From Acidobacteriota bacterium (GTDB lineage Bacteria > Acidobacteriota > Thermoanaerobaculia > Multivoradales > J023), in assembly GCA_029263395.1 (NCBI GenBank), contig JAJCXO010000214.1, positions 62,001 to 126,000 on the forward strand: 64,000 nucleotides of DNA, given 5' to 3'. The translations under genes were made by a program, and so were the position numbers. Under the pieces are notes generated by a model. That model did not search any database and was not told the origin of the DNA. It saw only the letters and a program-made list of their open reading frames with translations. Shown here one piece after another: positions 1-64,000 of the stretch (positions within the stretch are counted from its first letter, which is position 1; each line of letters opens with the position of its first letter).

Positions 1-909
1 AGGGTAACCAATGGCGGATAGGTACTCCTTCCAAGGCAGCTTGGGCGTCAGCTTCTGGAGACCATTGATGTCGAGCTTGTTGTAGAGCTTTTCGATAATC
101 CGCATTTGAGCCCGCGGCCGTGATGTCTCTGCCAGTCGAGTCTCGAATGCAACGACCAGAGCCGCATTGGCTGAAGCCTGCTCCGCACTGTCGCCCAGCA
201 AGCCAAAGATGCGGGCGACGTGCTGTTCATAAGCCCCCATCAATTCCCGTTTGGTCGCGTCCTCGGAGACGTAGTAGTCGCGATCCGGCATCCCTAGTCC
301 GCCTTGGAAGAAAAACGAGATATTGAGGTCAGGGTCCTTGAAGTCGGGCAGCACCCCAGCACGAAACAATGCGCCAATGAAGTGGCGATGAAGCTTGCCG
401 GTCACCTGCAGCAGCGAGGTTGCATCCTCAACCTTGGCGATTTCCGCCAACATCGGCGCCAACGGCTTGGTTCCGGCCTTCTCGATGGCGGCTTCATCCA
501 TACACGAGGCGTAATAACTGCCGATCATTCGACGTTCAGGATGCTCGCCTGGATCAGCCGCCGCACCTTCCAAAATTTCGCGCACAAATTCACGGTTCCG
601 CTCGTTGATAACCGAAAAGCTGCGCGCCCACCGAGTTTGATCGGAAGGCAACTCGGTATTTTCGAGCCATCCGCCGCAGGCATATTGGTAAAAGTCTTCA
701 CACGGCTTGGCTTCCAGATCCATTGATGACAGGACCGCAGCACTGACCTGATCAGATGAAAGCGAGCCCTCAGCACGGGATCCTGCGGATAGGGCTGATT
801 TCTCTTCCGCTTCGAGTGTAGCCATCGGGACAACAAGCATTGCGGCGATTAGCAGCACGGTGGCAAGATGCAGCACGGTGGCATGATGCAGCACGGTGGA
901 GTGCTTCAT
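1..909 (-). CDS. M13 family metallopeptidase (neprilysin/PepO-like), N-terminal part
   Basis: Partial gene running off the left edge; 303 codons are visible and the C-terminal catalytic part is outside the window. It starts at ATG 907-909 with an AGGAG about 9-13 bases upstream. The protein begins with a signal peptide (hydrophobic core about residues 10-33), then the M13 N-terminal signature CEDFYQYACGGW, followed by SYYASCMDE and a GLGMPDRDYY stretch, all typical of neprilysin-like peptidases. The family is zinc-dependent endopeptidases acting on short peptides outside the cytoplasm; the HExxH zinc site would lie off the window and cannot be checked. The signal peptide core is built from an 18-bp tandem repeat (TVLHHA, TVLHLA, TVLLIA). 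Family identification is strong; the exact substrate is unknown. Confidence 0.9.
   Translation of the reverse strand, partial: MKHSTVLHHATVLHLATVLLIAAMLVVPMATLEAEEKSALSAGSRAEGSLSSDQVSAAVLSSMDLEAKPCEDFYQYACGGWLENTELPSDQTRWARSFSVINERNREFVREILEGAAADPGEHPERRMIGSYYASCMDEAAIEKAGTKPLAPMLAEIAKVEDATSLLQVTGKLHRHFIGALFRAGVLPDFKDPDLNISFFFQGGLGMPDRDYYVSEDATKRELMGAYEQHVARIFGLLGDSAEQASANAALVVAFETRLAETSRPRAQMRIIEKLYNKLDINGLQKLTPKLPWKEYLSAIGYP
849..902. repeat. 18-bp tandem repeat, three units, in a signal peptide
   Basis: Three consecutive 18-bp units (849-866, 867-884, 885-902) share the core GCAGCACGGTGG. They are in frame with the M13 peptidase gene and encode hexapeptides in its signal peptide, so unit gain or loss would only lengthen or shorten the hydrophobic core. 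Confidence 0.85.
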
Positions 910-1279
910 AAGGGAGCTCCTTGGTTCGGTCGACGCGATCGCGGGTAGGACTATCCGACTGAGGGTTTCGTCCTCAGTCCATACGCGCAGCAGCTTGTGA
1001 AAGTTTGGTGCCGCCGCCCGTTCGAAAGGCGAGTCTAACAGGCCACCCATGAGCGTTAGCAGGATCGCAACAGAACCAGACCCGGTCGGTTCAACCACTC
1101 GATCAAGGCTCTATGTGATGGGTGGCCTCACGGAGGCCTGACACTCCAGTCAGGCATCCTGACTGCTAATGGGCAGAATTCCCCGGCGATGCATCAACCG
1201 CGGGAGCCAAGGCTCTCCTCATGGCGTAAGATCCGCGCAGCCCGGCACTCGCCCCGGGTGAAAGGACTCGAGACGCCTG
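910..1279. other. Intergenic region between divergent genes, with a short hairpin
   Basis: No gene is seen. The region separates the minus-strand peptidase from the plus-strand ABC genes and must hold both promoters, but I see no convincing -35/-10 pair. At 1148-1164 there is a perfect stem-loop (AGTCAGG, loop CAT, CCTGACT) and an overlapping inverted repeat GCCTGA (1136-1141)/TCAGGC (1150-1155). Neither is followed by a T run, so a regulatory rather than terminator role is more likely. Confidence 0.4.
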
Positions 1280-2788
1280 ATGCAACCCACCCAGCTCATC
1301 TTGACCTTGCGCCTGCGTGCCTTTGGCCGCTGGGTCCAGGCCCACAGCTTCGAGCTTTTCTTTCTTGGTCCAGTGATCGTAGGGGGCGCACTCTGGGTGC
1401 TGCACCGTCATCTCGACCATCTGCGCGTTCCGATCAGTCGGCTCGTCGAATCGCCAACGCAGCCCTATGGACTGCCAATCACCGACATTCTGGCTTTCTG
1501 CCTGCTACTCTTCGTGCTTCGGTTGCCCGCAACGTTTCGTGAGCTTTATTCCGCTCGCGACGGTGCCAGCATTCTCGATGTCTTACCTGTATCTTCAACT
1601 GCTCGATTTCATGTCTCGCTCGCAGCTGAATGGGCAGCGATGTTGCCCACCTTTCTCATCCTGCTGACAGCAGCAGGTGTACTTCAGGGACGACTGCTAC
1701 CTCCGCTCACCAGCATGCCTTCGGTCTCTTGGAGGTTGTTCAGCGCTCTAAGCGCGCTGGCCATGCTTCGCATGGTGACCGCTCTCTGCGCGGTTCGATG
1801 GCGCTTCGCCTTTCGAGGTGCCACAACCCTGCTGGCTGCGTTGGTGCTGCTAGCCCTAGGCCTCAGCTCACACCAACCATTTGCCCGCCTGATCTTCTTA
1901 CCCTGGGTACCCCCGGCGGCTCAGATCGAAGCCCTTGTACGATCTTGCGTGGCATCCTCGACACCAACAACCGAGAGCCTCTGGAACAAGCCACTGACGC
2001 AAGCTGGCCAGCTTCTGGGGCTCTACCTGTTGACCCGCTACCTCTATACGCGATGGCACCGTTCCAATTTGGGAATTGCACGCCAGTTGTCAAACCATCG
2101 CCAGACGCTCGGAGCACAACACGTTTTAAGCCTGCTGCATCGTTGGCTGGGCGCCCGCCCACTGGCTGCTCAGATCACCCGTGACCTTATCCTGGTCGCA
2201 CGCCGTTTTTCTCCGGCCGTGGTATTGGCGGCTGGAATTGCGGTGACGGCTCAAGGTCTCGCTCTGTCTCTGTTGCTCGACGACAACTTGCCGATGTTGT
2301 GGCGCCAGCGGCTTGCGGTGTCTGGATTCAGTTTGTCGGTCCTGGCGATGGTCGCCCTGGTTCCGTTCTTGCTCAAACACCAACTACCTCGATTCTGGAT
2401 CGAGAAAACGACTGGCGTCGAATTGGAGCAGATCTGGAAAGCCAAGTTATGGACAGCTGCCGTGCTCGGTTTGATACCTGCGGGTTTCGGATCGATCGTC
2501 CTCCTGATGGCACCTAATCTCGGGGCCACCGCCAAGGGCATCGCCCTACTGCAACTACTTGCAGCAACATGGATCATCACTTCGATTCTCGGCCTGGCCG
2601 TGTTCGAGATCGCGGCCCAGCCGGTGTTGGGGTTGATTTTCGGCTCTCTCGTCGCCTCGGCCTTGGCCGCATTGATCGTCTTCTATCCCCACGCCTGGTG
2701 GCTGTGGCTCATTTTCCACGGCTACGCGGCCGGTCAGATTGCCGGCAGAGCTAGTCGCCGCGTGCAATTGGTGGAGGTCGAACGATGA
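1280..2788 (+). CDS. ABC exporter membrane subunit (hypothetical permease)
   Basis: A 502-residue, very hydrophobic protein with about eleven or twelve predicted membrane segments spread over its whole length and short charged loops. I do not recognise a named family, but the gene overlaps the following ABC ATPase by four bases (ATGA), so translation is coupled and this is almost certainly the membrane partner of an ABC-2-like exporter. Start ATG 1280 has AAAGGA about 13 bases upstream, a little far. There is no substrate-binding protein nearby, which fits export rather than import. The substrate cannot be told from the sequence. Confidence 0.75.
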   Translation: MQPTQLILTLRLRAFGRWVQAHSFELFFLGPVIVGGALWVLHRHLDHLRVPISRLVESPTQPYGLPITDILAFCLLLFVLRLPATFRELYSARDGASILDVLPVSSTARFHVSLAAEWAAMLPTFLILLTAAGVLQGRLLPPLTSMPSVSWRLFSALSALAMLRMVTALCAVRWRFAFRGATTLLAALVLLALGLSSHQPFARLIFLPWVPPAAQIEALVRSCVASSTPTTESLWNKPLTQAGQLLGLYLLTRYLYTRWHRSNLGIARQLSNHRQTLGAQHVLSLLHRWLGARPLAAQITRDLILVARRFSPAVVLAAGIAVTAQGLALSLLLDDNLPMLWRQRLAVSGFSLSVLAMVALVPFLLKHQLPRFWIEKTTGVELEQIWKAKLWTAAVLGLIPAGFGSIVLLMAPNLGATAKGIALLQLLAATWIITSILGLAVFEIAAQPVLGLIFGSLVASALAALIVFYPHAWWLWLIFHGYAAGQIAGRASRRVQLVEVER

Positions 2789-3558
2789 GCGCAGAACCAC
2801 AGACGAGTCAAGAACAGACTGAGGGCAAGCCCGACGCCAGTCAACCTATGTTGATCGTAGACAACGTCTCGAAGAGCTACGGCACCTTGCTCGCCCTCGA
2901 TGGCGTCAGCCTGCAGGCCGATGGCGATATCTTGGGACTGCTGGGAGCCAATGGTGCTGGCAAATCGACCTTGTACCGATCGATTCTGGATCTCACGGCC
3001 TGCGACTCGGGGACCATACGGATCGCCGGCTATGACGTCGGTAAACATTCGGTCGAAGCTCGGCGTCTGATCGGCTACTTGCCGGAGGAGCTACATCTCT
3101 ATGACCGCTTGAGTGGCTGGGAACACCTCGAGCTAGTAGCGGGCTTGAAAGATCTGGACAACCGCGCAGAACGGCAAGACTGGCTCGACTATTTTGGTCT
3201 CGCTGACCGCCGCAACGTCTTGGTCGGGGAATACTCGCTCGGCATGCGCAAGAAGGTTGGTCTGATCGCCGCCTTGATGGGCAACCCTCGCTTGGCACTC
3301 CTCGACGAACCCCTCAACGGTTTGGACACCGAAAGCATGCGTCGGCTGCGGCTGCGGATCGAGGAGATGTCACGAACCGGCACAACCTTCGTCGTGTCGT
3401 CCCACGTCATGTCATTCGTAGAACGCATCTGTGACCGAGTTGCCATTCTGCGCCAGGGTCGTCTGACAGCATACGGTACGACAGAGAGTGTCCGACAACA
3501 AGCAGGGATGCCCGATCGCCCTTTCGAAGACGTCTTCCTGAAGCTTGCGTTGGACTAG
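2785..3558 (+). CDS. ABC transporter ATP-binding protein
   Basis: A 257-residue ATPase that would power the membrane protein encoded just upstream (four-base overlap). Walker A is GANGAGKST at residues 54-62, the signature is the YSLGMRKK variant found in DrrA/CcmA-type exporters, and Walker B is LALLDEP followed by the D-loop NGLD and switch histidine in VSSH. A hydrophilic N-terminal tail of about 20 residues, rich in Gln, Glu and Ser, precedes the domain. All catalytic motifs look intact. The closest functional group is ABC-2 type drug or lipid exporters; the substrate is unknown. Confidence 0.92.
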   Translation: MSAEPQTSQEQTEGKPDASQPMLIVDNVSKSYGTLLALDGVSLQADGDILGLLGANGAGKSTLYRSILDLTACDSGTIRIAGYDVGKHSVEARRLIGYLPEELHLYDRLSGWEHLELVAGLKDLDNRAERQDWLDYFGLADRRNVLVGEYSLGMRKKVGLIAALMGNPRLALLDEPLNGLDTESMRRLRLRIEEMSRTGTTFVVSSHVMSFVERICDRVAILRQGRLTAYGTTESVRQQAGMPDRPFEDVFLKLALD

Positions 3559-3582
3559 CACGCATAGGGGATCAATTCGGCT

Positions 3583-4593
3583 CTAGATTTCAACGCAGAT
3601 TTTCCCTACGTGGCGACCGCCTGACATGTAGAGCAGGGCCTCACGGGCTTCCTCGAAGGGGAAAACCCGATCGATCACCGGTCGGATCTCATGCTGGGCA
3701 AAACACCGATTCATCGCTTCGAAGCCGTCACGGGAACCCACCAAGATCCCTTGGATCCGAACGTTTTGCATCAAAATCGGCAGGATGTTGAGGTCGATCC
3801 TGGTGCCTGACAAGACTCCGATCAGACTGATGTGCCCACCGATGCGAATCGCCTGTAGGCTTTGTTGAAGCGTGCCAGCACCACCAACTTCAACGATGTG
3901 ATCCACACCGATACCCTCCGTGATCTCCTTGACGATCTTTCCCCACGCCGGATTCTCGACATAGTTGATCTCGTGCCAACTACCGAGCTTGCGAGCCGTC
4001 TCCAACTTCGAATCTCGGGACGAGGTTACGATGACTCGGGCGCCCAAGGCGCGGGCGATCTGTAAAGCAAAAAGTGACACACCGCCAGTGCCTTGCACCA
4101 AAACTGTGTCACCGGCGTGGACGTTTCCTTGGGTGACCAGAGCACTCCAAGCTGTCAGCGCGGCACAAGGCAACGTTGATGCCTCGACATCGGTAAGGTG
4201 CTCTGGAACCGCCACGACCCCGCTCTCGGGCAGCACCATGAACTCAGCCAACGTTCCGTCGATTGGGCCGCCAAGGGTACCGCCGAGCTTGGTCTTGTTC
4301 GGCTCTCCCCCACCCCAACTCTGACAGAAGAGTGTCGCAACACGATCTCCAGGCTGGAATCCGCGTACCTGCTCACCGGTCTCGACAACTTCTCCGACGC
4401 CATCCGAGCACGGAATCAGCGGTAACGGCTGCTTGGGATTGTAGTGACCGTTGACCATCAAGATATCGCGGTAGTTGAACGACATGGCCTTCATCTTGAG
4501 GAGGACCTCACCATGCCCCGGTTTGGGGCGTGGACGCTCGCCAACAACTAGTTGATCTAGACCAAATCCGTCGCGAATCTCGAAAACCTTCAT
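3583..4593 (-). CDS. Zinc-free MDR alcohol dehydrogenase / quinone oxidoreductase-like protein
   Basis: Medium-chain dehydrogenase/reductase of 336 residues. The start at ATG 4591-4593 (protein MKVFEIRD) is preferred because AAAGGAA lies about 8 bases upstream and the family begins here; the longer frame would add 35 unrelated residues. The GroES-like half contains SFNYRDILM where zinc enzymes carry the catalytic Cys, so the active-site zinc is probably absent, as in quinone oxidoreductases. The Rossmann half has VQGTGGVSLFALQIA, the NAD(P)-binding turn. It would reduce or oxidise an alcohol, enone or quinone using NAD(P)H. It converges with the ABC ATPase 24 bases away and is divergent from the glycosyltransferase. 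Confidence 0.88.
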   Translation of the reverse strand: MKVFEIRDGFGLDQLVVGERPRPKPGHGEVLLKMKAMSFNYRDILMVNGHYNPKQPLPLIPCSDGVGEVVETGEQVRGFQPGDRVATLFCQSWGGGEPNKTKLGGTLGGPIDGTLAEFMVLPESGVVAVPEHLTDVEASTLPCAALTAWSALVTQGNVHAGDTVLVQGTGGVSLFALQIARALGARVIVTSSRDSKLETARKLGSWHEINYVENPAWGKIVKEITEGIGVDHIVEVGGAGTLQQSLQAIRIGGHISLIGVLSGTRIDLNILPILMQNVRIQGILVGSRDGFEAMNRCFAQHEIRPVIDRVFPFEEAREALLYMSGGRHVGKICVEI

Positions 4594-4851
4594 GGTGTTC
4601 CTTTGTGGATGTGACGTAGAGTCGGCCTGAGGAAGCCGACGCCCTCGTCGGATATCGCCAACACGCATCGAAATGGCGCACACTCGTGTTGCCACCACAA
4701 ATACTACCGTGGATAGCGACGCGGGGATAATTTCAACCCGCTATTGACACGCTGCCATGCTCCCGCCACTCCTCCACTCCCAAGTCTCAGCAACAAACAG
4801 TGCCGCACCTCGCCCAAGGTACTGCCCAGATCGGGAGCAAAAATAGCACCC

Positions 4852-6006
4852 ATGCGTGTCGCCCTGGTCAATTACGGTGGGGATTTTTCGGATGAGGCAA
4901 CCCCTGAGCAAACGCTTGCCGGCCTCAGGACGCTGACGAACTGGGCCAGAGCAATACACCTGGCCGGTGCCGACGTGAAGGTCTTTCAGGGTTTTCATCG
5001 TGATGTGAAGGTGAATCTCGAGGATATCGACTATGAACTTGTTGCGGGCCGTTTTAGTCCTCGTCTCTCTCGCCGCCGTATCCCATGGCGACTACACCGA
5101 GCGGTCTGTCGCTGGCGGCCGGACATCGTCCATCTCAACGGTCTGCTCTACGGAGCTCAGGCCAGGTTTCTTCGCAGATCTCTCGACGCGACAAGTCGTC
5201 TCGTTCTGCAGCATCATGGCGAACAGCCCGACGTCGGCGCCGCTCGCCATCTCCAACGATGGGGTTTGAGCTCTGTGGATGCGTTCTTTTTTACGGCCCG
5301 AGACCTCGCTGACGGATGGCTACGCCAGGGGCTAATCCAAACTTCGCAGCCGATCTTTGAGATTCTCGAGGGATCGAGCGATTTACGATGGACCAATCAG
5401 TCGAGTGCCCGTGCTGCCAGCGGCCTCAACGGCGACCCGATTTTCTTGTGGGCGGCAAATCTCGACTCCAATAAGGACCCCCTGACTGTAATCGATGGGT
5501 TCGAGGGTGTCATCACAGACTTGCCCAGAGCGCGGCTTTACATGGCCTGGCGTTTGGCAGACCTGCTGCCTGAGGTCCGCCAACGCATTGCAACGAGTTC
5601 AGCGTTGCGTCACCGAGTCGAGCTTCTAGGAACGGTCCCCTATGCCGACATCGAACCACTCTTCAGCAGCGCTGACTTCCTGCTCCAAGGCAGCCGGCGC
5701 GAAAGCTGCGGCTTCTCGGTTGCCGACGCTCTCGCCTGCGGCGCAATCCCCATTGTCTCCGACATCCCGACTTTCCGTGTCCTGACCAACCACGGAGCGA
5801 TGGGAAGCCTGTGGCCGCCAGGCGATACGGGAGCTCTCAGTCGAGCTATTCTGAAGGCAGCCAAGCACGCTCAACGGCCCTCTAGGGAGCACGTTCGCCG
5901 CTACTTTGAACAACACCACAGCTTCGAAGCAATCGGTCGCCGAGCCGTCGAAGCCTACACTGCGGTCTGTAAGCTCGCTGAAGCGCCCGGCAACCAGGTA
6001 CCCTGA
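4852..6006 (+). CDS. GT4-like glycosyltransferase
   Basis: A glycosyltransferase of 384 residues with a GT-B fold layout: MRVALVNYGGDFSDE and the HLNGLLYG/HHGEQPDV segments in the N-terminal half, then LWAANLDSNKDPLTVI and LLGTVPYADIEPLFSSADFLL, and the donor-binding region ESCGFSVADALACG in the C-terminal half. The classical E-x7-E motif has Asp in place of the second Glu. The start at 4852 is chosen because the Rossmann strand begins here; the reading frame runs 36 codons further but those are low-complexity. A GGGAG lies about 17 bases upstream, which is weak. Probably transfers a sugar to a surface glycan or small molecule; there are no other glycan genes beside it. Confidence 0.85.
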   Translation: MRVALVNYGGDFSDEATPEQTLAGLRTLTNWARAIHLAGADVKVFQGFHRDVKVNLEDIDYELVAGRFSPRLSRRRIPWRLHRAVCRWRPDIVHLNGLLYGAQARFLRRSLDATSRLVLQHHGEQPDVGAARHLQRWGLSSVDAFFFTARDLADGWLRQGLIQTSQPIFEILEGSSDLRWTNQSSARAASGLNGDPIFLWAANLDSNKDPLTVIDGFEGVITDLPRARLYMAWRLADLLPEVRQRIATSSALRHRVELLGTVPYADIEPLFSSADFLLQGSRRESCGFSVADALACGAIPIVSDIPTFRVLTNHGAMGSLWPPGDTGALSRAILKAAKHAQRPSREHVRRYFEQHHSFEAIGRRAVEAYTAVCKLAEAPGNQVP

Positions 6007-6034
6007 GCCACCTCGGTTCAGCTCAAACTCGATG

Positions 6035-6796
6035 TCAGCTCAGCAGCTCTCGAACTTTCCCCCGCCGATAGGCGCGACTAACCATCAAACGTTCGCCATC
6101 TTCGAGCACAATGATCGACTCGGTTCCGATGCCAGGCTCAATCTTCTTGATCCGGTCGATGTTCACAAAGGTCGAACGATGGATGCGGACAAAACGCTCA
6201 GGATCAAGACGACTCTCCATTTTGGCCATCGTCTCGCGCATCGTATGCACGTCGCCACCACAATGAATCTTGATGTAGTTGCGGGAAGCCTCGACCCAAT
6301 CGATGGTATCGACCTTGACGAAGTAAACGCTGCCCGAGGACCGCACGATCAATCGGTCCGGATAACGCTCATGATTTTCCGCCAGTTCCAAAAGCTTGTG
6401 AACGCTGCGATCAATCTCCAGGATATGTCGCTTGTCGTGTCGCTCCAAGAGACGGTCGACCGCGCTTTGAAACCGGTCACGATCGAATGGCTTGAGAAGG
6501 TAATCGACAGCGTTGGTCTCAAATGCGTGCAGCGCGTACTTGTCAAAGGCGGTCACAAAGATCACCGGTGGCATCTTGTCGGCACCAATCTTCCTGATCA
6601 CACCAAAACCATCCAAGTCCGGCATCTGAACGTCGAGAAACACTAAATCAGCTCCATGCTGCCGAATCGCATCGATCGCCGCTTTGCCATTGCGACACTC
6701 AGCCTTGACTTGGATATCGGATCGCTCATTGAGCAAATCACGGATCCGTTGCCGGGCCAGCTCTTCGTCGTCGACGATGATGGCCTGTAGCGTCAT
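6035..6796 (-). CDS. LytTR-family response regulator
   Basis: A 253-residue two-domain regulator. An N-terminal receiver domain has acidic residues DD at 9-10, the phosphoacceptor D55 in LVFLDVQMPD, the switch T in FVTAFD and LLKPF. A C-terminal LytTR DNA-binding domain begins near residue 145 (VYFVKVDTIDWVEASRNYIKIH) and contains FVRIHRSTFVN. The start at ATG 6794-6796 is fixed by a perfect GGAGG ten bases upstream; the frame extends 21 codons further with no such site. No LytS-type histidine kinase is nearby, so the partner kinase must be elsewhere. It is convergent with the glycosyltransferase gene. Confidence 0.95.
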   Translation of the reverse strand: MTLQAIIVDDEELARQRIRDLLNERSDIQVKAECRNGKAAIDAIRQHGADLVFLDVQMPDLDGFGVIRKIGADKMPPVIFVTAFDKYALHAFETNAVDYLLKPFDRDRFQSAVDRLLERHDKRHILEIDRSVHKLLELAENHERYPDRLIVRSSGSVYFVKVDTIDWVEASRNYIKIHCGGDVHTMRETMAKMESRLDPERFVRIHRSTFVNIDRIKKIEPGIGTESIIVLEDGERLMVSRAYRRGKVRELLS

Positions 6797-6961
6797 TTCG
6801 ACGTTTCCTCCCCACTTTCGACCAGTTTCAGAACTCGGATTCTGGGTTGTTGCAGCCAAGATCTTCTCCCCCTTTTTGGGCCTGTATCCTCAGTCTACGC
6901 AACTTTCCCAACGCGGGTTACCGGCAGGCGGACATGTCGCTGCCGACTCATCCCCGGCTCA

Positions 6962-6984
6962 CGACCGCTAGTCCCTAGCGGTCG
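6962..6984. promoter_or_regulatory. Ten-bp perfect palindrome, possible operator
   Basis: CGACCGCTAG, loop TCC, CTAGCGGTCG. It lies in the 295-bp gap between the divergent LytTR regulator and the Rieske oxygenase, about 110 bases ahead of the oxygenase start. There is no T run on either side, so it is unlikely to be a terminator. It may be an operator or an mRNA hairpin. Confidence 0.4.
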
Positions 6985-7091
6985 CTATCGGCAACGGTTC
7001 TGCGGCAATTCACCCTTTTTGCCACATCGCCTCACCCGCCCTAGTTGGCCACTAGATGAGGGATAATCCATCCTCAAATGGAGGCAGCCAG

Positions 7092-8207
7092 ATGTACACC
7101 AATACTCGACCAGAGTTGGAATCCGGAACGAGAGCCCTATCGGCGAGACACTACACTGCACCGGAGTACTTTCAGACAGAGCTGGAGAAGATCCATTATC
7201 GAATGTGGCTTCATGCTGGTCGCGTCGAGCATCTTCCAAAGCCCGGTTCGTACTTCCTTGTCGAGCTCGGTACGGAAAGCATCATCGTGCTACGCGATGA
7301 AGATCTAGGGTTACGAGCCTTCTACAACGTCTGTCGACATCGAGGCACCCGCTTGTGTCAACACGGGCGCGGCTTGTTGCCAGGCAAAATTCAGTGCCCA
7401 TACCACGCTTGGACCTACAGCTTCGATGGCACGCTGATCAGCGCTCCGTTAATGGACAAGACGTGCGGATTCAGTCTGCTTGATCACCCGCTGCAACCCG
7501 TTGCTGTCGATACCTGGGACGGTCATGTTTTCATCAACTTCGCTGCCGATCCGGCCCCACTTTCTGAACACCTTGCTGACCTCCCGCAAAAGTTCAAACC
7601 TTGGGGGATGGAGCATCTGCAGCAGGCGGCTGAGATCGTCTATTCGATCAACGCCAACTGGAAACTGATCATTCAGAATTATTCAGAGTGCCTTCACTGC
7701 CCTCTACTCCATCCGCAATTACAACAACTTTCACACTATATGAGCGGCGAGAACGATCCGCCACAACCGACCTATCTGGGCGGACGGATGGACTTGCGTG
7801 AAGGTATCGCAACACTATCGCAAGACGGAGCCAGTCCCTGGGCCGCCTTGCCAGGTCTCGGAAGGAATGAACAACGAGGCATCTACTACTATGCCATCCT
7901 GCCCAACCTGCTGCTGAACCTCCATCCACAGTACATGCTCACATTCACCCTCTGGCCCCAAGCTTGCGACCGGACCGAAATCGTCTGCCGATGGTCATTC
8001 CACCCTGATGAGTTGGCTCGAGAGGGCTTCGATCCATCGAGTGCGGTAGATTTCTGGGATCTGACCAATCGGCAGGACTGGGAGGTATCAGAGTTGGCCC
8101 AGCAAGGAATCCGCTCGCGGGCCTATCGCCCGGGCCTCTATTCCAACCGTGAAGAACTATTGTTCGCGCTCGACCAGTTCGTCGTCGGAAAGTGCGGGTC
8201 TGCGTAG
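7092..8207 (+). CDS. Rieske non-haem iron oxygenase, alpha-subunit type
   Basis: A 371-residue aromatic-ring-hydroxylating-dioxygenase-type protein. The Rieske [2Fe-2S] ligands are CRH and CPYH (CRHRGTRLC...CPYHAWTY). The catalytic domain has the mononuclear iron motif NYSECLHCPLLHP, with two His, and the third ligand is probably in VDFWDLTNRQDW. Start ATG 7092 is chosen over one 12 codons upstream because GGAGG is 7 bases away. Such enzymes insert oxygen into or demethylate small organic molecules and need a reductase; none is adjacent, and there is no small beta subunit, which fits the alpha-only types. The substrate is unknown. It converges with prmA. Confidence 0.92.
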   Translation: MYTNTRPELESGTRALSARHYTAPEYFQTELEKIHYRMWLHAGRVEHLPKPGSYFLVELGTESIIVLRDEDLGLRAFYNVCRHRGTRLCQHGRGLLPGKIQCPYHAWTYSFDGTLISAPLMDKTCGFSLLDHPLQPVAVDTWDGHVFINFAADPAPLSEHLADLPQKFKPWGMEHLQQAAEIVYSINANWKLIIQNYSECLHCPLLHPQLQQLSHYMSGENDPPQPTYLGGRMDLREGIATLSQDGASPWAALPGLGRNEQRGIYYYAILPNLLLNLHPQYMLTFTLWPQACDRTEIVCRWSFHPDELAREGFDPSSAVDFWDLTNRQDWEVSELAQQGIRSRAYRPGLYSNREELLFALDQFVVGKCGSA

Positions 8208-8225
8208 CCGTGGGCTACTTGGGCT

Positions 8226-9119
8226 TCAACCCAACTGCAGCAACCACGCAGCCCACTCAGCGTCGACCTTCTCTCCAACAGGGGTGAAGCCGTACTTCGC
8301 CCAGAGAGCAAGCAGCTCATCGCGTCGACTTACCAGGTTGCCAGAGCTAATCACTCGCCCACGAGGCTCGAGTAGATCAGCAAGATAGGGCATCTCGCCC
8401 AGAATATTCTCCGGCAGGACATTGACCAAAGCGAGATCGAATTCCCGTCTCCGAACAAGGCCAGAAAGCCGACCAGCAAACAATAACGGCTCGACTTGGT
8501 TGAGCCGAGCGTTGACCTTGGCCATACAAACGGCTTGCGCATCGATGTCGAAACCGACCACCCGACGAGCCCCCAGCGTCTCGGCGACAAACGACAGAAT
8601 GCCGCTGCCTGTTCCTACATCGAGCACCGCCAAACCTTTCAGGTCCACGGCCTCGAGCCACTCGACCGCTAGGCGAGTCGACTCATGACTCCCTGTTCCG
8701 AAAGCAGTACGGGCTGGGATCTTGAGGTCTCGACGGTCTGAGCTGGACGGGGCGTCAACTTCGCTCCGCGGGGCTTGACTCCGCTGCTGCTCCAGCTCTG
8801 ACGCCTGCTCATCACGCGGATCGACCCGAAAGTTTCTTCCAACATCGAATGGCTTGGATGTGTCCCGATAGTCCGCGAGCCAGTCACGTTCCAACAGCTG
8901 CTCGCGACCCATCTCCCGCACCCCACGGTGATGCCATGGAGTCAAGTCAAACGCGTCAGCCAACGATGAGAGTGAGCCAAAATAGGCATCGAGGCGCACG
9001 TTATCGCCATCCGCAGGGTGCGACTCGAACCCCAGTGCACCGAGAGACCAAAGCTCCGCGACAAATTGTCCTTCGACGTTTAACGGCAATAAGAACTTGT
9101 GGAGCACATAGTCGGTCAC
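8226..9119 (-). CDS. prmA: Ribosomal protein L11 methyltransferase
   Basis: A 297-residue SAM-dependent methyltransferase. The C-terminal domain has the SAM site VLDVGTGSGILSF, the acidic turn VGFDID, and VNVLPENIL in place of the usual NILANPL. The motif ARTAFGTGSHESTR ahead of it is highly characteristic of PrmA. It trimethylates L11 in the large ribosomal subunit. It lies six bases downstream of dnaJ in the same operon, a common arrangement (dnaK-dnaJ-prmA). A Ser/Asp/Arg-rich insert at about residues 100-130 (EQASELEQQRSQAPRSEVD) is longer than in E. coli PrmA. Confidence 0.93.
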   Translation of the reverse strand: MTDYVLHKFLLPLNVEGQFVAELWSLGALGFESHPADGDNVRLDAYFGSLSSLADAFDLTPWHHRGVREMGREQLLERDWLADYRDTSKPFDVGRNFRVDPRDEQASELEQQRSQAPRSEVDAPSSSDRRDLKIPARTAFGTGSHESTRLAVEWLEAVDLKGLAVLDVGTGSGILSFVAETLGARRVVGFDIDAQAVCMAKVNARLNQVEPLLFAGRLSGLVRRREFDLALVNVLPENILGEMPYLADLLEPRGRVISSGNLVSRRDELLALWAKYGFTPVGEKVDAEWAAWLLQLG

Positions 9120-9125
9120 TTGGTA

Positions 9126-10226
9126 TCAGCCGAAGAGGTTCTTGACCTTACTGAGCACGCTAGCGCCTTCGACATTGTCACCTTCGAAACTAGCAAGTTT
9201 TCGCAGCAACTCGAGGTGCTCTTCTTCGAGATCTTTGGGCCTTGGCACTCGCAACGCCACATGGACGATGTGATCTCCCCGATGATGGGAATTGAGATCC
9301 TTGATGCCCTTGCCCCGCAGCCGGAACTCATGCCCGGGGGACGTTCCGGGCGGCACTTTGATTGTCTCTTCATCATGCAAGCTCTCGACCTTGGCCGAAG
9401 TCCCGAGCACCAACTGGGAATAGCTGAGTTCGATCTGCTCATGGACATCAGAACCTTGTCGCTCAAATCGTTCATGAGGCTCTACCTGAATGAGAACATC
9501 GAGGTCACCCGGCGGACCACCGCGACGTCCATGCTCACCTTCACCCCGCAACCGAAGGCGAATCCCGGTGTCTACCCCTGCCGGTATGGTCACCTTGAGA
9601 TCACGTTCGTGTTCGGTGCGCCCATCACCTCGGCAGTCCGAGCAAGGATCGCTGACGATCTTGCCGTCTCCGGCACAATCTGGGCAGGGACGCGCAACCG
9701 AAAAGAAACCCTGGGTATAACGCACCCGCCCTTGGCCGCCACAGGTCCGACAAGGAACGAGCTGACCGGTCTTGCTGCCCGAGCCCGAACAAGTCTCGCA
9801 AGTCTCTAGACGTGGGACACGGATCTCGACCTCACGCCCAAAGGCCGCTTCTTCGAACGTCAGGCTGAGGTCATACCGCAGGTCGGCTCCCGGTGTCCCA
9901 CGGGACGAGCGTCGACGCCCGCCGCCCAGACCAAAAAGATCGCCTAGAACGTCCGAAAAATCGCCGAAGATCGAAGGATCGAAACCGCTGAAACCAGGCT
10001 GTTCTGCTTGATGACCGAAACGATCGTAGCGAGCTCGTTTTTCGGCGTCCGACAGCACAGCATAAGCCTCTGCCGACTCCTTGAACTTCTCTTCGGCTTC
10101 TGGGTTGCCCTGATTCCGGTCAGGGTGAAACTTCACCGCAAGTTTGCGGTAGGCGGATTTGATATCCGATGGAGAGGCGTCGCGAGCGACGCCGAGGACT
10201 TCGTAGTAGTCGCGTTTACTGGCCAT
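9126..10226 (-). CDS. dnaJ: Chaperone protein DnaJ
   Basis: A 366-residue type I DnaJ. The J domain has the HPD motif (VKFHPDRNQ, about residues 32-40). A G/F-rich linker contains [20 protein letters not shown]. Four zinc-finger repeats follow: [24 protein letters not shown] and CSDCRGDG. The C-terminal substrate-binding domains follow. It stimulates the DnaK ATPase and delivers unfolded proteins. It lies between dnaK (123 bases upstream) and prmA (6 bases downstream) in the heat-shock operon. Length and motifs are normal for the family. Confidence 0.97.
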
Positions 10227-10349
10227 TAGTGGTGGATTCTCCCGGCAAATCAGCCGAACGTCACAAGATCGGAACGCTGGAGTAGGACCTGATGGTTCAG
10301 GACCTGCGCAGTCGACCGCTCATAGCGGATCCAAGGTGTTTGCCCTGTT

Positions 10350-12173
10350 TCAGGTGCCGGCTTGGTCGGTTTTCTCTAGCATGATCTGCGAAAGTTTCTG
10401 AGAGATGGTATTAAGATCGAAAATTGCGGCTTCGAGATCGGATCGTTCATCTTCGTTGAGAGCCATCCGCGCACGCAGGAACGATTGATGAATCCGCTTC
10501 TTCTCTTTCTCGCCGACCGCATGCTGAAACTGTTCGAAGACGCGCTCGTTCGAGTAGATCAGACCTTCCAAACGATTCTTGAAGCGTCGCAACTCGCGCC
10601 GTTTTGCATCCTCTTGAGCGAACTCTTGAGCATCCTTCACCAAGCGATCAATTTCTTCGTTGGTGAGCCCACTCGAAGCATTGACTTCCATACCATGTTG
10701 CTGATTTGTTGCGAGATCTCGTGCTGACACGTTGACGATACCGTTGGAATCGATCGCGAAGGTGACTTCGATCTGCGGAACTCCCCGTGGTGCAGGTGGA
10801 ATCCCAACCAGCTCAAAACGTCCCAAAGAGCGGTTCTCTGCCGCGATCTCGCGCTCACCTTGCATACAGTGGATCTCGACCTTGTCTTGATTGTCGATCA
10901 CCGAGGTGAAAATCTGAGTGTTCTTGGTGGGAATGGTCGAATTACGCCCGATCAGTGTCGTAAACAAACCTCCGTGCGTTTCGATTCCCAGGGACAACGG
11001 AGTGACGTCGAGCAATACGACATCCTTGATCTCACCACGCAGAATGCCCGCCTGAATCGCGGCACCCATGGAGACGACCTCATCGGGATTGATTTCCCGA
11101 TTGGCGGCCTTGCCGAAGATGCGTTCAACGCTCTGGATTACGATTGGAGATCTAGTTTGACCTCCGACCAACAACACCTCGTCGATATCCTCTGGATCAA
11201 CATCCGCCGCTTCCATCGCTTCGAGACAAGGCCCCTCGGTGCGGTTCACTAATTCCTTGACCAGTTCTTCGAAGTGCGACCGTGTCAACGTACGCGAGAG
11301 GTGCCTTGGGCCACTCTCGTCAGCGGATATGAACGGTAGATTGATCGCGGCTTCTTCAGCTGTAGACAGTTCGCACTTGGCGCGCTCGCCGGCTTCCTTG
11401 AGTCTCTGAAGTGCCATACGATCAGTCCGTAGATCGATCCCAGTCTCTGCCTGAAACTCGGTAATCAACCAATCCATAATGCGCTGATCAAAATCTTCAC
11501 CACCTAGAAAGCTATCGCCAGAGGTACCACGAACCTCGAAAATCCCCTTTGAAAGCTCGAGTATGGAGATATCGAAGGTGCCTCCTCCAAGGTCATAGAT
11601 CGCGATCGTGTGATCGTCTTGATCTCGGTCGAAACCGTAGGCCAGCGCAGCAGCTGTCGGCTCGTTGATGATTCGACGGACCTCGAGGCCAGCAATCTTG
11701 CCAGCATCCTTGGTCGCTTGTCGCTGTGAATCATCGAAGTAGGCCGGTACTGTGACGATCGCCTCTTCAACCTCTTCGCCTAGTGCCTCCTGAGCAAAGT
11801 TCTTCAGCTCCGTCAAGATAAAAGCAGAAATCTCTTGCGGACTGTATTCGCGACTACGGATCAACACCCTCACGTCGCCGTTTTCAGCCTTCGACAGCGC
11901 AAAAGGTAGAACTTCCCGAGCTCGCTGGACCTCAGGATCGTCGTACTTACGTCCGATGAGACGCTTGACCGCAAACACGGTGTTCTGCGGGTTGGTTACA
12001 GCCTGCCGCTTGGCGATCTGGCCCACCAGCCGATCGTCATCGTCGGCAAAGGCTACAATCGACGCAGTTGTGCGGCTGCCCTCCCGATTGGGCAAAACCT
12101 TGGGGGCCAAGGCGTCAACGACTGCGACGCAACAGTTGGTCGTCCCCAAGTCGATTCCGATGATCTTTCCCAC
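10350..12173 (-). CDS. dnaK: Chaperone protein DnaK (Hsp70)
   Basis: A 607-residue Hsp70. The actin-like ATPase domain starts [18 protein letters not shown] and contains [32 protein letters not shown] and [12 protein letters not shown]. The substrate-binding domain contains [13 protein letters not shown]. The lid is short and there is no disordered acidic tail, making the protein about 30 residues shorter than E. coli DnaK. The start codon is GTG. Works with GrpE (nucleotide exchange) and DnaJ from the same operon to fold and protect cytosolic proteins. Confidence 0.97.
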
Positions 12174-12218
12174 GGCGCTTCGTCTCTCGATGTTGCTGAC
12201 TCAGGGCCTGCTCCGGAT

Positions 12219-12282
12219 GCCATGACCAGGGTGGCCATGACCAGGGTGCCCCCCAAGGACCCAGTAGGCGCCGCAGGCGCCT
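12219..12282. repeat. 15-bp tandem duplication plus GC-rich hairpin in the grpE-dnaK gap
   Basis: Two identical adjacent copies of GCCATGACCAGGGTG (12219-12233, 12234-12248), followed by a perfect stem-loop AGGCGCC, loop GCA, GGCGCCT (12266-12282). They lie in the 122-base gap between grpE and dnaK. The hairpin has no T run; it could slow transcription or protect processed mRNA ends, but no role is shown. Confidence 0.6.
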
Positions 12283-12295
12283 TCAGGTCGTCATG

Positions 12296-13018
12296 TCAGT
12301 CGGATTGGTCGGTAGCTCCTTCCGAATCATCTTCTGGCTTACTACCAGGCATCGCGACAAAAACCATCGCAGGACGCAGCAGGCGATCATGCAGAACATA
12401 TCCGCTTTGCATCTCCTTGGTCACCATCGGTACCTCGACCTCAGCACTTTCTTCTCGGGCCACGGCCTCGTGTACCTTGGGATCAAATGGCTTGCCCGTC
12501 GCTTCGACTCGTTTCACCCCATGGCGACGCAAAATCTCCTGCTGCTGCCGGATGATCATCTCGAGACCGAGTTTGAGGTCTTCCATACTTCCGGAAGACT
12601 CCATTGCACGCTCAAAATTGTCGAGAACGCCGAGGAAGTCTTTGAACAGGTCAAAGTTGGCGAACCGACGCTGAGCTTGCTTCTCCCTCTCTGATCGCTT
12701 GCGGTAGTTGTCGAAATCAGCCAGCGTCCGCATGAGGCGATCCCGCAAGCCACTGGTCTCAGACTCGAGCCGGCTGCGATCAGACTCCGTGTCTGGAGAC
12801 TCATCGTTCGCGCCCTTTACATCTATCTCGTCGGTATCGTCGATCACTGGATCCACCTGTTTCGAGCGATCGACCGCTGCGACCGCATCTTTGAAGACCT
12901 CGTCTATATCGGCCGGAGCATGCTCATCGAGATCGAGCTCATAATGATTCTCGGCCACGTCATGATCAGGCTCTGTCACGCCGGATGCCTCAGAGCCTTG
13001 GGTCGGATGCTTGTCCAT
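12296..13018 (-). CDS. grpE: Nucleotide exchange factor GrpE
   Basis: A 240-residue GrpE. The first 95 residues are acidic and likely disordered (many Asp/Glu). A coiled coil leading into DFDNYRKRSEREKQ and the FLGVLDNFERAM segment is typical. The C-terminal beta domain holds GVKRVEATGKPFDPKVHEAV, the family hallmark. It releases ADP from DnaK. The start ATG 13016-13018 has AGGAG 11 bases upstream, overlapping the region just after the hrcA stop, so the two genes are tightly linked. Confidence 0.96.
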   Translation of the reverse strand: MDKHPTQGSEASGVTEPDHDVAENHYELDLDEHAPADIDEVFKDAVAAVDRSKQVDPVIDDTDEIDVKGANDESPDTESDRSRLESETSGLRDRLMRTLADFDNYRKRSEREKQAQRRFANFDLFKDFLGVLDNFERAMESSGSMEDLKLGLEMIIRQQQEILRRHGVKRVEATGKPFDPKVHEAVAREESAEVEVPMVTKEMQSGYVLHDRLLRPAMVFVAMPGSKPEDDSEGATDQSD

Positions 13019-13030
13019 CTGCGAAAACTC

Positions 13031-14116
13031 CTACTTGGTACTCCCAGAGGCCAGAGCTCGGCTCAAAGTCTCACCCAAATAGCGCACCAGGGGAACCACT
13101 CTTGGATACTCCATTCTCGACGGGCCCAGGATACCGAGACTACCCAGGGTCGTCTCTCCAACACCGTACGACGTCGCAACAAGACTGAAATCAAGTTCCG
13201 AAGTCACGTCGCTGTCTTCACCAATGAACACGCGAACACCGTCACCTTTTAGGCACTTGTTGAGCATTTTCACCAATCGTGCCTTGTCGGCAAACGTGTC
13301 GAGCATCCGTCTGACATGACCGAGGTCCGACAACTCGGGCTTGTCCAACAGGCTGGTCGTTCCTTCCACCAGCACCTCTTTCGTCGCTGAACCATCTACC
13401 GCACGCCTGGCCAACGTAATCGCTGCAGAGAGCCAGCGGTCAACATCCGCTCGTTCGGCATCCATCATCTGCAGTAATTGATCGCGGATCTCGGAGAGAC
13501 GTTGCCCGGCATAGGTGTGAGTCACATAGTTGGCTGTCCGGACCAACTCTTCACGAGAAAGCTCTTCCTCGACTTCGATGACGAGATGATCCAGAAATCC
13601 AGTGGTCGAAACCATGACACAGAGGACTCTTTTAGGCCCCAAGGACACAAAATCCATCGACTTGAGAAAGATCTCCTCGATCGAAGGCGTCAACACGATC
13701 CCCACTTGGTCGGAAAGCTCAGACAAGAGGTGTGTTGCGGCATTCATAAGATGGTCGGTGTCGTTCGAAGCGTCGAGGAGGTAGTCCTCGATGTAGCTCT
13801 GCTCGTTGATCGAGATCTTACGCATCTGCATCAGGCTCTCGACGTACAACCGATAGGCGGCAACCGTCGGAACACGACCGGCCGAGGTGTGTGGCTGGGC
13901 CAGAAGCCCTGATTCCTCCAAGTCTGCCATGATATTACGGATGCTTGCTGCTGAAAGGCTGTGCTGGGCATGCTTCGATACGGCCCGGGAACTCACTGGC
14001 TCCCCGCTGAGGATGTGCGTGTAGATGATGTCCTTGAGGATCTCCCGATCACGCGGATTGAGCGAACTGCTATCCACAGCCATGTCCAGTCGCGTCGCAG
14101 ATCTGTTGAGTGACAC
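13031..14116 (-). CDS. hrcA: Heat-inducible transcription repressor HrcA
   Basis: A 361-residue HrcA. It has an N-terminal winged helix (LNPRDREILKDIIYTHILSG, then GEPVSSRAVSK and SIRNIMADLEESGLL), the HTSAGRVPT motif that defines the family, and C-terminal GAF-like domains. It starts at GTG 14114-14116, with AGGAGA about 6 bases upstream. HrcA normally represses its own heat-shock operon by binding the CIRCE inverted repeat. I looked for a CIRCE sequence (TTAGCACTC-N9-GAGTGCTAA) in the 290 bases upstream and saw none. It is first in the operon hrcA-grpE-dnaK-dnaJ-prmA. Confidence 0.96.
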   Translation of the reverse strand: MSLNRSATRLDMAVDSSSLNPRDREILKDIIYTHILSGEPVSSRAVSKHAQHSLSAASIRNIMADLEESGLLAQPHTSAGRVPTVAAYRLYVESLMQMRKISINEQSYIEDYLLDASNDTDHLMNAATHLLSELSDQVGIVLTPSIEEIFLKSMDFVSLGPKRVLCVMVSTTGFLDHLVIEVEEELSREELVRTANYVTHTYAGQRLSEIRDQLLQMMDAERADVDRWLSAAITLARRAVDGSATKEVLVEGTTSLLDKPELSDLGHVRRMLDTFADKARLVKMLNKCLKGDGVRVFIGEDSDVTSELDFSLVATSYGVGETTLGSLGILGPSRMEYPRVVPLVRYLGETLSRALASGSTK

Positions 14117-14406
14117 CGGTTCTCCTGATAGACGGTCGAAGCTTGCCGTTTCTTGTTCTCTTCTCGACCAAACGCTCCCTTGGCCAGCGTCCTGGTCGCG
14201 AACAAGGCTTCTCGAGAGGACTTCACGAGACTGAGGCTGCGCACGGCAGAACCAGGCACGAACTCACCCACTCTTCAGCAGCCGGCTATTGTACCTTATG
14301 CTCGCAACTGTAGTCTTGTATCTGTGAAGTTTAGCGTCGGCAGTTGTCGTTGACCACCTATAGACCAACTGCTAAGCTTCCCAATTCCTCCAAGGGGAAT
14401 CCAGCC
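14117..14406. other. Divergent promoter region of hrcA and mglA-like gene
   Basis: This gap must contain promoters for the heat-shock operon (minus) and the GTPase-nrdR-lon series (plus). I find no CIRCE element and no clear sigma-70 hexamer pair on either strand. Confidence 0.4.
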
Positions 14407-15930
14407 ATGGTCTTCTTCAATTACAGCACCATGCAGATGGCTGCAAAAGTCGTCTACTACGGTCCAGGCTTGTGTGGCAAGACTACCAACTTGCAATGGA
14501 TCTTCGAGCATACGTCCACCGAATCTCGTGGCGAGATGGTGTCCCTCGCCACTGAGACAGATCGTACGCTTTTTTTTGACCTTCTCCCGATCGACGTTGG
14601 CTCGATCGCTGGCTTCAGTACACGCATCCAGCTCTACACCGTGCCTGGGCAGGTGTTCTACAACACTACCCGCAAACTCGTGCTCAAGGGGGTCGATGGC
14701 GTCGTCTTCGTCGCCGACTCTCAACGCCCGATGTTGCAAGCCAACGCGGAGTCCTTCCAGAATCTCGAAGAGAACTTGGCGGAGATGGGCCTGTCACTCG
14801 ACAACATCCCTGTCGTTCTTCAATACAACAAGCAGGATTTGCCGGGAATCTGCTCCTCCGAAGAGATGGATCAGGCTCTCAACCGCCAAGAATGGCCTGC
14901 GATACCGGCATCGGCAATTAATGGCGATGGTGTCTTCGAAACTCTCAAGATGATTTCGAAGGCAACTCTGCTGGCACTGAAAAAGCGACTGACCAAGAGC
15001 CGTCCCGACGGCTCGGGTGCAGGGGCTGCGAAGCGGCCGATACCACCGGTAGCCCGGCCGCCGAATCCCCAACGGGCTGCTCCGATCAAAAGACCGAGTC
15101 CGTCGCCTTCCGTGGCAACCATGGCCAAGCCGCCCGCAGCTTCAACAGCGGTGGGCGAGCAACGGCTAGCCACGGCAGCAAGCCCTCGACCAACCGCGTT
15201 GAGGGATTCGCAAGCCTCGGTGGAGGTTGACTTGGAGCCACCGGCGCTAGAAGTTGCCGAGCCGAAGACAACTTCGCTGAGTGACTCGCAGGCAAGACGC
15301 GCAGGCGCGCCGGAAGAACCGCTGGAAGCATCGATTTCCGAGCCGAAACCGACTTTGTTGGAAGATTCCGAATCGACGACTAGTGAAGAATCCGAGCCAT
15401 TGGCTGCGGTGATGGATCCTGAACCATCGGAAGCCGCTCCCCCACCGCTGGATACCGACGATATAGCGCCGCTGAGAGCGACAGGCACTCAACCTGAGAC
15501 CCCAGCAGCAGCCTCTGGTCTGGAGGATAGAACTTCTCGACCAACCGAGAGAGTCGAAGAAAAGGCCCAACCTGCAGACCCCAAGCCTGCTGGCAAATCT
15601 GCCAGCCCAACAGCTCCGCCGCGCAAAGCACGAGGACGATCCTCCGGCTTCGACGCTCTCGAGGAACTAGAAAAGCTCCGGCGCCAAGCCGTCGCGCCAA
15701 AAATCGTTTCGCCTGGCAACGGCAAGCACGAAATCAACCGCGACATCCGGATGAAACTGAATCGTGCAGACTTCAGCCGAGCTCATCACGTCTCCTTGAC
15801 TCTTCAGATCGAAGACGCAGAACGCCAAGCCGTCGATGAAGCGAGGCACCTGCACATCGATATCGGCGAAGCTGGATCGATCGAAGAATTCCTTTTACGC
15901 CTCAATATCGCCTTGCATAGCTCCACCTAG
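14407..15930 (+). CDS. MglA-like small GTPase with long C-terminal extension
   Basis: The first 195 residues are a Ras-like MglA domain: P-loop GPGLCGKTT at 19-27, the MglA-type TVPGQVFYN in place of the usual DxxG motif, and NKQDLPG for guanine recognition. MglA proteins switch cell polarity and motility. After this comes an extension of about 310 residues: a Pro/Ala/Ser/Glu-rich linker (about residues 205-410), then a folded-looking C-terminal segment (about 410-507, with RSSGFDALEELEKLRRQ and HHVSLTLQIEDAERQ). Standard MglA is about 195 residues and has no such tail. The start ATG 14407 has AAGGGGAA 8 bases upstream and is preferred over one 21 codons earlier. No MglB is adjacent. The tail function is unknown. 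Confidence 0.88.
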   Translation: MVFFNYSTMQMAAKVVYYGPGLCGKTTNLQWIFEHTSTESRGEMVSLATETDRTLFFDLLPIDVGSIAGFSTRIQLYTVPGQVFYNTTRKLVLKGVDGVVFVADSQRPMLQANAESFQNLEENLAEMGLSLDNIPVVLQYNKQDLPGICSSEEMDQALNRQEWPAIPASAINGDGVFETLKMISKATLLALKKRLTKSRPDGSGAGAAKRPIPPVARPPNPQRAAPIKRPSPSPSVATMAKPPAASTAVGEQRLATAASPRPTALRDSQASVEVDLEPPALEVAEPKTTSLSDSQARRAGAPEEPLEASISEPKPTLLEDSESTTSEESEPLAAVMDPEPSEAAPPPLDTDDIAPLRATGTQPETPAAASGLEDRTSRPTERVEEKAQPADPKPAGKSASPTAPPRKARGRSSGFDALEELEKLRRQAVAPKIVSPGNGKHEINRDIRMKLNRADFSRAHHVSLTLQIEDAERQAVDEARHLHIDIGEAGSIEEFLLRLNIALHSST

Positions 15931-15954
15931 GGTGCCCAGTCGAGGCTCGACGAC

Positions 15955-16425
15955 ATGAACTGCCCGTTCTGTTCGAAGAACAACGACCGCGTCGTCGATT
16001 CGCGCGAGAGCCGTGACGGCGCCATGATTCGACGGCGACGTGAGTGCCTCGAATGCGGTCGACGATTCACTTCGTACGAACAAATTGAGAACATCCCATA
16101 CCTCGTCGTGAAATCCGATGGCCGCCGCGAGGAATTCAGCCGCTCCAAGCTTCTGAGCGGCTTGATGAAGGCCTGCGAGAAAAGAACCATTCCCGCGAAG
16201 AGACAAGAAGACATTGCCGAGTTGATCGAGCAACGTCTACATCTCAAAGAAGATCGCGAAATCTCCACTCAGGAAATCGGGGCGACGGTTATGGAGGAGC
16301 TCCGCAAACTCGACCCAGTCGCTTACGTACGCTTCGCATCTGTCTATCGCAGATTCGAGGATATCGGCGCCTTCGTGGACGAAGTCCAAAGCCTCCTCAA
16401 CCAGCCTACCTCGACAGCCGACTGA
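15955..16425 (+). CDS. nrdR: Transcriptional repressor NrdR
   Basis: A 156-residue NrdR. The N-terminal zinc ribbon is CPFC...CLECGRRF (residues 3-34), starting with the invariant MNCPFC, and the ATP-cone domain follows (VVKSDGRREEFSRSKLL, with YRRFEDIGAF near the end). It senses ATP/dATP and represses ribonucleotide reductase genes. No reductase gene is present in the window, so it acts in trans. It lies 24 bases after the GTPase gene and 61 bases before lon, so the three may form one transcript. Confidence 0.97.
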   Translation: MNCPFCSKNNDRVVDSRESRDGAMIRRRRECLECGRRFTSYEQIENIPYLVVKSDGRREEFSRSKLLSGLMKACEKRTIPAKRQEDIAELIEQRLHLKEDREISTQEIGATVMEELRKLDPVAYVRFASVYRRFEDIGAFVDEVQSLLNQPTSTAD

Positions 16426-16486
16426 TAGGGCCGTCCCTGTAGCCAGGCTGTTGAACATCCCGGCATGGGCAAACGGGGCCACGTAG

Positions 16487-18859
16487 ATGTTCCAGGACGA
16501 CCTTCCGTTCGGCGAAAGCCATAACGTCAAACTCCCCGACGTGATTCCGGTTCTGCCGCTCAAAGAAGCGGTTGTTTTCCCTTACATTGTGGTCCCACTC
16601 TCGCTCGGACCCGAGAAAAGTGTACTGGCCGTGGACCAGGCTCTGGGAGACGATCGCCTAGTGATGCTAGTAGCCCAAAGAGATCCGAGTATCGACGACC
16701 CGCCCTCGGATCAACTTCGTGAAATTGGCACCGTCAGCATGATCATGCGGATGCTGAAGTTACCTGACGGCCGCGTTCGTATTCTGGTCCAGGGTCTTGC
16801 CCGAGCTCGACTAGAAAGCCTGAGCCAGACCGTACCCTTTCTCAAGGGTCGCATTCAACGCCTTGATCCTGCAAAGGACAAGCCTCTCGATCTTGAAGGA
16901 CAAGCCTTGGTTCGCAACGTTCGAGACAACCTTGAAAAGGCGATTCACCTCGGCAAGAACATCTCGCCAGAGGTCATGGTCGTAGCAGCGAATATTGAAG
17001 ACCCAGGTCGTTTGGCGGATCTCTCGGCCAGCAACTTAGACCTCAGCACGGAAGACGCTCAAAAGCTTCTCGAAACGATCGAACCGATCCCTCGACTCCT
17101 AATGGTCAACGAGCACCTACATCGTGAGGTTGAAGTGCTCGACATGCAAGCTGCGATTTCATCGCAGGCTCGAGAGGAGATCGACCGCAGCCAAAGAGAA
17201 TTTTTCTTGCGCCAACAGCTCAAGGCGATCCAGCAAGAATTAGGTGATGACGACGAATTTGCCGAAGAGATCGCCACCTACAGACAACTAGCGAAGGACA
17301 AAGATCTACCGAAAGACGCCTTCGAAGAATTGGAAAAGCAGATTCGGAGGCTCGAGAGGTCTCATCCTGACAGTGCTGAGAACAGCATCATCCGTACGTA
17401 TCTCGACTGGCTGACGGGCTTGCCCTGGTGTGTCTCGAGCGCCGACAATCTGGATCTCGAGAATGCACGCGCTGTGCTCGATGTAGACCACTATGACCTC
17501 GACCAGGTCAAAGAGAGGATCATCGAGACCCTTGCTGTTCGCAAGCTCAAGCCAGACGCCAAGGGCCCCATCTTGTGTTTCGTCGGGCCGCCCGGAGTCG
17601 GAAAAACTTCTCTTGGAAAATCGATCGCTCGTGCTCTCGATCGAAAGTTCGTTCGCGTCTCCCTCGGCGGAGTTCGAGACGAAGCCGAAGTGCGTGGACA
17701 TCGGCGGACCTACGTTGGCGCGATGCCGGGACGCATCATCCAGGGTCTATTTCAGGCCGGGACCAACAACCCAGTCTTCATGCTCGACGAAATCGACAAG
17801 ATCGGCATGAATCATCGCGGTGACCCATCTTCCGCTTTACTCGAAGTGCTGGACCCCGAGCAAAACTCTGGTTTTCGCGATCACTATCTTGGAGTTGCCT
17901 ACGACCTCTCCTCAGTGTTGTTCATAACTACCGCCAATCTACTCGAACCGATCCAGCCTGCATTTCGCGACCGAATGGAAATCATCAGACTCAGCGGCTA
18001 TACAGAGCAGGACAAGCTCGAAATCGCACGACGCCACCTGATACCCAAACAGTTGAACGAAAACGGGCTCACAAAGTCTCAGCTGCGTTTCTCCAAGCAG
18101 GGCCTAAAGAAGATCATTCAAGGCCATACACGCGAAGTAGGCCTACGCAATCTCGAACGAGAGCTTGCAGCAATATGCCGGAAGATTGCCGTCAAAGTAG
18201 CTCGTGGAAAGAATGTCAGCTTGTCCATCCGGCCCCCACAAGTCAAACGTTTTCTTGGGCCAGCAAAACACTTCAACGAGTCGCTACTCGACCGTCATCG
18301 CGTAGGTATCGCCACCGGTTTGGCGTGGACCGCGAACGGAGGGGACCTGCTGATCATCGAAGCCGTCTCGGTCCCCGGCGACGGTAAGCTGCACCTCACT
18401 GGCCAACTCGGCGACGTTATGAAGGAGTCTGGGCAAACAGCCTTATCCTACGCTCACACCCTGTCGGCCACAGGCTGCTACGATAAGAAATTCTTTGCAC
18501 ATCACGACATTCATGTTCACGCACCAGCGGGTTCGATTCCCAAAGATGGCCCCTCCGCAGGTATCACTATCGCTACCGCAATCCTTTCAATGTTGACTGG
18601 CCTCAAAGTCGACCGCAAAGTCGCAATGACCGGAGAAATCACCCTAAGAGGGGCCATCTTGCCTATCGGCGGATTGAAAGAGAAAGCGCTGGCCGCCCAT
18701 GCAGCAGGAATCGAAAAGATAATCATTCCTCAGAGCAATCAACGAGACGCGACTCAACTTCCACCGCGCCTCCGTAAGAAGCTCGACTTTCACTTTGCCG
18801 ACACTATGGAAGATGTTCTCGAGCATGCACTGATCGGGTGGCGCCGCAACAAAATCTAG
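16487..18859 (+). CDS. lon: ATP-dependent protease Lon
   Basis: A 790-residue LonA. The N-terminal substrate-binding domain starts VIPVLPLKEAVVFPYIVVPL. The central AAA+ module has Walker A GPPGVGKTS and Walker B VFMLDEIDK. The C-terminal protease domain has the Ser in PKDGPSAGI (about residue 690) and the Lys in GGLKEKAL (about residue 733), the catalytic dyad. It degrades misfolded and regulatory proteins in the cytosol. Length matches E. coli Lon (784). The start ATG 16487 has GGGG about 10 bases upstream, a modest ribosome site. Its position near the heat-shock operon fits a proteostasis neighbourhood, though it reads the other way. Confidence 0.97.
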   Translation: MFQDDLPFGESHNVKLPDVIPVLPLKEAVVFPYIVVPLSLGPEKSVLAVDQALGDDRLVMLVAQRDPSIDDPPSDQLREIGTVSMIMRMLKLPDGRVRILVQGLARARLESLSQTVPFLKGRIQRLDPAKDKPLDLEGQALVRNVRDNLEKAIHLGKNISPEVMVVAANIEDPGRLADLSASNLDLSTEDAQKLLETIEPIPRLLMVNEHLHREVEVLDMQAAISSQAREEIDRSQREFFLRQQLKAIQQELGDDDEFAEEIATYRQLAKDKDLPKDAFEELEKQIRRLERSHPDSAENSIIRTYLDWLTGLPWCVSSADNLDLENARAVLDVDHYDLDQVKERIIETLAVRKLKPDAKGPILCFVGPPGVGKTSLGKSIARALDRKFVRVSLGGVRDEAEVRGHRRTYVGAMPGRIIQGLFQAGTNNPVFMLDEIDKIGMNHRGDPSSALLEVLDPEQNSGFRDHYLGVAYDLSSVLFITTANLLEPIQPAFRDRMEIIRLSGYTEQDKLEIARRHLIPKQLNENGLTKSQLRFSKQGLKKIIQGHTREVGLRNLERELAAICRKIAVKVARGKNVSLSIRPPQVKRFLGPAKHFNESLLDRHRVGIATGLAWTANGGDLLIIEAVSVPGDGKLHLTGQLGDVMKESGQTALSYAHTLSATGCYDKKFFAHHDIHVHAPAGSIPKDGPSAGITIATAILSMLTGLKVDRKVAMTGEITLRGAILPIGGLKEKALAAHAAGIEKIIIPQSNQRDATQLPPRLRKKLDFHFADTMEDVLEHALIGWRRNKI

Positions 18860-18968
18860 GACCCTGTTTGCTTGTTCGCTTCTCAGTTCATGATCTTGCC
18901 AGGCAATGATTGTGCGACCACCGTATGGGTCCCAGGCAAACAAGGCAAGACTCATTTTGGGATCCAAT

Positions 18969-19952
18969 ATGACTGGTGAAGACGACTTGATCACATGGTT
19001 ACGGGAACGCTCTGCGAGTAGCGGTGGCCGCTGGATCGGAGACGACGCAGCTATTCTGCCGCGATCCGAGAGATGGGCGGTGACCATGGACAGTCAAATC
19101 GAAGGAGTCCATTTCCTTTCAGGCCTGGATCCACAAATCCTTGCGCGGCGGCTGCTTGCGGTCAACCTATCTGATCTCGCCGCAATGGGTGCTTTACCTT
19201 CGTTCGCATTCCTCGCCTTGTCAGCACCTGAGGGATTTGATCATAGGCGCTTTTTCGACGCTCTATTGACAGCTTGTGAGGAGTTCGATCTCGAACTTGC
19301 AGGTGGCGACCTTTCACGCCAACCTCAAGTAAGTATGACCATGACTCTGTTGGGGGCCAAACCAGAGTCGCAGCGCTGGCTGCGACGCAATGCTGGCAGC
19401 ATCGGAGAAGACGTATGGTTGGGTGGCACTGTCGGCGAATCAGCTATTGGCCTGCGACTGCTTCAACGAGGCGTTGGGGCCGACGGTACATCTTCAACCG
19501 ACCGTACGAAGCTACAAATCCCCGAATGGCTCGCCCCAGCAGCAACCGCAGCCGTGCGCCGACACCTCCAGCCCAAGCCACAACTGGAGTTGGGACTATG
19601 GCTCGGCAGTCGCCACGCTGGCGCCGTCATCGACGTTTCGGACAGCCTGGCCTTAGACCTCAACCGCTTGTGCCGTCTCAGTCGTGTAGGGGCTCGAATC
19701 CACCTGGACCGACTGCCACTTCCGGACCACTTCGAGGAATTAGCAGAGCTAGCCAACGCCGAATGGAAGGAGCTCGCTCTCGAAGGCGGAGAAGACTATG
19801 TTTTGCTTTTCACTCTGCCTCATGAACTAAAGCCACCAGAACGCTTTTGCTGCACCCGAATCGGCTCTGTCATTGAAACCGGCGTATTCGTCATGAGAGA
19901 CCATAGAGAAGAGCTGTTGCCCGCAGACGGATGGGATCACTTGAGCAGTTAG
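18969..19952 (+). CDS. thiL: Thiamine-monophosphate kinase
   Basis: A 327-residue ThiL. Diagnostic parts are GRWIGDDAAIL, the RRLLAVNLSDLAAMGALP motif, LAGGDLSR, GAVIDVSDSLALDLNRLC and GGEDYVLLF. It phosphorylates thiamine monophosphate to the diphosphate cofactor. The start at ATG 18969 fits the family alignment (GEDDLI at the N terminus); the frame extends 21 codons further to 18906, and neither start has a strong ribosome site. No TPP riboswitch was seen upstream. It ends 32 bases before a strong terminator, closing the lon-thiL region. Confidence 0.92.
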   Translation: MTGEDDLITWLRERSASSGGRWIGDDAAILPRSERWAVTMDSQIEGVHFLSGLDPQILARRLLAVNLSDLAAMGALPSFAFLALSAPEGFDHRRFFDALLTACEEFDLELAGGDLSRQPQVSMTMTLLGAKPESQRWLRRNAGSIGEDVWLGGTVGESAIGLRLLQRGVGADGTSSTDRTKLQIPEWLAPAATAAVRRHLQPKPQLELGLWLGSRHAGAVIDVSDSLALDLNRLCRLSRVGARIHLDRLPLPDHFEELAELANAEWKELALEGGEDYVLLFTLPHELKPPERFCCTRIGSVIETGVFVMRDHREELLPADGWDHLSS

Positions 19953-19984
19953 TCTGAGCAAGCGGCAAACAGTACAAAAACAAA

Positions 19985-20010
19985 GCCCCTCGCGCACGAG
20001 GGGCCCTTTT
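19985..20010. terminator. Rho-independent terminator, probably bidirectional
   Basis: An 8-bp GC-rich stem GCCCCTCG / CGAGGGGC with a CGCA loop, followed by CC and TTTT on the plus strand. On the minus strand the same stem is followed by TTTGTTTTTGT, so it can also terminate the minus-strand regulator gene that ends at 20031. It sits exactly between two convergent genes. Confidence 0.9.
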
Positions 20011-20030
20011 AGCGACCATGTGAGATGGCT

Positions 20031-20768
20031 TTACTTGCGAGCTAGAACAACCCGAAAAGGCTTTTCTATCTGCTTTTGCTGCCTCTCACAGACTTTCTCC
20101 AACTTGCGAATAGCTTTCTCGAGATCGACGATCCGAGCCACGAGATCGGCGGCATCAACCTCTTTCGGCGGTCGGCCGCGACGACGACCCGCACTCGCTT
20201 TCGTCGTTACCTTACTCGGAGCAGCCTTGCCAGCGGCAGCCGCCAACGCTGCTTTGCTCTTGCGACCGCGCTTACTCTTCTCTCTGAGACTCTTGAACAC
20301 AGCCACAGCACCAGGCTTGAAACGCCGCGCTCGACCCGTACCCTTGTGTGGAATCTGAGCGAGATTGGTCTTCACATACCTCAGCAAGGTCGGATAAGAG
20401 ACCCCTGTCAATTTGCTGACCTGAGTCAACGTCAAAAGCCCTTCAGACGAAGAGGCCTTTTCTTGTGACTTCTTTGCCGCAGGCTTCCGACCGCGTTTTG
20501 CGGCAGCTGGCTTCTTCGCAGCCTTCACCGTACTCGCAGCAGGCGCCGCAGAAGCGCTCTTTCTCGGACGACCACGTCTTCCAATATTCTCTTTCTTGAG
20601 CTCGAGGAAAACAGCGAGCGCCTCTTCCGGATAACGTTGTTTGCGGCCTACGCCTTGCGACGGAATCCGTTTCTGGTAGAGCTTCTTGTACCGCTGCAGA
20701 GTCGGCATAGAGATATTGGTCCTCGTGGCCACCTCCGTTAGCGTAAAAAGCTTGGCTGCCTGAGCCAT
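20031..20768 (-). CDS. Tandem MerR-like helix-turn-helix protein with AT-hook motifs
   Basis: A 245-residue basic protein with two copies of a MerR-like winged helix-turn-helix: residues about 8-55 (FTLTEVATRTNISMPTLQRY) and about 110-160 (LTLTQVSKLTGVSYPTLLRY). The copies are separated and followed by basic Ala/Lys linkers carrying AT-hook-like RGRPRK, RGRKP and RRGRPPK cores. The C terminus is a short coiled coil (LVARIVDLEKAIRKLEKVCERQ). No effector-binding domain is seen. The start has AAGGAGG 9 bases upstream. I do not recognise a named family; the layout suggests a nucleoid-type or promoter-looping DNA-binding protein. It has a long upstream region with repeats. Confidence 0.8.
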   Translation of the reverse strand: MAQAAKLFTLTEVATRTNISMPTLQRYKKLYQKRIPSQGVGRKQRYPEEALAVFLELKKENIGRRGRPRKSASAAPAASTVKAAKKPAAAKRGRKPAAKKSQEKASSSEGLLTLTQVSKLTGVSYPTLLRYVKTNLAQIPHKGTGRARRFKPGAVAVFKSLREKSKRGRKSKAALAAAAGKAAPSKVTTKASAGRRRGRPPKEVDAADLVARIVDLEKAIRKLEKVCERQQKQIEKPFRVVLARK

Positions 20769-20889
20769 GTCGTAAAGCCTCCTTGGCCATTCGATTTGGC
20801 CGTTCGATGAGAGTGCGTAGAGTTGATTGAATAAAGCCCTTGAACATTATTGGGTTCATAGAACAGAATGTCAAGACTGGCCGATCTAT

Positions 20890-20923
20890 GGCAAACCTGT
20901 AGCTTTGGCAAACCTGTAGCTTT
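20890..20923. repeat. 17-bp exact tandem duplication
   Basis: GGCAAACCTGTAGCTTT occurs twice with no gap (20890-20906, 20907-20923), about 120 bases upstream of the tandem HTH gene. Direct repeats upstream of a two-headed DNA-binding protein gene could be its own binding sites; this is inference. Confidence 0.85.
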
Positions 20924-21170
20924 GCATAGAAAATCCCTGGTCGGCGTCGACGATTCACCGTACCGGATAGTGAGCCGTCCGAAATACGATCCACTACGCC
21001 AAGAGCAGACCTGGCCAGGGATAGATACTTTTTCGGGATGAACGTCGGTTTGAAGGACAAACATCTGTTCGGAAGATAGGCCTGTCGATCGCAAGGGCCA
21101 TTCCCTTGGTAGGTTTTACGAAGACTGAATACGCCCTGAACATAGCCACTGAGTCTCAGGAACAGACGAC

Positions 21171-21186
21171 TGCTCATTCATGAGCA
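21171..21186. promoter_or_regulatory. Perfect inverted repeat, possible operator
   Basis: TGCTCAT, TC, ATGAGCA: a 7-bp inverted repeat with a 2-base centre, typical of a dimer-binding site. It is about 400 bases upstream of the HTH gene start and about 210 bases past the end of the sigma-54 activator gene. There is no T run next to it on the minus strand. Confidence 0.35.
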
Positions 21187-21394
21187 GAGAGCCTGCAGAC
21201 GGCCTTTTTTACAATAAGGAGACACCAGGGTGAACCCCGACACCGTGTGTATACGGACTCTTCAAGCTACTTTTGCCGATCAGCGCAGGTCGAATCATGC
21301 GCCATACCAAGGTCCTAAAGCACTCGCAGCGCAAGGGCTTAAATGTCAGAGCAATGGATCACGGTTCCACGACCGGCCGCTAATTCGACACCGG

Positions 21395-24300
21395 TCAACT
21401 CAGCCCGAGTTGCTTCACAAGGTACGACATCGCCTGCCTAGTCAATCCCAAATGCCGAGCCGCAGCAGCTTTGTTTCCATCTGTGGCCGTCAGCGCTTCA
21501 GTAATCAAACTTCGACGGTATTGCTCGATCAGCTGATGATAGTCACTCCTGCGCCCGTCCGTAGATTTTGGCAACTCGAGGTGTTCAACACTAATCTCGC
21601 CCTCGTCTGACAAGGCTACCGCTACCTGTAAGACATTACGCAGCTCTCGCACATTTCCTGGCCAGGTATGAGCCATCAAGACTCGGCGTGCGTCTTCGGT
21701 CAGATGCGCAGAGCGCTTTTCAGAAAGAAAGTGATCTGCCAATAAAAGAACATCCCGGCCTCGCTCTCGCAACGGCGGCAACTCGAGAGTTGCGACCTTG
21801 AGCCGGAAGAACAAATCCTGTCGAAACCCTCCATCGCTCACCATTCGTTCGAGGTTGCGATGGGTTGCTGCAATCACTCTGACATCGACTTTGCGAGAGA
21901 AGCTTTCTCCAACCCGCCGAATCTCCCCCTCTTGCAGGACGCGCAGTAGTTTACCCTGGGCGGCCGCCGGCAGGTCGCCGATTTCGTCGAGGAAGACAGT
22001 GCCCTTTCGTGCGGACTCAAAGACCCCTGCACGATTCTGATCAGCTCCAGTGAACGATCCTTTGATGTGTCCGAACAGATCAGATTGAGTCAGAGTTTCT
22101 GAGATCTCCGCACAGTTGACAGGCAGAAAAGGACCCTCGCAGCGACCACTCACCTTGTGGACTCGCTGTGCGACAAGCTCTTTACCCGTTCCGCTTTCGC
22201 CCTGGATCAATATCGGAAATTCATCTTTAGCTAACAGCTCCAGTCGGGCCAGCGTTTTCTCGAGGCCAGGACTCTCTCCAATGATCCCGCTGCCATCCTC
22301 GTTGTGAGACCTTGGAGCCCCAACCTTCACAAAAGAGGCAACGTCTCGACGAACTAAAGCAAAAAGTGCCGTCAAGACACGATCCAAGGTTGTTGCACGC
22401 AGAACTACTTTGCCACCGCCAACTGGTGCTTCGAGTTTTTCGGTGCCGCCTTTGCCCGGAATCAAGACCTCTTCTTGCCCAGGCCTGCCCCAGGTCAATC
22501 TGACATCGTTGTATCCGCAACTGATAAAAAGATCCACTATCGCTGACTCGTTTTTGGTCGTCTTCGAAAGATACTCATTGAGAGCACGCCAGTAGCTAAT
22601 CGAACTACTTTCGAGCTTGGCCACCAGAGATTCGGCACCACACCTTCGCAACGCGGCAATCGCACGCCGGAGCCGCCGCGGTGGCGTCACGCCGGCCATC
22701 ACCGCTTCGATGTCAAATACCAACCGCGAGGCGCGAAATGGCTCCAGCGAATCCAAACCATCCCATGCCGCAGACGGCGGATGCTCCTCTAGAGCCAAAG
22801 CTGCCCACAATCCGGCCCAGCGCGTATCCGCGGCCTCTCGAGAACACTTGCCCCACTGACCGGCGAGCGCCCAGACAGCTGGCCGCTCTTCGGGTTCGAG
22901 TTCTTGCAAGGCACTCTCGCCGCCTCGTTCGAGACACACCGCCGCTTGTTGAGTCCGCCCGAGCCAGCCATTCGCCCGGGCAGCAAACAGTTCGAAAATT
23001 GGGCGATCCGCCTTGTGCTCCGGCTGTCCGAGCAGAGACAGCGCCTCGTGACACCGGGCCAAGGCGGCAGAGGCACGCCCTTGAGCTAGATCGAGCCTAG
23101 CCCAGAGTTCCAGATCCAGGATGACCCCACGTTGATTGCCTGATCGACGATTTTCCGCAATCGACTGCTCGAGGATCGACTCGACACCAGCAAGACGCCC
23201 GCGACGCAGACGTACCTCAGCCAGATTGTAGAGCGCAAGCGTGGTTGGACTAGGACCATCACAAGCTTGCAAGAGACGCTGGGCATGTCGTGCGGCGCGT
23301 TCGGCGCCAGCGAGATCATCGGCATGGGCACGGCTGCGTGCCAAGTCGCTCCATAGCCGCCCAGCCTCAGCACGCAACAGCCGACGGCGAAAAAGTCGCA
23401 AGGCGGTGCTGACATGCTCGACCGCCACCAACCAATCTCTTTCTTCAATGGACCAAAGGCCCATCATCTGATGCCAACGCCAGCCGAGATCAGGTTCTTC
23501 TGCCGCAGCTCGCGACATGTCGAGATACCGAGCCATTGCGGCTGGATCCCTACAATCCCAAGCCGCACCTGCGGCGACGATCAAGGCTTCGAGACGCAAC
23601 TTACCTTCGGTCTCGGCAATCACTCGCGCGACCCATGCGTCCATCTCGCTATGCTGGCGGCGGGCAGCCAAGACGCGGACCGCAATTTCTGCCAGGACCA
23701 CGAGCTGCTTGCCGTCCAGATCGATACCGCTGAGTTCTCTAATCGTCTTATGAGCTGCCCCAAGATCTCCATGGAAAAGCTGCGCCTGGGCTCTCAGCAG
23801 CCTAGCGTCAACGTTGGTCTGACGGCGCAATACATCTAGCGTCTGGCCATAGCGACCTAAAGAGAAAAGACATCGAGCGAACGTCAGGACCTCGACCTCA
23901 CCCTCGGGCGGCTGACGTCTCCAGACAGCGATTGCCTGACGCCAACAACGCCGCTCAGCTAGCTCCAGGGCGTCCAAACCCGAACGCCAACCATCCCAAA
24001 CATCCCAGGCTTCTGAGCTCGCCAGGGTCTGAGAGAGAACAACTGGATCGGAACTCCGATCGAGTACCCGCCGACGGGGCACCGCCGGCCCTACCAACCA
24101 GACCTGTCTCCGATCGCTTAGGACATGTTCCGCGACCAAAGCCTTGCGTGAGTCAGCAAAAGACTCCTCCCAAAGGAATGGCGCTGCTTCCAGCAGCTCC
24201 TCGACCACCGAGTCGGCAGTCAAGGGCGCCAAGATCTGCTGCCAGCGACTCATCAGGAACCGCGCAATACGCCGAGCTTCCCCACGGCCCGCAATCGTTC

Positions 24301-24634
24301 CGGAAGTCCGAAACAATCGCCGCAACAACTGCAACAAGACAACTTGGACAAGCTCGGGTGAACGACCAACCAACACCGGTCCTACCTTCAATTGCCCAGA
24401 GACGGTGACTCGAGCCTCTTCCCAAACCGTTGGCAGGACCCATCCACCGTGCTCGAGATGCCCCCACAAGGCAGCCCCTTGAAGGACCACTGCCAAGCAC
24501 TGCTGATCGGTCAACTGGACTTGGCTCAGAGGTAGCCCGGCCGCCCCGTCCAATGCGGGATGCAGCAACTCACGGCTGGCGCCCTTCTTCTCGGACGTGC
24601 GTGACCAATCGCTGGCGGCGTGCGGTGTCGGCAC
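21395..24634 (-). CDS. Sigma-54-dependent activator fused to a large TPR-like sensor region
   Basis: A 1079-residue protein. The first 700 residues are Leu/Ala/Arg-rich helical repeats resembling TPRs (for example ALYNLAEVRLRRGRLAGVES), like the sensor part of MalT- or AfsR-type regulators. A small domain follows (about 700-780), then the AAA+ domain: Walker A GESGTGKE from residue 812, GSFTGA at 859-864 (a conservative variant of the sigma-54-contacting GAFTGA loop), and Walker B VFLDEIGDLP. The last 26 residues are a Fis-type HTH (NKAAAARHLGLTRQAMSYLV). No receiver domain is seen, so activation is probably by ligand or protein binding to the TPR part. It starts 8 bases after the aroA stop and is probably cotranscribed with it. 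Target promoters are unknown. Confidence 0.92.
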   Translation of the reverse strand: MPTPHAASDWSRTSEKKGASRELLHPALDGAAGLPLSQVQLTDQQCLAVVLQGAALWGHLEHGGWVLPTVWEEARVTVSGQLKVGPVLVGRSPELVQVVLLQLLRRLFRTSGTIAGRGEARRIARFLMSRWQQILAPLTADSVVEELLEAAPFLWEESFADSRKALVAEHVLSDRRQVWLVGPAVPRRRVLDRSSDPVVLSQTLASSEAWDVWDGWRSGLDALELAERRCWRQAIAVWRRQPPEGEVEVLTFARCLFSLGRYGQTLDVLRRQTNVDARLLRAQAQLFHGDLGAAHKTIRELSGIDLDGKQLVVLAEIAVRVLAARRQHSEMDAWVARVIAETEGKLRLEALIVAAGAAWDCRDPAAMARYLDMSRAAAEEPDLGWRWHQMMGLWSIEERDWLVAVEHVSTALRLFRRRLLRAEAGRLWSDLARSRAHADDLAGAERAARHAQRLLQACDGPSPTTLALYNLAEVRLRRGRLAGVESILEQSIAENRRSGNQRGVILDLELWARLDLAQGRASAALARCHEALSLLGQPEHKADRPIFELFAARANGWLGRTQQAAVCLERGGESALQELEPEERPAVWALAGQWGKCSREAADTRWAGLWAALALEEHPPSAAWDGLDSLEPFRASRLVFDIEAVMAGVTPPRRLRRAIAALRRCGAESLVAKLESSSISYWRALNEYLSKTTKNESAIVDLFISCGYNDVRLTWGRPGQEEVLIPGKGGTEKLEAPVGGGKVVLRATTLDRVLTALFALVRRDVASFVKVGAPRSHNEDGSGIIGESPGLEKTLARLELLAKDEFPILIQGESGTGKELVAQRVHKVSGRCEGPFLPVNCAEISETLTQSDLFGHIKGSFTGADQNRAGVFESARKGTVFLDEIGDLPAAAQGKLLRVLQEGEIRRVGESFSRKVDVRVIAATHRNLERMVSDGGFRQDLFFRLKVATLELPPLRERGRDVLLLADHFLSEKRSAHLTEDARRVLMAHTWPGNVRELRNVLQVAVALSDEGEISVEHLELPKSTDGRRSDYHQLIEQYRRSLITEALTATDGNKAAAARHLGLTRQAMSYLVKQLGLS

Positions 24635-24641
24635 CTGCTCT

Positions 24642-25946
24642 CTATCTCCCCAGCAGCCGATCGAGATCGTTCCAGAATTCAGGGTAGGACTTGCCGACGA
24701 CCGCAGGATTCCGAATCGTGACGCCAGGTCGCCGCAGCCCTACCAGCGCCATGCTCATCGCAATTCGATGATCTCCATGAGTCTCGACATTGACCGGTGT
24801 TCGTGGAGGCTCCGCGCTCGCCCAGACTCCAGGGATGATCAACCCATCCTCCAACTCCTGAACCTCTGCACCTACCCGAGCCAGCTCCTGAGCCATGGCA
24901 CTCAGCCGATCACATTCCTTGATCCGAAGATGGGGCACGCCGGTAATCCGCGTCGTACCGACCGCAAACGGAGCCAAGGCTGCCAACGTCGGCACCTGAT
25001 CTGGAGTTTTCGAAAGGTCTTCATCGATCGCTCGCAAGCGCCCCGCACCAACTTCCAGTGCATCCGCATGCCAACGGACCACACCCCCCATGCGCTCGAG
25101 CAAGTTGATGAATTGACGATCGCCTTGGCGCGATTTCGGGTTGGGGCCCTCGATTCGTACCCTTCCTCCGCTCAACATGGCGGCCGCGGCCGGATAGGCC
25201 ACAGCGGAAAAATCTGCCTCGACCAAGACATCAGGTGCTTTGAGGGGGCCCGGACTGACTTCAAACACCTTACCCTCACGATGGACGGTCCCGCCAAACT
25301 CTGCCATCGCATCGAGGGTCAAATCGACGTAAGGCTCGGAGGTCAGAGCATCGACTTCGATCTGAGTAATCCGAGGCGCTACCAACGAAGCCATCAACAG
25401 AGCTGATAGAAACTGGCTCGACACGCCAGCATCCAGAACACAACGCCCACCCTGCAGACTGCCACCGGTGATCTGAAGCGGCGCGAAGCCCTCCTGTTGG
25501 AGACAGTTGATCTCTGCTCCCAATTGGCGCAAAGCATCAATCAGAGGCCCCACTGTCCGCTCGCGTAGACGCTCGACACCATCGAGTGTCCAAGTCCCTG
25601 GAATGGTTGTCAATGCAGCCGTCAGGAAACGGAACATCGTCCCGCCATTGCCGCAGAAAATCTCGGCTGACGAGGACTCTGCTCGCGGCTCGAGACGAAG
25701 CACCTCGCCGCGAGTTTCAACTCCAAAACCACAAGCCTCGAGCGCGCCGAGAAAGAGGTGTGTATCTTCCGACAGCAGCGGTCGCCGCAACTCCAGAGGC
25801 AAACGCCCCAACAGCGCAAGATTGAAATAGCGCTGCGTGACGCTTTTCGAACCCGGTACCGTCAACGTGCCTTCGATTTGGCAGCCGGACGGGACATGGT
25901 AGACATCACCAGAGTATGTGCTAGCAATCCTCGTCGATTTTGTCAT
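24642..25946 (-). CDS. aroA: 3-phosphoshikimate 1-carboxyvinyltransferase (EPSP synthase)
   Basis: A 434-residue EPSP synthase. Key motifs are VPGSKSVTQRYFNLALL near the start, FCGNGGTMFRFLTA, RERTVGPLIDALRQLGA, AGVSSQFLSALLMA and ETHGDHRIAMSMALVGL. It joins shikimate-3-phosphate and phosphoenolpyruvate in the shikimate pathway to aromatic amino acids. The usual TAN-type motif in the first half is here NGGTMFRF. It is followed within 8 bases by the sigma-54 activator gene. It is the first gene of this minus-strand pair, facing the 26-kb efflux genes across a 404-base gap. Confidence 0.96.
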   Translation of the reverse strand: MTKSTRIASTYSGDVYHVPSGCQIEGTLTVPGSKSVTQRYFNLALLGRLPLELRRPLLSEDTHLFLGALEACGFGVETRGEVLRLEPRAESSSAEIFCGNGGTMFRFLTAALTTIPGTWTLDGVERLRERTVGPLIDALRQLGAEINCLQQEGFAPLQITGGSLQGGRCVLDAGVSSQFLSALLMASLVAPRITQIEVDALTSEPYVDLTLDAMAEFGGTVHREGKVFEVSPGPLKAPDVLVEADFSAVAYPAAAAMLSGGRVRIEGPNPKSRQGDRQFINLLERMGGVVRWHADALEVGAGRLRAIDEDLSKTPDQVPTLAALAPFAVGTTRITGVPHLRIKECDRLSAMAQELARVGAEVQELEDGLIIPGVWASAEPPRTPVNVETHGDHRIAMSMALVGLRRPGVTIRNPAVVGKSYPEFWNDLDRLLGR

Positions 25947-26350
25947 GCTTCAACCAGCCTCTTAGAGGGCATCTCAACACAAGGCTGCGCTCCCAAGGAG
26001 CACCGGCACAAGCTGGAACGTGATTCTCTCTGGCTGGAGACATATCTTGTCACAAAGAGGGTCCTCATAGAAAAAGCAGGGCCTCACACAGAACAAGGCC
26101 TCACACAAAACAGGGCCTCTTAAAACAATCCTGGCACCGCAGCATCGAACAACTCATCTCAGCGGTGTCCGTATCTGGGATATCAAGGTCCCGCAAGCGG
26201 ACAACCATCGTCACCACTGGCGGCTCAGCATGGCAAAGGAGCGCCTCGCAGAACCGAACTAGAAGGCTATCGCAACCTCGAGCAGCTCGACTCGTAGTAA
26301 AGAGTGAACCCAGGCATCATCTTTGCTAAGTTGGCAAGTGGAGGTGCACA
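25947..26350. other. Divergent promoter region with 17-bp repeats
   Basis: No gene is seen. The region separates aroA (minus) from the MacA-like adaptor (plus). At 26078-26127 it carries three degenerate tandem units (see the repeat entry). Promoter hexamers are not clear. Confidence 0.45.
26078..26127. repeat. Degenerate 17-18-bp tandem repeat, about three units
   Basis: Units AGGGCCTCACACAGAACA (26078-26095), AGGCCTCACACAAAACA (26096-26112) and GGGCCTCTTAAAACA (26113-26127). They lie midway between aroA and the adaptor gene. Confidence 0.7.
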
Positions 26351-27607
26351 ATGGACATCCAACGACCATCACGTAAAAAAGCCATTCAACGACGCCGTAT
26401 TCTCACGGGCGTCGGTATCGCACTCGGACTTTTGGCCATCACGGTAGCTGTCAACAGCTTGGACCCCGCGGTTCGGAGCGTCGAGCGCGGCTCGATTTGG
26501 ACCGACACGGTAGAACGCGGCGAAATGCTGCGGGCTGTCCGCGGTAACGGCACTCTCGTGCCAGAAGAAATTCGCTGGATCTCTGCCCAAACCGACGGCC
26601 GAGTCGAAAGGATTATCGTCGATCCCGGCGCTCGAGTGACTCCGGACACAATCATTCTCGAGCTCACGAATCCAGAGCTCGAGCAGGCGGCCCAAGACGC
26701 CGAGCTTCAGCTAAGAGCCATCGAAGCAGAGTATTTGGACTTAGAGGTTCAATTGTCTAGCCAACTGCTTGACCAGCAGGCAAATCTGGCTGCCGCCAAG
26801 GCCTCCTACGAGGGGGCTCTTCTGCAGGTCGAAGCAGATCGCGAACTATTCGACAATGGTCTGATTCCCGATATTCAGTTGCGACGCTCTGAGCTCACGG
26901 CTGGTCAGCTGACCGTACGCTACGAAATGGAGCAGAAGCGTATCGAGAAGACCAACGAGTCGATCAAGGTTCAGCTGTCGGTCAAGCGTACCGAGGTCGA
27001 TCAGCAGCAGGCGCTGCATAACCTAAGGAAGAGTCAACTCGACTCTCTCCTGGTGAGATCCATCATCCCCGGAGTGCTGCAAGAGATTCCGGTCGAAGAA
27101 GGTGAGCAGGTCACCGCCGGCATCCGCCTCGCTCGGGTCGCACGCCCAGACAAGCTCAAGGCCGAGTTGCGGATCAACCAAACTCAAGCCCGGGATATCG
27201 AGATCGGCCAGGTAGCCAAGATCGATACCCGAAACGGGATTATCATCGGTCGAGTGGCCCGCATTGATCCTGCTGTGCAGCAGGGCACTGTGACGGTTGA
27301 TATTGAGCTCCAAGGGGAACTACCCCGCGGAGCACGCCCCGATCTCAGCGTTGACGGGACCATCGAAATCGAACGGCTCGAAGACGTATTGTTCGTTGAT
27401 CGGCCAGTTTATGGTCAGGCTGAAAGCCTGGTTGGGCTGTTCGTCATCGATCCAGAAACCAAGATCGCAAAAATCACTCAGGTGATGCTGGGACGTACCT
27501 CAGTCACTACAGTCGAAATCGTCGAGGGACTCGAAGTTGGTGATGAAGTCATTTTGTCCGACTCTAGTCAGTGGGGCGATGATCCCGAGATTCGAGTGCA
27601 AGACTGA
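26351..27607 (+). CDS. MacA/HlyD-like periplasmic adaptor protein
   Basis: A 418-residue membrane fusion protein. A basic N terminus (SRKKAIQRRRI) and one membrane anchor (about residues 18-35) are followed by a biotinyl-lipoyl-like half (GRVERIIVDPGARVTPDTII), a long coiled coil (about 110-230, rich in Gln, Glu and Leu), the second lipoyl half and beta-barrel (VEEGEQVTAGIRLARV), and a membrane-proximal domain. It would link an inner-membrane ABC pump to an outer-membrane channel. The start has GGAGG about 7 bases upstream. Two ABC ATPase genes follow, so it belongs to a MacAB-like exporter, but the permease gene is not here. Confidence 0.92.
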   Translation: MDIQRPSRKKAIQRRRILTGVGIALGLLAITVAVNSLDPAVRSVERGSIWTDTVERGEMLRAVRGNGTLVPEEIRWISAQTDGRVERIIVDPGARVTPDTIILELTNPELEQAAQDAELQLRAIEAEYLDLEVQLSSQLLDQQANLAAAKASYEGALLQVEADRELFDNGLIPDIQLRRSELTAGQLTVRYEMEQKRIEKTNESIKVQLSVKRTEVDQQQALHNLRKSQLDSLLVRSIIPGVLQEIPVEEGEQVTAGIRLARVARPDKLKAELRINQTQARDIEIGQVAKIDTRNGIIIGRVARIDPAVQQGTVTVDIELQGELPRGARPDLSVDGTIEIERLEDVLFVDRPVYGQAESLVGLFVIDPETKIAKITQVMLGRTSVTTVEIVEGLEVGDEVILSDSSQWGDDPEIRVQD

Positions 27608-27736
27608 ATTGACTCGAGATTCACTCGCCTTGACATAACACCTCAACCTAAGACAACGTTAACCGTACAAATCCTTGAAACGAGTCGTGAAAAGCGAGCA
27701 AGCTGAAGGGTCGAACACCGCATTCAGGAGATAGAC

Positions 27737-28429
27737 ATGGCAGAACCACTCATCCATCTCGATGGCGTCAAAAAAGTCTTCTACACCGAGGACGTCGAAA
27801 CGCATGCCTTGGCCGGAATCCACCTCGTCATCTACCCTGGCGAGTATGTCTCCATCGCGGGTCCCTCGGGCTGCGGAAAGTCGACCCTGCTCTCGATCCT
27901 CGGCTTGCTGGATACGCCGACCGACGGTACCTACACTCTGAACAACAAGTCGGTCGACAACCTGACCCTGTCGGAGCGAGCACGTATCCGAAATCGTGAG
28001 GTTGGCTTCATCTTCCAGGCTTTCAACTTGATCGGTGACCTTACAGTCTACGAAAACGTCGAGTTGCCGCTGACCTACCGCGGAACGCCTGCCGCAGAGC
28101 GGAAGGCCAAAGTGCAAGCAGCCCTCGAGCGCGTCGGCATGGCGCATCGTATGAAGCATTATCCGGCCCAGCTTTCGGGCGGCCAGCAGCAACGTGTCGC
28201 TGTCGCACGCGCAGTCGTTGGCGACCCTTCGATTGTCCTGGCTGACGAGCCGACAGGTAACCTCGACTCGACGAACGGTGAAGCGGTCATGGATCTCATG
28301 AAAGAACTGCACAACGCCGGCTCGACGATCTGTATGGTCACCCATGATCCGCGGTATGCCCGCCACGCTCAACGCGCTATCCGACTCTTCGACGGCCGTG
28401 TCGTTGAAGAGGAAGACGCGGCGGCCTGA
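27737..28429 (+). CDS. ABC transporter ATP-binding protein (MacB/LolD-like)
   Basis: A 230-residue ATPase with intact motifs: Walker A GPSGCGKST, Q-loop FIFQAFNLIGDLTVYENV, signature LSGGQQQRVAVARA, Walker B VLADEPTGNLDS and switch His in VTHDPRYA. The QAFNLIGDLTVYENVELPL segment is typical of the MacB/LolD class, which powers lipoprotein or antimicrobial export by mechanotransmission. It comes 129 bases after the adaptor and 4 bases before the second ATPase. Confidence 0.94.
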   Translation: MAEPLIHLDGVKKVFYTEDVETHALAGIHLVIYPGEYVSIAGPSGCGKSTLLSILGLLDTPTDGTYTLNNKSVDNLTLSERARIRNREVGFIFQAFNLIGDLTVYENVELPLTYRGTPAAERKAKVQAALERVGMAHRMKHYPAQLSGGQQQRVAVARAVVGDPSIVLADEPTGNLDSTNGEAVMDLMKELHNAGSTICMVTHDPRYARHAQRAIRLFDGRVVEEEDAAA

Positions 28430-28433
28430 AGTT

Positions 28434-29117
28434 ATGCAGCCGATCATCCGGCTCCGTAACCTAGACAAGTTCTACGAGACGGGTTACGGCCGGACCTACG
28501 TCCTGCGGCGTATCAACCTCGATATCGAGGAGGGTGATTTTGTGACGGTCATGGGACCGTCCGGCGCCGGCAAGTCCACCGTTCTGCATATTCTCGGGAT
28601 GCTGGACAGCAAGTGGGAGGGTGAGTATGAATTCTTGTCTCACCCTATCCACAGCATGAAGCCAAAACATCGTAATGCGCTGCACAAGCAACATATCGGT
28701 TTCGTCTTCCAGAGTTACCACCTACTCGACGATCTGACCGTCTACGAAAATCTAGAGGTACCGCTTTCCTACCGCAAAGTTAAGCGTGCCGAACGCCAGT
28801 CGATGGTTTGCGACATCCTCGATCGATTCCAGATGGTGGGCAAGAAGGATCTCTTTCCCAACCAACTTTCTGGCGGCCAGCAACAACTCGTAGGCGTCGC
28901 CCGGGCAGTCATCATGAGCCCCAAGGTGATTTTTGCCGACGAGCCGACGGGCAATCTGCATTCAGGCCAGGCCAAAGAAATCATGGAGATCTTCAAGCAG
29001 CTGAACGACGAGGGGACAACCATTGTGCAGGTTACCCACTCCGAATCCAATGCTGCGTTTGGCAACCGCATCGTCAACTTGAAAGATGGCTGGATCGTCG
29101 ACGAAGCTGAGGATTGA
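28434..29117 (+). CDS. Second ABC ATPase, MacB/LolD-like, with altered motifs
   Basis: A 227-residue ATPase starting at ATG 28434, four bases after the first ATPase; the frame extends further back but only by overlapping that gene. Walker A is intact (GPSGAGKST) and so is Walker B (VIFADEP). Two changes stand out: the signature reads LSGGQQQLVGVARA with Leu for the usual Arg, and the D-loop reads GNLHS with His for the invariant Asp. The switch His is kept (VTHSES). It could pair with the first ATPase as an asymmetric dimer with one weak site; that is inference. No permease follows; the next gene is on the other strand after 276 bases that hold no gene. Confidence 0.92.
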   Translation: MQPIIRLRNLDKFYETGYGRTYVLRRINLDIEEGDFVTVMGPSGAGKSTVLHILGMLDSKWEGEYEFLSHPIHSMKPKHRNALHKQHIGFVFQSYHLLDDLTVYENLEVPLSYRKVKRAERQSMVCDILDRFQMVGKKDLFPNQLSGGQQQLVGVARAVIMSPKVIFADEPTGNLHSGQAKEIMEIFKQLNDEGTTIVQVTHSESNAAFGNRIVNLKDGWIVDEAED

Positions 29118-29393
29118 CCTGAGCGTATCGAGAGTTCGGTCGGCCTTGTGGGTTGCGCCGCAGCTCCGGGAACTCGCCGGATCTCTCGCAACATGCCTCA
29201 GTCCTTGTGATGCCACCGGCTACGGGAGGCAAGCATGTGCGCATGCTCAAACACGCTCGCTGCTTGCTCGCTCCACAAGACCTCCCTCCCTGAGCCGAAA
29301 GCGGCAAATGGGGCGGGATCTCTAGTCGAGTTAAGCAGCTGCGTGCGCAGTCCACAGGGGGCGACCGGAGAACCCACGTGCTTGGACGATCCT

Positions 29394-30980
29394 CTAGCTA
29401 TCTTCGATCACCTGACGCGCCGCATTGCGTCCCGCCAGCCCAGACAACCCACCTCCACCGTGGGTTCCAGAACCACACAGGTAAAGCTGCTCGATCGGCA
29501 TGCGGTAACCCGACCAGCGCGGAATCGGGCGCAAATACAGCGACTGGTCGAGGGCCGGCTCCAGATGGTAGATGCAGCCTTCGGCTACGCCAAACCTTTT
29601 TTCCAGGTCGAGTGGACTGAGAACTTCACGGTCGACTATGTGACGCGACAGACCCGGTGCATAGTCTTCGATGCGCTGGACAACGAGGTCGCCCAACTCC
29701 CCCCTGGCATCGTTCCAATCTCGACCCCTTAGATGGTAAGGCGGGAACTGAACCCAGGCAGAGAGTACATGTTTCCCTTCAGGAGCCAGACCAGGATCTG
29801 AAATCGACGGGATGGTCAGGTCGAGATAAGGACGCTGGGGAAGCTCACCATATTTGGTGGCGTCGAAAGCCATTTCGAGCGCATCGAGATGCTCACCTAT
29901 CTGAATGCGGCCAGCCAGCATAGAAGCATCGGTTACGCCGGAAAACGAAGGCAGCTCGCTCAGGGCGAGTTTGACCATCGCCACCGTGCCACGAGACCGC
30001 AAATTTTGCGCTGCACGGACAAACGAAGGCTGGAGCTCTAGGGGTTCGACCAGGCTGAGAAGTGTTGTCTTCGGATCAGCGTTTGAAATCACGGTTTCGA
30101 CGCCGATCTCCTCTCCCCCAACCAGCTTGACTCCTCGAACTTTGCCCCGCCCGATCACGATACGCTCAACGTCGGCACCGGTGCGCACCGTTGCCCCCGC
30201 AGCCTCGGCCGCACTACGCAAAGCATCGGTCAGCGACCCGGTACCTCCAAACGCCAATTGAGGGTAGCCAATGGCCCCGCGACCCCGGCCGACGCGATGG
30301 AACAACAGATTCAAGGCACTGCCAGGAGACCGTGGGCCGAACCAACTACCGGTCAATCCGCCGGCAGCAATCGCCGCTCTGAGCGCCTCGTTTTCGAAGC
30401 GTTCGACGACAACATCCGCAATCGGCATCGGCAAGAAACGCATCGCCTCGCGAAACTCCCGCGTCCCGAGTCGACGCAACAGCCAACCCGTCCGCAGCAG
30501 CTCGAGGATGCCACCGACCCCTGGCGTCTCGAGCTCGGGCAATGGCTTCGCCAGGATTGCACCAAAGGCCTCACCCAGCCGTCGAAGCAAGGCGTCGAAT
30601 TTCGCGAACGCTTGACCATCGGCATTCGAGCACTGGGTTGCGGCGCACCAGTCTGAAACATCGACTACGTCGCCTTGTGGCGGCAGATACAGGGCATCTC
30701 CAGCTTGCCGAGGAACCAGGACACAGGCAGGCGGCAAGAGCTGTAGTCCATGCTCTTGCAGCTTCAGCTCATCTGCAATCGTGGGATCAAATGTCTCGAC
30801 CCCAGCAAAGGTCGCAGAGCAACGGAATCCGGGAACAAACTCCTCGGTCACGGCACAGCCGCCCACGATCTCCCGACGTTCCAGGACCAGCACAGAGCGG
30901 CCAGCTCGCGCAAGCGTGGCGGCACACACCAAGCCATTGTGTCCGGCGCCGATGATCACGGTGTCAAAGTTGCTAGCCAT
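29394..30980 (-). CDS. PYROXD2-like FAD-dependent oxidoreductase (phytoene desaturase superfamily)
   Basis: A 528-residue flavoprotein. The N terminus has the dinucleotide fold IIGAGHNGLVCAATLARAG, then VLERREIVGGCAVTEEFVPGF, and the C terminus reads LYLCGSGTHGGGGLSGLAGRNAA, all as in PYROXD2 and phytoene-desaturase-like enzymes. It probably oxidises or reduces a lipid-like or isoprenoid substrate with FAD. The start has GAGGTGA about 9 bases upstream, overlapping the stop region of the O-methyltransferase gene, so the two are coupled. It is the last of three minus-strand genes (flavoprotein, O-methyltransferase, flavoprotein). The substrate is not predictable from sequence. Confidence 0.9.
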   Translation of the reverse strand: MASNFDTVIIGAGHNGLVCAATLARAGRSVLVLERREIVGGCAVTEEFVPGFRCSATFAGVETFDPTIADELKLQEHGLQLLPPACVLVPRQAGDALYLPPQGDVVDVSDWCAATQCSNADGQAFAKFDALLRRLGEAFGAILAKPLPELETPGVGGILELLRTGWLLRRLGTREFREAMRFLPMPIADVVVERFENEALRAAIAAGGLTGSWFGPRSPGSALNLLFHRVGRGRGAIGYPQLAFGGTGSLTDALRSAAEAAGATVRTGADVERIVIGRGKVRGVKLVGGEEIGVETVISNADPKTTLLSLVEPLELQPSFVRAAQNLRSRGTVAMVKLALSELPSFSGVTDASMLAGRIQIGEHLDALEMAFDATKYGELPQRPYLDLTIPSISDPGLAPEGKHVLSAWVQFPPYHLRGRDWNDARGELGDLVVQRIEDYAPGLSRHIVDREVLSPLDLEKRFGVAEGCIYHLEPALDQSLYLRPIPRWSGYRMPIEQLYLCGSGTHGGGGLSGLAGRNAARQVIEDS

Positions 30981-30986
30981 AAGGAT

Positions 30987-32027
30987 TCACCTCGGTTTCG
31001 ACGCCACCTGCTGACCGGTATCTGGCAACGTCCTGAACCACACCGGCTTGCGGGGTACCAGGCCAGCATCGCTCTGCCAACTAGCGATCTCTTCGAAACT
31101 CCAGGAGCCAGCATAACTGGTCAGGGCAAAGTACAGACTACCCAACCCACCCAACTGGCCGCTCCGTTCGCCTCGCGGACTGATCTCCTGTACAACTAAA
31201 ACCCCACCTGGACGCAGGCTGCGGGCAAGACGCGCGACTAGATCTCGATTCGTTGCGGCGTCGAAGTGGTGCACGAGCTGAGCCAACAGGATCACGTCAT
31301 AGATCTCGTGGCCCATATCTTCGGTCCGCGCATCTCCAACCCGGTGAACTACTCGATCGTCCATGCCCTCAGCTCCCAACAGAGGAGCGGCGTGCTCGAC
31401 CGCCTCTGGCAGGTCCAAAACTTCGGCTCGAAGCTGCGGGTAGCGTCGACAAAAGGCGACGGAAAGAAAACCGTGAGACCCGCCAACATCGAGTAGGCGC
31501 CGCGCATCCTTCGGGACTCGGACCCGACGCACGGTCTCTGGCGCAGCGAGCGCCGCCAGCGACCGCATACCACGCTGGTACAGCTGCCATTCGTCACCGG
31601 ACATCATGGCGTGGAAATCCAGCGGTTGGCCGTGTTCGACAAAGTCATCCAGGCGTGCGATCCAGTCCCACTCCACATACCGAAACAGCACACTATCGCG
31701 CAAAGAGCGCGGGCTGCTTTCGAGCAACCATTTACGCGTCAGAGCGGTCAGAAGAAATCGATTACTATCCATCGCCACATAACCAGCCTTGGCCAGCGAC
31801 CCGAGGAGGGTCTCGGTCGCTCCAGAATGCGTTCCACAACGTTTCGCAACGTCTGATGCATCGAGCGACCCGGACGTCAGGGCCTCGAACATGCCGTACT
31901 TTGTAGCGACCATGATGGCACGAGCCAACAGCAAGACTGGATGGGTTGCCAACAATGGAGTCGGCACCAGTCCCATCGCTAGCACGGCCCGTTCGGCCAA
32001 ATTCTCGGGCTCGACTCCGATCCGCAC
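30987..32027 (-). CDS. SAM-dependent O-methyltransferase (Methyltransf_2 type)
   Basis: A protein of about 346 residues with an N-terminal winged-helix dimerisation domain (KYGMFEALTSGSLDASDVAKR, then GATETLLGSLAKAGYV) and a C-terminal SAM domain (RRLLDVGGSHGFLSVAF, DLPEAVEH, LAQLVHHFDAATNRDLVARL, LRPGGVLVVQE). This is the layout of small-molecule O-methyltransferases acting on hydroxylated aromatics or polyketides. GTG 32025-32027 is preferred over the adjacent TTG at 32030 because it is 6 bases from GGAG. It lies between two PYROXD2-like genes, so it likely modifies the same molecule. Confidence 0.9.
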   Translation of the reverse strand: MRIGVEPENLAERAVLAMGLVPTPLLATHPVLLLARAIMVATKYGMFEALTSGSLDASDVAKRCGTHSGATETLLGSLAKAGYVAMDSNRFLLTALTRKWLLESSPRSLRDSVLFRYVEWDWIARLDDFVEHGQPLDFHAMMSGDEWQLYQRGMRSLAALAAPETVRRVRVPKDARRLLDVGGSHGFLSVAFCRRYPQLRAEVLDLPEAVEHAAPLLGAEGMDDRVVHRVGDARTEDMGHEIYDVILLAQLVHHFDAATNRDLVARLARSLRPGGVLVVQEISPRGERSGQLGGLGSLYFALTSYAGSWSFEEIASWQSDAGLVPRKPVWFRTLPDTGQQVASKPR

Positions 32028-32039
32028 CAATCACTCCAA

Positions 32040-33641
32040 CTAAACGCGATCTGCCAAGATCCGCTGCGCCGCCAACCGACCAGGAGCGGCCATGACGCCA
32101 CCCCCCGGATGGGTGCCAGATCCACACAGATAGAGCTGTTTGATCGGCGTCTGATAGTCCGCCCAGCCGGCCGCGGGGCGCAGAAAGAACAATTGTTCGA
32201 GCGTCAGCTCACCATGGAAAATATTGCCTTGCGTCAAACCGTACCGTTGCTCCAGATCCCAGGGAGACAGCACTTGTCGATGGAGGATGATGTCTTTTAG
32301 GTTCGGAGCGTATTCAGCCAGAGTATCGACAACCGCATCGCCAAACGCGTCGCGTTGCTCGTTCCAGGTGCCCTCCGCAAGCTCGTAGGGTGCGTACTGC
32401 ACAAAAATCGACATGACGTGTTTGCCAGGGGGTGCCATCGACGGATCGATCAGACTGGGGATGAGGATGTCCATATACGGCCGTCGAGAAAAGCGACCGT
32501 ATTTGGCGTCATCATAGGCACGTTCCAGATAGTCGATCGAAGGACTGATCGAAATTGAGCCTTTGAGATGAGCTTCCGTCGAATAGCCGGTCCAGGACTT
32601 GGACTTCCGCAAACAAGTGAAGTCCGGCAAGGTATCGAGAGCCAAGTTGACCTTACCCGACGAGCCGCGGATCTTGTACCGAGCAATCTGTTCACGAAAC
32701 TCTGGGTCGAGATGCTCAGCAGCCATGAGACGTTCGAAGGTCAGCTTCGGATCGACCCCCGACACCACAGTCCTAGCACGGATCTCATCACCGTCTTCGA
32801 GCACCACACCCTGGGCGCGACCGCGCTCGATCAAGATCTCTGCGACCGAAGCCTCGGTCCGGATCTCGACGCCGGCCGCCCTCGCGGCCCCGGCAAACGC
32901 CTCCGCCACCCCGCTCATGCCGCCCCGGGGAAACCCCCAAGCTCGAAACTGGCCATCCAGTTCCCCCATGTAATGGTGCAGCATGACGTAAGCCGAGCTC
33001 GGCGTCCGTGGCCCGAGGCAGGTGCCGATAATACCGCTGGCCGACAACGTCGCCCGCAAGCCTTCGGTCTCGAACCAAGACTCGACGAAGTCCGCCGAGC
33101 TCATGGTCATCAACTTGGCGAGGTCGTAGAGATGCTCGCGACTACTCCCGAACCGCCGTCCGACATCCAACAGTCGTCGAAGTTGGCTCGGCTTGAATGA
33201 AGTTGGATCCGGTGGCGCGATGCTGAGAATCGGCCTGACCGCATGTGCCAAATGGTAGAGCAGGTTGCCGAATTCGGCATAAGCGTGGGCGTCGGCCAAC
33301 GAATGTCGCTCGAGCTCACGGCGAGTCTCCGAGCTGTCGTGCCACCGCATGATGTAGTCATCGTTCGGCAGCGGCGTCAGTGTGCCGTCGAGCGGCAGGA
33401 TCTCGAGTCCATGGCGCGGCAAGTCGAGCTCACTGATGACCTGAGGCCGTAACAGGCTCACCACGTAGGAACACGCCGAATACTTGAATCCGGGATAGTG
33501 CTCCTCGGTCACGGTTGCACCACCCACGACATCACGCCGCTCGAGCACCACAACCGACTGTCCGGCACGGGCCAAATAGGCTGCACAAGCCAGCCCGTTA
33601 TGACCAGCACCGATGATCACAGCGTCGTAAGTCTTAGCCAT
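32040..33641 (-). CDS. PYROXD2-like FAD-dependent oxidoreductase, second copy
   Basis: A 533-residue flavoprotein starting at ATG 33639-33641 (MAKTYDAVIIGAGHNG); the longer frame adds 25 residues with no ribosome site. It contains VVLERRDVVGGATVTEEHYPGF, SYVVSLLRPQVISELDLPRHGL and the C-terminal GNIFHGELTLEQLFFLRP and LYLCGSGTHPGGGVMAAPGR. The SLLRPQ and GNIFHG stretches match PYROXD2 more closely than carotenoid desaturases. It is a relative of the copy at 29.4 kb. It is first of a three-gene minus-strand operon and divergent from the GcvT-like gene across 187 bases. The substrate is unknown. Confidence 0.92.
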   Translation of the reverse strand: MAKTYDAVIIGAGHNGLACAAYLARAGQSVVVLERRDVVGGATVTEEHYPGFKYSACSYVVSLLRPQVISELDLPRHGLEILPLDGTLTPLPNDDYIMRWHDSSETRRELERHSLADAHAYAEFGNLLYHLAHAVRPILSIAPPDPTSFKPSQLRRLLDVGRRFGSSREHLYDLAKLMTMSSADFVESWFETEGLRATLSASGIIGTCLGPRTPSSAYVMLHHYMGELDGQFRAWGFPRGGMSGVAEAFAGAARAAGVEIRTEASVAEILIERGRAQGVVLEDGDEIRARTVVSGVDPKLTFERLMAAEHLDPEFREQIARYKIRGSSGKVNLALDTLPDFTCLRKSKSWTGYSTEAHLKGSISISPSIDYLERAYDDAKYGRFSRRPYMDILIPSLIDPSMAPPGKHVMSIFVQYAPYELAEGTWNEQRDAFGDAVVDTLAEYAPNLKDIILHRQVLSPWDLEQRYGLTQGNIFHGELTLEQLFFLRPAAGWADYQTPIKQLYLCGSGTHPGGGVMAAPGRLAAQRILADRV

Positions 33642-33828
33642 GAACGCACGGATTCCTATCGGATACTGCCGCTGGCCTGAAAGGTCATAGAGCGGCATAG
33701 TATACGAGATCGCCACTTACGGGCTCGTCGGCCCTGCGATCACCGTCGCTCGAGCCGGTGCTGCCGAGGAGCTCCGGTCGCACTACAATAGAGCTGTAAG
33801 CGGATGCAGTAACTTCTGAGGACTCGTC

Positions 33829-35019
33829 ATGGCGACTGGCACCCCATTCTTCCCGCGCACGTTCGAGCTCAACAAAAGTATGAGCTGGAAAGACTGGTCC
33901 GGCTTCTTCGCGGCAAACCACTATCAAGAGTTTCACCAGCCCGAGTATGCCGCCATCCGCAATGGCGCGGCGCTGATCGATGTCTCACCACTGTACAAGT
34001 ACACTTTGGAGGGCCCGGACGCAGCCGCGTTGGTGGACCGATTGGTCACCCGCAACGCACGTCGATTCAAGGTAGGTCAAGTTATCTACACCCCGTGGTG
34101 CGACGAGGATGGCAAAATCCTGCAAGAAGGCACGATCATGCGGTTGGCCGAGGACCGCTTCCAGATCAATGCGGCGGAGCCGGCCATCCGATGGCTGACG
34201 CTCAACGCCACCGGGCTACAGCTCAAGATCGAGGATCGCTCAGCCGAGATGGCCGCCCTCGCCGTCCAGGGTCCCCGTTCGCGCACCTTGCTCAACGAGA
34301 TCTCCAACGGCGGCGTCGAAGATCTTGGATTCTTCGGGGTCAAGCCGGTCGAGATCGGTGGTGTTTCGGTGCTCGTCTCTCGCACCGGATACACCGGTGA
34401 TCTAGGTTACGAACTCTGGATACCAGCCGCCGCAACGCTCGAGATCTGGGACCGTTTGATGCATGTCGGCGAAAGTCATGGCGCAACCCCTTGCGGACTG
34501 CTCGCGCTCGACATCGCCCGCATCGAAGCGGGTTTCATCCTAATTGATGTCGACTATGTCCCCGCCGATCAAGCTCTTATTCCATCGCAAAAATCGTCTC
34601 CCTACGAGCTCGGCCTGGGCTGGGCTGTCAAGCTCAAGAAGAAGGCTGCCTTCAACGGCCGCGAAGCGCTGGCACGGGAAAAGGCGTCGGGCAGTGGTTG
34701 GCAACTCGTTGGGCTCGAGATTCCCTGGGAGCCCTTGGAAGACCTGTACATGGCAGCTGGTCTCATGCCGGACCTGCCGACAACCGCCTGGCGTGACGCC
34801 ATCCCGGTCTACAGTGATGGCCTGCAGGTTGGCCGCGCTACCAGCGGCTGCTGGTCGACAACCCTCAAAAAGTACCTGGCACTAGCCTCGGTCAAAACTC
34901 CTTACGCAACCGTCGGCAACGAGCTGCAGATGGAGGTCACGGTCGACTACACTCGACGGCAGGCACCAGCGCGAGTCGTCGAACTGCCGTTCTTCCGCCC
35001 GATTCGCATGCGCGAATAA
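33829..35019 (+). CDS. GcvT/DmdA-like aminomethyltransferase-family protein
   Basis: A 396-residue protein of the tetrahydrofolate-binding GcvT fold. It has RNGAALIDVSPLYKYTLEGPDAAA at the N terminus, the domain-2 motif RTGYTGDLGYELW, then GLLALDIARIEAGF and the C-terminal barrel (ELGLGWAVKL, VGRATSGCWSTTLKK). True GcvT, dimethylglycine dehydrogenase tails and DmdA all share this fold, and they demethylate or move one-carbon units to tetrahydrofolate. No glycine cleavage partner (gcvH, gcvP) is nearby. GAGG is 8 bases before ATG 33829. It is divergent from the PYROXD2-like operon, so a shared demethylation pathway is possible but unproven. Confidence 0.88.
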   Translation: MATGTPFFPRTFELNKSMSWKDWSGFFAANHYQEFHQPEYAAIRNGAALIDVSPLYKYTLEGPDAAALVDRLVTRNARRFKVGQVIYTPWCDEDGKILQEGTIMRLAEDRFQINAAEPAIRWLTLNATGLQLKIEDRSAEMAALAVQGPRSRTLLNEISNGGVEDLGFFGVKPVEIGGVSVLVSRTGYTGDLGYELWIPAAATLEIWDRLMHVGESHGATPCGLLALDIARIEAGFILIDVDYVPADQALIPSQKSSPYELGLGWAVKLKKKAAFNGREALAREKASGSGWQLVGLEIPWEPLEDLYMAAGLMPDLPTTAWRDAIPVYSDGLQVGRATSGCWSTTLKKYLALASVKTPYATVGNELQMEVTVDYTRRQAPARVVELPFFRPIRMRE

Positions 35020-35125
35020 ACCCGACTCGCGGTCGCGACTAAACCCGACTCACAGGCGCGAGTAGAACCGACTCGCGGTCGCGACTAAACCCGACTCCCA
35101 GGCGCGAGTAATACCGACTTGAAAA
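35011..35125. repeat. 23-bp tandem repeat array, five units
   Basis: Units start at 35011, 35034, 35057, 35080 and 35103, each near CGCGACTAAACCCGACTCGCGGT. Units 1 and 3 end CGCGGT while 2 and 4 end CACAGG or CCCAGG, so the array has a 46-bp higher-order period. The GcvT-like stop codon lies in unit 1 (35017-35019) and the array ends 30 bases before the histidine kinase start. Confidence 0.95.
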
Positions 35126-35154
35126 TCGACGAGGCAGGAATCGACTCCTAAACG

Positions 35155-37338
35155 ATGTTGCATCCTCTGATCGCCCACCAACTCGAACAGCTCGGCATCG
35201 ACCGTGTACACGCGCCGGGTGATGAGCAGTGGCAGCAGTTCCTGGTCGGAATCCACACCCTCCTCGAGTTGTCCCAACAAGCTCCAGCAGGACTGGACGC
35301 AGCTGCTCTTGCCTCCCAACGGGACAAGCTTCGAGAGAGCGAAGATCGTTATCGTCGCCTGGTGCAAACCGCTCCGGTGGTGATCTTGAGCCTGTCGGCG
35401 GATGGTTCGACGATCACATCGCTCAATCGAGCCTTTGAAAAGCTGACCGGTTGGACCTGCGCTGAATGGATCGACCAGCCGTTGGCCCACCTGATTCACC
35501 CGCGAGACCTGGCGCATGTCGATCAGCGTATCCAGCAAGCCCTGAGAGTCGGCAATCCGCCTGTCTTCGAACTGCGACTGTCGACAAGCCAGGGCGGCTA
35601 CCTCGACGCAGAAGTGACCCTGACCTCGTTGGTCGAAGACGACCATGTGTCAGCAATTTTGGGCATCGCAACCGACATTACCGACCGCAAGCGCGTTCAG
35701 TTGGCTCTGCAAGCTGCCAAAGAGGCTGCCGAGGCTGCCAACCTCGCCAAGGGCGATTTTTTGGCCAACATGAGCCACGAGATTCGCACCCCCTTGAATG
35801 CCATCATCGGCCTGACCAGCCTGCTGCTCGATCGCACCCTCGAACCCGAGGTTGCCAATCATGTAGAGATCATTCGGTCGAGTGGAGATTCGGTGTTGGC
35901 GTTGATCAACGACATTCTCGACTTTTCGAAAATCGAATCCGGCAAGCTGGTCATGGAAGAACAGCCCTTCTACCTCAGTGATTGCCTCGCCGGCCCGATG
36001 GATCTCATCGCTGCCGAGGCTGAAGACAAAGGGCTGGAACTCGAATGTGTCGTCGAGAGCGCCTGCCCCGAAGTTGTGATCGGCGACGTCACGCGAGTGC
36101 GACAGATCCTCGTCAACCTGTTGAGCAACGCCGTCAAATTCACCGAACGAGGCAAAATCACCATCCACGTGCGGTGTCCACAGCCCACCGCCGATCCTCT
36201 AGAGCTCGAGATGGCGGTGAGCGATACCGGCATCGGCATCACTCGCGACCAACTCGAGACTATTTTCGGATCCTTCAGCCAGGCCGACGCCTCGACCTCG
36301 AGAAAATATGGCGGGACCGGGCTCGGTCTCGCAATCAGCCTCCGGTTGGCCCAGCTGATGGGTGGCGACTTGTGGGCCGAAAGTCGGCCGGAAGTAGGCT
36401 CGACCTTCACCTTCTCGGTCCAAGCTCGGCCAGCGGATCCCGCCAGCCAACAGCCACCGCGGCAGAGCGGTCACCAATCGATCGATCGACACCTGAGCCA
36501 ACGACTGCCGCTACGGATCCTGGTTGCCGAAGACAACCTCGTCAATCAACGGGTGGCGCAGCTGATGCTCAGGCGCATGGGCTACCGTGCCGACCTGGCA
36601 GCCGACGGCGAAGAGACCCTCGAGTGCCTGGCACGCCAACAGTACGATGTGGTGTTGATGGACGTCCAGATGCCAGTGCTCGACGGCATGGAGGCAACCC
36701 GGAAAATCCTTCGACGTTGGGGACAACACGACAGGCCTCGCATCATTGCCATGACAGCGGCAGTAATGGATAGCGATCGGACGAAGTGCCTGGATGCAGG
36801 CATGGACGACTTCATCAGCAAACCGATTCAGACCGAAGAGTTACAGGCCGCACTCGAACGCTGCGCCGATCACCGCGCTCCCCAGGCAGATCCACGGCCA
36901 CAGCCAACCCCGACCTCTCCTGCCCACACCAGAAACCTCACCACGGCGCGGGCTGACCCTGCAGCTGGACGGCGAACCGCCAGCCAAAGATCCCTCGACG
37001 ATCTCAAAGTACGGACCGATCTCGAACTCCTCGGGCCGAGCGTCCTGAGTGAAATTCTCGAGAAATTTCTCACCACAACCGATCAACAGGTGGCAGAAAT
37101 CCAACGCGCGATCGAAGGCAACGACACCAACGCACTCAAAGAGGCAGCCCACAGCCTCAAGGGCTCGAGCGCCACCGTTGGCGCCGCCCGAATGGCCGAC
37201 ATCTGTAAAGAGCTCGAGATCGATGCTCGCAGCGGAGCCTTGGTTGACCCGCAGCGAAAGCTGCGGCGCCTCACCGAGGAGCTCGAACGCGTCCGCAGTT
37301 TCTTCAGCCGTCGTGCCACCAGGGCAAACAAGAGCTGA
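35155..37338 (+). CDS. Hybrid histidine kinase: PAS-HisKA-HATPase-REC-HPt
   Basis: A 727-residue signalling protein. It has a PAS domain (about 62-178; IVDLxxD-type end [11 protein letters not shown]), a coiled linker, the HisKA domain with phosphorylated His at H208 ([12 protein letters not shown]), and the ATPase with N box [10 protein letters not shown]1 DTGIG and G2 [11 protein letters not shown]. The receiver domain has D503 ([12 protein letters not shown]). After a Pro/Arg-rich linker the C-terminal HPt domain holds H666 ([10 protein letters not shown]). This is a complete phosphorelay in one chain with no membrane segment, so it should sense in the cytosol via PAS. No output regulator is adjacent. 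The start ATG 35155 has no clear Shine-Dalgarno. Confidence 0.95.
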
Positions 37339-37356
37339 AGCCTTGGCCATCACCTC

Positions 37357-38061
37357 ATGATCACCCTGCTCGTTCGGCCGGAGCAGCTCGAGCAGGACAG
37401 TGTCGACGTCGATGGCGCGGCCTATCGCCATCTATTCCGAGCCCGACGGTTGGCCTCTGGAGTGCAACTGCGGGTGGTCGATGGCGAGGGGCATGCACGC
37501 TGGGCTGACGTCCGGGAGGTGGACCGACGACGCGCCACCCTGGTACTCGACGCCGACGCCCCAACCCATGAGCCCAGTTACCACCTGCACTTGATTGTGG
37601 CGGCATTACGCCCCGAACGCGCCTCGTGGCTGGTCGAGAAGACCACCGAGCTCGGTGTGCGCTCGATCCGTTTTCTTTCGACCCTTAGGACGCCAAGAAA
37701 GTACGGCACGGCAAGCCTCGATCGGCTGCGCAGGGTCGCAAGCTCAGCCGTCGAACAGAGCCACCGGTCCTGGTTACCCGAAATTGGTGGCGTCGAACCG
37801 TGGACCGCGCTGCGGTCCTACCTCGGCACCGATCTCGAGCAGAGTGATCGCATCTACCTCGATCCGCAAGCACCCGAGCCCGTCGGCCCGAGCTGTCGAA
37901 CCGACGGATCTCGCGGGTTTGCACTGATTGGGCCCGAAGGTGGCTGGGATCCGAGCGAACTCGAGGAACTCGAACAGCTCGGGTGCCGAGCGTTCTCCTT
38001 TGGACCGCGCACCCTCCGCGTCGAGACCGCCGCCATCGCGATTGCGGCCAGGTTGCTGTAG
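37357..38061 (+). CDS. rsmE: 16S rRNA (uracil-1498-N3)-methyltransferase
   Basis: A 234-residue SPOUT methyltransferase. A PUA-like N-terminal domain (HLFRARRLASGVQLRVVDGEG) is followed by the knotted SAM domain with EKTTELGVRSIRFL, AVEQSHRSWLPEI, LIGPEGGWDPSELEEL and FGPRTLRVETAAIAI, all RsmE hallmarks. It methylates N3 of U1498 in 16S rRNA. It begins 19 bases after the hybrid kinase gene and may be cotranscribed with it. The start has no strong ribosome site. Confidence 0.93.
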   Translation: MITLLVRPEQLEQDSVDVDGAAYRHLFRARRLASGVQLRVVDGEGHARWADVREVDRRRATLVLDADAPTHEPSYHLHLIVAALRPERASWLVEKTTELGVRSIRFLSTLRTPRKYGTASLDRLRRVASSAVEQSHRSWLPEIGGVEPWTALRSYLGTDLEQSDRIYLDPQAPEPVGPSCRTDGSRGFALIGPEGGWDPSELEELEQLGCRAFSFGPRTLRVETAAIAIAARLL

Positions 38062-38180
38062 TAGGGTGCGGTGAGGGTCAGGTGACGACCCTATGTTAGG
38101 ATGACTCTGTATCTAAACAGACTCCGTATGCGTCTTCGCAACCACGATGTCGCCGATAAATCTCTTGCAGGTGTGGCACG

Positions 38181-39359
38181 ATGAATATCAATGATCTGCT
38201 CAAGCTGGCAGTAGAACGTAAGGCTTCGGATCTCCACCTGAAAGTCGGCAGCCACCCGATGATTCGGGTTGATGGCCACCTCCAGCCGATGCAAGAGATC
38301 AAGCGCATGATGCAAGAGGACACCCTGGCCATGGGTTACTCCATAATGAATGCGCGCCAGAAACAACGGTTCAAGGAAGACCTCGATATCGATCTGGCCT
38401 ACTCCGTGCCTGGGCTCGGTCGCTTCCGCTGCAACATTTTCCAACAGCGCGGCGCAGTGGGATTGGTTTTGCGTGTCATTCCAGCCCGCATCAAAACGAT
38501 CCGCGAGTTGATGTTGCCGCCAGTGCTCGAGACGGTCTCAGACGAGCGTCGAGGTTTGGTGCTGTGTACCGGCACCACCGGCTCAGGCAAGTCGACGACT
38601 CTTGCGGCGATGATCGATCACGTCAACGCGACCCGCAACGAACACGTGATCACGATCGAAGATCCGATCGAATTTCTGCATCGCGACAAGAAGTCGCTGG
38701 TCAATCAGCGCGAAATCGATGTCGACACCCGCGGCTTCTCCCATGCCCTACGCGCTGCCATGCGACAAGATCCCGACGTTGTCCTGGTGGGTGAGATGCG
38801 CGACCATGAGACCATCGAAACCGCACTACACGCCGCCGAAACCGGCCACATGGTGTTTTCGACCCTGCATACCGTTGATGCGACGGAAACCATCAACCGC
38901 ATCATCGCGGTCTTCCCGCCCCATCACCAGAAGCAGATTCGCATCCAGCTGGGCCAGGTGTTGCGAGCGATCATCTCCCTCCGCCTGGTGCCCCGGGCCG
39001 ACGGCATGGGCCGTGTACCGGCCACCGAAGTGATGGTGGTGACACCGTACATCCGTGATTGCATCGAGAACAAAGAGAAGACCAAGTACATCCGCGAGCA
39101 GATTTCGCTCGGCACCAGTCAGTACCGAATGCAGACCTTCGATCAATCGCTCTACTTTCTCTACAAAGGCGGCTTGATCACCGTCGAAGAGGCTTTGCGA
39201 CGGGCGACCAATCCAGACGAGTTCAAGCTCAAACTAGCCGGCGTCCAGTTCACCGCCGATGTCGCCCGCGAAGAAATGGAGAATTCCATCCAGGGCAGCG
39301 AGGGCGACGATCTGATGAACGAAGATTCACCGTTCGAGATCGAACGCCTCGGCGGCTGA
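38181..39359 (+). CDS. pilT: Type IV pilus twitching ATPase PilT
   Basis: A 392-residue secretion-type ATPase. It has the N-terminal PAS-like domain (LAVERKASDLHLKVGSHP), Walker A GTTGSGKSTTLAAM, Asp box ITIEDPIEF, Walker B GEMRD and the His box HTVDATETINRII, plus the PilT motif AIRE-like LLREQISLG near residue 310. It hydrolyses ATP to retract type IV pili, giving twitching motility and DNA uptake. The C terminus carries an extra acidic tail of about 30 residues (GSEGDDLMNEDSPFEIE). PilU is an alternative. AGGTG is about 10 bases before ATG 38181. recX follows 4 bases later. Confidence 0.92.
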   Translation: MNINDLLKLAVERKASDLHLKVGSHPMIRVDGHLQPMQEIKRMMQEDTLAMGYSIMNARQKQRFKEDLDIDLAYSVPGLGRFRCNIFQQRGAVGLVLRVIPARIKTIRELMLPPVLETVSDERRGLVLCTGTTGSGKSTTLAAMIDHVNATRNEHVITIEDPIEFLHRDKKSLVNQREIDVDTRGFSHALRAAMRQDPDVVLVGEMRDHETIETALHAAETGHMVFSTLHTVDATETINRIIAVFPPHHQKQIRIQLGQVLRAIISLRLVPRADGMGRVPATEVMVVTPYIRDCIENKEKTKYIREQISLGTSQYRMQTFDQSLYFLYKGGLITVEEALRRATNPDEFKLKLAGVQFTADVAREEMENSIQGSEGDDLMNEDSPFEIERLGG

Positions 39360-39363
39360 TGCC

Positions 39364-39888
39364 TTGCGCCGGCCAATTTCTTGCTACGGCAAGGCCATCG
39401 ATCTGCTCAGCCGTCGCTCTCATTTTGAGCGCGAGCTCGAACGCAAGCTGAGTCAACGCAAATACGACGCGGAAGAGATCGCCACGACGATCGAACGCCT
39501 GCGGTCCGAGAATCTAGTGGACGACGCCAGAACAGCCCGTGAGCTGGTCCGCGGCAAGTTGGCCCGGGCGCCGGTGGGCGGCATGAAACTACGCAGCGAC
39601 CTCATACGACGCGGCGTGGCCCGGGAAATCATCGACGACACCCTCGCGGAGTTGGTGCCCGAGGATGACCGCGAGCCAACCCGTCAAGCTGCCGCACGCT
39701 GGCGACGACGCAAACCGCGCACTCAATCCGGGCCATTGGAAGATCGCGATCGCGCCGCCCTAGCGCGCCACCTCGCCGGCCGCGGATTCACCAAGCGTGC
39801 TATCTTCTCCGTCCTTCGCGAGATCCAAGATCAAGACTCCGACAACGACTTTTGGAATGACGACACCTTCGACGAAGGGTTGTCTTGA
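39364..39888 (+). CDS. recX: RecX-like regulator of RecA
   Basis: A 174-residue, helical, charged protein with the RecX three-helix repeats: RRSHFERELERKLSQR, TTIERLRSENLVDDARTAREL, and LRSDLIRRGVAREIIDDTL. RecX binds RecA filaments and limits recombination. No recA gene is in the window. The start is TTG 39364, 4 bases after the pilT stop; an ATG at 39359 is in another frame, so the start is uncertain. It ends 7 bases before alaS, the usual recX-alaS order. Confidence 0.85.
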   Translation: MRRPISCYGKAIDLLSRRSHFERELERKLSQRKYDAEEIATTIERLRSENLVDDARTARELVRGKLARAPVGGMKLRSDLIRRGVAREIIDDTLAELVPEDDREPTRQAAARWRRRKPRTQSGPLEDRDRAALARHLAGRGFTKRAIFSVLREIQDQDSDNDFWNDDTFDEGLS

Positions 39889-39895
39889 GAACCTC

Positions 39896-42553
39896 ATGAA
39901 CAGCCAGGATATCCGCCAGAGCTTCATCGACTTCTTCCGCGACCGGGGCCACACCCCCATGCCAAGCGCACCGCTGGTACCCCACGGCGACGACACCCTG
40001 CTTTTCACCAACGCCGGCATGGTGCCGTTCAAAAACACCTTTCTCGGCATCGAGGAAGCCAAACATCCTCGGGCGGTGACGTCGCAGAAGTGCCTCCGGG
40101 TTTCGGGCAAACACAACGATCTCACCAACGTTGGCCCCAGCCCACGCCACCACACCTTCTTCGAGATGCTCGGCAACTTCTCCTTCGGCGACTACTTCAA
40201 AGAAGACGCGATCCGCTTCGCCTGGCAGTTGGTGACCGAAGTCTGGGAACTGCCGACCGAACATCTTTTTGCGTCGGTTTTTGAAGAGGACGACGAAGCC
40301 GAAGCCCTGTGGCGCAAGATTTCGACCCTACCCGCCGATCGTATCCTGCGCTGTGGCGCTGCCGACAACTTCTGGAGCATGGGCAAAACCGGCCCCTGTG
40401 GACCGTGCAGCGAGATTTTTGTCGATCTCGATCCGGACCAGCCCAAAGTATCCTGGGAAGCGGGCAATGACAGCGGGCGTTACCTGGAGATCTGGAATCT
40501 GGTCTTCATGCAATTCAATCGCGACGAAGACGGTCAAATGACCCCGCTGCCGAATCCCTCGATCGATACCGGCGCCGGTCTCGAACGGGTCACCTCGGTG
40601 CTGCAGGGCGTGAAGTCGAATTACGACACCGACCTCTTCCGCGACATCTTGCGCACGGCCGCCGAAGTGGCTGGCACCGAGTACGGCCGTGACGCCAGCG
40701 CCGACACCTCGCTGCGAGTCATCGCCGACCACTTGCGCGCCACCGCATTCCTGCTGGCGGATGGCGTCATTCCTGGACCTACCGACCGCGGCTACGTGCT
40801 GCGTCGCCTGTTGCGTCGAGCATTGCGCCACGGTATGCGGATCGGCCTCGAAGAGCCATTCCTCCATCGCCTGGTCCCTGTGCTGGAACAGACCATGGGG
40901 TCCCATTTCAGCGAACTCGGGAAAACCCGCAAGGCGACCGAGGCAACGGTGTTGGAAGAAGAGGAGAAATACCTCCAGACGCGGGCCACCGGTGCCCGCC
41001 GAGTGCAGGAAGCGATCGATCGCACCCGCGCCGCCGGCACCCAAAAGCTCTCGGGGGAGGAAATCTTCCAGCTTTACGACACCTACGGCCAAGAACTCGA
41101 TGCCGTGCGCGAGATCGCCGAAGAAGAACAACTCGAGCTCGACGAGGTCGGATTCGAGGCCCTGCTCGAAGCGCGGCGCAAACGCTCGCGGACGGCCACT
41201 ACCGCATTGCAAGAACGCCTCGCGAGCCTGCGGGAAGCCTTGGCCGGAAGCGGTGACGAGGGTGACGTCGGGACGCCGTTCGAAGGTTACGAGTTGTTGG
41301 CTGATGCCAAGGCTGGCGTCCTCCGCCTCGCCGCGGTTGCAGAGGATGCCGCCACCGCCGTCGAGACCTTGGCTGCTGGTCAGACCGGAGTAGTTGTGCT
41401 CGATCACACACCGTTTTACGCTGAATCCGGTGGCCAGGTCGGGGACCGAGGGTCCATCGAGTGGGACGGCGGCAGCGCCGTCGTCAACGATACGCAGAAA
41501 GACAACGCCGGGACCATCTTCCACTTCGTCGTGGTCCAAGAGGGGGAGCTCACCGCCGGTCAAGCTGTGACGCCGCGTGTTGATCTCGAACGCCGCCGTG
41601 CGACCGAACGCAACCACACCGCCACCCACTTGTTACATGCCGCACTCCATCAAACGGTCGGCGACGGTGCTCGCCAGGCCGGCTCGTTGGTGGCCCCGGA
41701 TCGCCTGCGGTTCGACTTCACCCATGGCAAATCGCTGACCGCTGACGAGTTGCGACAGATCGAAGATCTGGCCAACCAGTGGATCCGTAACGCGGTCGCC
41801 GTCGACATCCACTCCCAGAGTTATGACGACGCGGTGGCGGCCGGTGCGATGGCATTGTTTGGCGAAAAATACGGCGACCAAGTCCGCACGGTGAAGATTC
41901 CCGGCTTCAGCCTCGAGCTTTGTGGCGGCTGTCACGTCCGCAACAGCGGTGAAATTGGCCTACTCCTGATCACCTCGGAGCGCGGTATTGCCTCGGGCGT
42001 GCGACGAATCGAAGCGATCACTGGCGAGGGTGCCCTCGACCTGGTGCGTGAGCGGCAGCGGCTACTCGCCGATGTCGAGCACCACTTGTCGGTGCCCGCC
42101 GAACGTGCCGGTGAAGAGGTCAGCGCCCTGCGCGGCAAGGTCAAACAACTCGAACGTGAGCTGGCTCAGTTGAGGGTCAAGCTGGTTTCTGGCGAAACCG
42201 CCGCTCAAGGAGAGCTCGAGGTCGACGGCATCCGCGTGGTGGCTCGCGAAGTACCCCAGGCACCCACCAACGAGCTGCGCAACCTGGCTGACACCCTGCG
42301 CGACAAGCTCGGTTCCGGCGTTGTTGTACTCGCCACCCGCACCGAGGACAAAGTCACCCTCATCGCCACCGTTTCCAAGGACCTCAACCGCAAGTTGAGT
42401 GCCGGTAACCTGGTCAAGAGCCTGGCCGGCATTGTCGGCGGCCGCGGCGGTGGTCGCCCCGATTTTGCCCAGGCTGGTGGTCGTGAGCCCGACAGGCTCC
42501 CCGAGCTGTTGAAAGCGGTACCCAACGCGGTGAGTGAACAGCTCGCCGGTTGA
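39896..42553 (+). CDS. alaS: Alanyl-tRNA synthetase
   Basis: An 885-residue AlaRS. The class II catalytic core starts MNSQDIRQSFIDFFRDRGHTP with FTNAGMVPFKNTFLG and GRYLEIWNLVFMQF. The editing domain has RNHTATHLLHAAL and the zinc ligands CGGCH. The C-terminal C-Ala domain ends at residue 885. The start at 39896 is set by family alignment; the longer frame overlaps recX by 99 bases. Length is close to E. coli AlaRS (876). It charges tRNA-Ala with alanine and clears mischarged Ser and Gly. Directly after its stop begins a 42-bp repeat array. Confidence 0.96.
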   Translation: MNSQDIRQSFIDFFRDRGHTPMPSAPLVPHGDDTLLFTNAGMVPFKNTFLGIEEAKHPRAVTSQKCLRVSGKHNDLTNVGPSPRHHTFFEMLGNFSFGDYFKEDAIRFAWQLVTEVWELPTEHLFASVFEEDDEAEALWRKISTLPADRILRCGAADNFWSMGKTGPCGPCSEIFVDLDPDQPKVSWEAGNDSGRYLEIWNLVFMQFNRDEDGQMTPLPNPSIDTGAGLERVTSVLQGVKSNYDTDLFRDILRTAAEVAGTEYGRDASADTSLRVIADHLRATAFLLADGVIPGPTDRGYVLRRLLRRALRHGMRIGLEEPFLHRLVPVLEQTMGSHFSELGKTRKATEATVLEEEEKYLQTRATGARRVQEAIDRTRAAGTQKLSGEEIFQLYDTYGQELDAVREIAEEEQLELDEVGFEALLEARRKRSRTATTALQERLASLREALAGSGDEGDVGTPFEGYELLADAKAGVLRLAAVAEDAATAVETLAAGQTGVVVLDHTPFYAESGGQVGDRGSIEWDGGSAVVNDTQKDNAGTIFHFVVVQEGELTAGQAVTPRVDLERRRATERNHTATHLLHAALHQTVGDGARQAGSLVAPDRLRFDFTHGKSLTADELRQIEDLANQWIRNAVAVDIHSQSYDDAVAAGAMALFGEKYGDQVRTVKIPGFSLELCGGCHVRNSGEIGLLLITSERGIASGVRRIEAITGEGALDLVRERQRLLADVEHHLSVPAERAGEEVSALRGKVKQLERELAQLRVKLVSGETAAQGELEVDGIRVVAREVPQAPTNELRNLADTLRDKLGSGVVVLATRTEDKVTLIATVSKDLNRKLSAGNLVKSLAGIVGGRGGGRPDFAQAGGREPDRLPELLKAVPNAVSEQLAG

Positions 42554-42643
42554 TTGGGACGTCCAACTCGACGCTGCCAGCCTTCAGCGTCGGGGCTTTC
42601 GCTGTGGGTGCCCACTGCCGAACAAAAACTACCTGGCCGGCCG

Positions 42644-43138
42644 CGGCAAGCCAGTTGCACCGTCAAAACGGCCTACTTGCTCCCACGGCGAACCTGTTTC
42701 ACCGTCGAAGCGGCTTACTTGCTCCCACGGCAAGCCTCTCACGCTATCGAAACAGCTCACTTTCTCTCACGGCAAGCCTCTCACGTTATCGAAACAGCTC
42801 ACTTTCTCTCACGGCAAGCCTCTCACGCTGTCGAAACAGCTCACTTTCTCTCACGGCAAGCCTCTCACGCTGTCGAAACGGCTTACTTTCTTCCACGGCG
42901 AACCACTTTCACCGTCAAAACGGCTTACTTTCTCTCACGGCGAACCATTTTCACCGTCGAAACAGCTTACTTTCTCCCACGGCGAACCACTTTCACCGTC
43001 AAAACGGTTCACTTTCTCCCACGGCAAGCCATTTTCACCGTCAAAACGGCTTACTTTCTCTCACGGCAAGCCATTTTTTTTAGGTAGGAAAAACGGCTTA
43101 CGTCCTCCCGCAGCAAGCCTTCACGCTGTCGAAACAGA
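42644..43138. repeat. 42-bp tandem repeat array, about 11 units, downstream of alaS
   Basis: Units begin CGGCAAGCC or CGGCGAACC at 42644, 42686, 42728 and every 42 bases to 43064, then one 47-base unit broken by a T8 run and GGTAGGAAA, then a last partial unit from 43111. Units share a core ending ACTTTCTCTCA. Differences cluster: units 3-6 are TCTCACGC-type, units 7-10 are TTTCACCGTC-type. Because 42 is 14 codons, all three plus-strand frames stay open (42534-43211 and two others), but none has a believable start or protein features. The array fills the gap between alaS and the convergent regulator gene, so its role could be a spacer, a mRNA 3-prime structure or a protein-binding array. Confidence 0.95.
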
Positions 43139-44587
43139 CTATTTGAGTTGCTGGCGCAGCGCATCTGCCCGACGCTGCCAACGACCGGCCTCATCCCACT
43201 CGCCGAGCTGAAACAACAACAAGGCAATGTTGTGAATCGCCTCGTCGTAGTCGGGACGCAGCTCGAGGGCGCGGCGATACGACGAGCGTGCCTGGAGCGA
43301 ACGCCCCTGGGCCGCGTAGGCCAGCCCTAGAGCTTTATGTGCTTCGGGGAGCTCCGGTTCCAGTGCCAAGGCTTGTTGGGCAGCAGCCAACGCCAAGTCG
43401 GCCGACTCCGGGCCGAACCCATAGTTGGCCACCCGCAACGCGTAGGCACTCGCCAGTCCGGCACCAGCCAGAGCAAAGTCCGGATCCACTGCCAAGGCCG
43501 CGGTGTAAAGCTTGATCGCGGACTCGTTGGCGTCCCGTTCATACCGCAGATAAGCCTCGCGACCACGTAGATATTGGTCATGCGCGGTCACCTCCTGAGT
43601 CGGCTGTCGTTCCAGAGCGCGACGCTCCTGGGGACTGAGCTCGGCACACAGAGCTCGCACGATGCGGTCGGCGACATCGCGTTGGATCTCAAAAATGTCT
43701 TCGAGGTTGCGATCGTAGTCGTGACTCCACAGATGGTGATCGGTGGCGACGTCGATCAACTGGGCGGTGATACGGACGGTATCTTTCTCCCGTCGCACAC
43801 TGCCCTCCACAATCGACGCAACGCGTAGCTCGCGTCCGATCTCTGGCAGGCTCTTGGTGCTGTTTCGATAGGTCATCGAGGATGTCCGTGAGACGACCTT
43901 CAGCTCGCGTACCTTCGACAAGGCAGTGATGATGTCCTCGGTCATGCCGTCCGAGAAGTAGTCCGACTCCGGGTCCCCACTGAAGTTGCTGAACGGCAGC
44001 ACCGCAATCGAATCGGGATGAGGCTTTGCCCACAGCATGTCCAGTGTTGTCCCAAACGCTACGATCAACGCCACAACCCCGGTGACGATCGCCGCGGTCT
44101 GCCAACCTGTGGGTCGCCAGCCAGCTGGCCACCAACGCTGCCTCGGGAGATCTGCCGCGAGTGCCCTGGAAGACTCTGGCTGCGGCTCCGGCTCGATGGG
44201 CACCGGTTCGACAGGCACCACCTCGGCGATCAACCGATACCCTCGCTTGGGTAACGTTTCGATCAGCCGCGGGGAACGTGCGTCATCCCCCAACAACCGT
44301 CGCAGCTCCGAGATGCCCCGGGCCAACACAACTTCCTTGACGTAGGTCCCGCGCCAGACCTCGTCCAGGATCTGGTCCTTGGGCACCACCTCCCCGGCAC
44401 GGTCGACGAGGAAAACGAGGACCGCCATGACCTTCGGCTCGAGCCGCACCGTCCGGGACTCGCAGGTCGCTGTGCCCGCTGTCGGCTCGATCGACCATTC
44501 GGCGAGTACAAATGGACGCTGACCCAAGCCAGCCGCTGCGGCCGGCTCCAATGCGGCGGAAACGCTCTCTTGGGCACCTTCAAACAT
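43139..44587 (-). CDS. CadC/ToxR-type winged-helix regulator with membrane anchor and TPRs
   Basis: A 482-residue protein. Residues about 25-120 are an OmpR-type winged helix (FVLAEWSIEPTAGTATC, then GEVVPKDQILDEVW and IETLPKRGYRLIAEV). A Pro/Glu-rich linker leads to one membrane segment (about 162-180, TAAIVTGVVALIVAFGTTL). The outer part begins with a FlgO/TolB-like domain (IAVLPFSNFSGDPESDYFSDGMTEDI) and ends with TPRs (AHDQYLRGREAYLRYERDA to LGLAYAAQGRSLQARSSYRRAL). It is likely a membrane-bound sensor that acts directly on DNA. It is divergent from the POT transporter gene across 147 bases, which is a possible target. No Shine-Dalgarno is seen before ATG 44585-44587. Confidence 0.92.
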   Translation of the reverse strand: MFEGAQESVSAALEPAAAAGLGQRPFVLAEWSIEPTAGTATCESRTVRLEPKVMAVLVFLVDRAGEVVPKDQILDEVWRGTYVKEVVLARGISELRRLLGDDARSPRLIETLPKRGYRLIAEVVPVEPVPIEPEPQPESSRALAADLPRQRWWPAGWRPTGWQTAAIVTGVVALIVAFGTTLDMLWAKPHPDSIAVLPFSNFSGDPESDYFSDGMTEDIITALSKVRELKVVSRTSSMTYRNSTKSLPEIGRELRVASIVEGSVRREKDTVRITAQLIDVATDHHLWSHDYDRNLEDIFEIQRDVADRIVRALCAELSPQERRALERQPTQEVTAHDQYLRGREAYLRYERDANESAIKLYTAALAVDPDFALAGAGLASAYALRVANYGFGPESADLALAAAQQALALEPELPEAHKALGLAYAAQGRSLQARSSYRRALELRPDYDEAIHNIALLLFQLGEWDEAGRWQRRADALRQQLK

Positions 44588-44734
44588 TCTTAAAGAAGTC
44601 TAAAACCTTCGATCAAGCATTGCCGTGTGCTCTGGCCTACTCTGACCGCTGCTCGGCCCCCATCCGCCGCCACATCTGCTCACTCGAGGTCGTTTCAATC
44701 AAGACCTGCCACTTCAGAGACAGCTGGAGCCCCC

Positions 44735-46249
44735 ATGCAAAACGCAGCTTCTACCACCCTCCCACCCACCGGCAGCGGAACACCTGGCGATCGTGCCTTC
44801 TTCGGACATCCGCGAGCCCTCGCAACCCTCTTCTTTACCGAGATGTGGGAACGCTTCAGCTACTACGGCATGCGCGCTCTGCTGATTCTCTTCATGACCA
44901 GTGCTGCCGCCGAAGGTGGTCTCGGCTTCGACAACGCCAAAGCTGGCGCTATTTACGGTCTCTACACCGCTGGAGTGTACCTCTTCGCGTTACCCGGCGG
45001 CTGGCTGGCCGACCGTCTGTTCGGTCAACAGCGAGCCGTGTTGTACGGCGGGGTGCTGATCGCCTGTGGGCACTTTACGCTGGCAGTCCCCGGTCTCTTT
45101 ACGTTTTATGCTGGCTTGGTCTTAATCGTGCTCGGTACCGGCCTGCTCAAACCCAACATCAGCACCATCGTCGGCCAGTTGTACAGCGCCACCGATGAAC
45201 GACGGGATGCCGGATTCTCGATTTTCTACATGGGTATCAATATCGGCGGCTTCCTGGCCCCGTTGGTCTGCGGCTACCTCGGTGAGGAAATCGACTGGCA
45301 CTTGGGGTTCGTCGCCGCCGGTGTCGGGATGATCCTGGGCCTGGTGCAATACGTCGCCGGCCTCAAACACCTTGGCCGGGCCGGCATCATGATCCCGTCC
45401 GGCTTTGAACCCGCCGCCGAGAACCGACGCCGACAACAAATCTACCGCCGGCTGGCCGGAGGCCTGGTGGCGATGGCTGGATTGGCAGGACTGCTGGCAG
45501 CGGGTTGGCTGCCCCTCACCGTTGTCGAGTTGGCCAACGCCACTCTGATCATCATCGCCGGCTTCGCAATCGCATGTTTCGCCTACATGTTCGCAGCCGG
45601 TGGCCTCGACACTGGCGAAAAACAACGTCTCGGCGCCATCGCCTTGCTGTTTGTGTTCTCATGGATCTTCTGGTCCGGCTTCGAACAAGGTGGTTCGTCG
45701 TTCAACCTCTTCGCCCGCGACCTGACCGACCGTGTGATCCTCGGTTGGGAGTTCCCCGCCAGTTGGTTTCAGTTCGTCAACTCGGCCTTTGTGATCCTGC
45801 TGGTGCCGGTGTTTGCCGCTCTGTGGCTACGCCTAGGCAAGCGTCAACCCGCAGTGCCGGTCAAATTTGCGCTTGGCCTGCTGCTGCTGGGCGCCGGCTT
45901 CGCGGTCCTCACCGTTGGCGCCAATATCGCCGCCGAAGGCACCAAAGTGGGCCTCGGCTGGCTGGTGGTGGTCTACTTGCTGCACACCTGTGGCGAATTG
46001 TGCCTGAGCCCGGTCGGGCTGAGTACGGTCAGTCGCCTGGCTCCCGCACGGTTCACCGGCCAGATGATGGGGTTGTGGTTCCTGTCGATCTCACTCGGCA
46101 ACCTCACTGCTGGCCAGCTCGCCGGCAAAACCGAAACCTTGTCGATGGCGCAGATCTTCTTTTGGGTGTTTGTGGTCAGCAGTGCTGCTGGCATCACCAT
46201 CGCTTTGTTCCAGCGTCCTATCCGTCGACTGATGACAGTCGATCCTTGA
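44735..46249 (+). CDS. Proton-dependent oligopeptide (POT/PTR2) transporter
   Basis: A 504-residue MFS-type transporter with about 12-14 membrane helices. The family hallmark FTEMWERFSYYGMRALL (ExxERFxYYG) is near the start, followed by GLYTAGVYLFALPGGWLADRL and GLLKPNISTIVGQLY. POT carriers import di- and tripeptides with protons. The start ATG 44735 is set by GGAG 7 bases upstream; the longer frame adds 36 residues of random sequence. The end carries a 17-bp duplication overlapping the stop. It is divergent from the CadC-like regulator. Confidence 0.93.
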   Translation: MQNAASTTLPPTGSGTPGDRAFFGHPRALATLFFTEMWERFSYYGMRALLILFMTSAAAEGGLGFDNAKAGAIYGLYTAGVYLFALPGGWLADRLFGQQRAVLYGGVLIACGHFTLAVPGLFTFYAGLVLIVLGTGLLKPNISTIVGQLYSATDERRDAGFSIFYMGINIGGFLAPLVCGYLGEEIDWHLGFVAAGVGMILGLVQYVAGLKHLGRAGIMIPSGFEPAAENRRRQQIYRRLAGGLVAMAGLAGLLAAGWLPLTVVELANATLIIIAGFAIACFAYMFAAGGLDTGEKQRLGAIALLFVFSWIFWSGFEQGGSSFNLFARDLTDRVILGWEFPASWFQFVNSAFVILLVPVFAALWLRLGKRQPAVPVKFALGLLLLGAGFAVLTVGANIAAEGTKVGLGWLVVVYLLHTCGELCLSPVGLSTVSRLAPARFTGQMMGLWFLSISLGNLTAGQLAGKTETLSMAQIFFWVFVVSSAAGITIALFQRPIRRLMTVDP

Positions 46250-46267
46250 AGACGGTCGATCCTTGAT
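46234..46267. repeat. 17-bp tandem duplication over a stop codon
   Basis: GACAGTCGATCCTTGAA (46234-46250) and GACGGTCGATCCTTGAT (46251-46267) lie next to each other. The POT stop TGA (46247-46249) is in the first copy. The array abuts the end of the next, convergent gene at 46267. Confidence 0.8.
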
Positions 46268-47265
46268 CAATACTCGATTCTGACTTCGCCGACGCTGCCT
46301 GACATCTCGATTCTCATGGTTGGGGCATCCGCCGGAATCGCATCACCGCTCGGGGGGTCGATCGAACTCTCGCCGATCGAGACCGAGGCACGATCGATGT
46401 CGACATGGATATCGTCCGGTAACCAGAGGCGACATTCGCCGATACCAAAATCGATCTCGACGTCGGAATCTCCCCGCCAAGCCCCCTTGAGATCCAAGAA
46501 CAGCTCGCCGATGCCATGATCGATCTCTACCGAACGCGGACTCGCGTCACCGAGGTTTCTTACCTCGACGGAACCGATCGAAGCGTCGGTACGGAAGGAC
46601 TCCATGGGAAAGGGCAAGGGATCTCGGAACTCGATAAAATGATCCCCGGCGCCAAACTCCAGATCCACTCGCCGGATCCACAGGCCTCCCAAATCGGCTT
46701 CCAGCTCGCCCATCCCCACTTCACCGACGATATCTACCGGGTAGCCGCGCGGAATGATCAGCTCGACTTCGTTGTCGACATTGTGCCGCCCACCCCCCAG
46801 GATCATCCCCAGCCACCCTCGTTTACTGCCGAAGCTAACTTCGTAAGTCCAGTCGCCATCTTCTGACGGTGTGAACGTTTCACTGAGCTCGAAAGAGCTG
46901 GCATCGTAATCGGCTTCGACCCGGATCGGCTCTCCGGCCGGACCGGGACGAATGGTGAAGTCACCCATCTTGAGATCCAAGACAATACGGCCGGCGCGGG
47001 TCGCCGGTTCCGGAAAGTCCTCGAGCTCCGGCAAGGGCAACACCTGAGGTATCTCGGGCGCGTCGTTCAGGGGATAACCCGGTAGGTCGGGGGCTGGCGG
47101 CAAGTCGTGTTCAGCCTGGCGTACTTCTGGACGCGGATCCTCGGGCTCCGAGGACAGATGGATCGCACTGACCAGGAAAATCAGACCCACACCCAGGGCC
47201 ATGATCGATAAACAGCCTACGCAGCCGTATTTGACACACCCAGGAACTTGATTCTTTTGACGCAT
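46267..47265 (-). CDS. Anchored hypothetical protein with beta-rich, DUF4097-like region
   Basis: A 332-residue protein that I do not recognise with certainty. A short basic N terminus (MRQKNQVPGCVKYGCVGC) leads to one hydrophobic segment (about 20-38), then a Pro/Glu-rich linker with PLPELEDFPEP, then a beta-strand-rich part with many short Gly turns (VGEVGMGELEADLGGLWI, FGIGECRLWLPDDI, SGSVGEVRIEY). Repeated weak strand-turn units fit the DUF4097/LiaF-like beta-helix adhesin group. It would sit outside the inner membrane. AGGAA is about 8 bases before the ATG. It converges with the POT gene and diverges from the cytochrome cluster. Confidence 0.7.
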   Translation of the reverse strand: MRQKNQVPGCVKYGCVGCLSIMALGVGLIFLVSAIHLSSEPEDPRPEVRQAEHDLPPAPDLPGYPLNDAPEIPQVLPLPELEDFPEPATRAGRIVLDLKMGDFTIRPGPAGEPIRVEADYDASSFELSETFTPSEDGDWTYEVSFGSKRGWLGMILGGGRHNVDNEVELIIPRGYPVDIVGEVGMGELEADLGGLWIRRVDLEFGAGDHFIEFRDPLPFPMESFRTDASIGSVEVRNLGDASPRSVEIDHGIGELFLDLKGAWRGDSDVEIDFGIGECRLWLPDDIHVDIDRASVSIGESSIDPPSGDAIPADAPTMRIEMSGSVGEVRIEY

Positions 47266-47461
47266 GGTCCAATTCCTCGCTGACTAAAACAGCTTCGCCG
47301 ACTGCGGGCTGCTGGGCGTACTACGGGCCGAACGAGTTTCTTGTTTCGCTAGCGGACGATGTTTGCCACGAGACCAACAACGCCACTCTTCGGATCGTCT
47401 GATTTTTGCAGTTGCCTGCTAAGGTGCGACAATGGTTTCACATTTTCAAGGAGGTTCAGAT

Positions 47462-48295
47462 TTGAGGAGCGCCAACCCAGGCGCTGCAGCGGGAATGCCT
47501 GGCGAGCTGCAGGCCGTCTCAGCTGTTGATGCGTCGTCTGTCGACGAGTCGTCTGCCGGTGGGTCGCCTGCCGGTGAGTCGCCAGACGTTCTGATTCCTC
47601 CCGAAGAGCCGCTGCCTGCGGTCGTTGGCGACCAGCCAATACCACCAGAGACCTCGGACTCCTCGACGATCTTCAGTCGATTGTCACCAACCCTTCTGGT
47701 CTTCCAGGCGCTAACCGGCATCCTACTGATGTTCACCTACCGCCCTACCGCGGAGACAGCCTATTTAGATCTCGTCGAGCTCCGCGAAGTCAGCCGCCTG
47801 GGGTTTGTGCGGGGTTTACATTTTTGGGGCTCGCACGCCGTCGTCATCGTCAGTTGGCTGGCTGTCCTACAGGTGGGTTTGCTCGGCATTCGCCGGCACC
47901 GCAACCAGTGGACAGTCGTTCTCATCGTGATGCTTGTAACGTTGGCGCTTGCTGTGACCGGGCACATCCTGCCTTGGGACGCCAATACCTTCGGCTGGAT
48001 GCCTGATTTGTTGAAGCCCACCACGATGGCTGACGGCTCACAGCCGCTCGCCGAAAGTTCAGGCCCGGTCGACCTGATCACGGTGTATGCCTTGCACTGC
48101 CTCGTGCTGCCACTTGTCGTCACCGCCGTCGTCCTCGGGTACCGTCGGCGAACACAGTCGGCGCCAACACAGTCATCGCCAACACAGTCATCGCCAACAC
48201 AGTCATCGCCAACACAGTCGGCGCCAACACAGTCGGCGCCAACACAGTCGGCGCCAACACAGTCGGCGCCAACACAGTCGGCGCCAACACAGTAA
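47462..48295 (+). CDS. Cytochrome b N-terminal (PetB-like) subunit with lost bH-haem ligands
   Basis: A 277-residue protein. The first 70 residues are soluble, acidic and Ser/Pro-rich. Helix A reads TLLVFQALTGILLMF. Helix B has the bL ligand H120 in RGLHFWGSH, and helix C has GHILPWDANTFGWMPDLL, the PetB hallmark. Helix D has the second bL ligand H212 (YALHCLVLP). The residues aligned with the two bH ligands are Ala134 and Tyr227 instead of His. The C terminus is a tail of nine SAPTQ/SSPTQ pentapeptides. TTG 47462 is preferred over ATG 47432 because AAGGAGG is 7 bases upstream. It carries electrons from quinol in a bc-like complex. The PetD-like part is the next gene. Confidence 0.85.
   Translation: MRSANPGAAAGMPGELQAVSAVDASSVDESSAGGSPAGESPDVLIPPEEPLPAVVGDQPIPPETSDSSTIFSRLSPTLLVFQALTGILLMFTYRPTAETAYLDLVELREVSRLGFVRGLHFWGSHAVVIVSWLAVLQVGLLGIRRHRNQWTVVLIVMLVTLALAVTGHILPWDANTFGWMPDLLKPTTMADGSQPLAESSGPVDLITVYALHCLVLPLVVTAVVLGYRRRTQSAPTQSSPTQSSPTQSSPTQSAPTQSAPTQSAPTQSAPTQSAPTQ
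47531..47590. repeat. Degenerate 15-bp tandem repeat near the cytochrome b start
   Basis: Four in-frame units of about GAGTCGTCTGCCGGT at 47531, 47546, 47561 and 47576. They encode a Ser/Gly/Asp/Glu-rich linker (SSVDE, SSAGG, SPAGE). Confidence 0.7.
48151..48295. repeat. 15-bp tandem repeat, nine units plus a part, coding SAPTQ tail
   Basis: Nine perfect or near-perfect units of AACACAGTCGGCGCC, with AACACAGTCATCGCC at units 2-4, then AACACAG and the TAA stop. The unit encodes SAPTQ or SSPTQ at the C terminus of the cytochrome b gene. Near-identity points to recent slippage or gene conversion. Confidence 0.97.
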
Positions 48296-48304
48296 TTGAC
48301 GACG

Positions 48305-49363
48305 ATGGATACCCTCCGGTCTGAGACTTTGGCACCGTTCGTCGACCTGGTCGCGTCGCCGCCGGTTGTCCTCTTGCTGGCCTTGTTGTTGTTCTTCGCC
48401 GCACGGGAGTCGCGATGGCCGTGGACGCTCTCGGGCGGCGCGATTCTATGGACGCTGACCGCGGGTGGGTTGGCGCTCGGACTGGCGAACGAGCCGTCAC
48501 GACGCCTGATCCTCCATCCCGATCGCCTACCGATCGTAGTGGCCGTGATGGCGACCTTCACCGTCTTGTGGTGGGAGATGCGGCGGGTCAGGGGGTTGGC
48601 GAATCCCCCTGACCTCACCCGGCATTCGGAGCCGGCAGACGCAATCGATCCTGCAGACGAAAGATCTCGCGACCCAGACTTGATCGCGGCGACAGTCACC
48701 CTACTGTTGATTATCTCAGCGGCAGCCCTGATCCCTGCTCCCCTCGGAGCGCCGGCTACAGGATGGTTAGAAGCCGTGTCTCTAGAAACCGCGTCTTCAG
48801 AAGCGCGAGCTCCCTGGTTTCTCATCGGCTGGCAAGAGGTCCGTGCCACCTTCGACCCCTGGTGGTCTCACCTCGCCTTGCCGCTGCTGTGTTTCGGCGG
48901 CCTCCTGATGTTACCGAGGCTACGGACGACGGGTATATCCGGCCCTGCACGTCGGCGAGCATTGTTCCTCTTCATTGCGCTGTTCCTGGGGCTCCTACCG
49001 ATCGTGCTCGGTGGCTTCTTTCGCAGTTCGTCGCCCGCTGCGGCCACTCCGTCTCAGACCGTGTCCGAAGCCCTGTGGGTTGGTGTGCTGCATATGCTCG
49101 AGCCGGCTTCTTGGTGGCTACGCGAGTTGCCAGGGTTCTTACTGCTCTTCTGTTATCTGGTGCTCTTGCCCCTCCAGCTCACGCGCTGGTCGATCACCCG
49201 CGGTGTTTTTCTCCGATATCGAGACGCGATGGGGACCTGGCGTTTTTATGTCGCCGTCGTCTGGGTCCTTGCCCTGACCCTGGTGCCGGTCAAGATCTAC
49301 GCACATTGGTTGTTCGATATCCGCTATTGGATCAACCTTCCCGAGCTCGGGTTCAGGTTCTAA
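48305..49363 (+). CDS. PetD-like cytochrome b C-terminal subunit with extra membrane segments
   Basis: A membrane protein of 352 residues from ATG 48305 (a TTG at 48296, just after the cytochrome b stop, would add three residues; neither has a clear ribosome site). The N-terminal 95 residues hold three membrane segments not found in PetD. Near residue 125 the PetD-like part begins: one helix, a loop, then APWFLIGWQEV (169-179), which aligns with the quinol-site PEWY/PWYFLGLQEL motif, with Ala-Pro-Trp-Phe in place of Pro-Glu-Trp-Tyr. Three more helices follow to the end. The stop overlaps the start of the octahaem cytochrome by one base (TAATG), so the three genes are coupled. Confidence 0.75.
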   Translation: MDTLRSETLAPFVDLVASPPVVLLLALLLFFAARESRWPWTLSGGAILWTLTAGGLALGLANEPSRRLILHPDRLPIVVAVMATFTVLWWEMRRVRGLANPPDLTRHSEPADAIDPADERSRDPDLIAATVTLLLIISAAALIPAPLGAPATGWLEAVSLETASSEARAPWFLIGWQEVRATFDPWWSHLALPLLCFGGLLMLPRLRTTGISGPARRRALFLFIALFLGLLPIVLGGFFRSSSPAAATPSQTVSEALWVGVLHMLEPASWWLRELPGFLLLFCYLVLLPLQLTRWSITRGVFLRYRDAMGTWRFYVAVVWVLALTLVPVKIYAHWLFDIRYWINLPELGFRF

Positions 49364-52173
49364 TGCGTTCGAGAACACTCCTACTCTGCGCCGCGATCCT
49401 GGCAGGCGCGCTGGTCGCCCTGGCGATGATCGACAACAACCGTCCCTGGAAACAGTTGCAAGCTGTGCTGTTGGATATCGAACACAAAACGCTCACCGCG
49501 GAACTCGAGGCCCTGCGCAGCTCACAGAGCGAAACTCTCGACGGCTTGCAGGCAGCGATCAAAACCCAGCAAGATCAGCTGCTGGTTCGTCGTGACGAGA
49601 TCGCCGAGCTCGAGCACGATCTGCGCCTCTTCCGTGGCAAAGCACGAGCTGCTAGCCAGCGCCAGCGCCGTCTCCAGGCCAAACTCGAAACGGTTCGTCG
49701 GCAGAGAGCCAAGGTCCGGGCACAGACCGGGGTCGAACCACAAGACGGGGTCGAGACACAGACCTGGGTCGAGGCACAGAACACGATCGAGGCACAAAAC
49801 AGGGTTGCAGCCAGTGACGTCACCGTCGAACTGGAACAGCTGCTGCGTCAAACCCGCATGGAGATCGAGAGCCTCGACGAATTCATCACCCATCGTGAAG
49901 CCAGTTTGGCAACCGTTCAGTCCGATTTGATCGCTGCCCGCAAGGCCCTAGCCGAGGCCAGGGCTCCCATCGACACTCTCGAGTCACGGCTTGCAGAGCT
50001 CGAGGTGGGTCCGTGGACGCCACTCACCCGCTTCTTCACGCCCGCCGCTTCGGTCCACCAGATTTCGATTCCAACGGGCACAGTTGGCGGGGAACCCCAC
50101 ATCGACCGCTGTGTGACGTGTCACCTAGGTGCGACCCGCGTCGGCTTCGAAGACGACGGCTGGCCACCCCTGCTGCACGCTCATCCAAAACCCGAGCTTT
50201 TTGTCACTGAGGATTCACCGCACCCTTACACCCGTTTTGGTTGCAGCAGTTGTCACGGCGGGGAGGGGCGCGCCATCGACTTTAACCGCGCTGGCCACAC
50301 ACCCACCTCGAACGAGGAGGCGGAGGCCTGGAGACGAGCTTGGAGCTGGAGCGAGTCCTCGTCCTCCGAGTTGATCCTGCCTCTCGATCTCACCGCGGCT
50401 GCCTGCGGCCGCTGCCATAGTGACCGGCAACAAACCAACAGCGTGCCGGAGCTTGCCAGGGGCCAGCGGCTGCTCACCGACCTCGGCTGTTTCGGCTGTC
50501 ATCTCAAGGCGCCAAACGACTCAGGTCGCGATGACATCAGCAGACATCCGACTGGGCCGCCGCTCGATCACATCGCCGAGAAGACTCGACCCGATTGGGT
50601 CTATCGCTGGCTCGACGCGACACCAGAACACCAAGCCAGAGCTCACCGTCCTGATGCTTTCGGCCATAACCAGGCCAGCGAAACCCCCGAACGCCGTGCA
50701 GCAGAGATCCGTGCCGTGATTAGCTACCTGTGGGATACCTCCCGACAGGAAGCACTTGCGCCGGCACCAGACGGCGACCGCGAGACCGGCCGAAAGCTTT
50801 TCCTGAACATCGGCTGTGATGCTTGCCATCGCCTCGACCTGTCCCCGGACGCGGCCCAAACCCGCCCCGGCCCCCTGTTGGCTGGAATTGGCAGCAAAGT
50901 CTCAGCCGACTGGCTCTTCGCCTGGCTACTGAATCCACGGTCGCTGCACCCAGAAACCACGATGCCAAACCTGCGACTCGAACGGCAGGAAGCCGCCGAC
51001 TTGACCGCATTCTTGATCGAGCAACACGATCCAAACTGGGAGCGGCAAACATTACCTACCGTCGATCCGTTGATCCGAGACGCCCTCCTGCTGGACCTGT
51101 TGGAGCAAGAGATGACACTGGAAGCGAGCCAGGCCACGCTCGATGAAATGAGCGAGCGCCAACGAGGAGACGCCCTCGGCGAACGGACGATTCGGCGTCG
51201 TGGCTGCTCTGGTTGTCATCGGATCCCTGGATTCGAGGACGCCCCATCGGCACCAAGGCTTGCTGAGCTAGCCACCGATCTCCCGTTGCAGGATTGGCTC
51301 GCGGCGGCGCATCAGCCCAGCTACACTCTGGACGAGGAGCAGACGAGAGCTTTAACCGTCGCACTGCTGAGCTTGGACGTACCAACGCCCAACCACCTGG
51401 CAGCGCCGAGCCATCCACAAGCGGCGGCGTTGCAAGCAGGCCGGCAGATCCTCGAGCGGTATCGTTGCCAAGCCTGCCACCTGATCGAGCCCACAACCGA
51501 TCCGACCAACCCAACACCCCATCGAGGCCCGGCCCCAGACCTGACGCATACGGGTGCCAAGTTGAGCGCGCCGTGGCTGTTCAGCTATCTGGCCGATCCA
51601 GCCCGATTCAGCCTACGACCGTGGCTGACAACCCGCATGCCGAACTTTGGGCTGAGTGTCGCAGAGCGCAACACGCTAGTGCGCTACTTCGCGGCACGGG
51701 ATGGCCGCCAGCTCTTGGCCGACGACGGTGCTATTCCTGGCGGCTTGTCGGCCAAAAACTTCGCACCGGTGGACTTGGCCGTCGGCGGCGTTGTCTTCAA
51801 CATGTTGCAATGTGACAGCTGCCACGGCGACAAGAGCCCGGAGAGCGGTCTCGAGCTCCAGCAGACGCCCCAGCCTGCCCCGGCTTATCACCTGGCCCGT
51901 CAACGGTTACGGCCCGACTGGGTTGTCGAATGGATCCTCGATCCCCACGCCGAGTCACCACACACCGCGATGCCGGCCAACTTTCTCGCCGACTCGGACA
52001 CCAACCTCGACTCCTCCTTCTTGATCGGCTCCATCCACACGCCCATCTTCGCCGTCGAACGACAGCGTCTGCGTCGCCTCTTCGCCTCTGAAGACGAACT
52101 ACACGCCTTTCTCTCCGACCCGCGGCGGGTGGCGTCCGCGCTCAGGGACTACATCTGGACTCTAGGCGAGTAA
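49363..52173 (+). CDS. Octahaem cytochrome c with N-terminal anchor and coiled coil
   Basis: A 936-residue protein. A membrane anchor or signal (about residues 5-23) is followed by a coiled coil of about 180 residues. Then come eight CxxCH haem sites at about residues 250, 294, 348, 376, 485, 615, 702 and 817 (CVTCH, CSSCH, CGRCH, CFGCH, CDACH, CSGCH, CQACH, CDSCH). Met residues in TTMPNLRLE, TRMPNFGLS and HTAMPANFL could be distal ligands. This is exported to the periplasmic side. The start ATG 49363 overlaps the previous stop by one base; the reading frame opens 200 codons earlier, inside that gene. It should accept electrons from the split cytochrome b in place of a Rieske protein and cytochrome c1; this is inference. 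Confidence 0.9.
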   Translation: MRSRTLLLCAAILAGALVALAMIDNNRPWKQLQAVLLDIEHKTLTAELEALRSSQSETLDGLQAAIKTQQDQLLVRRDEIAELEHDLRLFRGKARAASQRQRRLQAKLETVRRQRAKVRAQTGVEPQDGVETQTWVEAQNTIEAQNRVAASDVTVELEQLLRQTRMEIESLDEFITHREASLATVQSDLIAARKALAEARAPIDTLESRLAELEVGPWTPLTRFFTPAASVHQISIPTGTVGGEPHIDRCVTCHLGATRVGFEDDGWPPLLHAHPKPELFVTEDSPHPYTRFGCSSCHGGEGRAIDFNRAGHTPTSNEEAEAWRRAWSWSESSSSELILPLDLTAAACGRCHSDRQQTNSVPELARGQRLLTDLGCFGCHLKAPNDSGRDDISRHPTGPPLDHIAEKTRPDWVYRWLDATPEHQARAHRPDAFGHNQASETPERRAAEIRAVISYLWDTSRQEALAPAPDGDRETGRKLFLNIGCDACHRLDLSPDAAQTRPGPLLAGIGSKVSADWLFAWLLNPRSLHPETTMPNLRLERQEAADLTAFLIEQHDPNWERQTLPTVDPLIRDALLLDLLEQEMTLEASQATLDEMSERQRGDALGERTIRRRGCSGCHRIPGFEDAPSAPRLAELATDLPLQDWLAAAHQPSYTLDEEQTRALTVALLSLDVPTPNHLAAPSHPQAAALQAGRQILERYRCQACHLIEPTTDPTNPTPHRGPAPDLTHTGAKLSAPWLFSYLADPARFSLRPWLTTRMPNFGLSVAERNTLVRYFAARDGRQLLADDGAIPGGLSAKNFAPVDLAVGGVVFNMLQCDSCHGDKSPESGLELQQTPQPAPAYHLARQRLRPDWVVEWILDPHAESPHTAMPANFLADSDTNLDSSFLIGSIHTPIFAVERQRLRRLFASEDELHAFLSDPRRVASALRDYIWTLGE
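49711..49800. repeat. 18-bp repeat, about five units, in the cytochrome coiled coil
   Basis: In-frame units at 49711, 49729, 49747, 49765 and 49783, core GGGTCGAGGCACAGAC. They encode a VEAQNT-like hexapeptide run within the coiled coil. Confidence 0.75.
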
Positions 52174-52354
52174 CCGACATTCCGGCGAGCAACAACATCC
52201 AGGAAACAAGAGCCTAACAACGCCACGGGGTTGCTCACAAAAGCCAAGTGCCAAGTTCCGTCAGCCAAGTCCGCCAGCCTCTGCTAGACTGCGATCGGAT
52301 CAAATTCATCCAACTTGGTCCAACCTCCAACCCACACGTATTCCAGGGGCTCTT

Positions 52355-53248
52355 TTGTCTGCAGACGCGACCACCATGAACCAAGGCTCACAGTGGGCCG
52401 ACTTCATGGAACTGACCAAACCGCGCATTACGTTGATGGTGGCGTTGACCACCGGGGCGGGATTTCTGCTGGCTTCACCGCGACCTCTCGCCTGGGAATC
52501 GCTGGTGCATACTCTGCTCGGCACGGCCCTGATCGCCAGCGGCGCTTCGACACTCAACCAAGTGATCGAGCGGCGCACCGACGCCCGCATGCGGCGCACC
52601 GCCAACCGACCGATTCCAGCAGGCCGTTTGGCACCGGAGGCCGCCTTGGTCTTTGGCCTCACCCTATCGGCGGTCGGCGCCTTTTACCTGTCGTTTGCGG
52701 TCAACCTTTTGACCGGACTAGTCGGTGCCTTGACGTTGGCGTCTTACGTGCTGGTGTATACGCCGCTCAAGCGGAAGAGCTCGCTAGCGACCCTGGTTGG
52801 GGCAATACCCGGCGCCGCACCTCCGATGATGGGCTGTACCGCCGCTACCGGCGAGTTGACTGCCCTGGCCTGGGCACTGTTCGGGCTCTTGTTCTTCTGG
52901 CAGATGCCACACTTCCTGGCGATCGCCTGGATCTATCGTGCGGACTACGAACGTGGTGGCTTTCCTCTGCTGACCCTGGGCAACGTTTCGGGGCCACGCA
53001 CCGCACGGCAAATGATGCTATATGCCGCAGCGTTGATTCCGGTGAGCCTATTGCCAAGCGCTCTCGGCGTTTCTGGCTGGCCCTACTTCTTCGGAGCGTT
53101 GCTGCTCGGCATGGCTTTCCTCGGCTACTGCGTCGCCTTCAGCATGTCGCACACTTCCCGTGCGGCACGACGGCTCTTGCTGGCCTCGGTCGTTTACTTG
53201 CCGGTCGTGTTGTTGTTGATGGTGGCCGACCAGGCTTTCCGCCAATAA
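52355..53248 (+). CDS. ctaB: Protohaem IX farnesyltransferase (haem O synthase)
   Basis: A 297-residue UbiA-family membrane enzyme. Motifs are MELTKPRITLMVALTTGAGF, the first Asp motif NQVIERRTDARMRRTANRP, YTPLKRKSSLATLVGAIPGAAPP, and the second motif WIYRADYERGGFPLL. It adds a farnesyl group to haem B for haem-O/haem-A oxidases. The start is TTG 52355, 6 bases after AGGGG; ATG 52376 has no site. It lies 181 bases after the octahaem cytochrome gene; SCO1 follows 9 bases later. No oxidase subunit gene is nearby, so it must serve an oxidase coded elsewhere. Confidence 0.93.
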   Translation: MSADATTMNQGSQWADFMELTKPRITLMVALTTGAGFLLASPRPLAWESLVHTLLGTALIASGASTLNQVIERRTDARMRRTANRPIPAGRLAPEAALVFGLTLSAVGAFYLSFAVNLLTGLVGALTLASYVLVYTPLKRKSSLATLVGAIPGAAPPMMGCTAATGELTALAWALFGLLFFWQMPHFLAIAWIYRADYERGGFPLLTLGNVSGPRTARQMMLYAAALIPVSLLPSALGVSGWPYFFGALLLGMAFLGYCVAFSMSHTSRAARRLLLASVVYLPVVLLLMVADQAFRQ

Positions 53249-53257
53249 CTGCGAGCC

Positions 53258-53944
53258 ATGACGTCCGCGCCCCCTTCGCCCGTCGAGGCGCAGGAATCGC
53301 CCGCTCGAAACCCAGCTGGACGCTGGCTGTTGTTGACACTACCTGTGTTGGCAGTGATGGTTTTGATCGGCGCCGGCCTGGTATCCCGCCAGCGCCACTC
53401 GGCGCCCCTACCTGTGATCGCACAGGTTCCTGACTTCGAGTTCACCCACTACGACGGCTCGAAGGTCACCCGTGACCATCTGCTCGGCGCACCTTGGATC
53501 GCCGACTTCATCTTCACCCGCTGCCCTGCCATCTGTCCACGCATGACCGCACAGATGAAGCACGTCGCCGACGCTCTCGGTGACAACTCACCGGTGCGTA
53601 TCGCCTCCTTCTCCGTCGATCCTGAACACGACACGATGGAGGTGCTGGCAAATTATGCCAAGGCCCACGGCGCCGGCGACGGCTGGTACTTCTTAACCGG
53701 CGACAAGCAGGCCATCCACACCCTGTCGCGAGAGGGTTTCCTGCTCGGAGTCGACGACTCGCCGTCAGACGACAGTGCTGCCGAAGACGGTGCTGCCGAA
53801 GACGGGCCGATTCTGCACAGCAACCGCTTCGTCTTGGTCGACGATCAGAGCCGTATTCGCGGCTTCTATGATCCGTTTGACACCGTCGACCTCGAGCGTC
53901 TGCTGAAGGATGTCGGCTCGCTGGAGCTAGAGACCAGCCAATAA
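53258..53944 (+). CDS. SCO1/SenC-family copper chaperone
   Basis: A 228-residue protein with one membrane anchor (about residues 22-43) and a thioredoxin-like domain. The copper ligands are CPAICP (CxxxC) and the later His in ILHSNRFVLVD. An Asp/Ala/Glu-rich loop (SDDSAAEDGAAEDG), itself partly a 15-bp repeat, sits before that His. SCO proteins load copper into the CuA site of cytochrome c oxidase. It follows haem O synthase closely and probably shares its transcript. Confidence 0.93.
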   Translation: MTSAPPSPVEAQESPARNPAGRWLLLTLPVLAVMVLIGAGLVSRQRHSAPLPVIAQVPDFEFTHYDGSKVTRDHLLGAPWIADFIFTRCPAICPRMTAQMKHVADALGDNSPVRIASFSVDPEHDTMEVLANYAKAHGAGDGWYFLTGDKQAIHTLSREGFLLGVDDSPSDDSAAEDGAAEDGPILHSNRFVLVDDQSRIRGFYDPFDTVDLERLLKDVGSLELETSQ

Positions 53945-54066
53945 CGACCGAACACCCCTTCTGATTCTCCATCTCCCGGGTGGGCGTGAAGGGTGGGCGG
54001 GACAGGAGGGCGGGGGTGAGGGGTCTGCGTCGCCAGTGGCGAGTTTGAGTTACAAATCCCCCTCAG

Positions 54067-55827
54067 TCAGCCGCGCAAAGCCTCCCAGAAGATCCCTGGC
54101 AGCTTCCAGGGAGACGGCTCGGCCTCAAAATAAGTAATCTTCTTCGCCACTTCGAGGGCAGTCTTGTGGCTCGGGAACCACATCGGCTTGGGGTTGATGC
54201 GGAAGGGTGCCCGCACGACACATTTCTCAACTTGATCGAACATCAAAGTGTTATGCACCACCCCGGCACCGCTCTGGATGTCATACACATCATGGCCTGG
54301 AAAGCCTCCCCAGGGTGTGACCACTAGACCGTAGCCAACCGCTGCCCAGCAGTTGATCGCGATCGTGCCATACCGTAGATCGGCTATCGCCTGATCGACG
54401 GCGCGGGCAACTGTCGGATCCGCCATCGACTTGGGATGCACTAGCAGAGTGACGTTGAGGGTTCCCCACAGGCGCTCGTTGGCGAGCTCCACCGCACGGT
54501 TGACAAATTCCGCCGCTGAGGGCGCGGCCAGCGCGGTCTCGGAAGCTACGCCGCAAAAGGCTTCGGTCTGAAAACAGATCTCGTCTTCGGCATCGGCTGA
54601 CAGCCCCGAGATCAGTGTCCATGGCAACTCACCTTCTCCGGCAGCACCGAAGTTCTCGGCCTCCGGATGGGCAGCCAAGAAGGCAGTATGGCGATCCTCG
54701 GCGCCGGGATAATAGGCCTTGCGGGGCGCTACCTGGGCGAGGTTCCGACGGACACCCGCCAACAACTCGCCACGATGTGGCCAACTCTCGTGCTGTACGA
54801 TCACCCGCAACGCATTGCAGTTGAATCCGGCATTGTTGGTCAGCATCGAAACCAGGTTCTCAGCCTGAAACTCGAGGTCACTCGCCGACCAGGGGCCGGG
54901 CACCACAATCACCGCCGAGACATTGCCAAGTTCGCTGGAGATCGGCTTGTCGAGCTTGGGCTGGCGCGCCGCTTTACGCGCCGCACCGTCCGCTCCCGGC
55001 CCGAAGACAATCGCCTCCACCGTCTTGTCGGAGCCAGTGATGTGAATATCGTCGACTTCGGCATGGTGGGTCAGATAGGCACCAACCTCGCCACCACCGT
55101 AGACAATTCGCAGAACACCCCAATCGAGCAACGCCTGGAAACCATCGGCCAAGATCGGGCCGAGATAGGCATTGAGGGGATGCATCTTGAGGATCACCAC
55201 CTGTTTCTCGACAAACAACTTGTAGAGCAGATCCATGGCACCGATCGAGGACACGTTGCCTGCACCAAGCACCAGACTGACGCTACCGCTCGCTTCAGTC
55301 TTGTAGGCCACCGCTTGGGTCTCGGGCAGCGACTCGCGAGACACTCCGGGTTGCATCCAGACTTCTGCCGAGAACCCGGTGTAGAAGATGCGGTCATAGG
55401 CGGTCTGGGGGAAAACTCGCGCTGTCACTTGGCCGTTCGACCGCGTCTTCACCGGCCCGGGAATCCGCGGCTGACCGTGGCGCTCGATATCGGTCAAGGC
55501 ACGCTCGAGCAACTGCAGATTGCGCAACACCATGTAAGGGCCGGCCAACCACTCTTCGGCGGCGGTCGACGTACCCGCTGGAATACCCTCCGCCTTCCGA
55601 CACGCCTCGGCCCATCGGCCGGCGACTTTCGAAGTGTCACGAATCAGCTCACCGAGAATCGCCCGACGATCGGCAGTACCGAGCTGGGCCCACTCCTCCT
55701 GTTTCGATCGCAGGTCGCCGAGCGCGCTGTCGAGCTCTTCGCGAGGGCTCTCGGCGATTGCTCCCTCGGCTTCGGAATGCTGCGGAATGCCCGCTACCTT
55801 GGGCGCGCTCATCGTCGCGGTCGTCAT
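54067..55827 (-). CDS. Aldehyde dehydrogenase-family protein, long form
   Basis: A 586-residue ALDH-fold protein, about 90 residues longer than usual. It has SSELGNVSAVIV (glutamate site) and NNAGFNCNALRVIV with the likely catalytic Cys; the NAD site is the ITGSDKTVEAIVFG region. The N terminus begins with a Glu-rich helix of about 60 residues. The last 90 residues are also extra. It would oxidise an aldehyde with NAD(P). The start has AGGAGG 9 bases upstream. It is convergent with SCO1 and lies beside the efflux operon, with a gap of 71 bases to the TolC-like gene; it may be separate from it. The substrate is unknown. Confidence 0.85.
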   Translation of the reverse strand: MTTATMSAPKVAGIPQHSEAEGAIAESPREELDSALGDLRSKQEEWAQLGTADRRAILGELIRDTSKVAGRWAEACRKAEGIPAGTSTAAEEWLAGPYMVLRNLQLLERALTDIERHGQPRIPGPVKTRSNGQVTARVFPQTAYDRIFYTGFSAEVWMQPGVSRESLPETQAVAYKTEASGSVSLVLGAGNVSSIGAMDLLYKLFVEKQVVILKMHPLNAYLGPILADGFQALLDWGVLRIVYGGGEVGAYLTHHAEVDDIHITGSDKTVEAIVFGPGADGAARKAARQPKLDKPISSELGNVSAVIVVPGPWSASDLEFQAENLVSMLTNNAGFNCNALRVIVQHESWPHRGELLAGVRRNLAQVAPRKAYYPGAEDRHTAFLAAHPEAENFGAAGEGELPWTLISGLSADAEDEICFQTEAFCGVASETALAAPSAAEFVNRAVELANERLWGTLNVTLLVHPKSMADPTVARAVDQAIADLRYGTIAINCWAAVGYGLVVTPWGGFPGHDVYDIQSGAGVVHNTLMFDQVEKCVVRAPFRINPKPMWFPSHKTALEVAKKITYFEAEPSPWKLPGIFWEALRG

Positions 55828-55898
55828 CGTCGGATCCTCCTGTAGATCGAAGGGCCGAAGTTACCACACCGTCGACTCGTTTCTTGGATGGGAGGCAA

Positions 55899-57371
55899 TC
55901 AAGGTGCGGCCTGCTCCAAGGTTCCTGGCTCCTGCTCGACCGATTCGAAAGCCTCCCAGCCACCACCCAGTGCTTTGTAAAGTAGCACCACTCCCGACGC
56001 CAACGCCGTATCACTGACCGCCAATCGATCTTCGACATCGTTCAAGGTCCGTTGAGCGTCCAACACCGTAAGCTGGTCGGTCAGTCCACGCCCATACAGC
56101 ACATCCGCCAAATCCACCGCCCGACGACTAGCAGCCACTGCGGCAGTGAGATGCCCACGGGTCTGTAGCTGCCGAGCGTAACGTTCCAGAGCCGACTCGG
56201 TCTCCTCGACAGCCAACAATACGGCCTGCTCGTAGATGGCCAGGGCCTGTTCCGATCGCGCCTCCACAGCCTTGATGTTGGCCCGGATCCGGCGCTGGAA
56301 GATCGGTAACCTGAGACTCGGCTGTAACAGCCAATTGCCACTGCCGGCCTTGAACAGATCCGACACTACGCCACTCTCCCGCCCCACCGCACTGGTCAAC
56401 AGAAATCTCGGATAAAGCTCCGCCACGGCGACGCCGATTTCGGCTGTGGACGCCGCCAGCCGACGCTCGGCAGCCCGCACGTCGGGCCGGCGTCGCAGCA
56501 GTTCCGAAGGTAGCCCCAACGGGATCAGCGCCGGTGGTAAGGGCACCGGACGCACGGCCGACAGCTCGGCGTTGAGCGCCCCTGGCTGCTCACCCAAAAG
56601 CACCGCCAAACGGTACGAGGCCGTGCTCCTGGCAGCTTCGAGCGCAGGGATTGCCGAGCGTGTTGTCTCGAGCAACGCCTTCGCCCGTTCTAACTCCAGG
56701 CGCCGCGACAACCCCGCCTTGACCTTGTTGGCAACCAGATCCAGGGTCGCACGCTGGATACGCACATTGTCTTCGGCCACAGCAAGACGGCGCTCGGCAC
56801 CGCGTACCTCAATGTAGCTTGCCGCCACTTCTGCCAAAATACTCAGTACCATCCCGCGGCGTTCTTCCGCCACCGCCTCCAGGCGTGCCGACGCACCCTC
56901 AACTGCCCGCCGGATGCCGCCGAAAAGATCAAGCTCCCAAGTGGTGTCGACGCCAAGCTGGTAGAAGTCGTCCTCTAGATTGACCAGACCCTGCTCGGCC
57001 GCCGCCGAGCCGACACCGACGCCGTTGCGGCTCAGGCGGAAACGGGTGGCGGCGGCTGAACCGTCGATCTTGGGTAGATGTTTGCTGAAAGCCGCACGGC
57101 GCAAGGCTCGGGATTCCCGCACTCGCGCCTCGGCAATGCGAAGATCATGGTTCGATACCACCGCCCGCTGTAACAGATCGGTGAGGATTGGATCCTCGAG
57201 GCTGGCCCACCACTCGATGAGGATCTCACCGCCCGGTGCCACCCGTTCCTCGGCGCGTGTCACCCAGGCCGTGGGAGCGGTTTCGATCGGGGTCTGATAG
57301 TCAGGGCCCACGGTACAACCTAACACCACACCACAACACAGGACGAGCATCCACCGAACACCAAAGCTCAT
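55899..57371 (-). CDS. Outer-membrane efflux lipoprotein (NodT/TolC family)
   Basis: A 490-residue OMF. The N terminus has a lipobox VVLGC with Cys at about residue 19 (mature CTVGPDY, typical NodT start). Two helical repeats follow (AEARVRESRALRRAAF, VAEDNVRIQRATLDLVANKV, later LADVLYGRGLTDQLTVLDAQRTL). It forms the outer-membrane channel of a tripartite pump. The start ATG 57369-57371 has GGAGG and overlaps the RND stop by four bases; the longer frame is not credible. It is third in the operon adaptor-RND-OMF. Confidence 0.95.
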   Translation of the reverse strand: MSFGVRWMLVLCCGVVLGCTVGPDYQTPIETAPTAWVTRAEERVAPGGEILIEWWASLEDPILTDLLQRAVVSNHDLRIAEARVRESRALRRAAFSKHLPKIDGSAAATRFRLSRNGVGVGSAAAEQGLVNLEDDFYQLGVDTTWELDLFGGIRRAVEGASARLEAVAEERRGMVLSILAEVAASYIEVRGAERRLAVAEDNVRIQRATLDLVANKVKAGLSRRLELERAKALLETTRSAIPALEAARSTASYRLAVLLGEQPGALNAELSAVRPVPLPPALIPLGLPSELLRRRPDVRAAERRLAASTAEIGVAVAELYPRFLLTSAVGRESGVVSDLFKAGSGNWLLQPSLRLPIFQRRIRANIKAVEARSEQALAIYEQAVLLAVEETESALERYARQLQTRGHLTAAVAASRRAVDLADVLYGRGLTDQLTVLDAQRTLNDVEDRLAVSDTALASGVVLLYKALGGGWEAFESVEQEPGTLEQAAP

Positions 57372-60300
57372 GAATCCACCTCCGTCGCAAGATGCAGGGA
57401 ATCGACCGTTTCGGCTCGTGATGTAGTCCTGTCGGGATGCATGAACGCATAAGCTGCCGGTACAAAAAACAGCGCCAGGAAGGTGGCACCGACCACCCCA
57501 CCGGCGATGACTACTGCTAATGGCGGCCACAACACTCCGCCTGCCAGCAGCAGCGGAAGAAAGGCGCCAGCGGTGGTCAAGGTGGTCGAGAAGATGTGAC
57601 GACTGGTACCTATCACTTCGTCGACAACCGCCTCGACATCGCCCGAGGCGGCTGACGGATGGGCACGGATCGCCGCCAGCACGACAATTGAATCGTTGAT
57701 CGCCACCCCGATCAAACCCGCGGTACCGATCAGCGCCATGAAGCCGTAGGGGAAACCCGCGATCCAGATTGCCAGGACCCCGAGACCCGCGGACAAGATA
57801 GCCACCATCCCGAGCAGACCAGCCAAACGCACGGACCGAAACGACAACACAATCGTCGACACCATCAGCACCAACAGCACCGGGGCATAGGTAAACAGAT
57901 CGGCGATGGCTTCACCCTGCTCTTCAGCTTCGCCGCCAAATTCCATCCGCATCCCAGGCGGCAGCTCAAAACCCTGCTCAGCGAGACGGTCGGTAAAACG
58001 CCGAGTCACTTCCGGTGGCAGCTCACCAGCCAGCAGGTAGCCCTTGATGGTATTCAGCCGCTCGCCATTACGCCGTGGGATACCCCGCAAGACCGACGTG
58101 AGCTCCAACTCACCGAGCCCACTGAGTGGCACCCAACCCTCGCCGGGCGAACTGGGACGCAGGTTGACCGCTGAGATCTTGTCGAGATTCGACCGCTCGA
58201 TGTTGGCATACCGGACGCGTACCGGTAGGTTCTCAGTCTCTTCCAGCACTGAGCCACCAACCCGCCCCTCGAGCGCTCCCTCGAGCTGAGCCGCAACCTC
58301 AACCAGGCTGAGACCGGCGAGCCGAGCCTCGTTTTCGTCAGCGCGCAGCTCTAGCTTGGGCTCCCCCGCCGCCAACGTGGCGCGGGTGTGGATCACCTCC
58401 GGCAGCTCGATCAGCCGCCGCCGCACATCGTCTCCCAGTTCTCGCAGTTGGTCGAGACTAGGCCCATAAAGCCGAATCTCGATCGGAGCGTCCACCGGCG
58501 GCCCTTGCCCCAGCAGTCGAAGCACAATCTGGGCGTCAGGGAAGCCAGCGTCGAGATCTTCTTGTAGCTGTGGAATCGAACGCCGCATGGCCTCGTAGTC
58601 GGTGGCATGGATGAGGGCCTGAGCGTAATTGGCGGCACCGTCTTCATTCATCAACATGTTGTAATAGAACGCTGGAGCACTGCCGCCGATCATCCAGTCG
58701 ACTCGGCGGATCGCCTCGTCCTGACGCAGGATGCCTTCAACCTCCAAAGCGCGAGCCCGGGTACCGACGATCGACGACTCGGAAGGCAGCCACATTTGCA
58801 AGTAGAACTGGTCGCGATCAGCCGGTGGGAAAAATTGGTTCTCGAGGCCGGCAGCCGAAGCGAACCCAACCATCGGCAAGATCGCGGCTGCGATCAAACC
58901 CAGCACCGGTCGACGCACTGCCAAGGTCACCGCACGCCGGAAACCCGCCGCCAAGCGAGGGCTGTAAAAGCCTGTTCGCCACCAGGTCTCACGACCTTCT
59001 GCTACACGCCCGAAAACTCCCACCAGAGCGGGCAGGATCGTCATCGCGATGGTGAACGAAGACACCAGCGCCAAGATGACACTCACCGCAATGGTGTAAA
59101 CGAACTCGCCGACATTGCCACTGAGCAGAAAGATGGGCAGAAACGAGATGATTGTTGTCAACGTCGAACCCAGTAACGGCACAAAAAGATGGTTGACCGC
59201 GCCAGCAATCGCCTCGAGCCGAGAGCCATGACGCATTCGGTGATGCACCTCTTCGACCATCACAATGGCGTTGTCGATCAACAGACCAAGCGCGATGATC
59301 AGACCGGTGACCGAAATCTGATGCAACGGCACGCCAAAAAGATTCAGGCCGAATAACACCGCCGAAGCCGACAGCGGTACCGCTGCCGCCACCAACAACG
59401 CTGAGCGCCAGCCCATGGTGAACAGAATCACGCCAACCACAATGATGCCGCCGAGAATCAGGTTCTTGATCAACGTCCCGAGACGCGACAAGGTGTAGTG
59501 ACTCTGGTCGAACACCCGCTCGATACCTACACTGCCCGACAGTTCGTCCTCGAATTGATCGATCACTGCGTTGGCGTCCCGAGCCCACAAATCGACCCGC
59601 TGATTGGCTTCGACACGCGCCGCAATCAACACTCCCGTCCGCCCGCCGACCAGCGCCATTTCACTGCGTGGCTCCCGCGGTGCCCGCTGGATCGTCGCCA
59701 AGTCACCGAGGCGTAGCAACTCGCCGTCCGCTCCGCCGCGCAGCGGAATGCTGGCGATACGCTCGACGGAATCGAGTTTGCCGGCTACTTCGATCAAGAC
59801 ATCGCTCGTCGATCCGCGCAGTGCGCCAGCTGGAACCTTGGCATCCGCAGCGGCGATGAGTTGACCGATATCTCCGATTCGGAGGCCTAACGCGGCCATC
59901 TCGTCGGGATCGACGAGGACAACAATCTCCTCCTCAGCCTCGCCGTAGATCCGCACGATATCGGTGGCCTTGACGTTGCGCAGCCGGTCCGCCAGCTCCT
60001 CCCCCAAACGCTTGAGGATCGCCGGTTGTGGCTCGGTATCGTCGACCCAGGCTAGGCCAACCAACATCGTGAAGGCCGGTGGGGCGCGGGTTTCGTCGAA
60101 GTTGGGTGCCGTCGCTCCCGACGGCAGCAGCCGTTCGGCATCCGCCAATTTGTCCCGAATCTTGGCCCACACCGGTTCGGTGTCCGTGATCCTGCCCTGC
60201 AACGCTACGGTCAACAACGAGACCCCGGTGCGAGAGATCGAGGTGATCTCATCAATCTCCGACAGCTCGCGCAGTTCATCTTCCAAGATCTCGGTCACCG

Positions 60301-60478
60301 AGGCTTCGACCCGTTCTGCCGAAGCCCCAGGTAACACGGTCACAATCACCGCGTTACGATTCGAAATCCGCGGATCTTCGAGTCGCGGCAAGGTGAAGAT
60401 TGCAGACAGACCGCCGACCAGCAGCACCGTAATCGACAGGGCTAGCAGGTAACGATTGCGATAGAAGAGGGTATTCAT
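57368..60478 (-). CDS. RND efflux pump permease
   Basis: A 1036-residue RND transporter with the usual 12-helix, duplicated layout and two large periplasmic loops. It starts at ATG 60476-60478 (MNTLFYRNRYLLALSI), overlapping the adaptor stop by four bases; the longer frame adds 65 random residues. In the helix-4 motif GLLIDNAIVMVEEV the second Asp of the AcrB pair is Asn. In helix 10 the AcrB Lys region reads GVAINDSIVVLAAI. Such variants occur in non-AcrB RND clades, so the proton path may differ. The substrate may be a drug, bile-like compound or lipid; unknown. Confidence 0.95.
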   Translation of the reverse strand: MNTLFYRNRYLLALSITVLLVGGLSAIFTLPRLEDPRISNRNAVIVTVLPGASAERVEASVTEILEDELRELSEIDEITSISRTGVSLLTVALQGRITDTEPVWAKIRDKLADAERLLPSGATAPNFDETRAPPAFTMLVGLAWVDDTEPQPAILKRLGEELADRLRNVKATDIVRIYGEAEEEIVVLVDPDEMAALGLRIGDIGQLIAAADAKVPAGALRGSTSDVLIEVAGKLDSVERIASIPLRGGADGELLRLGDLATIQRAPREPRSEMALVGGRTGVLIAARVEANQRVDLWARDANAVIDQFEDELSGSVGIERVFDQSHYTLSRLGTLIKNLILGGIIVVGVILFTMGWRSALLVAAAVPLSASAVLFGLNLFGVPLHQISVTGLIIALGLLIDNAIVMVEEVHHRMRHGSRLEAIAGAVNHLFVPLLGSTLTTIISFLPIFLLSGNVGEFVYTIAVSVILALVSSFTIAMTILPALVGVFGRVAEGRETWWRTGFYSPRLAAGFRRAVTLAVRRPVLGLIAAAILPMVGFASAAGLENQFFPPADRDQFYLQMWLPSESSIVGTRARALEVEGILRQDEAIRRVDWMIGGSAPAFYYNMLMNEDGAANYAQALIHATDYEAMRRSIPQLQEDLDAGFPDAQIVLRLLGQGPPVDAPIEIRLYGPSLDQLRELGDDVRRRLIELPEVIHTRATLAAGEPKLELRADENEARLAGLSLVEVAAQLEGALEGRVGGSVLEETENLPVRVRYANIERSNLDKISAVNLRPSSPGEGWVPLSGLGELELTSVLRGIPRRNGERLNTIKGYLLAGELPPEVTRRFTDRLAEQGFELPPGMRMEFGGEAEEQGEAIADLFTYAPVLLVLMVSTIVLSFRSVRLAGLLGMVAILSAGLGVLAIWIAGFPYGFMALIGTAGLIGVAINDSIVVLAAIRAHPSAASGDVEAVVDEVIGTSRHIFSTTLTTAGAFLPLLLAGGVLWPPLAVVIAGGVVGATFLALFFVPAAYAFMHPDRTTSRAETVDSLHLATEVDS

Positions 60479-61617
60479 GACGTTTCGGCAACCTCGACTT
60501 GCTGGCCGGGCACCAATCGGTGGACCCCGGAGGTGACCAATTGTTCGCCATCCCTCAGGGTGCCGCGGACAAACACTCGATTGGTCTCGGTGTACAGCAC
60601 TTCCACGTCGCGGCGTGCGATGCGATAGTGCCCCGCGCGCTCGGCATCCGACTCGACGACAAAACACGACCACAACCCACGGACTCCCTCACTCAACGCT
60701 GTCGACGGTAGCCAGAAACCCGCCTCCGCCACCGGCTGTGCCAGCGTGAGCTCGGCCAGATCCCCGCTGCGGACCGGAGACTGGTCGGCAAACGTCAGCA
60801 GTACCGAGATCGTTCGGGTGCGAACCTCCCGCTCGGGCAGGATGGCCTTCACCTTCGCCGCCAGCGATTGGCCGCGCACGATGACCGTCGCTGCGTCGCC
60901 GGGAGACAATGCCGCCGCCTGTTGAGGCGTCACCCCGATACGAGCTTCGAGCCGACTCGTTTCGATCAACCGAAGGACCCGTTGCCCGGCCGGCAGCACC
61001 TCTCCTTCGTCGACCCAACGCGCCGCGACCACCGCCGCATAGGGAGCCTTCAGCACCGCCTTGGCGATCTCAACGTCAACCGATTCGATTTGTGCTTCGA
61101 GCTGACGAACCGTCGCTTCGCGGGTTCTCAGCGAGAGCCTGGCTTCGTCGTATTCTTGATCAGCAACCGCATCCAGCTCCGCCGCTTCGGCAACACGATC
61201 GTAGGTTGCGCTCGCCAAATCCATGCCGGCGCGGGCTTGTTCCAAACTGGCCTCGAGCTCGTTGCGCCGTGAGCGCAGACGTTGGCGATCGAGGCTCGCC
61301 AGCTGCTGCCCAACCTTGACCGCATCACCCTCGTCAACCCACACCCGGTCAACTAGCCCAGCAAGCTCGAAGCCGAGGTCACTGGATCGTGCTGCTTCGA
61401 CCTGGCCGACAAACGAACGCGCCACCTCGTATTGCGGCTCGAGGTGAACGATGCGAGTGGCGACACGTAGCGGACTGATCTCGTCATCAGCATCCGACGC
61501 GTCCGTTTTGCGGCTGGTCACCGCAGACAAAACCAGTATGGCCACGGCAACGGTAGGAAGGATCCAGACTAGGCGGCGCAGTGGCTTCTTTGCCGTCTGT
61601 TGCTGATCGTCATGCAT
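60475..61617 (-). CDS. RND efflux periplasmic adaptor (HlyD/AcrA-like)
   Basis: A 380-residue membrane fusion protein: a basic N terminus, one anchor (about residues 16-34), the first lipoyl half (GLVDRVWVDEGDAVKVGQQLASL), a coiled coil (about 105-185), the second lipoyl half, then a beta barrel (RIGVTPQQAAALSPGDAATVIV) and a membrane-proximal domain. It links the RND pump to the NodT-type channel. ATG 61615-61617 has AGGAG about 6 bases upstream. First gene of the efflux operon; a likely MarR operator lies about 240 bases upstream. Confidence 0.93.
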   Translation of the reverse strand: MHDDQQQTAKKPLRRLVWILPTVAVAILVLSAVTSRKTDASDADDEISPLRVATRIVHLEPQYEVARSFVGQVEAARSSDLGFELAGLVDRVWVDEGDAVKVGQQLASLDRQRLRSRRNELEASLEQARAGMDLASATYDRVAEAAELDAVADQEYDEARLSLRTREATVRQLEAQIESVDVEIAKAVLKAPYAAVVAARWVDEGEVLPAGQRVLRLIETSRLEARIGVTPQQAAALSPGDAATVIVRGQSLAAKVKAILPEREVRTRTISVLLTFADQSPVRSGDLAELTLAQPVAEAGFWLPSTALSEGVRGLWSCFVVESDAERAGHYRIARRDVEVLYTETNRVFVRGTLRDGEQLVTSGVHRLVPGQQVEVAETS

Positions 61618-61906
61618 GCGTTACTCCTGAAACGATGAGAGCTGGCTACTCCCGCACTTCGGTCCAACGAGGGAGATCTCGTGGAACGAGGTCGAGGCGA
61701 GCGTGTTTGAGCTGGCTCAATGTATGAGTCTTGTTTGCCATTCCATGCCTAAAAGTGATGGGTCTCGAGGACGTCCCGGCGAGTTCGGAGCCTCGAACGC
61801 AGCCCACGAGACCGACCGACTTCTCGAAGCATTCCCTAGAGGAACCAGGCACAACGTGTAGGTACACCTATATTCACCAACTTTATAGTTCCTGATGCTA
61901 AATCTT
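61618..61906. other. Control region between marR and the efflux operon
   Basis: No credible gene; a 73-residue frame here has no recognisable features. It contains a palindrome at 61856-61867 and flanking AT-rich bases suited to a promoter on the minus strand, driving the efflux operon. Confidence 0.5.
61856..61867. promoter_or_regulatory. Probable MarR operator ahead of the efflux operon
   Basis: GTGTAGGTACAC, a 12-bp palindrome with central GG, followed by CTAT. It matches the site at marR in the palindrome arms and in the CTAT flank. It lies 239 bases upstream of the adaptor start on the minus strand, in an AT-rich stretch (ATATAGG on the minus strand) that may be a promoter. Confidence 0.65.
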
Positions 61907-62407
61907 TTAGTCTCTGATGGCTTCGACCGTGGCCACCAGGTGGCTCAGTAGGTGGTCAAGGCGCTCGGCGCCGAGGCGATCAGTGATTTGATCCTGGGCC
62001 TTTTGCCACAGTGGGAATGCCCGCTCCTGGACCCGCCGCCCGTCTTCAGTGAGCGACACTTCTCGGACGCGACGGTCTTCTTTCCCAGGATGGATCGTGA
62101 TCCACCCTTCCTTCTCCAGTGGCCGGAGGTTGCGGGTCAATGTGGTGCGATCCATCACGATGCGATCTGCCAAACAGTTGATCGCGACCGGCTCGTTCAG
62201 TCGAATCGCCGACAACAACGTGAACTGTGTCGACTTGAGCCCAGACTCTCGCAGCATCTCGTCGTACAACTGCGTCACTACCCGATCGGCCCGCCGCAGG
62301 TGAAAACTCGCGCAGTCCTTGGGCAAACGAGACATCTCGGCCATGGTTGCCGCTGGAGCCAGCGCACTCGGCGGCATGGGGGTGTTTGGCACGGGTCTAC
62401 TCGACAT
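61907..62407 (-). CDS. MarR-family transcriptional regulator
   Basis: A 166-residue winged-helix protein: SGLKSTQFTLLSAIRLNEPVAINCLADRIVMDRTTLTRNLRPLEKEGWI, the MarR wing (HPGKEDRRVREVSLTEDG) and a C-terminal dimer helix. It lies directly upstream of the efflux operon on the same strand, with probable operators at its own promoter and at the operon, so it likely represses both until a substrate binds. The start ATG 62405-62407 is 6 bases from the operator and has no Shine-Dalgarno; start ATGs at residues 11 or 22 are alternatives. The reading frame extends to 63139 opposite the di-iron gene but that part is spurious. Confidence 0.9.
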   Translation of the reverse strand: MSSRPVPNTPMPPSALAPAATMAEMSRLPKDCASFHLRRADRVVTQLYDEMLRESGLKSTQFTLLSAIRLNEPVAINCLADRIVMDRTTLTRNLRPLEKEGWITIHPGKEDRRVREVSLTEDGRRVQERAFPLWQKAQDQITDRLGAERLDHLLSHLVATVEAIRD

Positions 62408-62412
62408 AATAG

Positions 62413-62424
62413 GTGTATCTACAC
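62413..62424. promoter_or_regulatory. Probable MarR operator at its own promoter
   Basis: GTGTATCTACAC, a 12-bp palindrome with centre TC. On the minus strand it reads GTGTAGATACAC followed by CTAT, matching the site at 61856. It lies 6 bases ahead of marR, and TTGACA on the minus strand (62440-62445) is 16-18 bases upstream, so the operator would cover the -10 region. Confidence 0.7.
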
Positions 62425-62492
62425 ATAGATTGCATACCGTGTCAAGTTGCAACATGTCTTGGATAGCGACTCTCGGGTAGACTGTGGGGGCA

Positions 62493-62540
62493 GTGTTCAC
62501 TATGGAGACGGTGTTCACTGTGGAGACGGTGTTCAAGGAG
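62493..62540. repeat. 18-bp direct repeat ahead of the di-iron gene
   Basis: GTGTTCACTATGGAGACG (62493-62510) and GTGTTCACTGTGGAGACG (62511-62528), then a partial GTGTTCAAGGAG (62529-62540). The last one supplies the Shine-Dalgarno AAGGAG of the next gene. Confidence 0.9.
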
Positions 62541-62545
62541 AACCA

Positions 62546-63382
62546 ATGAAAATCTACAAAGTCTTGCCCGATCTTTCGAAGACCCGGCAGATGAAAATCT
62601 GGCACAAGGCCTTGCGCTCGCAATGGTCGGCCACCGATATCAAGTGGGATACCCCACAACGTATCACCAGCAACCACCTCAAGGATCAGCTCGGTCGTAT
62701 TCTGACCCCGGTCCTGATGGGTGAACAGGCAGCCCTTTATTCGGTGTCTGGCCTGATTCCGATCCTCGGTAAGATGTCGCAGGTCGAGAGCCAGCTCTAC
62801 CTCACCACCTGGGCGGTGGACGAAGCCCGTCACACCGAGCTGTTCACGATCTTCTACGATCGCATCGACCGCCAGCCGATGCCGATTCGACGTTTTCCCG
62901 CCGGCTACCTCTTCCAGAGCCAAATCGTCGCGGAAGAGCCCGCCGAATGGCTCGCCGGGGTTTTGGTCAGTGAAGTCATGGCCAAGAAGCTGATGGAAGA
63001 GTTCCGCCGACTCGATCTCGATCCCATCCTGAGCGACGTCGCCGACGGCATCTTGCTCGACGAAGCCCGTCACCTCGGCTTCAATCACATCTATCTCGAA
63101 GACCGTTTTAGCGATTTGCATTTGAACGCCGAAGACCAAGGCCAGGGTTTCGCTCTACAGCTGCATCGGCGGTTGGATTCCGTACTCAGCCACCTACAGC
63201 CTGTACTCGACGCTCTCGCCACCGAACTCAAGGATATCGGCATCGACCGCATCGAGATTTTCGACAAAGTTGGTCACGAAGCCCGACAACGCCTCGACAA
63301 GTCGATCTTGGCAGGTCGGCGGCACGCCGAAGGTAAGCAGAAAGCAAGCCAGCTAGCCGAAGCCGAGCTGGTGGGTGCCTGA
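62546..63382 (+). CDS. Ferritin-like di-iron protein (R2-like), function unknown
   Basis: A 278-residue helical protein. It has a four-helix di-iron site: E60 (LMGEQAALY), E93xxH96 (VDEARHTELF), E143 (LVSEVMAKK), and E173xxH176 (LLDEARHLGFNH). This E...ExxH...E...ExxH pattern is that of ferritin-like oxygenases, R2 reductase subunits and R2-like ligand-binding oxidases. There is no tyrosyl-radical motif I can assign. AAGGAG is 5 bases before ATG 62546; the longer frame runs through the repeat array. It is divergent from marR and convergent with the AsmA-like gene; the reaction is unknown. Confidence 0.85.
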   Translation: MKIYKVLPDLSKTRQMKIWHKALRSQWSATDIKWDTPQRITSNHLKDQLGRILTPVLMGEQAALYSVSGLIPILGKMSQVESQLYLTTWAVDEARHTELFTIFYDRIDRQPMPIRRFPAGYLFQSQIVAEEPAEWLAGVLVSEVMAKKLMEEFRRLDLDPILSDVADGILLDEARHLGFNHIYLEDRFSDLHLNAEDQGQGFALQLHRRLDSVLSHLQPVLDALATELKDIGIDRIEIFDKVGHEARQRLDKSILAGRRHAEGKQKASQLAEAELVGA

Positions 63383-63395
63383 TTGGACTCACTGG

Positions 63396-63409
63396 CCAGT
63401 AGCTACTGG
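63396..63409. terminator. Palindrome between convergent genes, possible weak terminator
   Basis: CCAGTAGCTACTGG, a perfect 14-bp palindrome over the stop of the AsmA-like gene, also overlapping ACTGGCCAGT (63391-63400). On the plus strand it is followed by TCGCCTTCCTTTTTCTTCTTC, which is T-rich though also coding, so it could terminate the di-iron transcript. Confidence 0.35.
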
Positions 63410-64000
63410 TCGCCTTCCTTTTTCTTCTTCTTGCTGAACAGTCCAGTCAAGGCTTTGGTGAGCTCGCGCTCGGCGGTTTTACGGACGTAGCCCTGCCCAG
63501 CCTTTTTGAGGAAGTCCTTGTTCAGCACCACCTTCGCCAAGTCGGCGGTGCCGTTGATCAACATCGGCAAGTTGATGCGCCCGTCCGCTTCCGCCAGTGC
63601 GTCCAACACTTCGATCGGGATCTCCTTGATCGCCAGGCCTTCCCGCGGTGTCAGCACCGAGAGCTTCATTTCGAGCGGTCCAGCAAAATCGACCCACCCT
63701 CCCAAGGTCAAAGAGATCGGGCCGACTCGCAACTCGCACTCAGCTAGATTCACACGCTGCGCTGCGATATCGAATTCAACGGGAAAAGCGTCGAAGCCGG
63801 CTCCTACCAGGGCGGCGTTACCGAGCAACTGCTCAACCTGCACCAAAATCGGATGGTCGGGCAACTCACCACCGTTGAAGGTCAACTTGCCGCTACCCAC
63901 CAGCTGGTCCATATCCGAACCGGTACCCGACGCCGTGAAAACGAAGGTGCTGGTGCCAAGCTTGTTTCCGGTACCGAGCCCCAGGATCGTCTCGGTACTC
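63403..64000 (-). CDS. AsmA-like protein, C-terminal part
   Basis: Partial gene running off the right edge; the frame stays open to 64000 (the first in-window Met is not the start). The visible 198 residues match the AsmA C-terminal region: GSGKLTFNGGELPDHPILVQV, FDIAAQRVNLAECELRVGPISLTLGGWVDFAGPLEMKL and NLPMLINGTADLAKVVLN. It ends in a Lys-rich tail (LFSKKKKKEGDQ). AsmA-like proteins are anchored in the inner membrane and take part in lipid transport or outer-membrane assembly. The next gene, on the other strand, is the di-iron protein. Confidence 0.85.
   Translation of the reverse strand, partial: STETILGLGTGNKLGTSTFVFTASGTGSDMDQLVGSGKLTFNGGELPDHPILVQVEQLLGNAALVGAGFDAFPVEFDIAAQRVNLAECELRVGPISLTLGGWVDFAGPLEMKLSVLTPREGLAIKEIPIEVLDALAEADGRINLPMLINGTADLAKVVLNKDFLKKAGQGYVRKTAERELTKALTGLFSKKKKKEGDQ

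Follow-up and report, generated by a model that had tools for sequence, protein, structure and literature searches.

The array described here lies between two convergent genes, alaS and the gene of a winged-helix regulator, in a stretch of 64,000 nucleotides of an Acidobacteriota genome (the window, G000:C214:62001-126000), which belongs to a draft assembly of 10.68 Mb in 291 contigs. Orthologues of alaS are present in G001, a genome of the same genus, and in G002, G003 and G005, and the alignment of the regulator gene to G001 stops at its stop codon. A sequence-only reading of this DNA had reported direct repeats downstream of alaS, which TRF and stacking of the units both bear out. TRF gives a period of 42 with 10.2 copies from 42644 to 43072 (score 438), as well as a 126-bp superperiod (score 521), and stacking gives 10 full units at a 42-bp step, a count that holds for the draft assembly. 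The unit, hereafter family A, reads most easily on the minus strand, which was taken as its strand: GGGAGAAAGTAAGCCGTTTTGACGGTGAAAATGGCTTGCCGT. The earlier statement that the array exactly fills the intergenic gap does not hold, since 90 repeat-free bp follow the end of alaS at 42553 and a stop codon borders the array only on the other side, at 43139 (Table 1).

Table 1. Features of the intergenic gap downstream of alaS, and the other family-A arrays of the genome
Feature	Position	Strand	Size	Basis
alaS, left neighbour (start codon approximate)	39797..42553	+		ORF; name from the sequence-only reading and sequence
Repeat-free segment, alaS stop codon to first unit	42554..42643	.	90 bp	sequence
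Intact family-A units	42644..43063	-	ten units	TRF, stacking, model R1 matches
Variant, hairpin-like unit with AAGCCATTTTTTTTAGGTAGGAAAAACGGCTTAC	43064-43105	-		sequence
End element GTAAGCCGTTTTTC-CTACCT-AAAAAAAATGGCTTGC, within the variant unit 43064..43105	GTAAGCCGTTTTTC at 43088-43101	minus		sequence
Decayed partial unit, adjoining the stop codon of the convergent gene	43106..43138	-		sequence comparison
Winged-helix (Trans_reg_C) and TPR regulator, convergent right neighbour	43139..44587	-		Pfam
Family-A array	C272		about 11 units	
Family-A array	C83		about 8 units	
Family-A array	C132		about 6 units	
Family-A array	C14		about 4 units	
Family-A array	C23		about 4 units	
Family-A array	C177		1-2 units	

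Units 3 to 6 of the window array (TCTCACGC) show 1-6 mutual differences and 9-14 differences from the other units, and unit 6, from its sequence, looks like the junction between the two classes. Adjacent units have a mean of 5.8 differences, against 8.3 in random order (P 0.016). Unit differences and neighbour test thus agree with the earlier proposal of two unit classes in ordered blocks, produced by local copying. The array was also rightly set apart from CRISPR, the units being joined head to tail with no unique spacers, and the inverted repeats noticed in it exist. Searching Rfam 15 gave no match in the window above the gathering score. The window array is real and non-coding. Two other repeats are found in the window: a tandem array with a period of 23/46 bp at 34998-35119 (CCCGACTCGCAGGCGCGACTAAA), and a 15-bp repeat (AACACAGTCGGCGCC; 9.5 copies) at 48151-48293, which lies at the end of a membrane-protein-like frame with PTQSA repeats and probably codes for protein.

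The unit is also present at six other loci of the same genome, making seven in total. A model of family A built from sequence alone (R1) detected no further convincing site in this genome. In 58 relatives, of which one belongs to the same genus, it gave no convincing match either. Weak R1 matches in G002, G006 and G037 were rejected as members because they are single and not tandem; the unit pattern gave 0 matches in viral contigs, and in genome contigs it gave two single chance matches and no array. The sequence-only reading had called for a search of related genomes and had considered that the units might be unique to this strain. Indeed, the unit is found in this genome only; but it occupies seven loci there, and the class of 42-bp arrays is common to the genus, being present in G001.

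Family-A units are closer to one another within most loci than between loci. Solitary units are almost absent, so that a moving piece is not seen. The end element (GTNAGCNGTTTTTC, searched as a 14-mer pattern) matches exactly at four places in 10.7 Mb, each of them at a family-A array; it occurs at several of these arrays, not all, and usually at one end only, and in the window a further decayed unit lies beyond it. It was rejected as a transposon end, having no exact copy outside the arrays and no more near matches than a reversed-pattern control. No convincing direct repeat of the kind left by target-site duplication was found at the ends of the seven arrays, these ends being uncertain, and no clean empty site was obtained in G001 for the family-A loci. 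At four of the five testable loci (the window array, C14, C132 and C177), synteny with G001 is one-sided, or the flanks lie apart or on different contigs. Family-A arrays may mark points of rearrangement, a reading which the ends of draft contigs confound. At one locus (L010), a 41-bp family-B-like array (2261-2398) is located ~1.3 kb from the family-A array.

The main point goes beyond the sequence-only reading: it is the 42-bp step common to many unrelated families. In 1.264 Mb of this genome, counting arrays of at least 80 bp, the fundamental period is 42 in 22 arrays and 43 in one. Most of the other arrays of the sample have periods of 15 or 18; periods of 51 and 53 occur once each, and one of 46 bp is a form of a 23-bp array. 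Few steps other than 42-43 are present between 31 and 60 bp. A lag scan of the same sample gave 21 loci at lag 42, one at 41 and one at 43; in other genomes, it has a constant background of 1-2, attributed to runs of N. Contigs C177, C23 and C132 and the window entered the sample because family A is present there. The remaining 800 kb hold 14 arrays of the class, from which roughly 190 are estimated genome-wide by extrapolation. One other array, of 17 bp (CGGCAGACAGTGATTGC; L014, 5925-6080), has superperiods of 34 and 51 bp.

All-against-all comparison of 35 arrays produced 16 groups, i.e. about 15 families, where one group join rests only on shared flanks and a few of the 16 groups are further related. 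A common ancestry of all the families was rejected, pairs from different groups being near random (mean z 0.41). With genes called by a simple codon model, 20 of the 23 arrays are clear of predicted genes, in a sample of which 89% is predicted to be coding. Steps of 41, 42 and 43 bp all occur, and some arrays mix them, families B and D combining 41- and 42-bp units; the step is therefore not codon-locked. It is close to certain that these arrays form a class, intergenic, non-coding and head to tail, with a unit of 41-43 bp and about 15 unrelated families, and that the window array is a member.

The same-genus genome G001 contains arrays of 42-bp step whose units are unrelated to family A. One lies downstream of its alaS, and another about 1.1 kb upstream of the orthologue of the gene beside the C177 array. 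In one case, the gap between the same two genes carries an array in each genome (L011, 3923-4301, in G000:C83; L101, 825-1105, in G001:C96), with the same 42-bp step and unrelated sequence. A search with the family-B model found at least 20 loci in the first genome and about 13 in G001; in five members of the same taxonomic family that belong to other genera, it found no locus. These five genomes had one 42-bp array in the 663 kb sampled (P 0.0008 for the comparison). Both genomes of the genus that were sampled thus have the class, which is rare elsewhere in the taxonomic family. A single contig of G001, of 4608 bases (L183, G001:C14), holds four arrays whose steps are 41-43 bp, at 109-441, 2033-2123, 4320-4409 and 4484-4605.

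The sequence-only reading had proposed folding of the repeats as a check. This holds for the minus strand of the window array, whose folding is far better than that of shuffled sequences (z -6.2), but hardly for the plus strand, where the effect is weak (z -2.0). The minus-strand family-A unit also stands out from a tandem-preserving control (z -3.65, 0/200). A hairpin in each family-A unit was nevertheless rejected, no consensus pair being predicted over 38 units from six loci and the covariation being that of shuffles. The family-B unit is mostly one dyad, whose covariation score was matched by 2 of 500 shuffles and lies above every slid version. Taken together, 29 arrays show raised circular dyad symmetry (Stouffer z 6.8, the families not being independent); a significant dyad is found in 10 of 23 unit sequences, and several families are without one.

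These observations suggest that something fixes the length of the unit and not its sequence. Small bacterial intergenic repeats are usually described family by family, each with its own length. The unit of the LTRR of heterocystous cyanobacteria is about 37 bp. LTRR resemble the arrays described here in being tandem, intergenic and dispersed over the genome, but they are one sequence family, where here there are many (PMC2408588). The BOX elements of Streptococcus pneumoniae (boxA, tandem boxB, boxC) are likewise short intergenic composites with a variable tandem core and hairpin potential, found at many sites in one lineage (PMC3049150). BOX is, however, one family with defined flanking modules, two in number, whereas here a single step is common to about 15 unrelated families, and an end element is found in family A only, not at all of its arrays. 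The BrickBuilt MITE of Porphyromonas gingivalis is a species-limited minisatellite, in every case intergenic and dispersed in 19 copies, with leader and tail parts (PMC4596501); it differs in its 23-nt unit, its single family and its small inverted ends, the present arrays having units of 41-43 nt, many families and no proven MITE ends. REP/BIME sequences associated with RAYT resemble the present arrays in being extragenic palindromes, with several families per genome and Y1 transposases in the genome (PMC3733652; PMC2817692). REPs occur as singles, dimers or in alternating orientation, in contrast to direct head-to-tail arrays at a fixed step, and neither a GTAG nor a CGTC tag was evident by eye at the dyads inspected here. 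The arrays lack what defines a CRISPR or a MITE (for the latter, terminal inverted repeats in common with a host transposon, and a convincing target-site duplication) and were filed under no known family. We could not match one step length across many unrelated families to a known case in the open-access literature, where no report of such a common step was found, which proves little. The existence of about 15 unrelated families at a 42-bp step, together with different families in one orthologous gap, means that unit length is separable from unit sequence. It opens to testing the question of what sets unit size in bacterial tandem repeats, and defines a length-locked class of repeats to be sought in other large genomes.

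The explanation we prefer, and on which our judgement is evenly balanced, is that of a genus-specific class of non-autonomous intergenic arrays, similar to BOX, BrickBuilt or REP, whose 42-bp length is set by a common trans-acting machinery. New intergenic sites would be seeded by short pieces of several units, and the resulting arrays would later grow and become uniform through slippage or unequal exchange. The machinery that sets their common length would handle a dyad-bearing DNA strand. Any effect on neighbouring genes, by hairpins in transcripts, would be a by-product. Dispersal within the genome is likely, given the seven family-A loci and the 20 or more of family B. The period peak at 42, the unrelated families, the intergenic siting, the local homogenisation, the dyads and the presence of arrays near Y1 transposase genes (see below) speak for this explanation. 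Against it stand the lack of target-site duplications and of a clean empty site, an end element without a transposon match, family-A pairs without covariation, several families without a significant dyad and a link to Y1 genes that was chosen post hoc.

Neutral minisatellites offer an alternative that we find rather unlikely. Slippage alone, promoted by hairpins on one strand, would build the arrays, with no mobile machinery; replication or repair in this genus would favour a 42-bp step, and related loci would arise through occasional recombination. The local homogenisation of the units, their hairpin potential, the lack of target-site duplications or transposon ends and the unrelated families at one orthologous gap would all be expected. 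Slippage normally yields a spread of unit lengths, however, and not the observed peak at 42; moreover, dispersal is needed to account for the seven loci of family A and the 20 or more of family B. It is unlikely that the genus possesses a dedicated length-measuring process which turns nearly any starting sequence into head-to-tail arrays of ~42 bp; the heritable property would then be the length of the unit, and not its sequence. We think it improbable that the arrays bind a protein or organise the nucleoid, 42 bp representing four turns of B-DNA that present the same face in each unit, and the step being kept by selection. The intergenic location and steps of 41-43 bp (42 = 4 x 10.5) would suit such a role, but the arrays show neither 10-11 bp A-tract phasing nor a 21-bp (half-unit) sub-period, equally phased steps of 31-32 or 52-53 bp are nearly absent, and no motif common to the families was found. 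A role in transcripts, as hairpin arrays by which mRNA is stabilised or terminated, would agree with the folding of the minus strand and the covarying family-B dyad. This reading is very improbable, and the termination role after alaS raised by the sequence-only reading finds no support: the neighbours of intergenic arrays are convergent in 7 cases, divergent in 6 and in tandem in 7, the terminator scan found 1 where 1.1 are expected by chance, and family-A pairs do not covary. Finally, repeats coding for 14-amino-acid units are scarcely conceivable and, for family A, effectively refuted: 42 bp do make 14 codons, three frames are open on the plus strand of the window array and the G001 array downstream of alaS lies within an open frame, but openness in all three frames is an effect of composition, the units of the C272 array are 41 bp long and each of its six frames contains stops, and families B and D combine units of 41 and 42 bp.

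Within the explanation that invokes a common trans-acting machinery, the favoured candidate would be a Y1 (HUH) transposase; its single-strand intermediates would be of fixed size and be copied into head-to-tail arrays. According to a model proposed for REP, arrays may arise from circular intermediates of Y1-type enzymes (PMC3733652), and by analogy an intermediate of fixed size would give a fixed step. This part is a guess, possible but doubtful. The genome has 18 matches to Y1 transposases, and the 50 kb around them contain five 41-42 bp arrays (within 1.5 kb) against 0.9 expected (P 0.002, in a test chosen post hoc). Where measured, the distances from array to Y1 gene are mostly about 1 kb or more, and the arrays do not flank the genes on both sides. 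Since Y1 genes also come with repeats of other kinds, the link may simply reflect intergenic space that tolerates repeats. At L257 (1291-1439) and L259 (969-1102), Y1 genes are accompanied by other palindromic repeats, e.g. CAGCCCAGGGTAAGCGCAGCGCAACCCTGGG, unlike the 42-bp families. Near Y1 genes, arrays with steps of 82, 42 and 41 bp, at L260 (1025-1305), L263 (109-251) and L266 (2335-2695), have the word CTCATCAACG in common and are possibly one further family.
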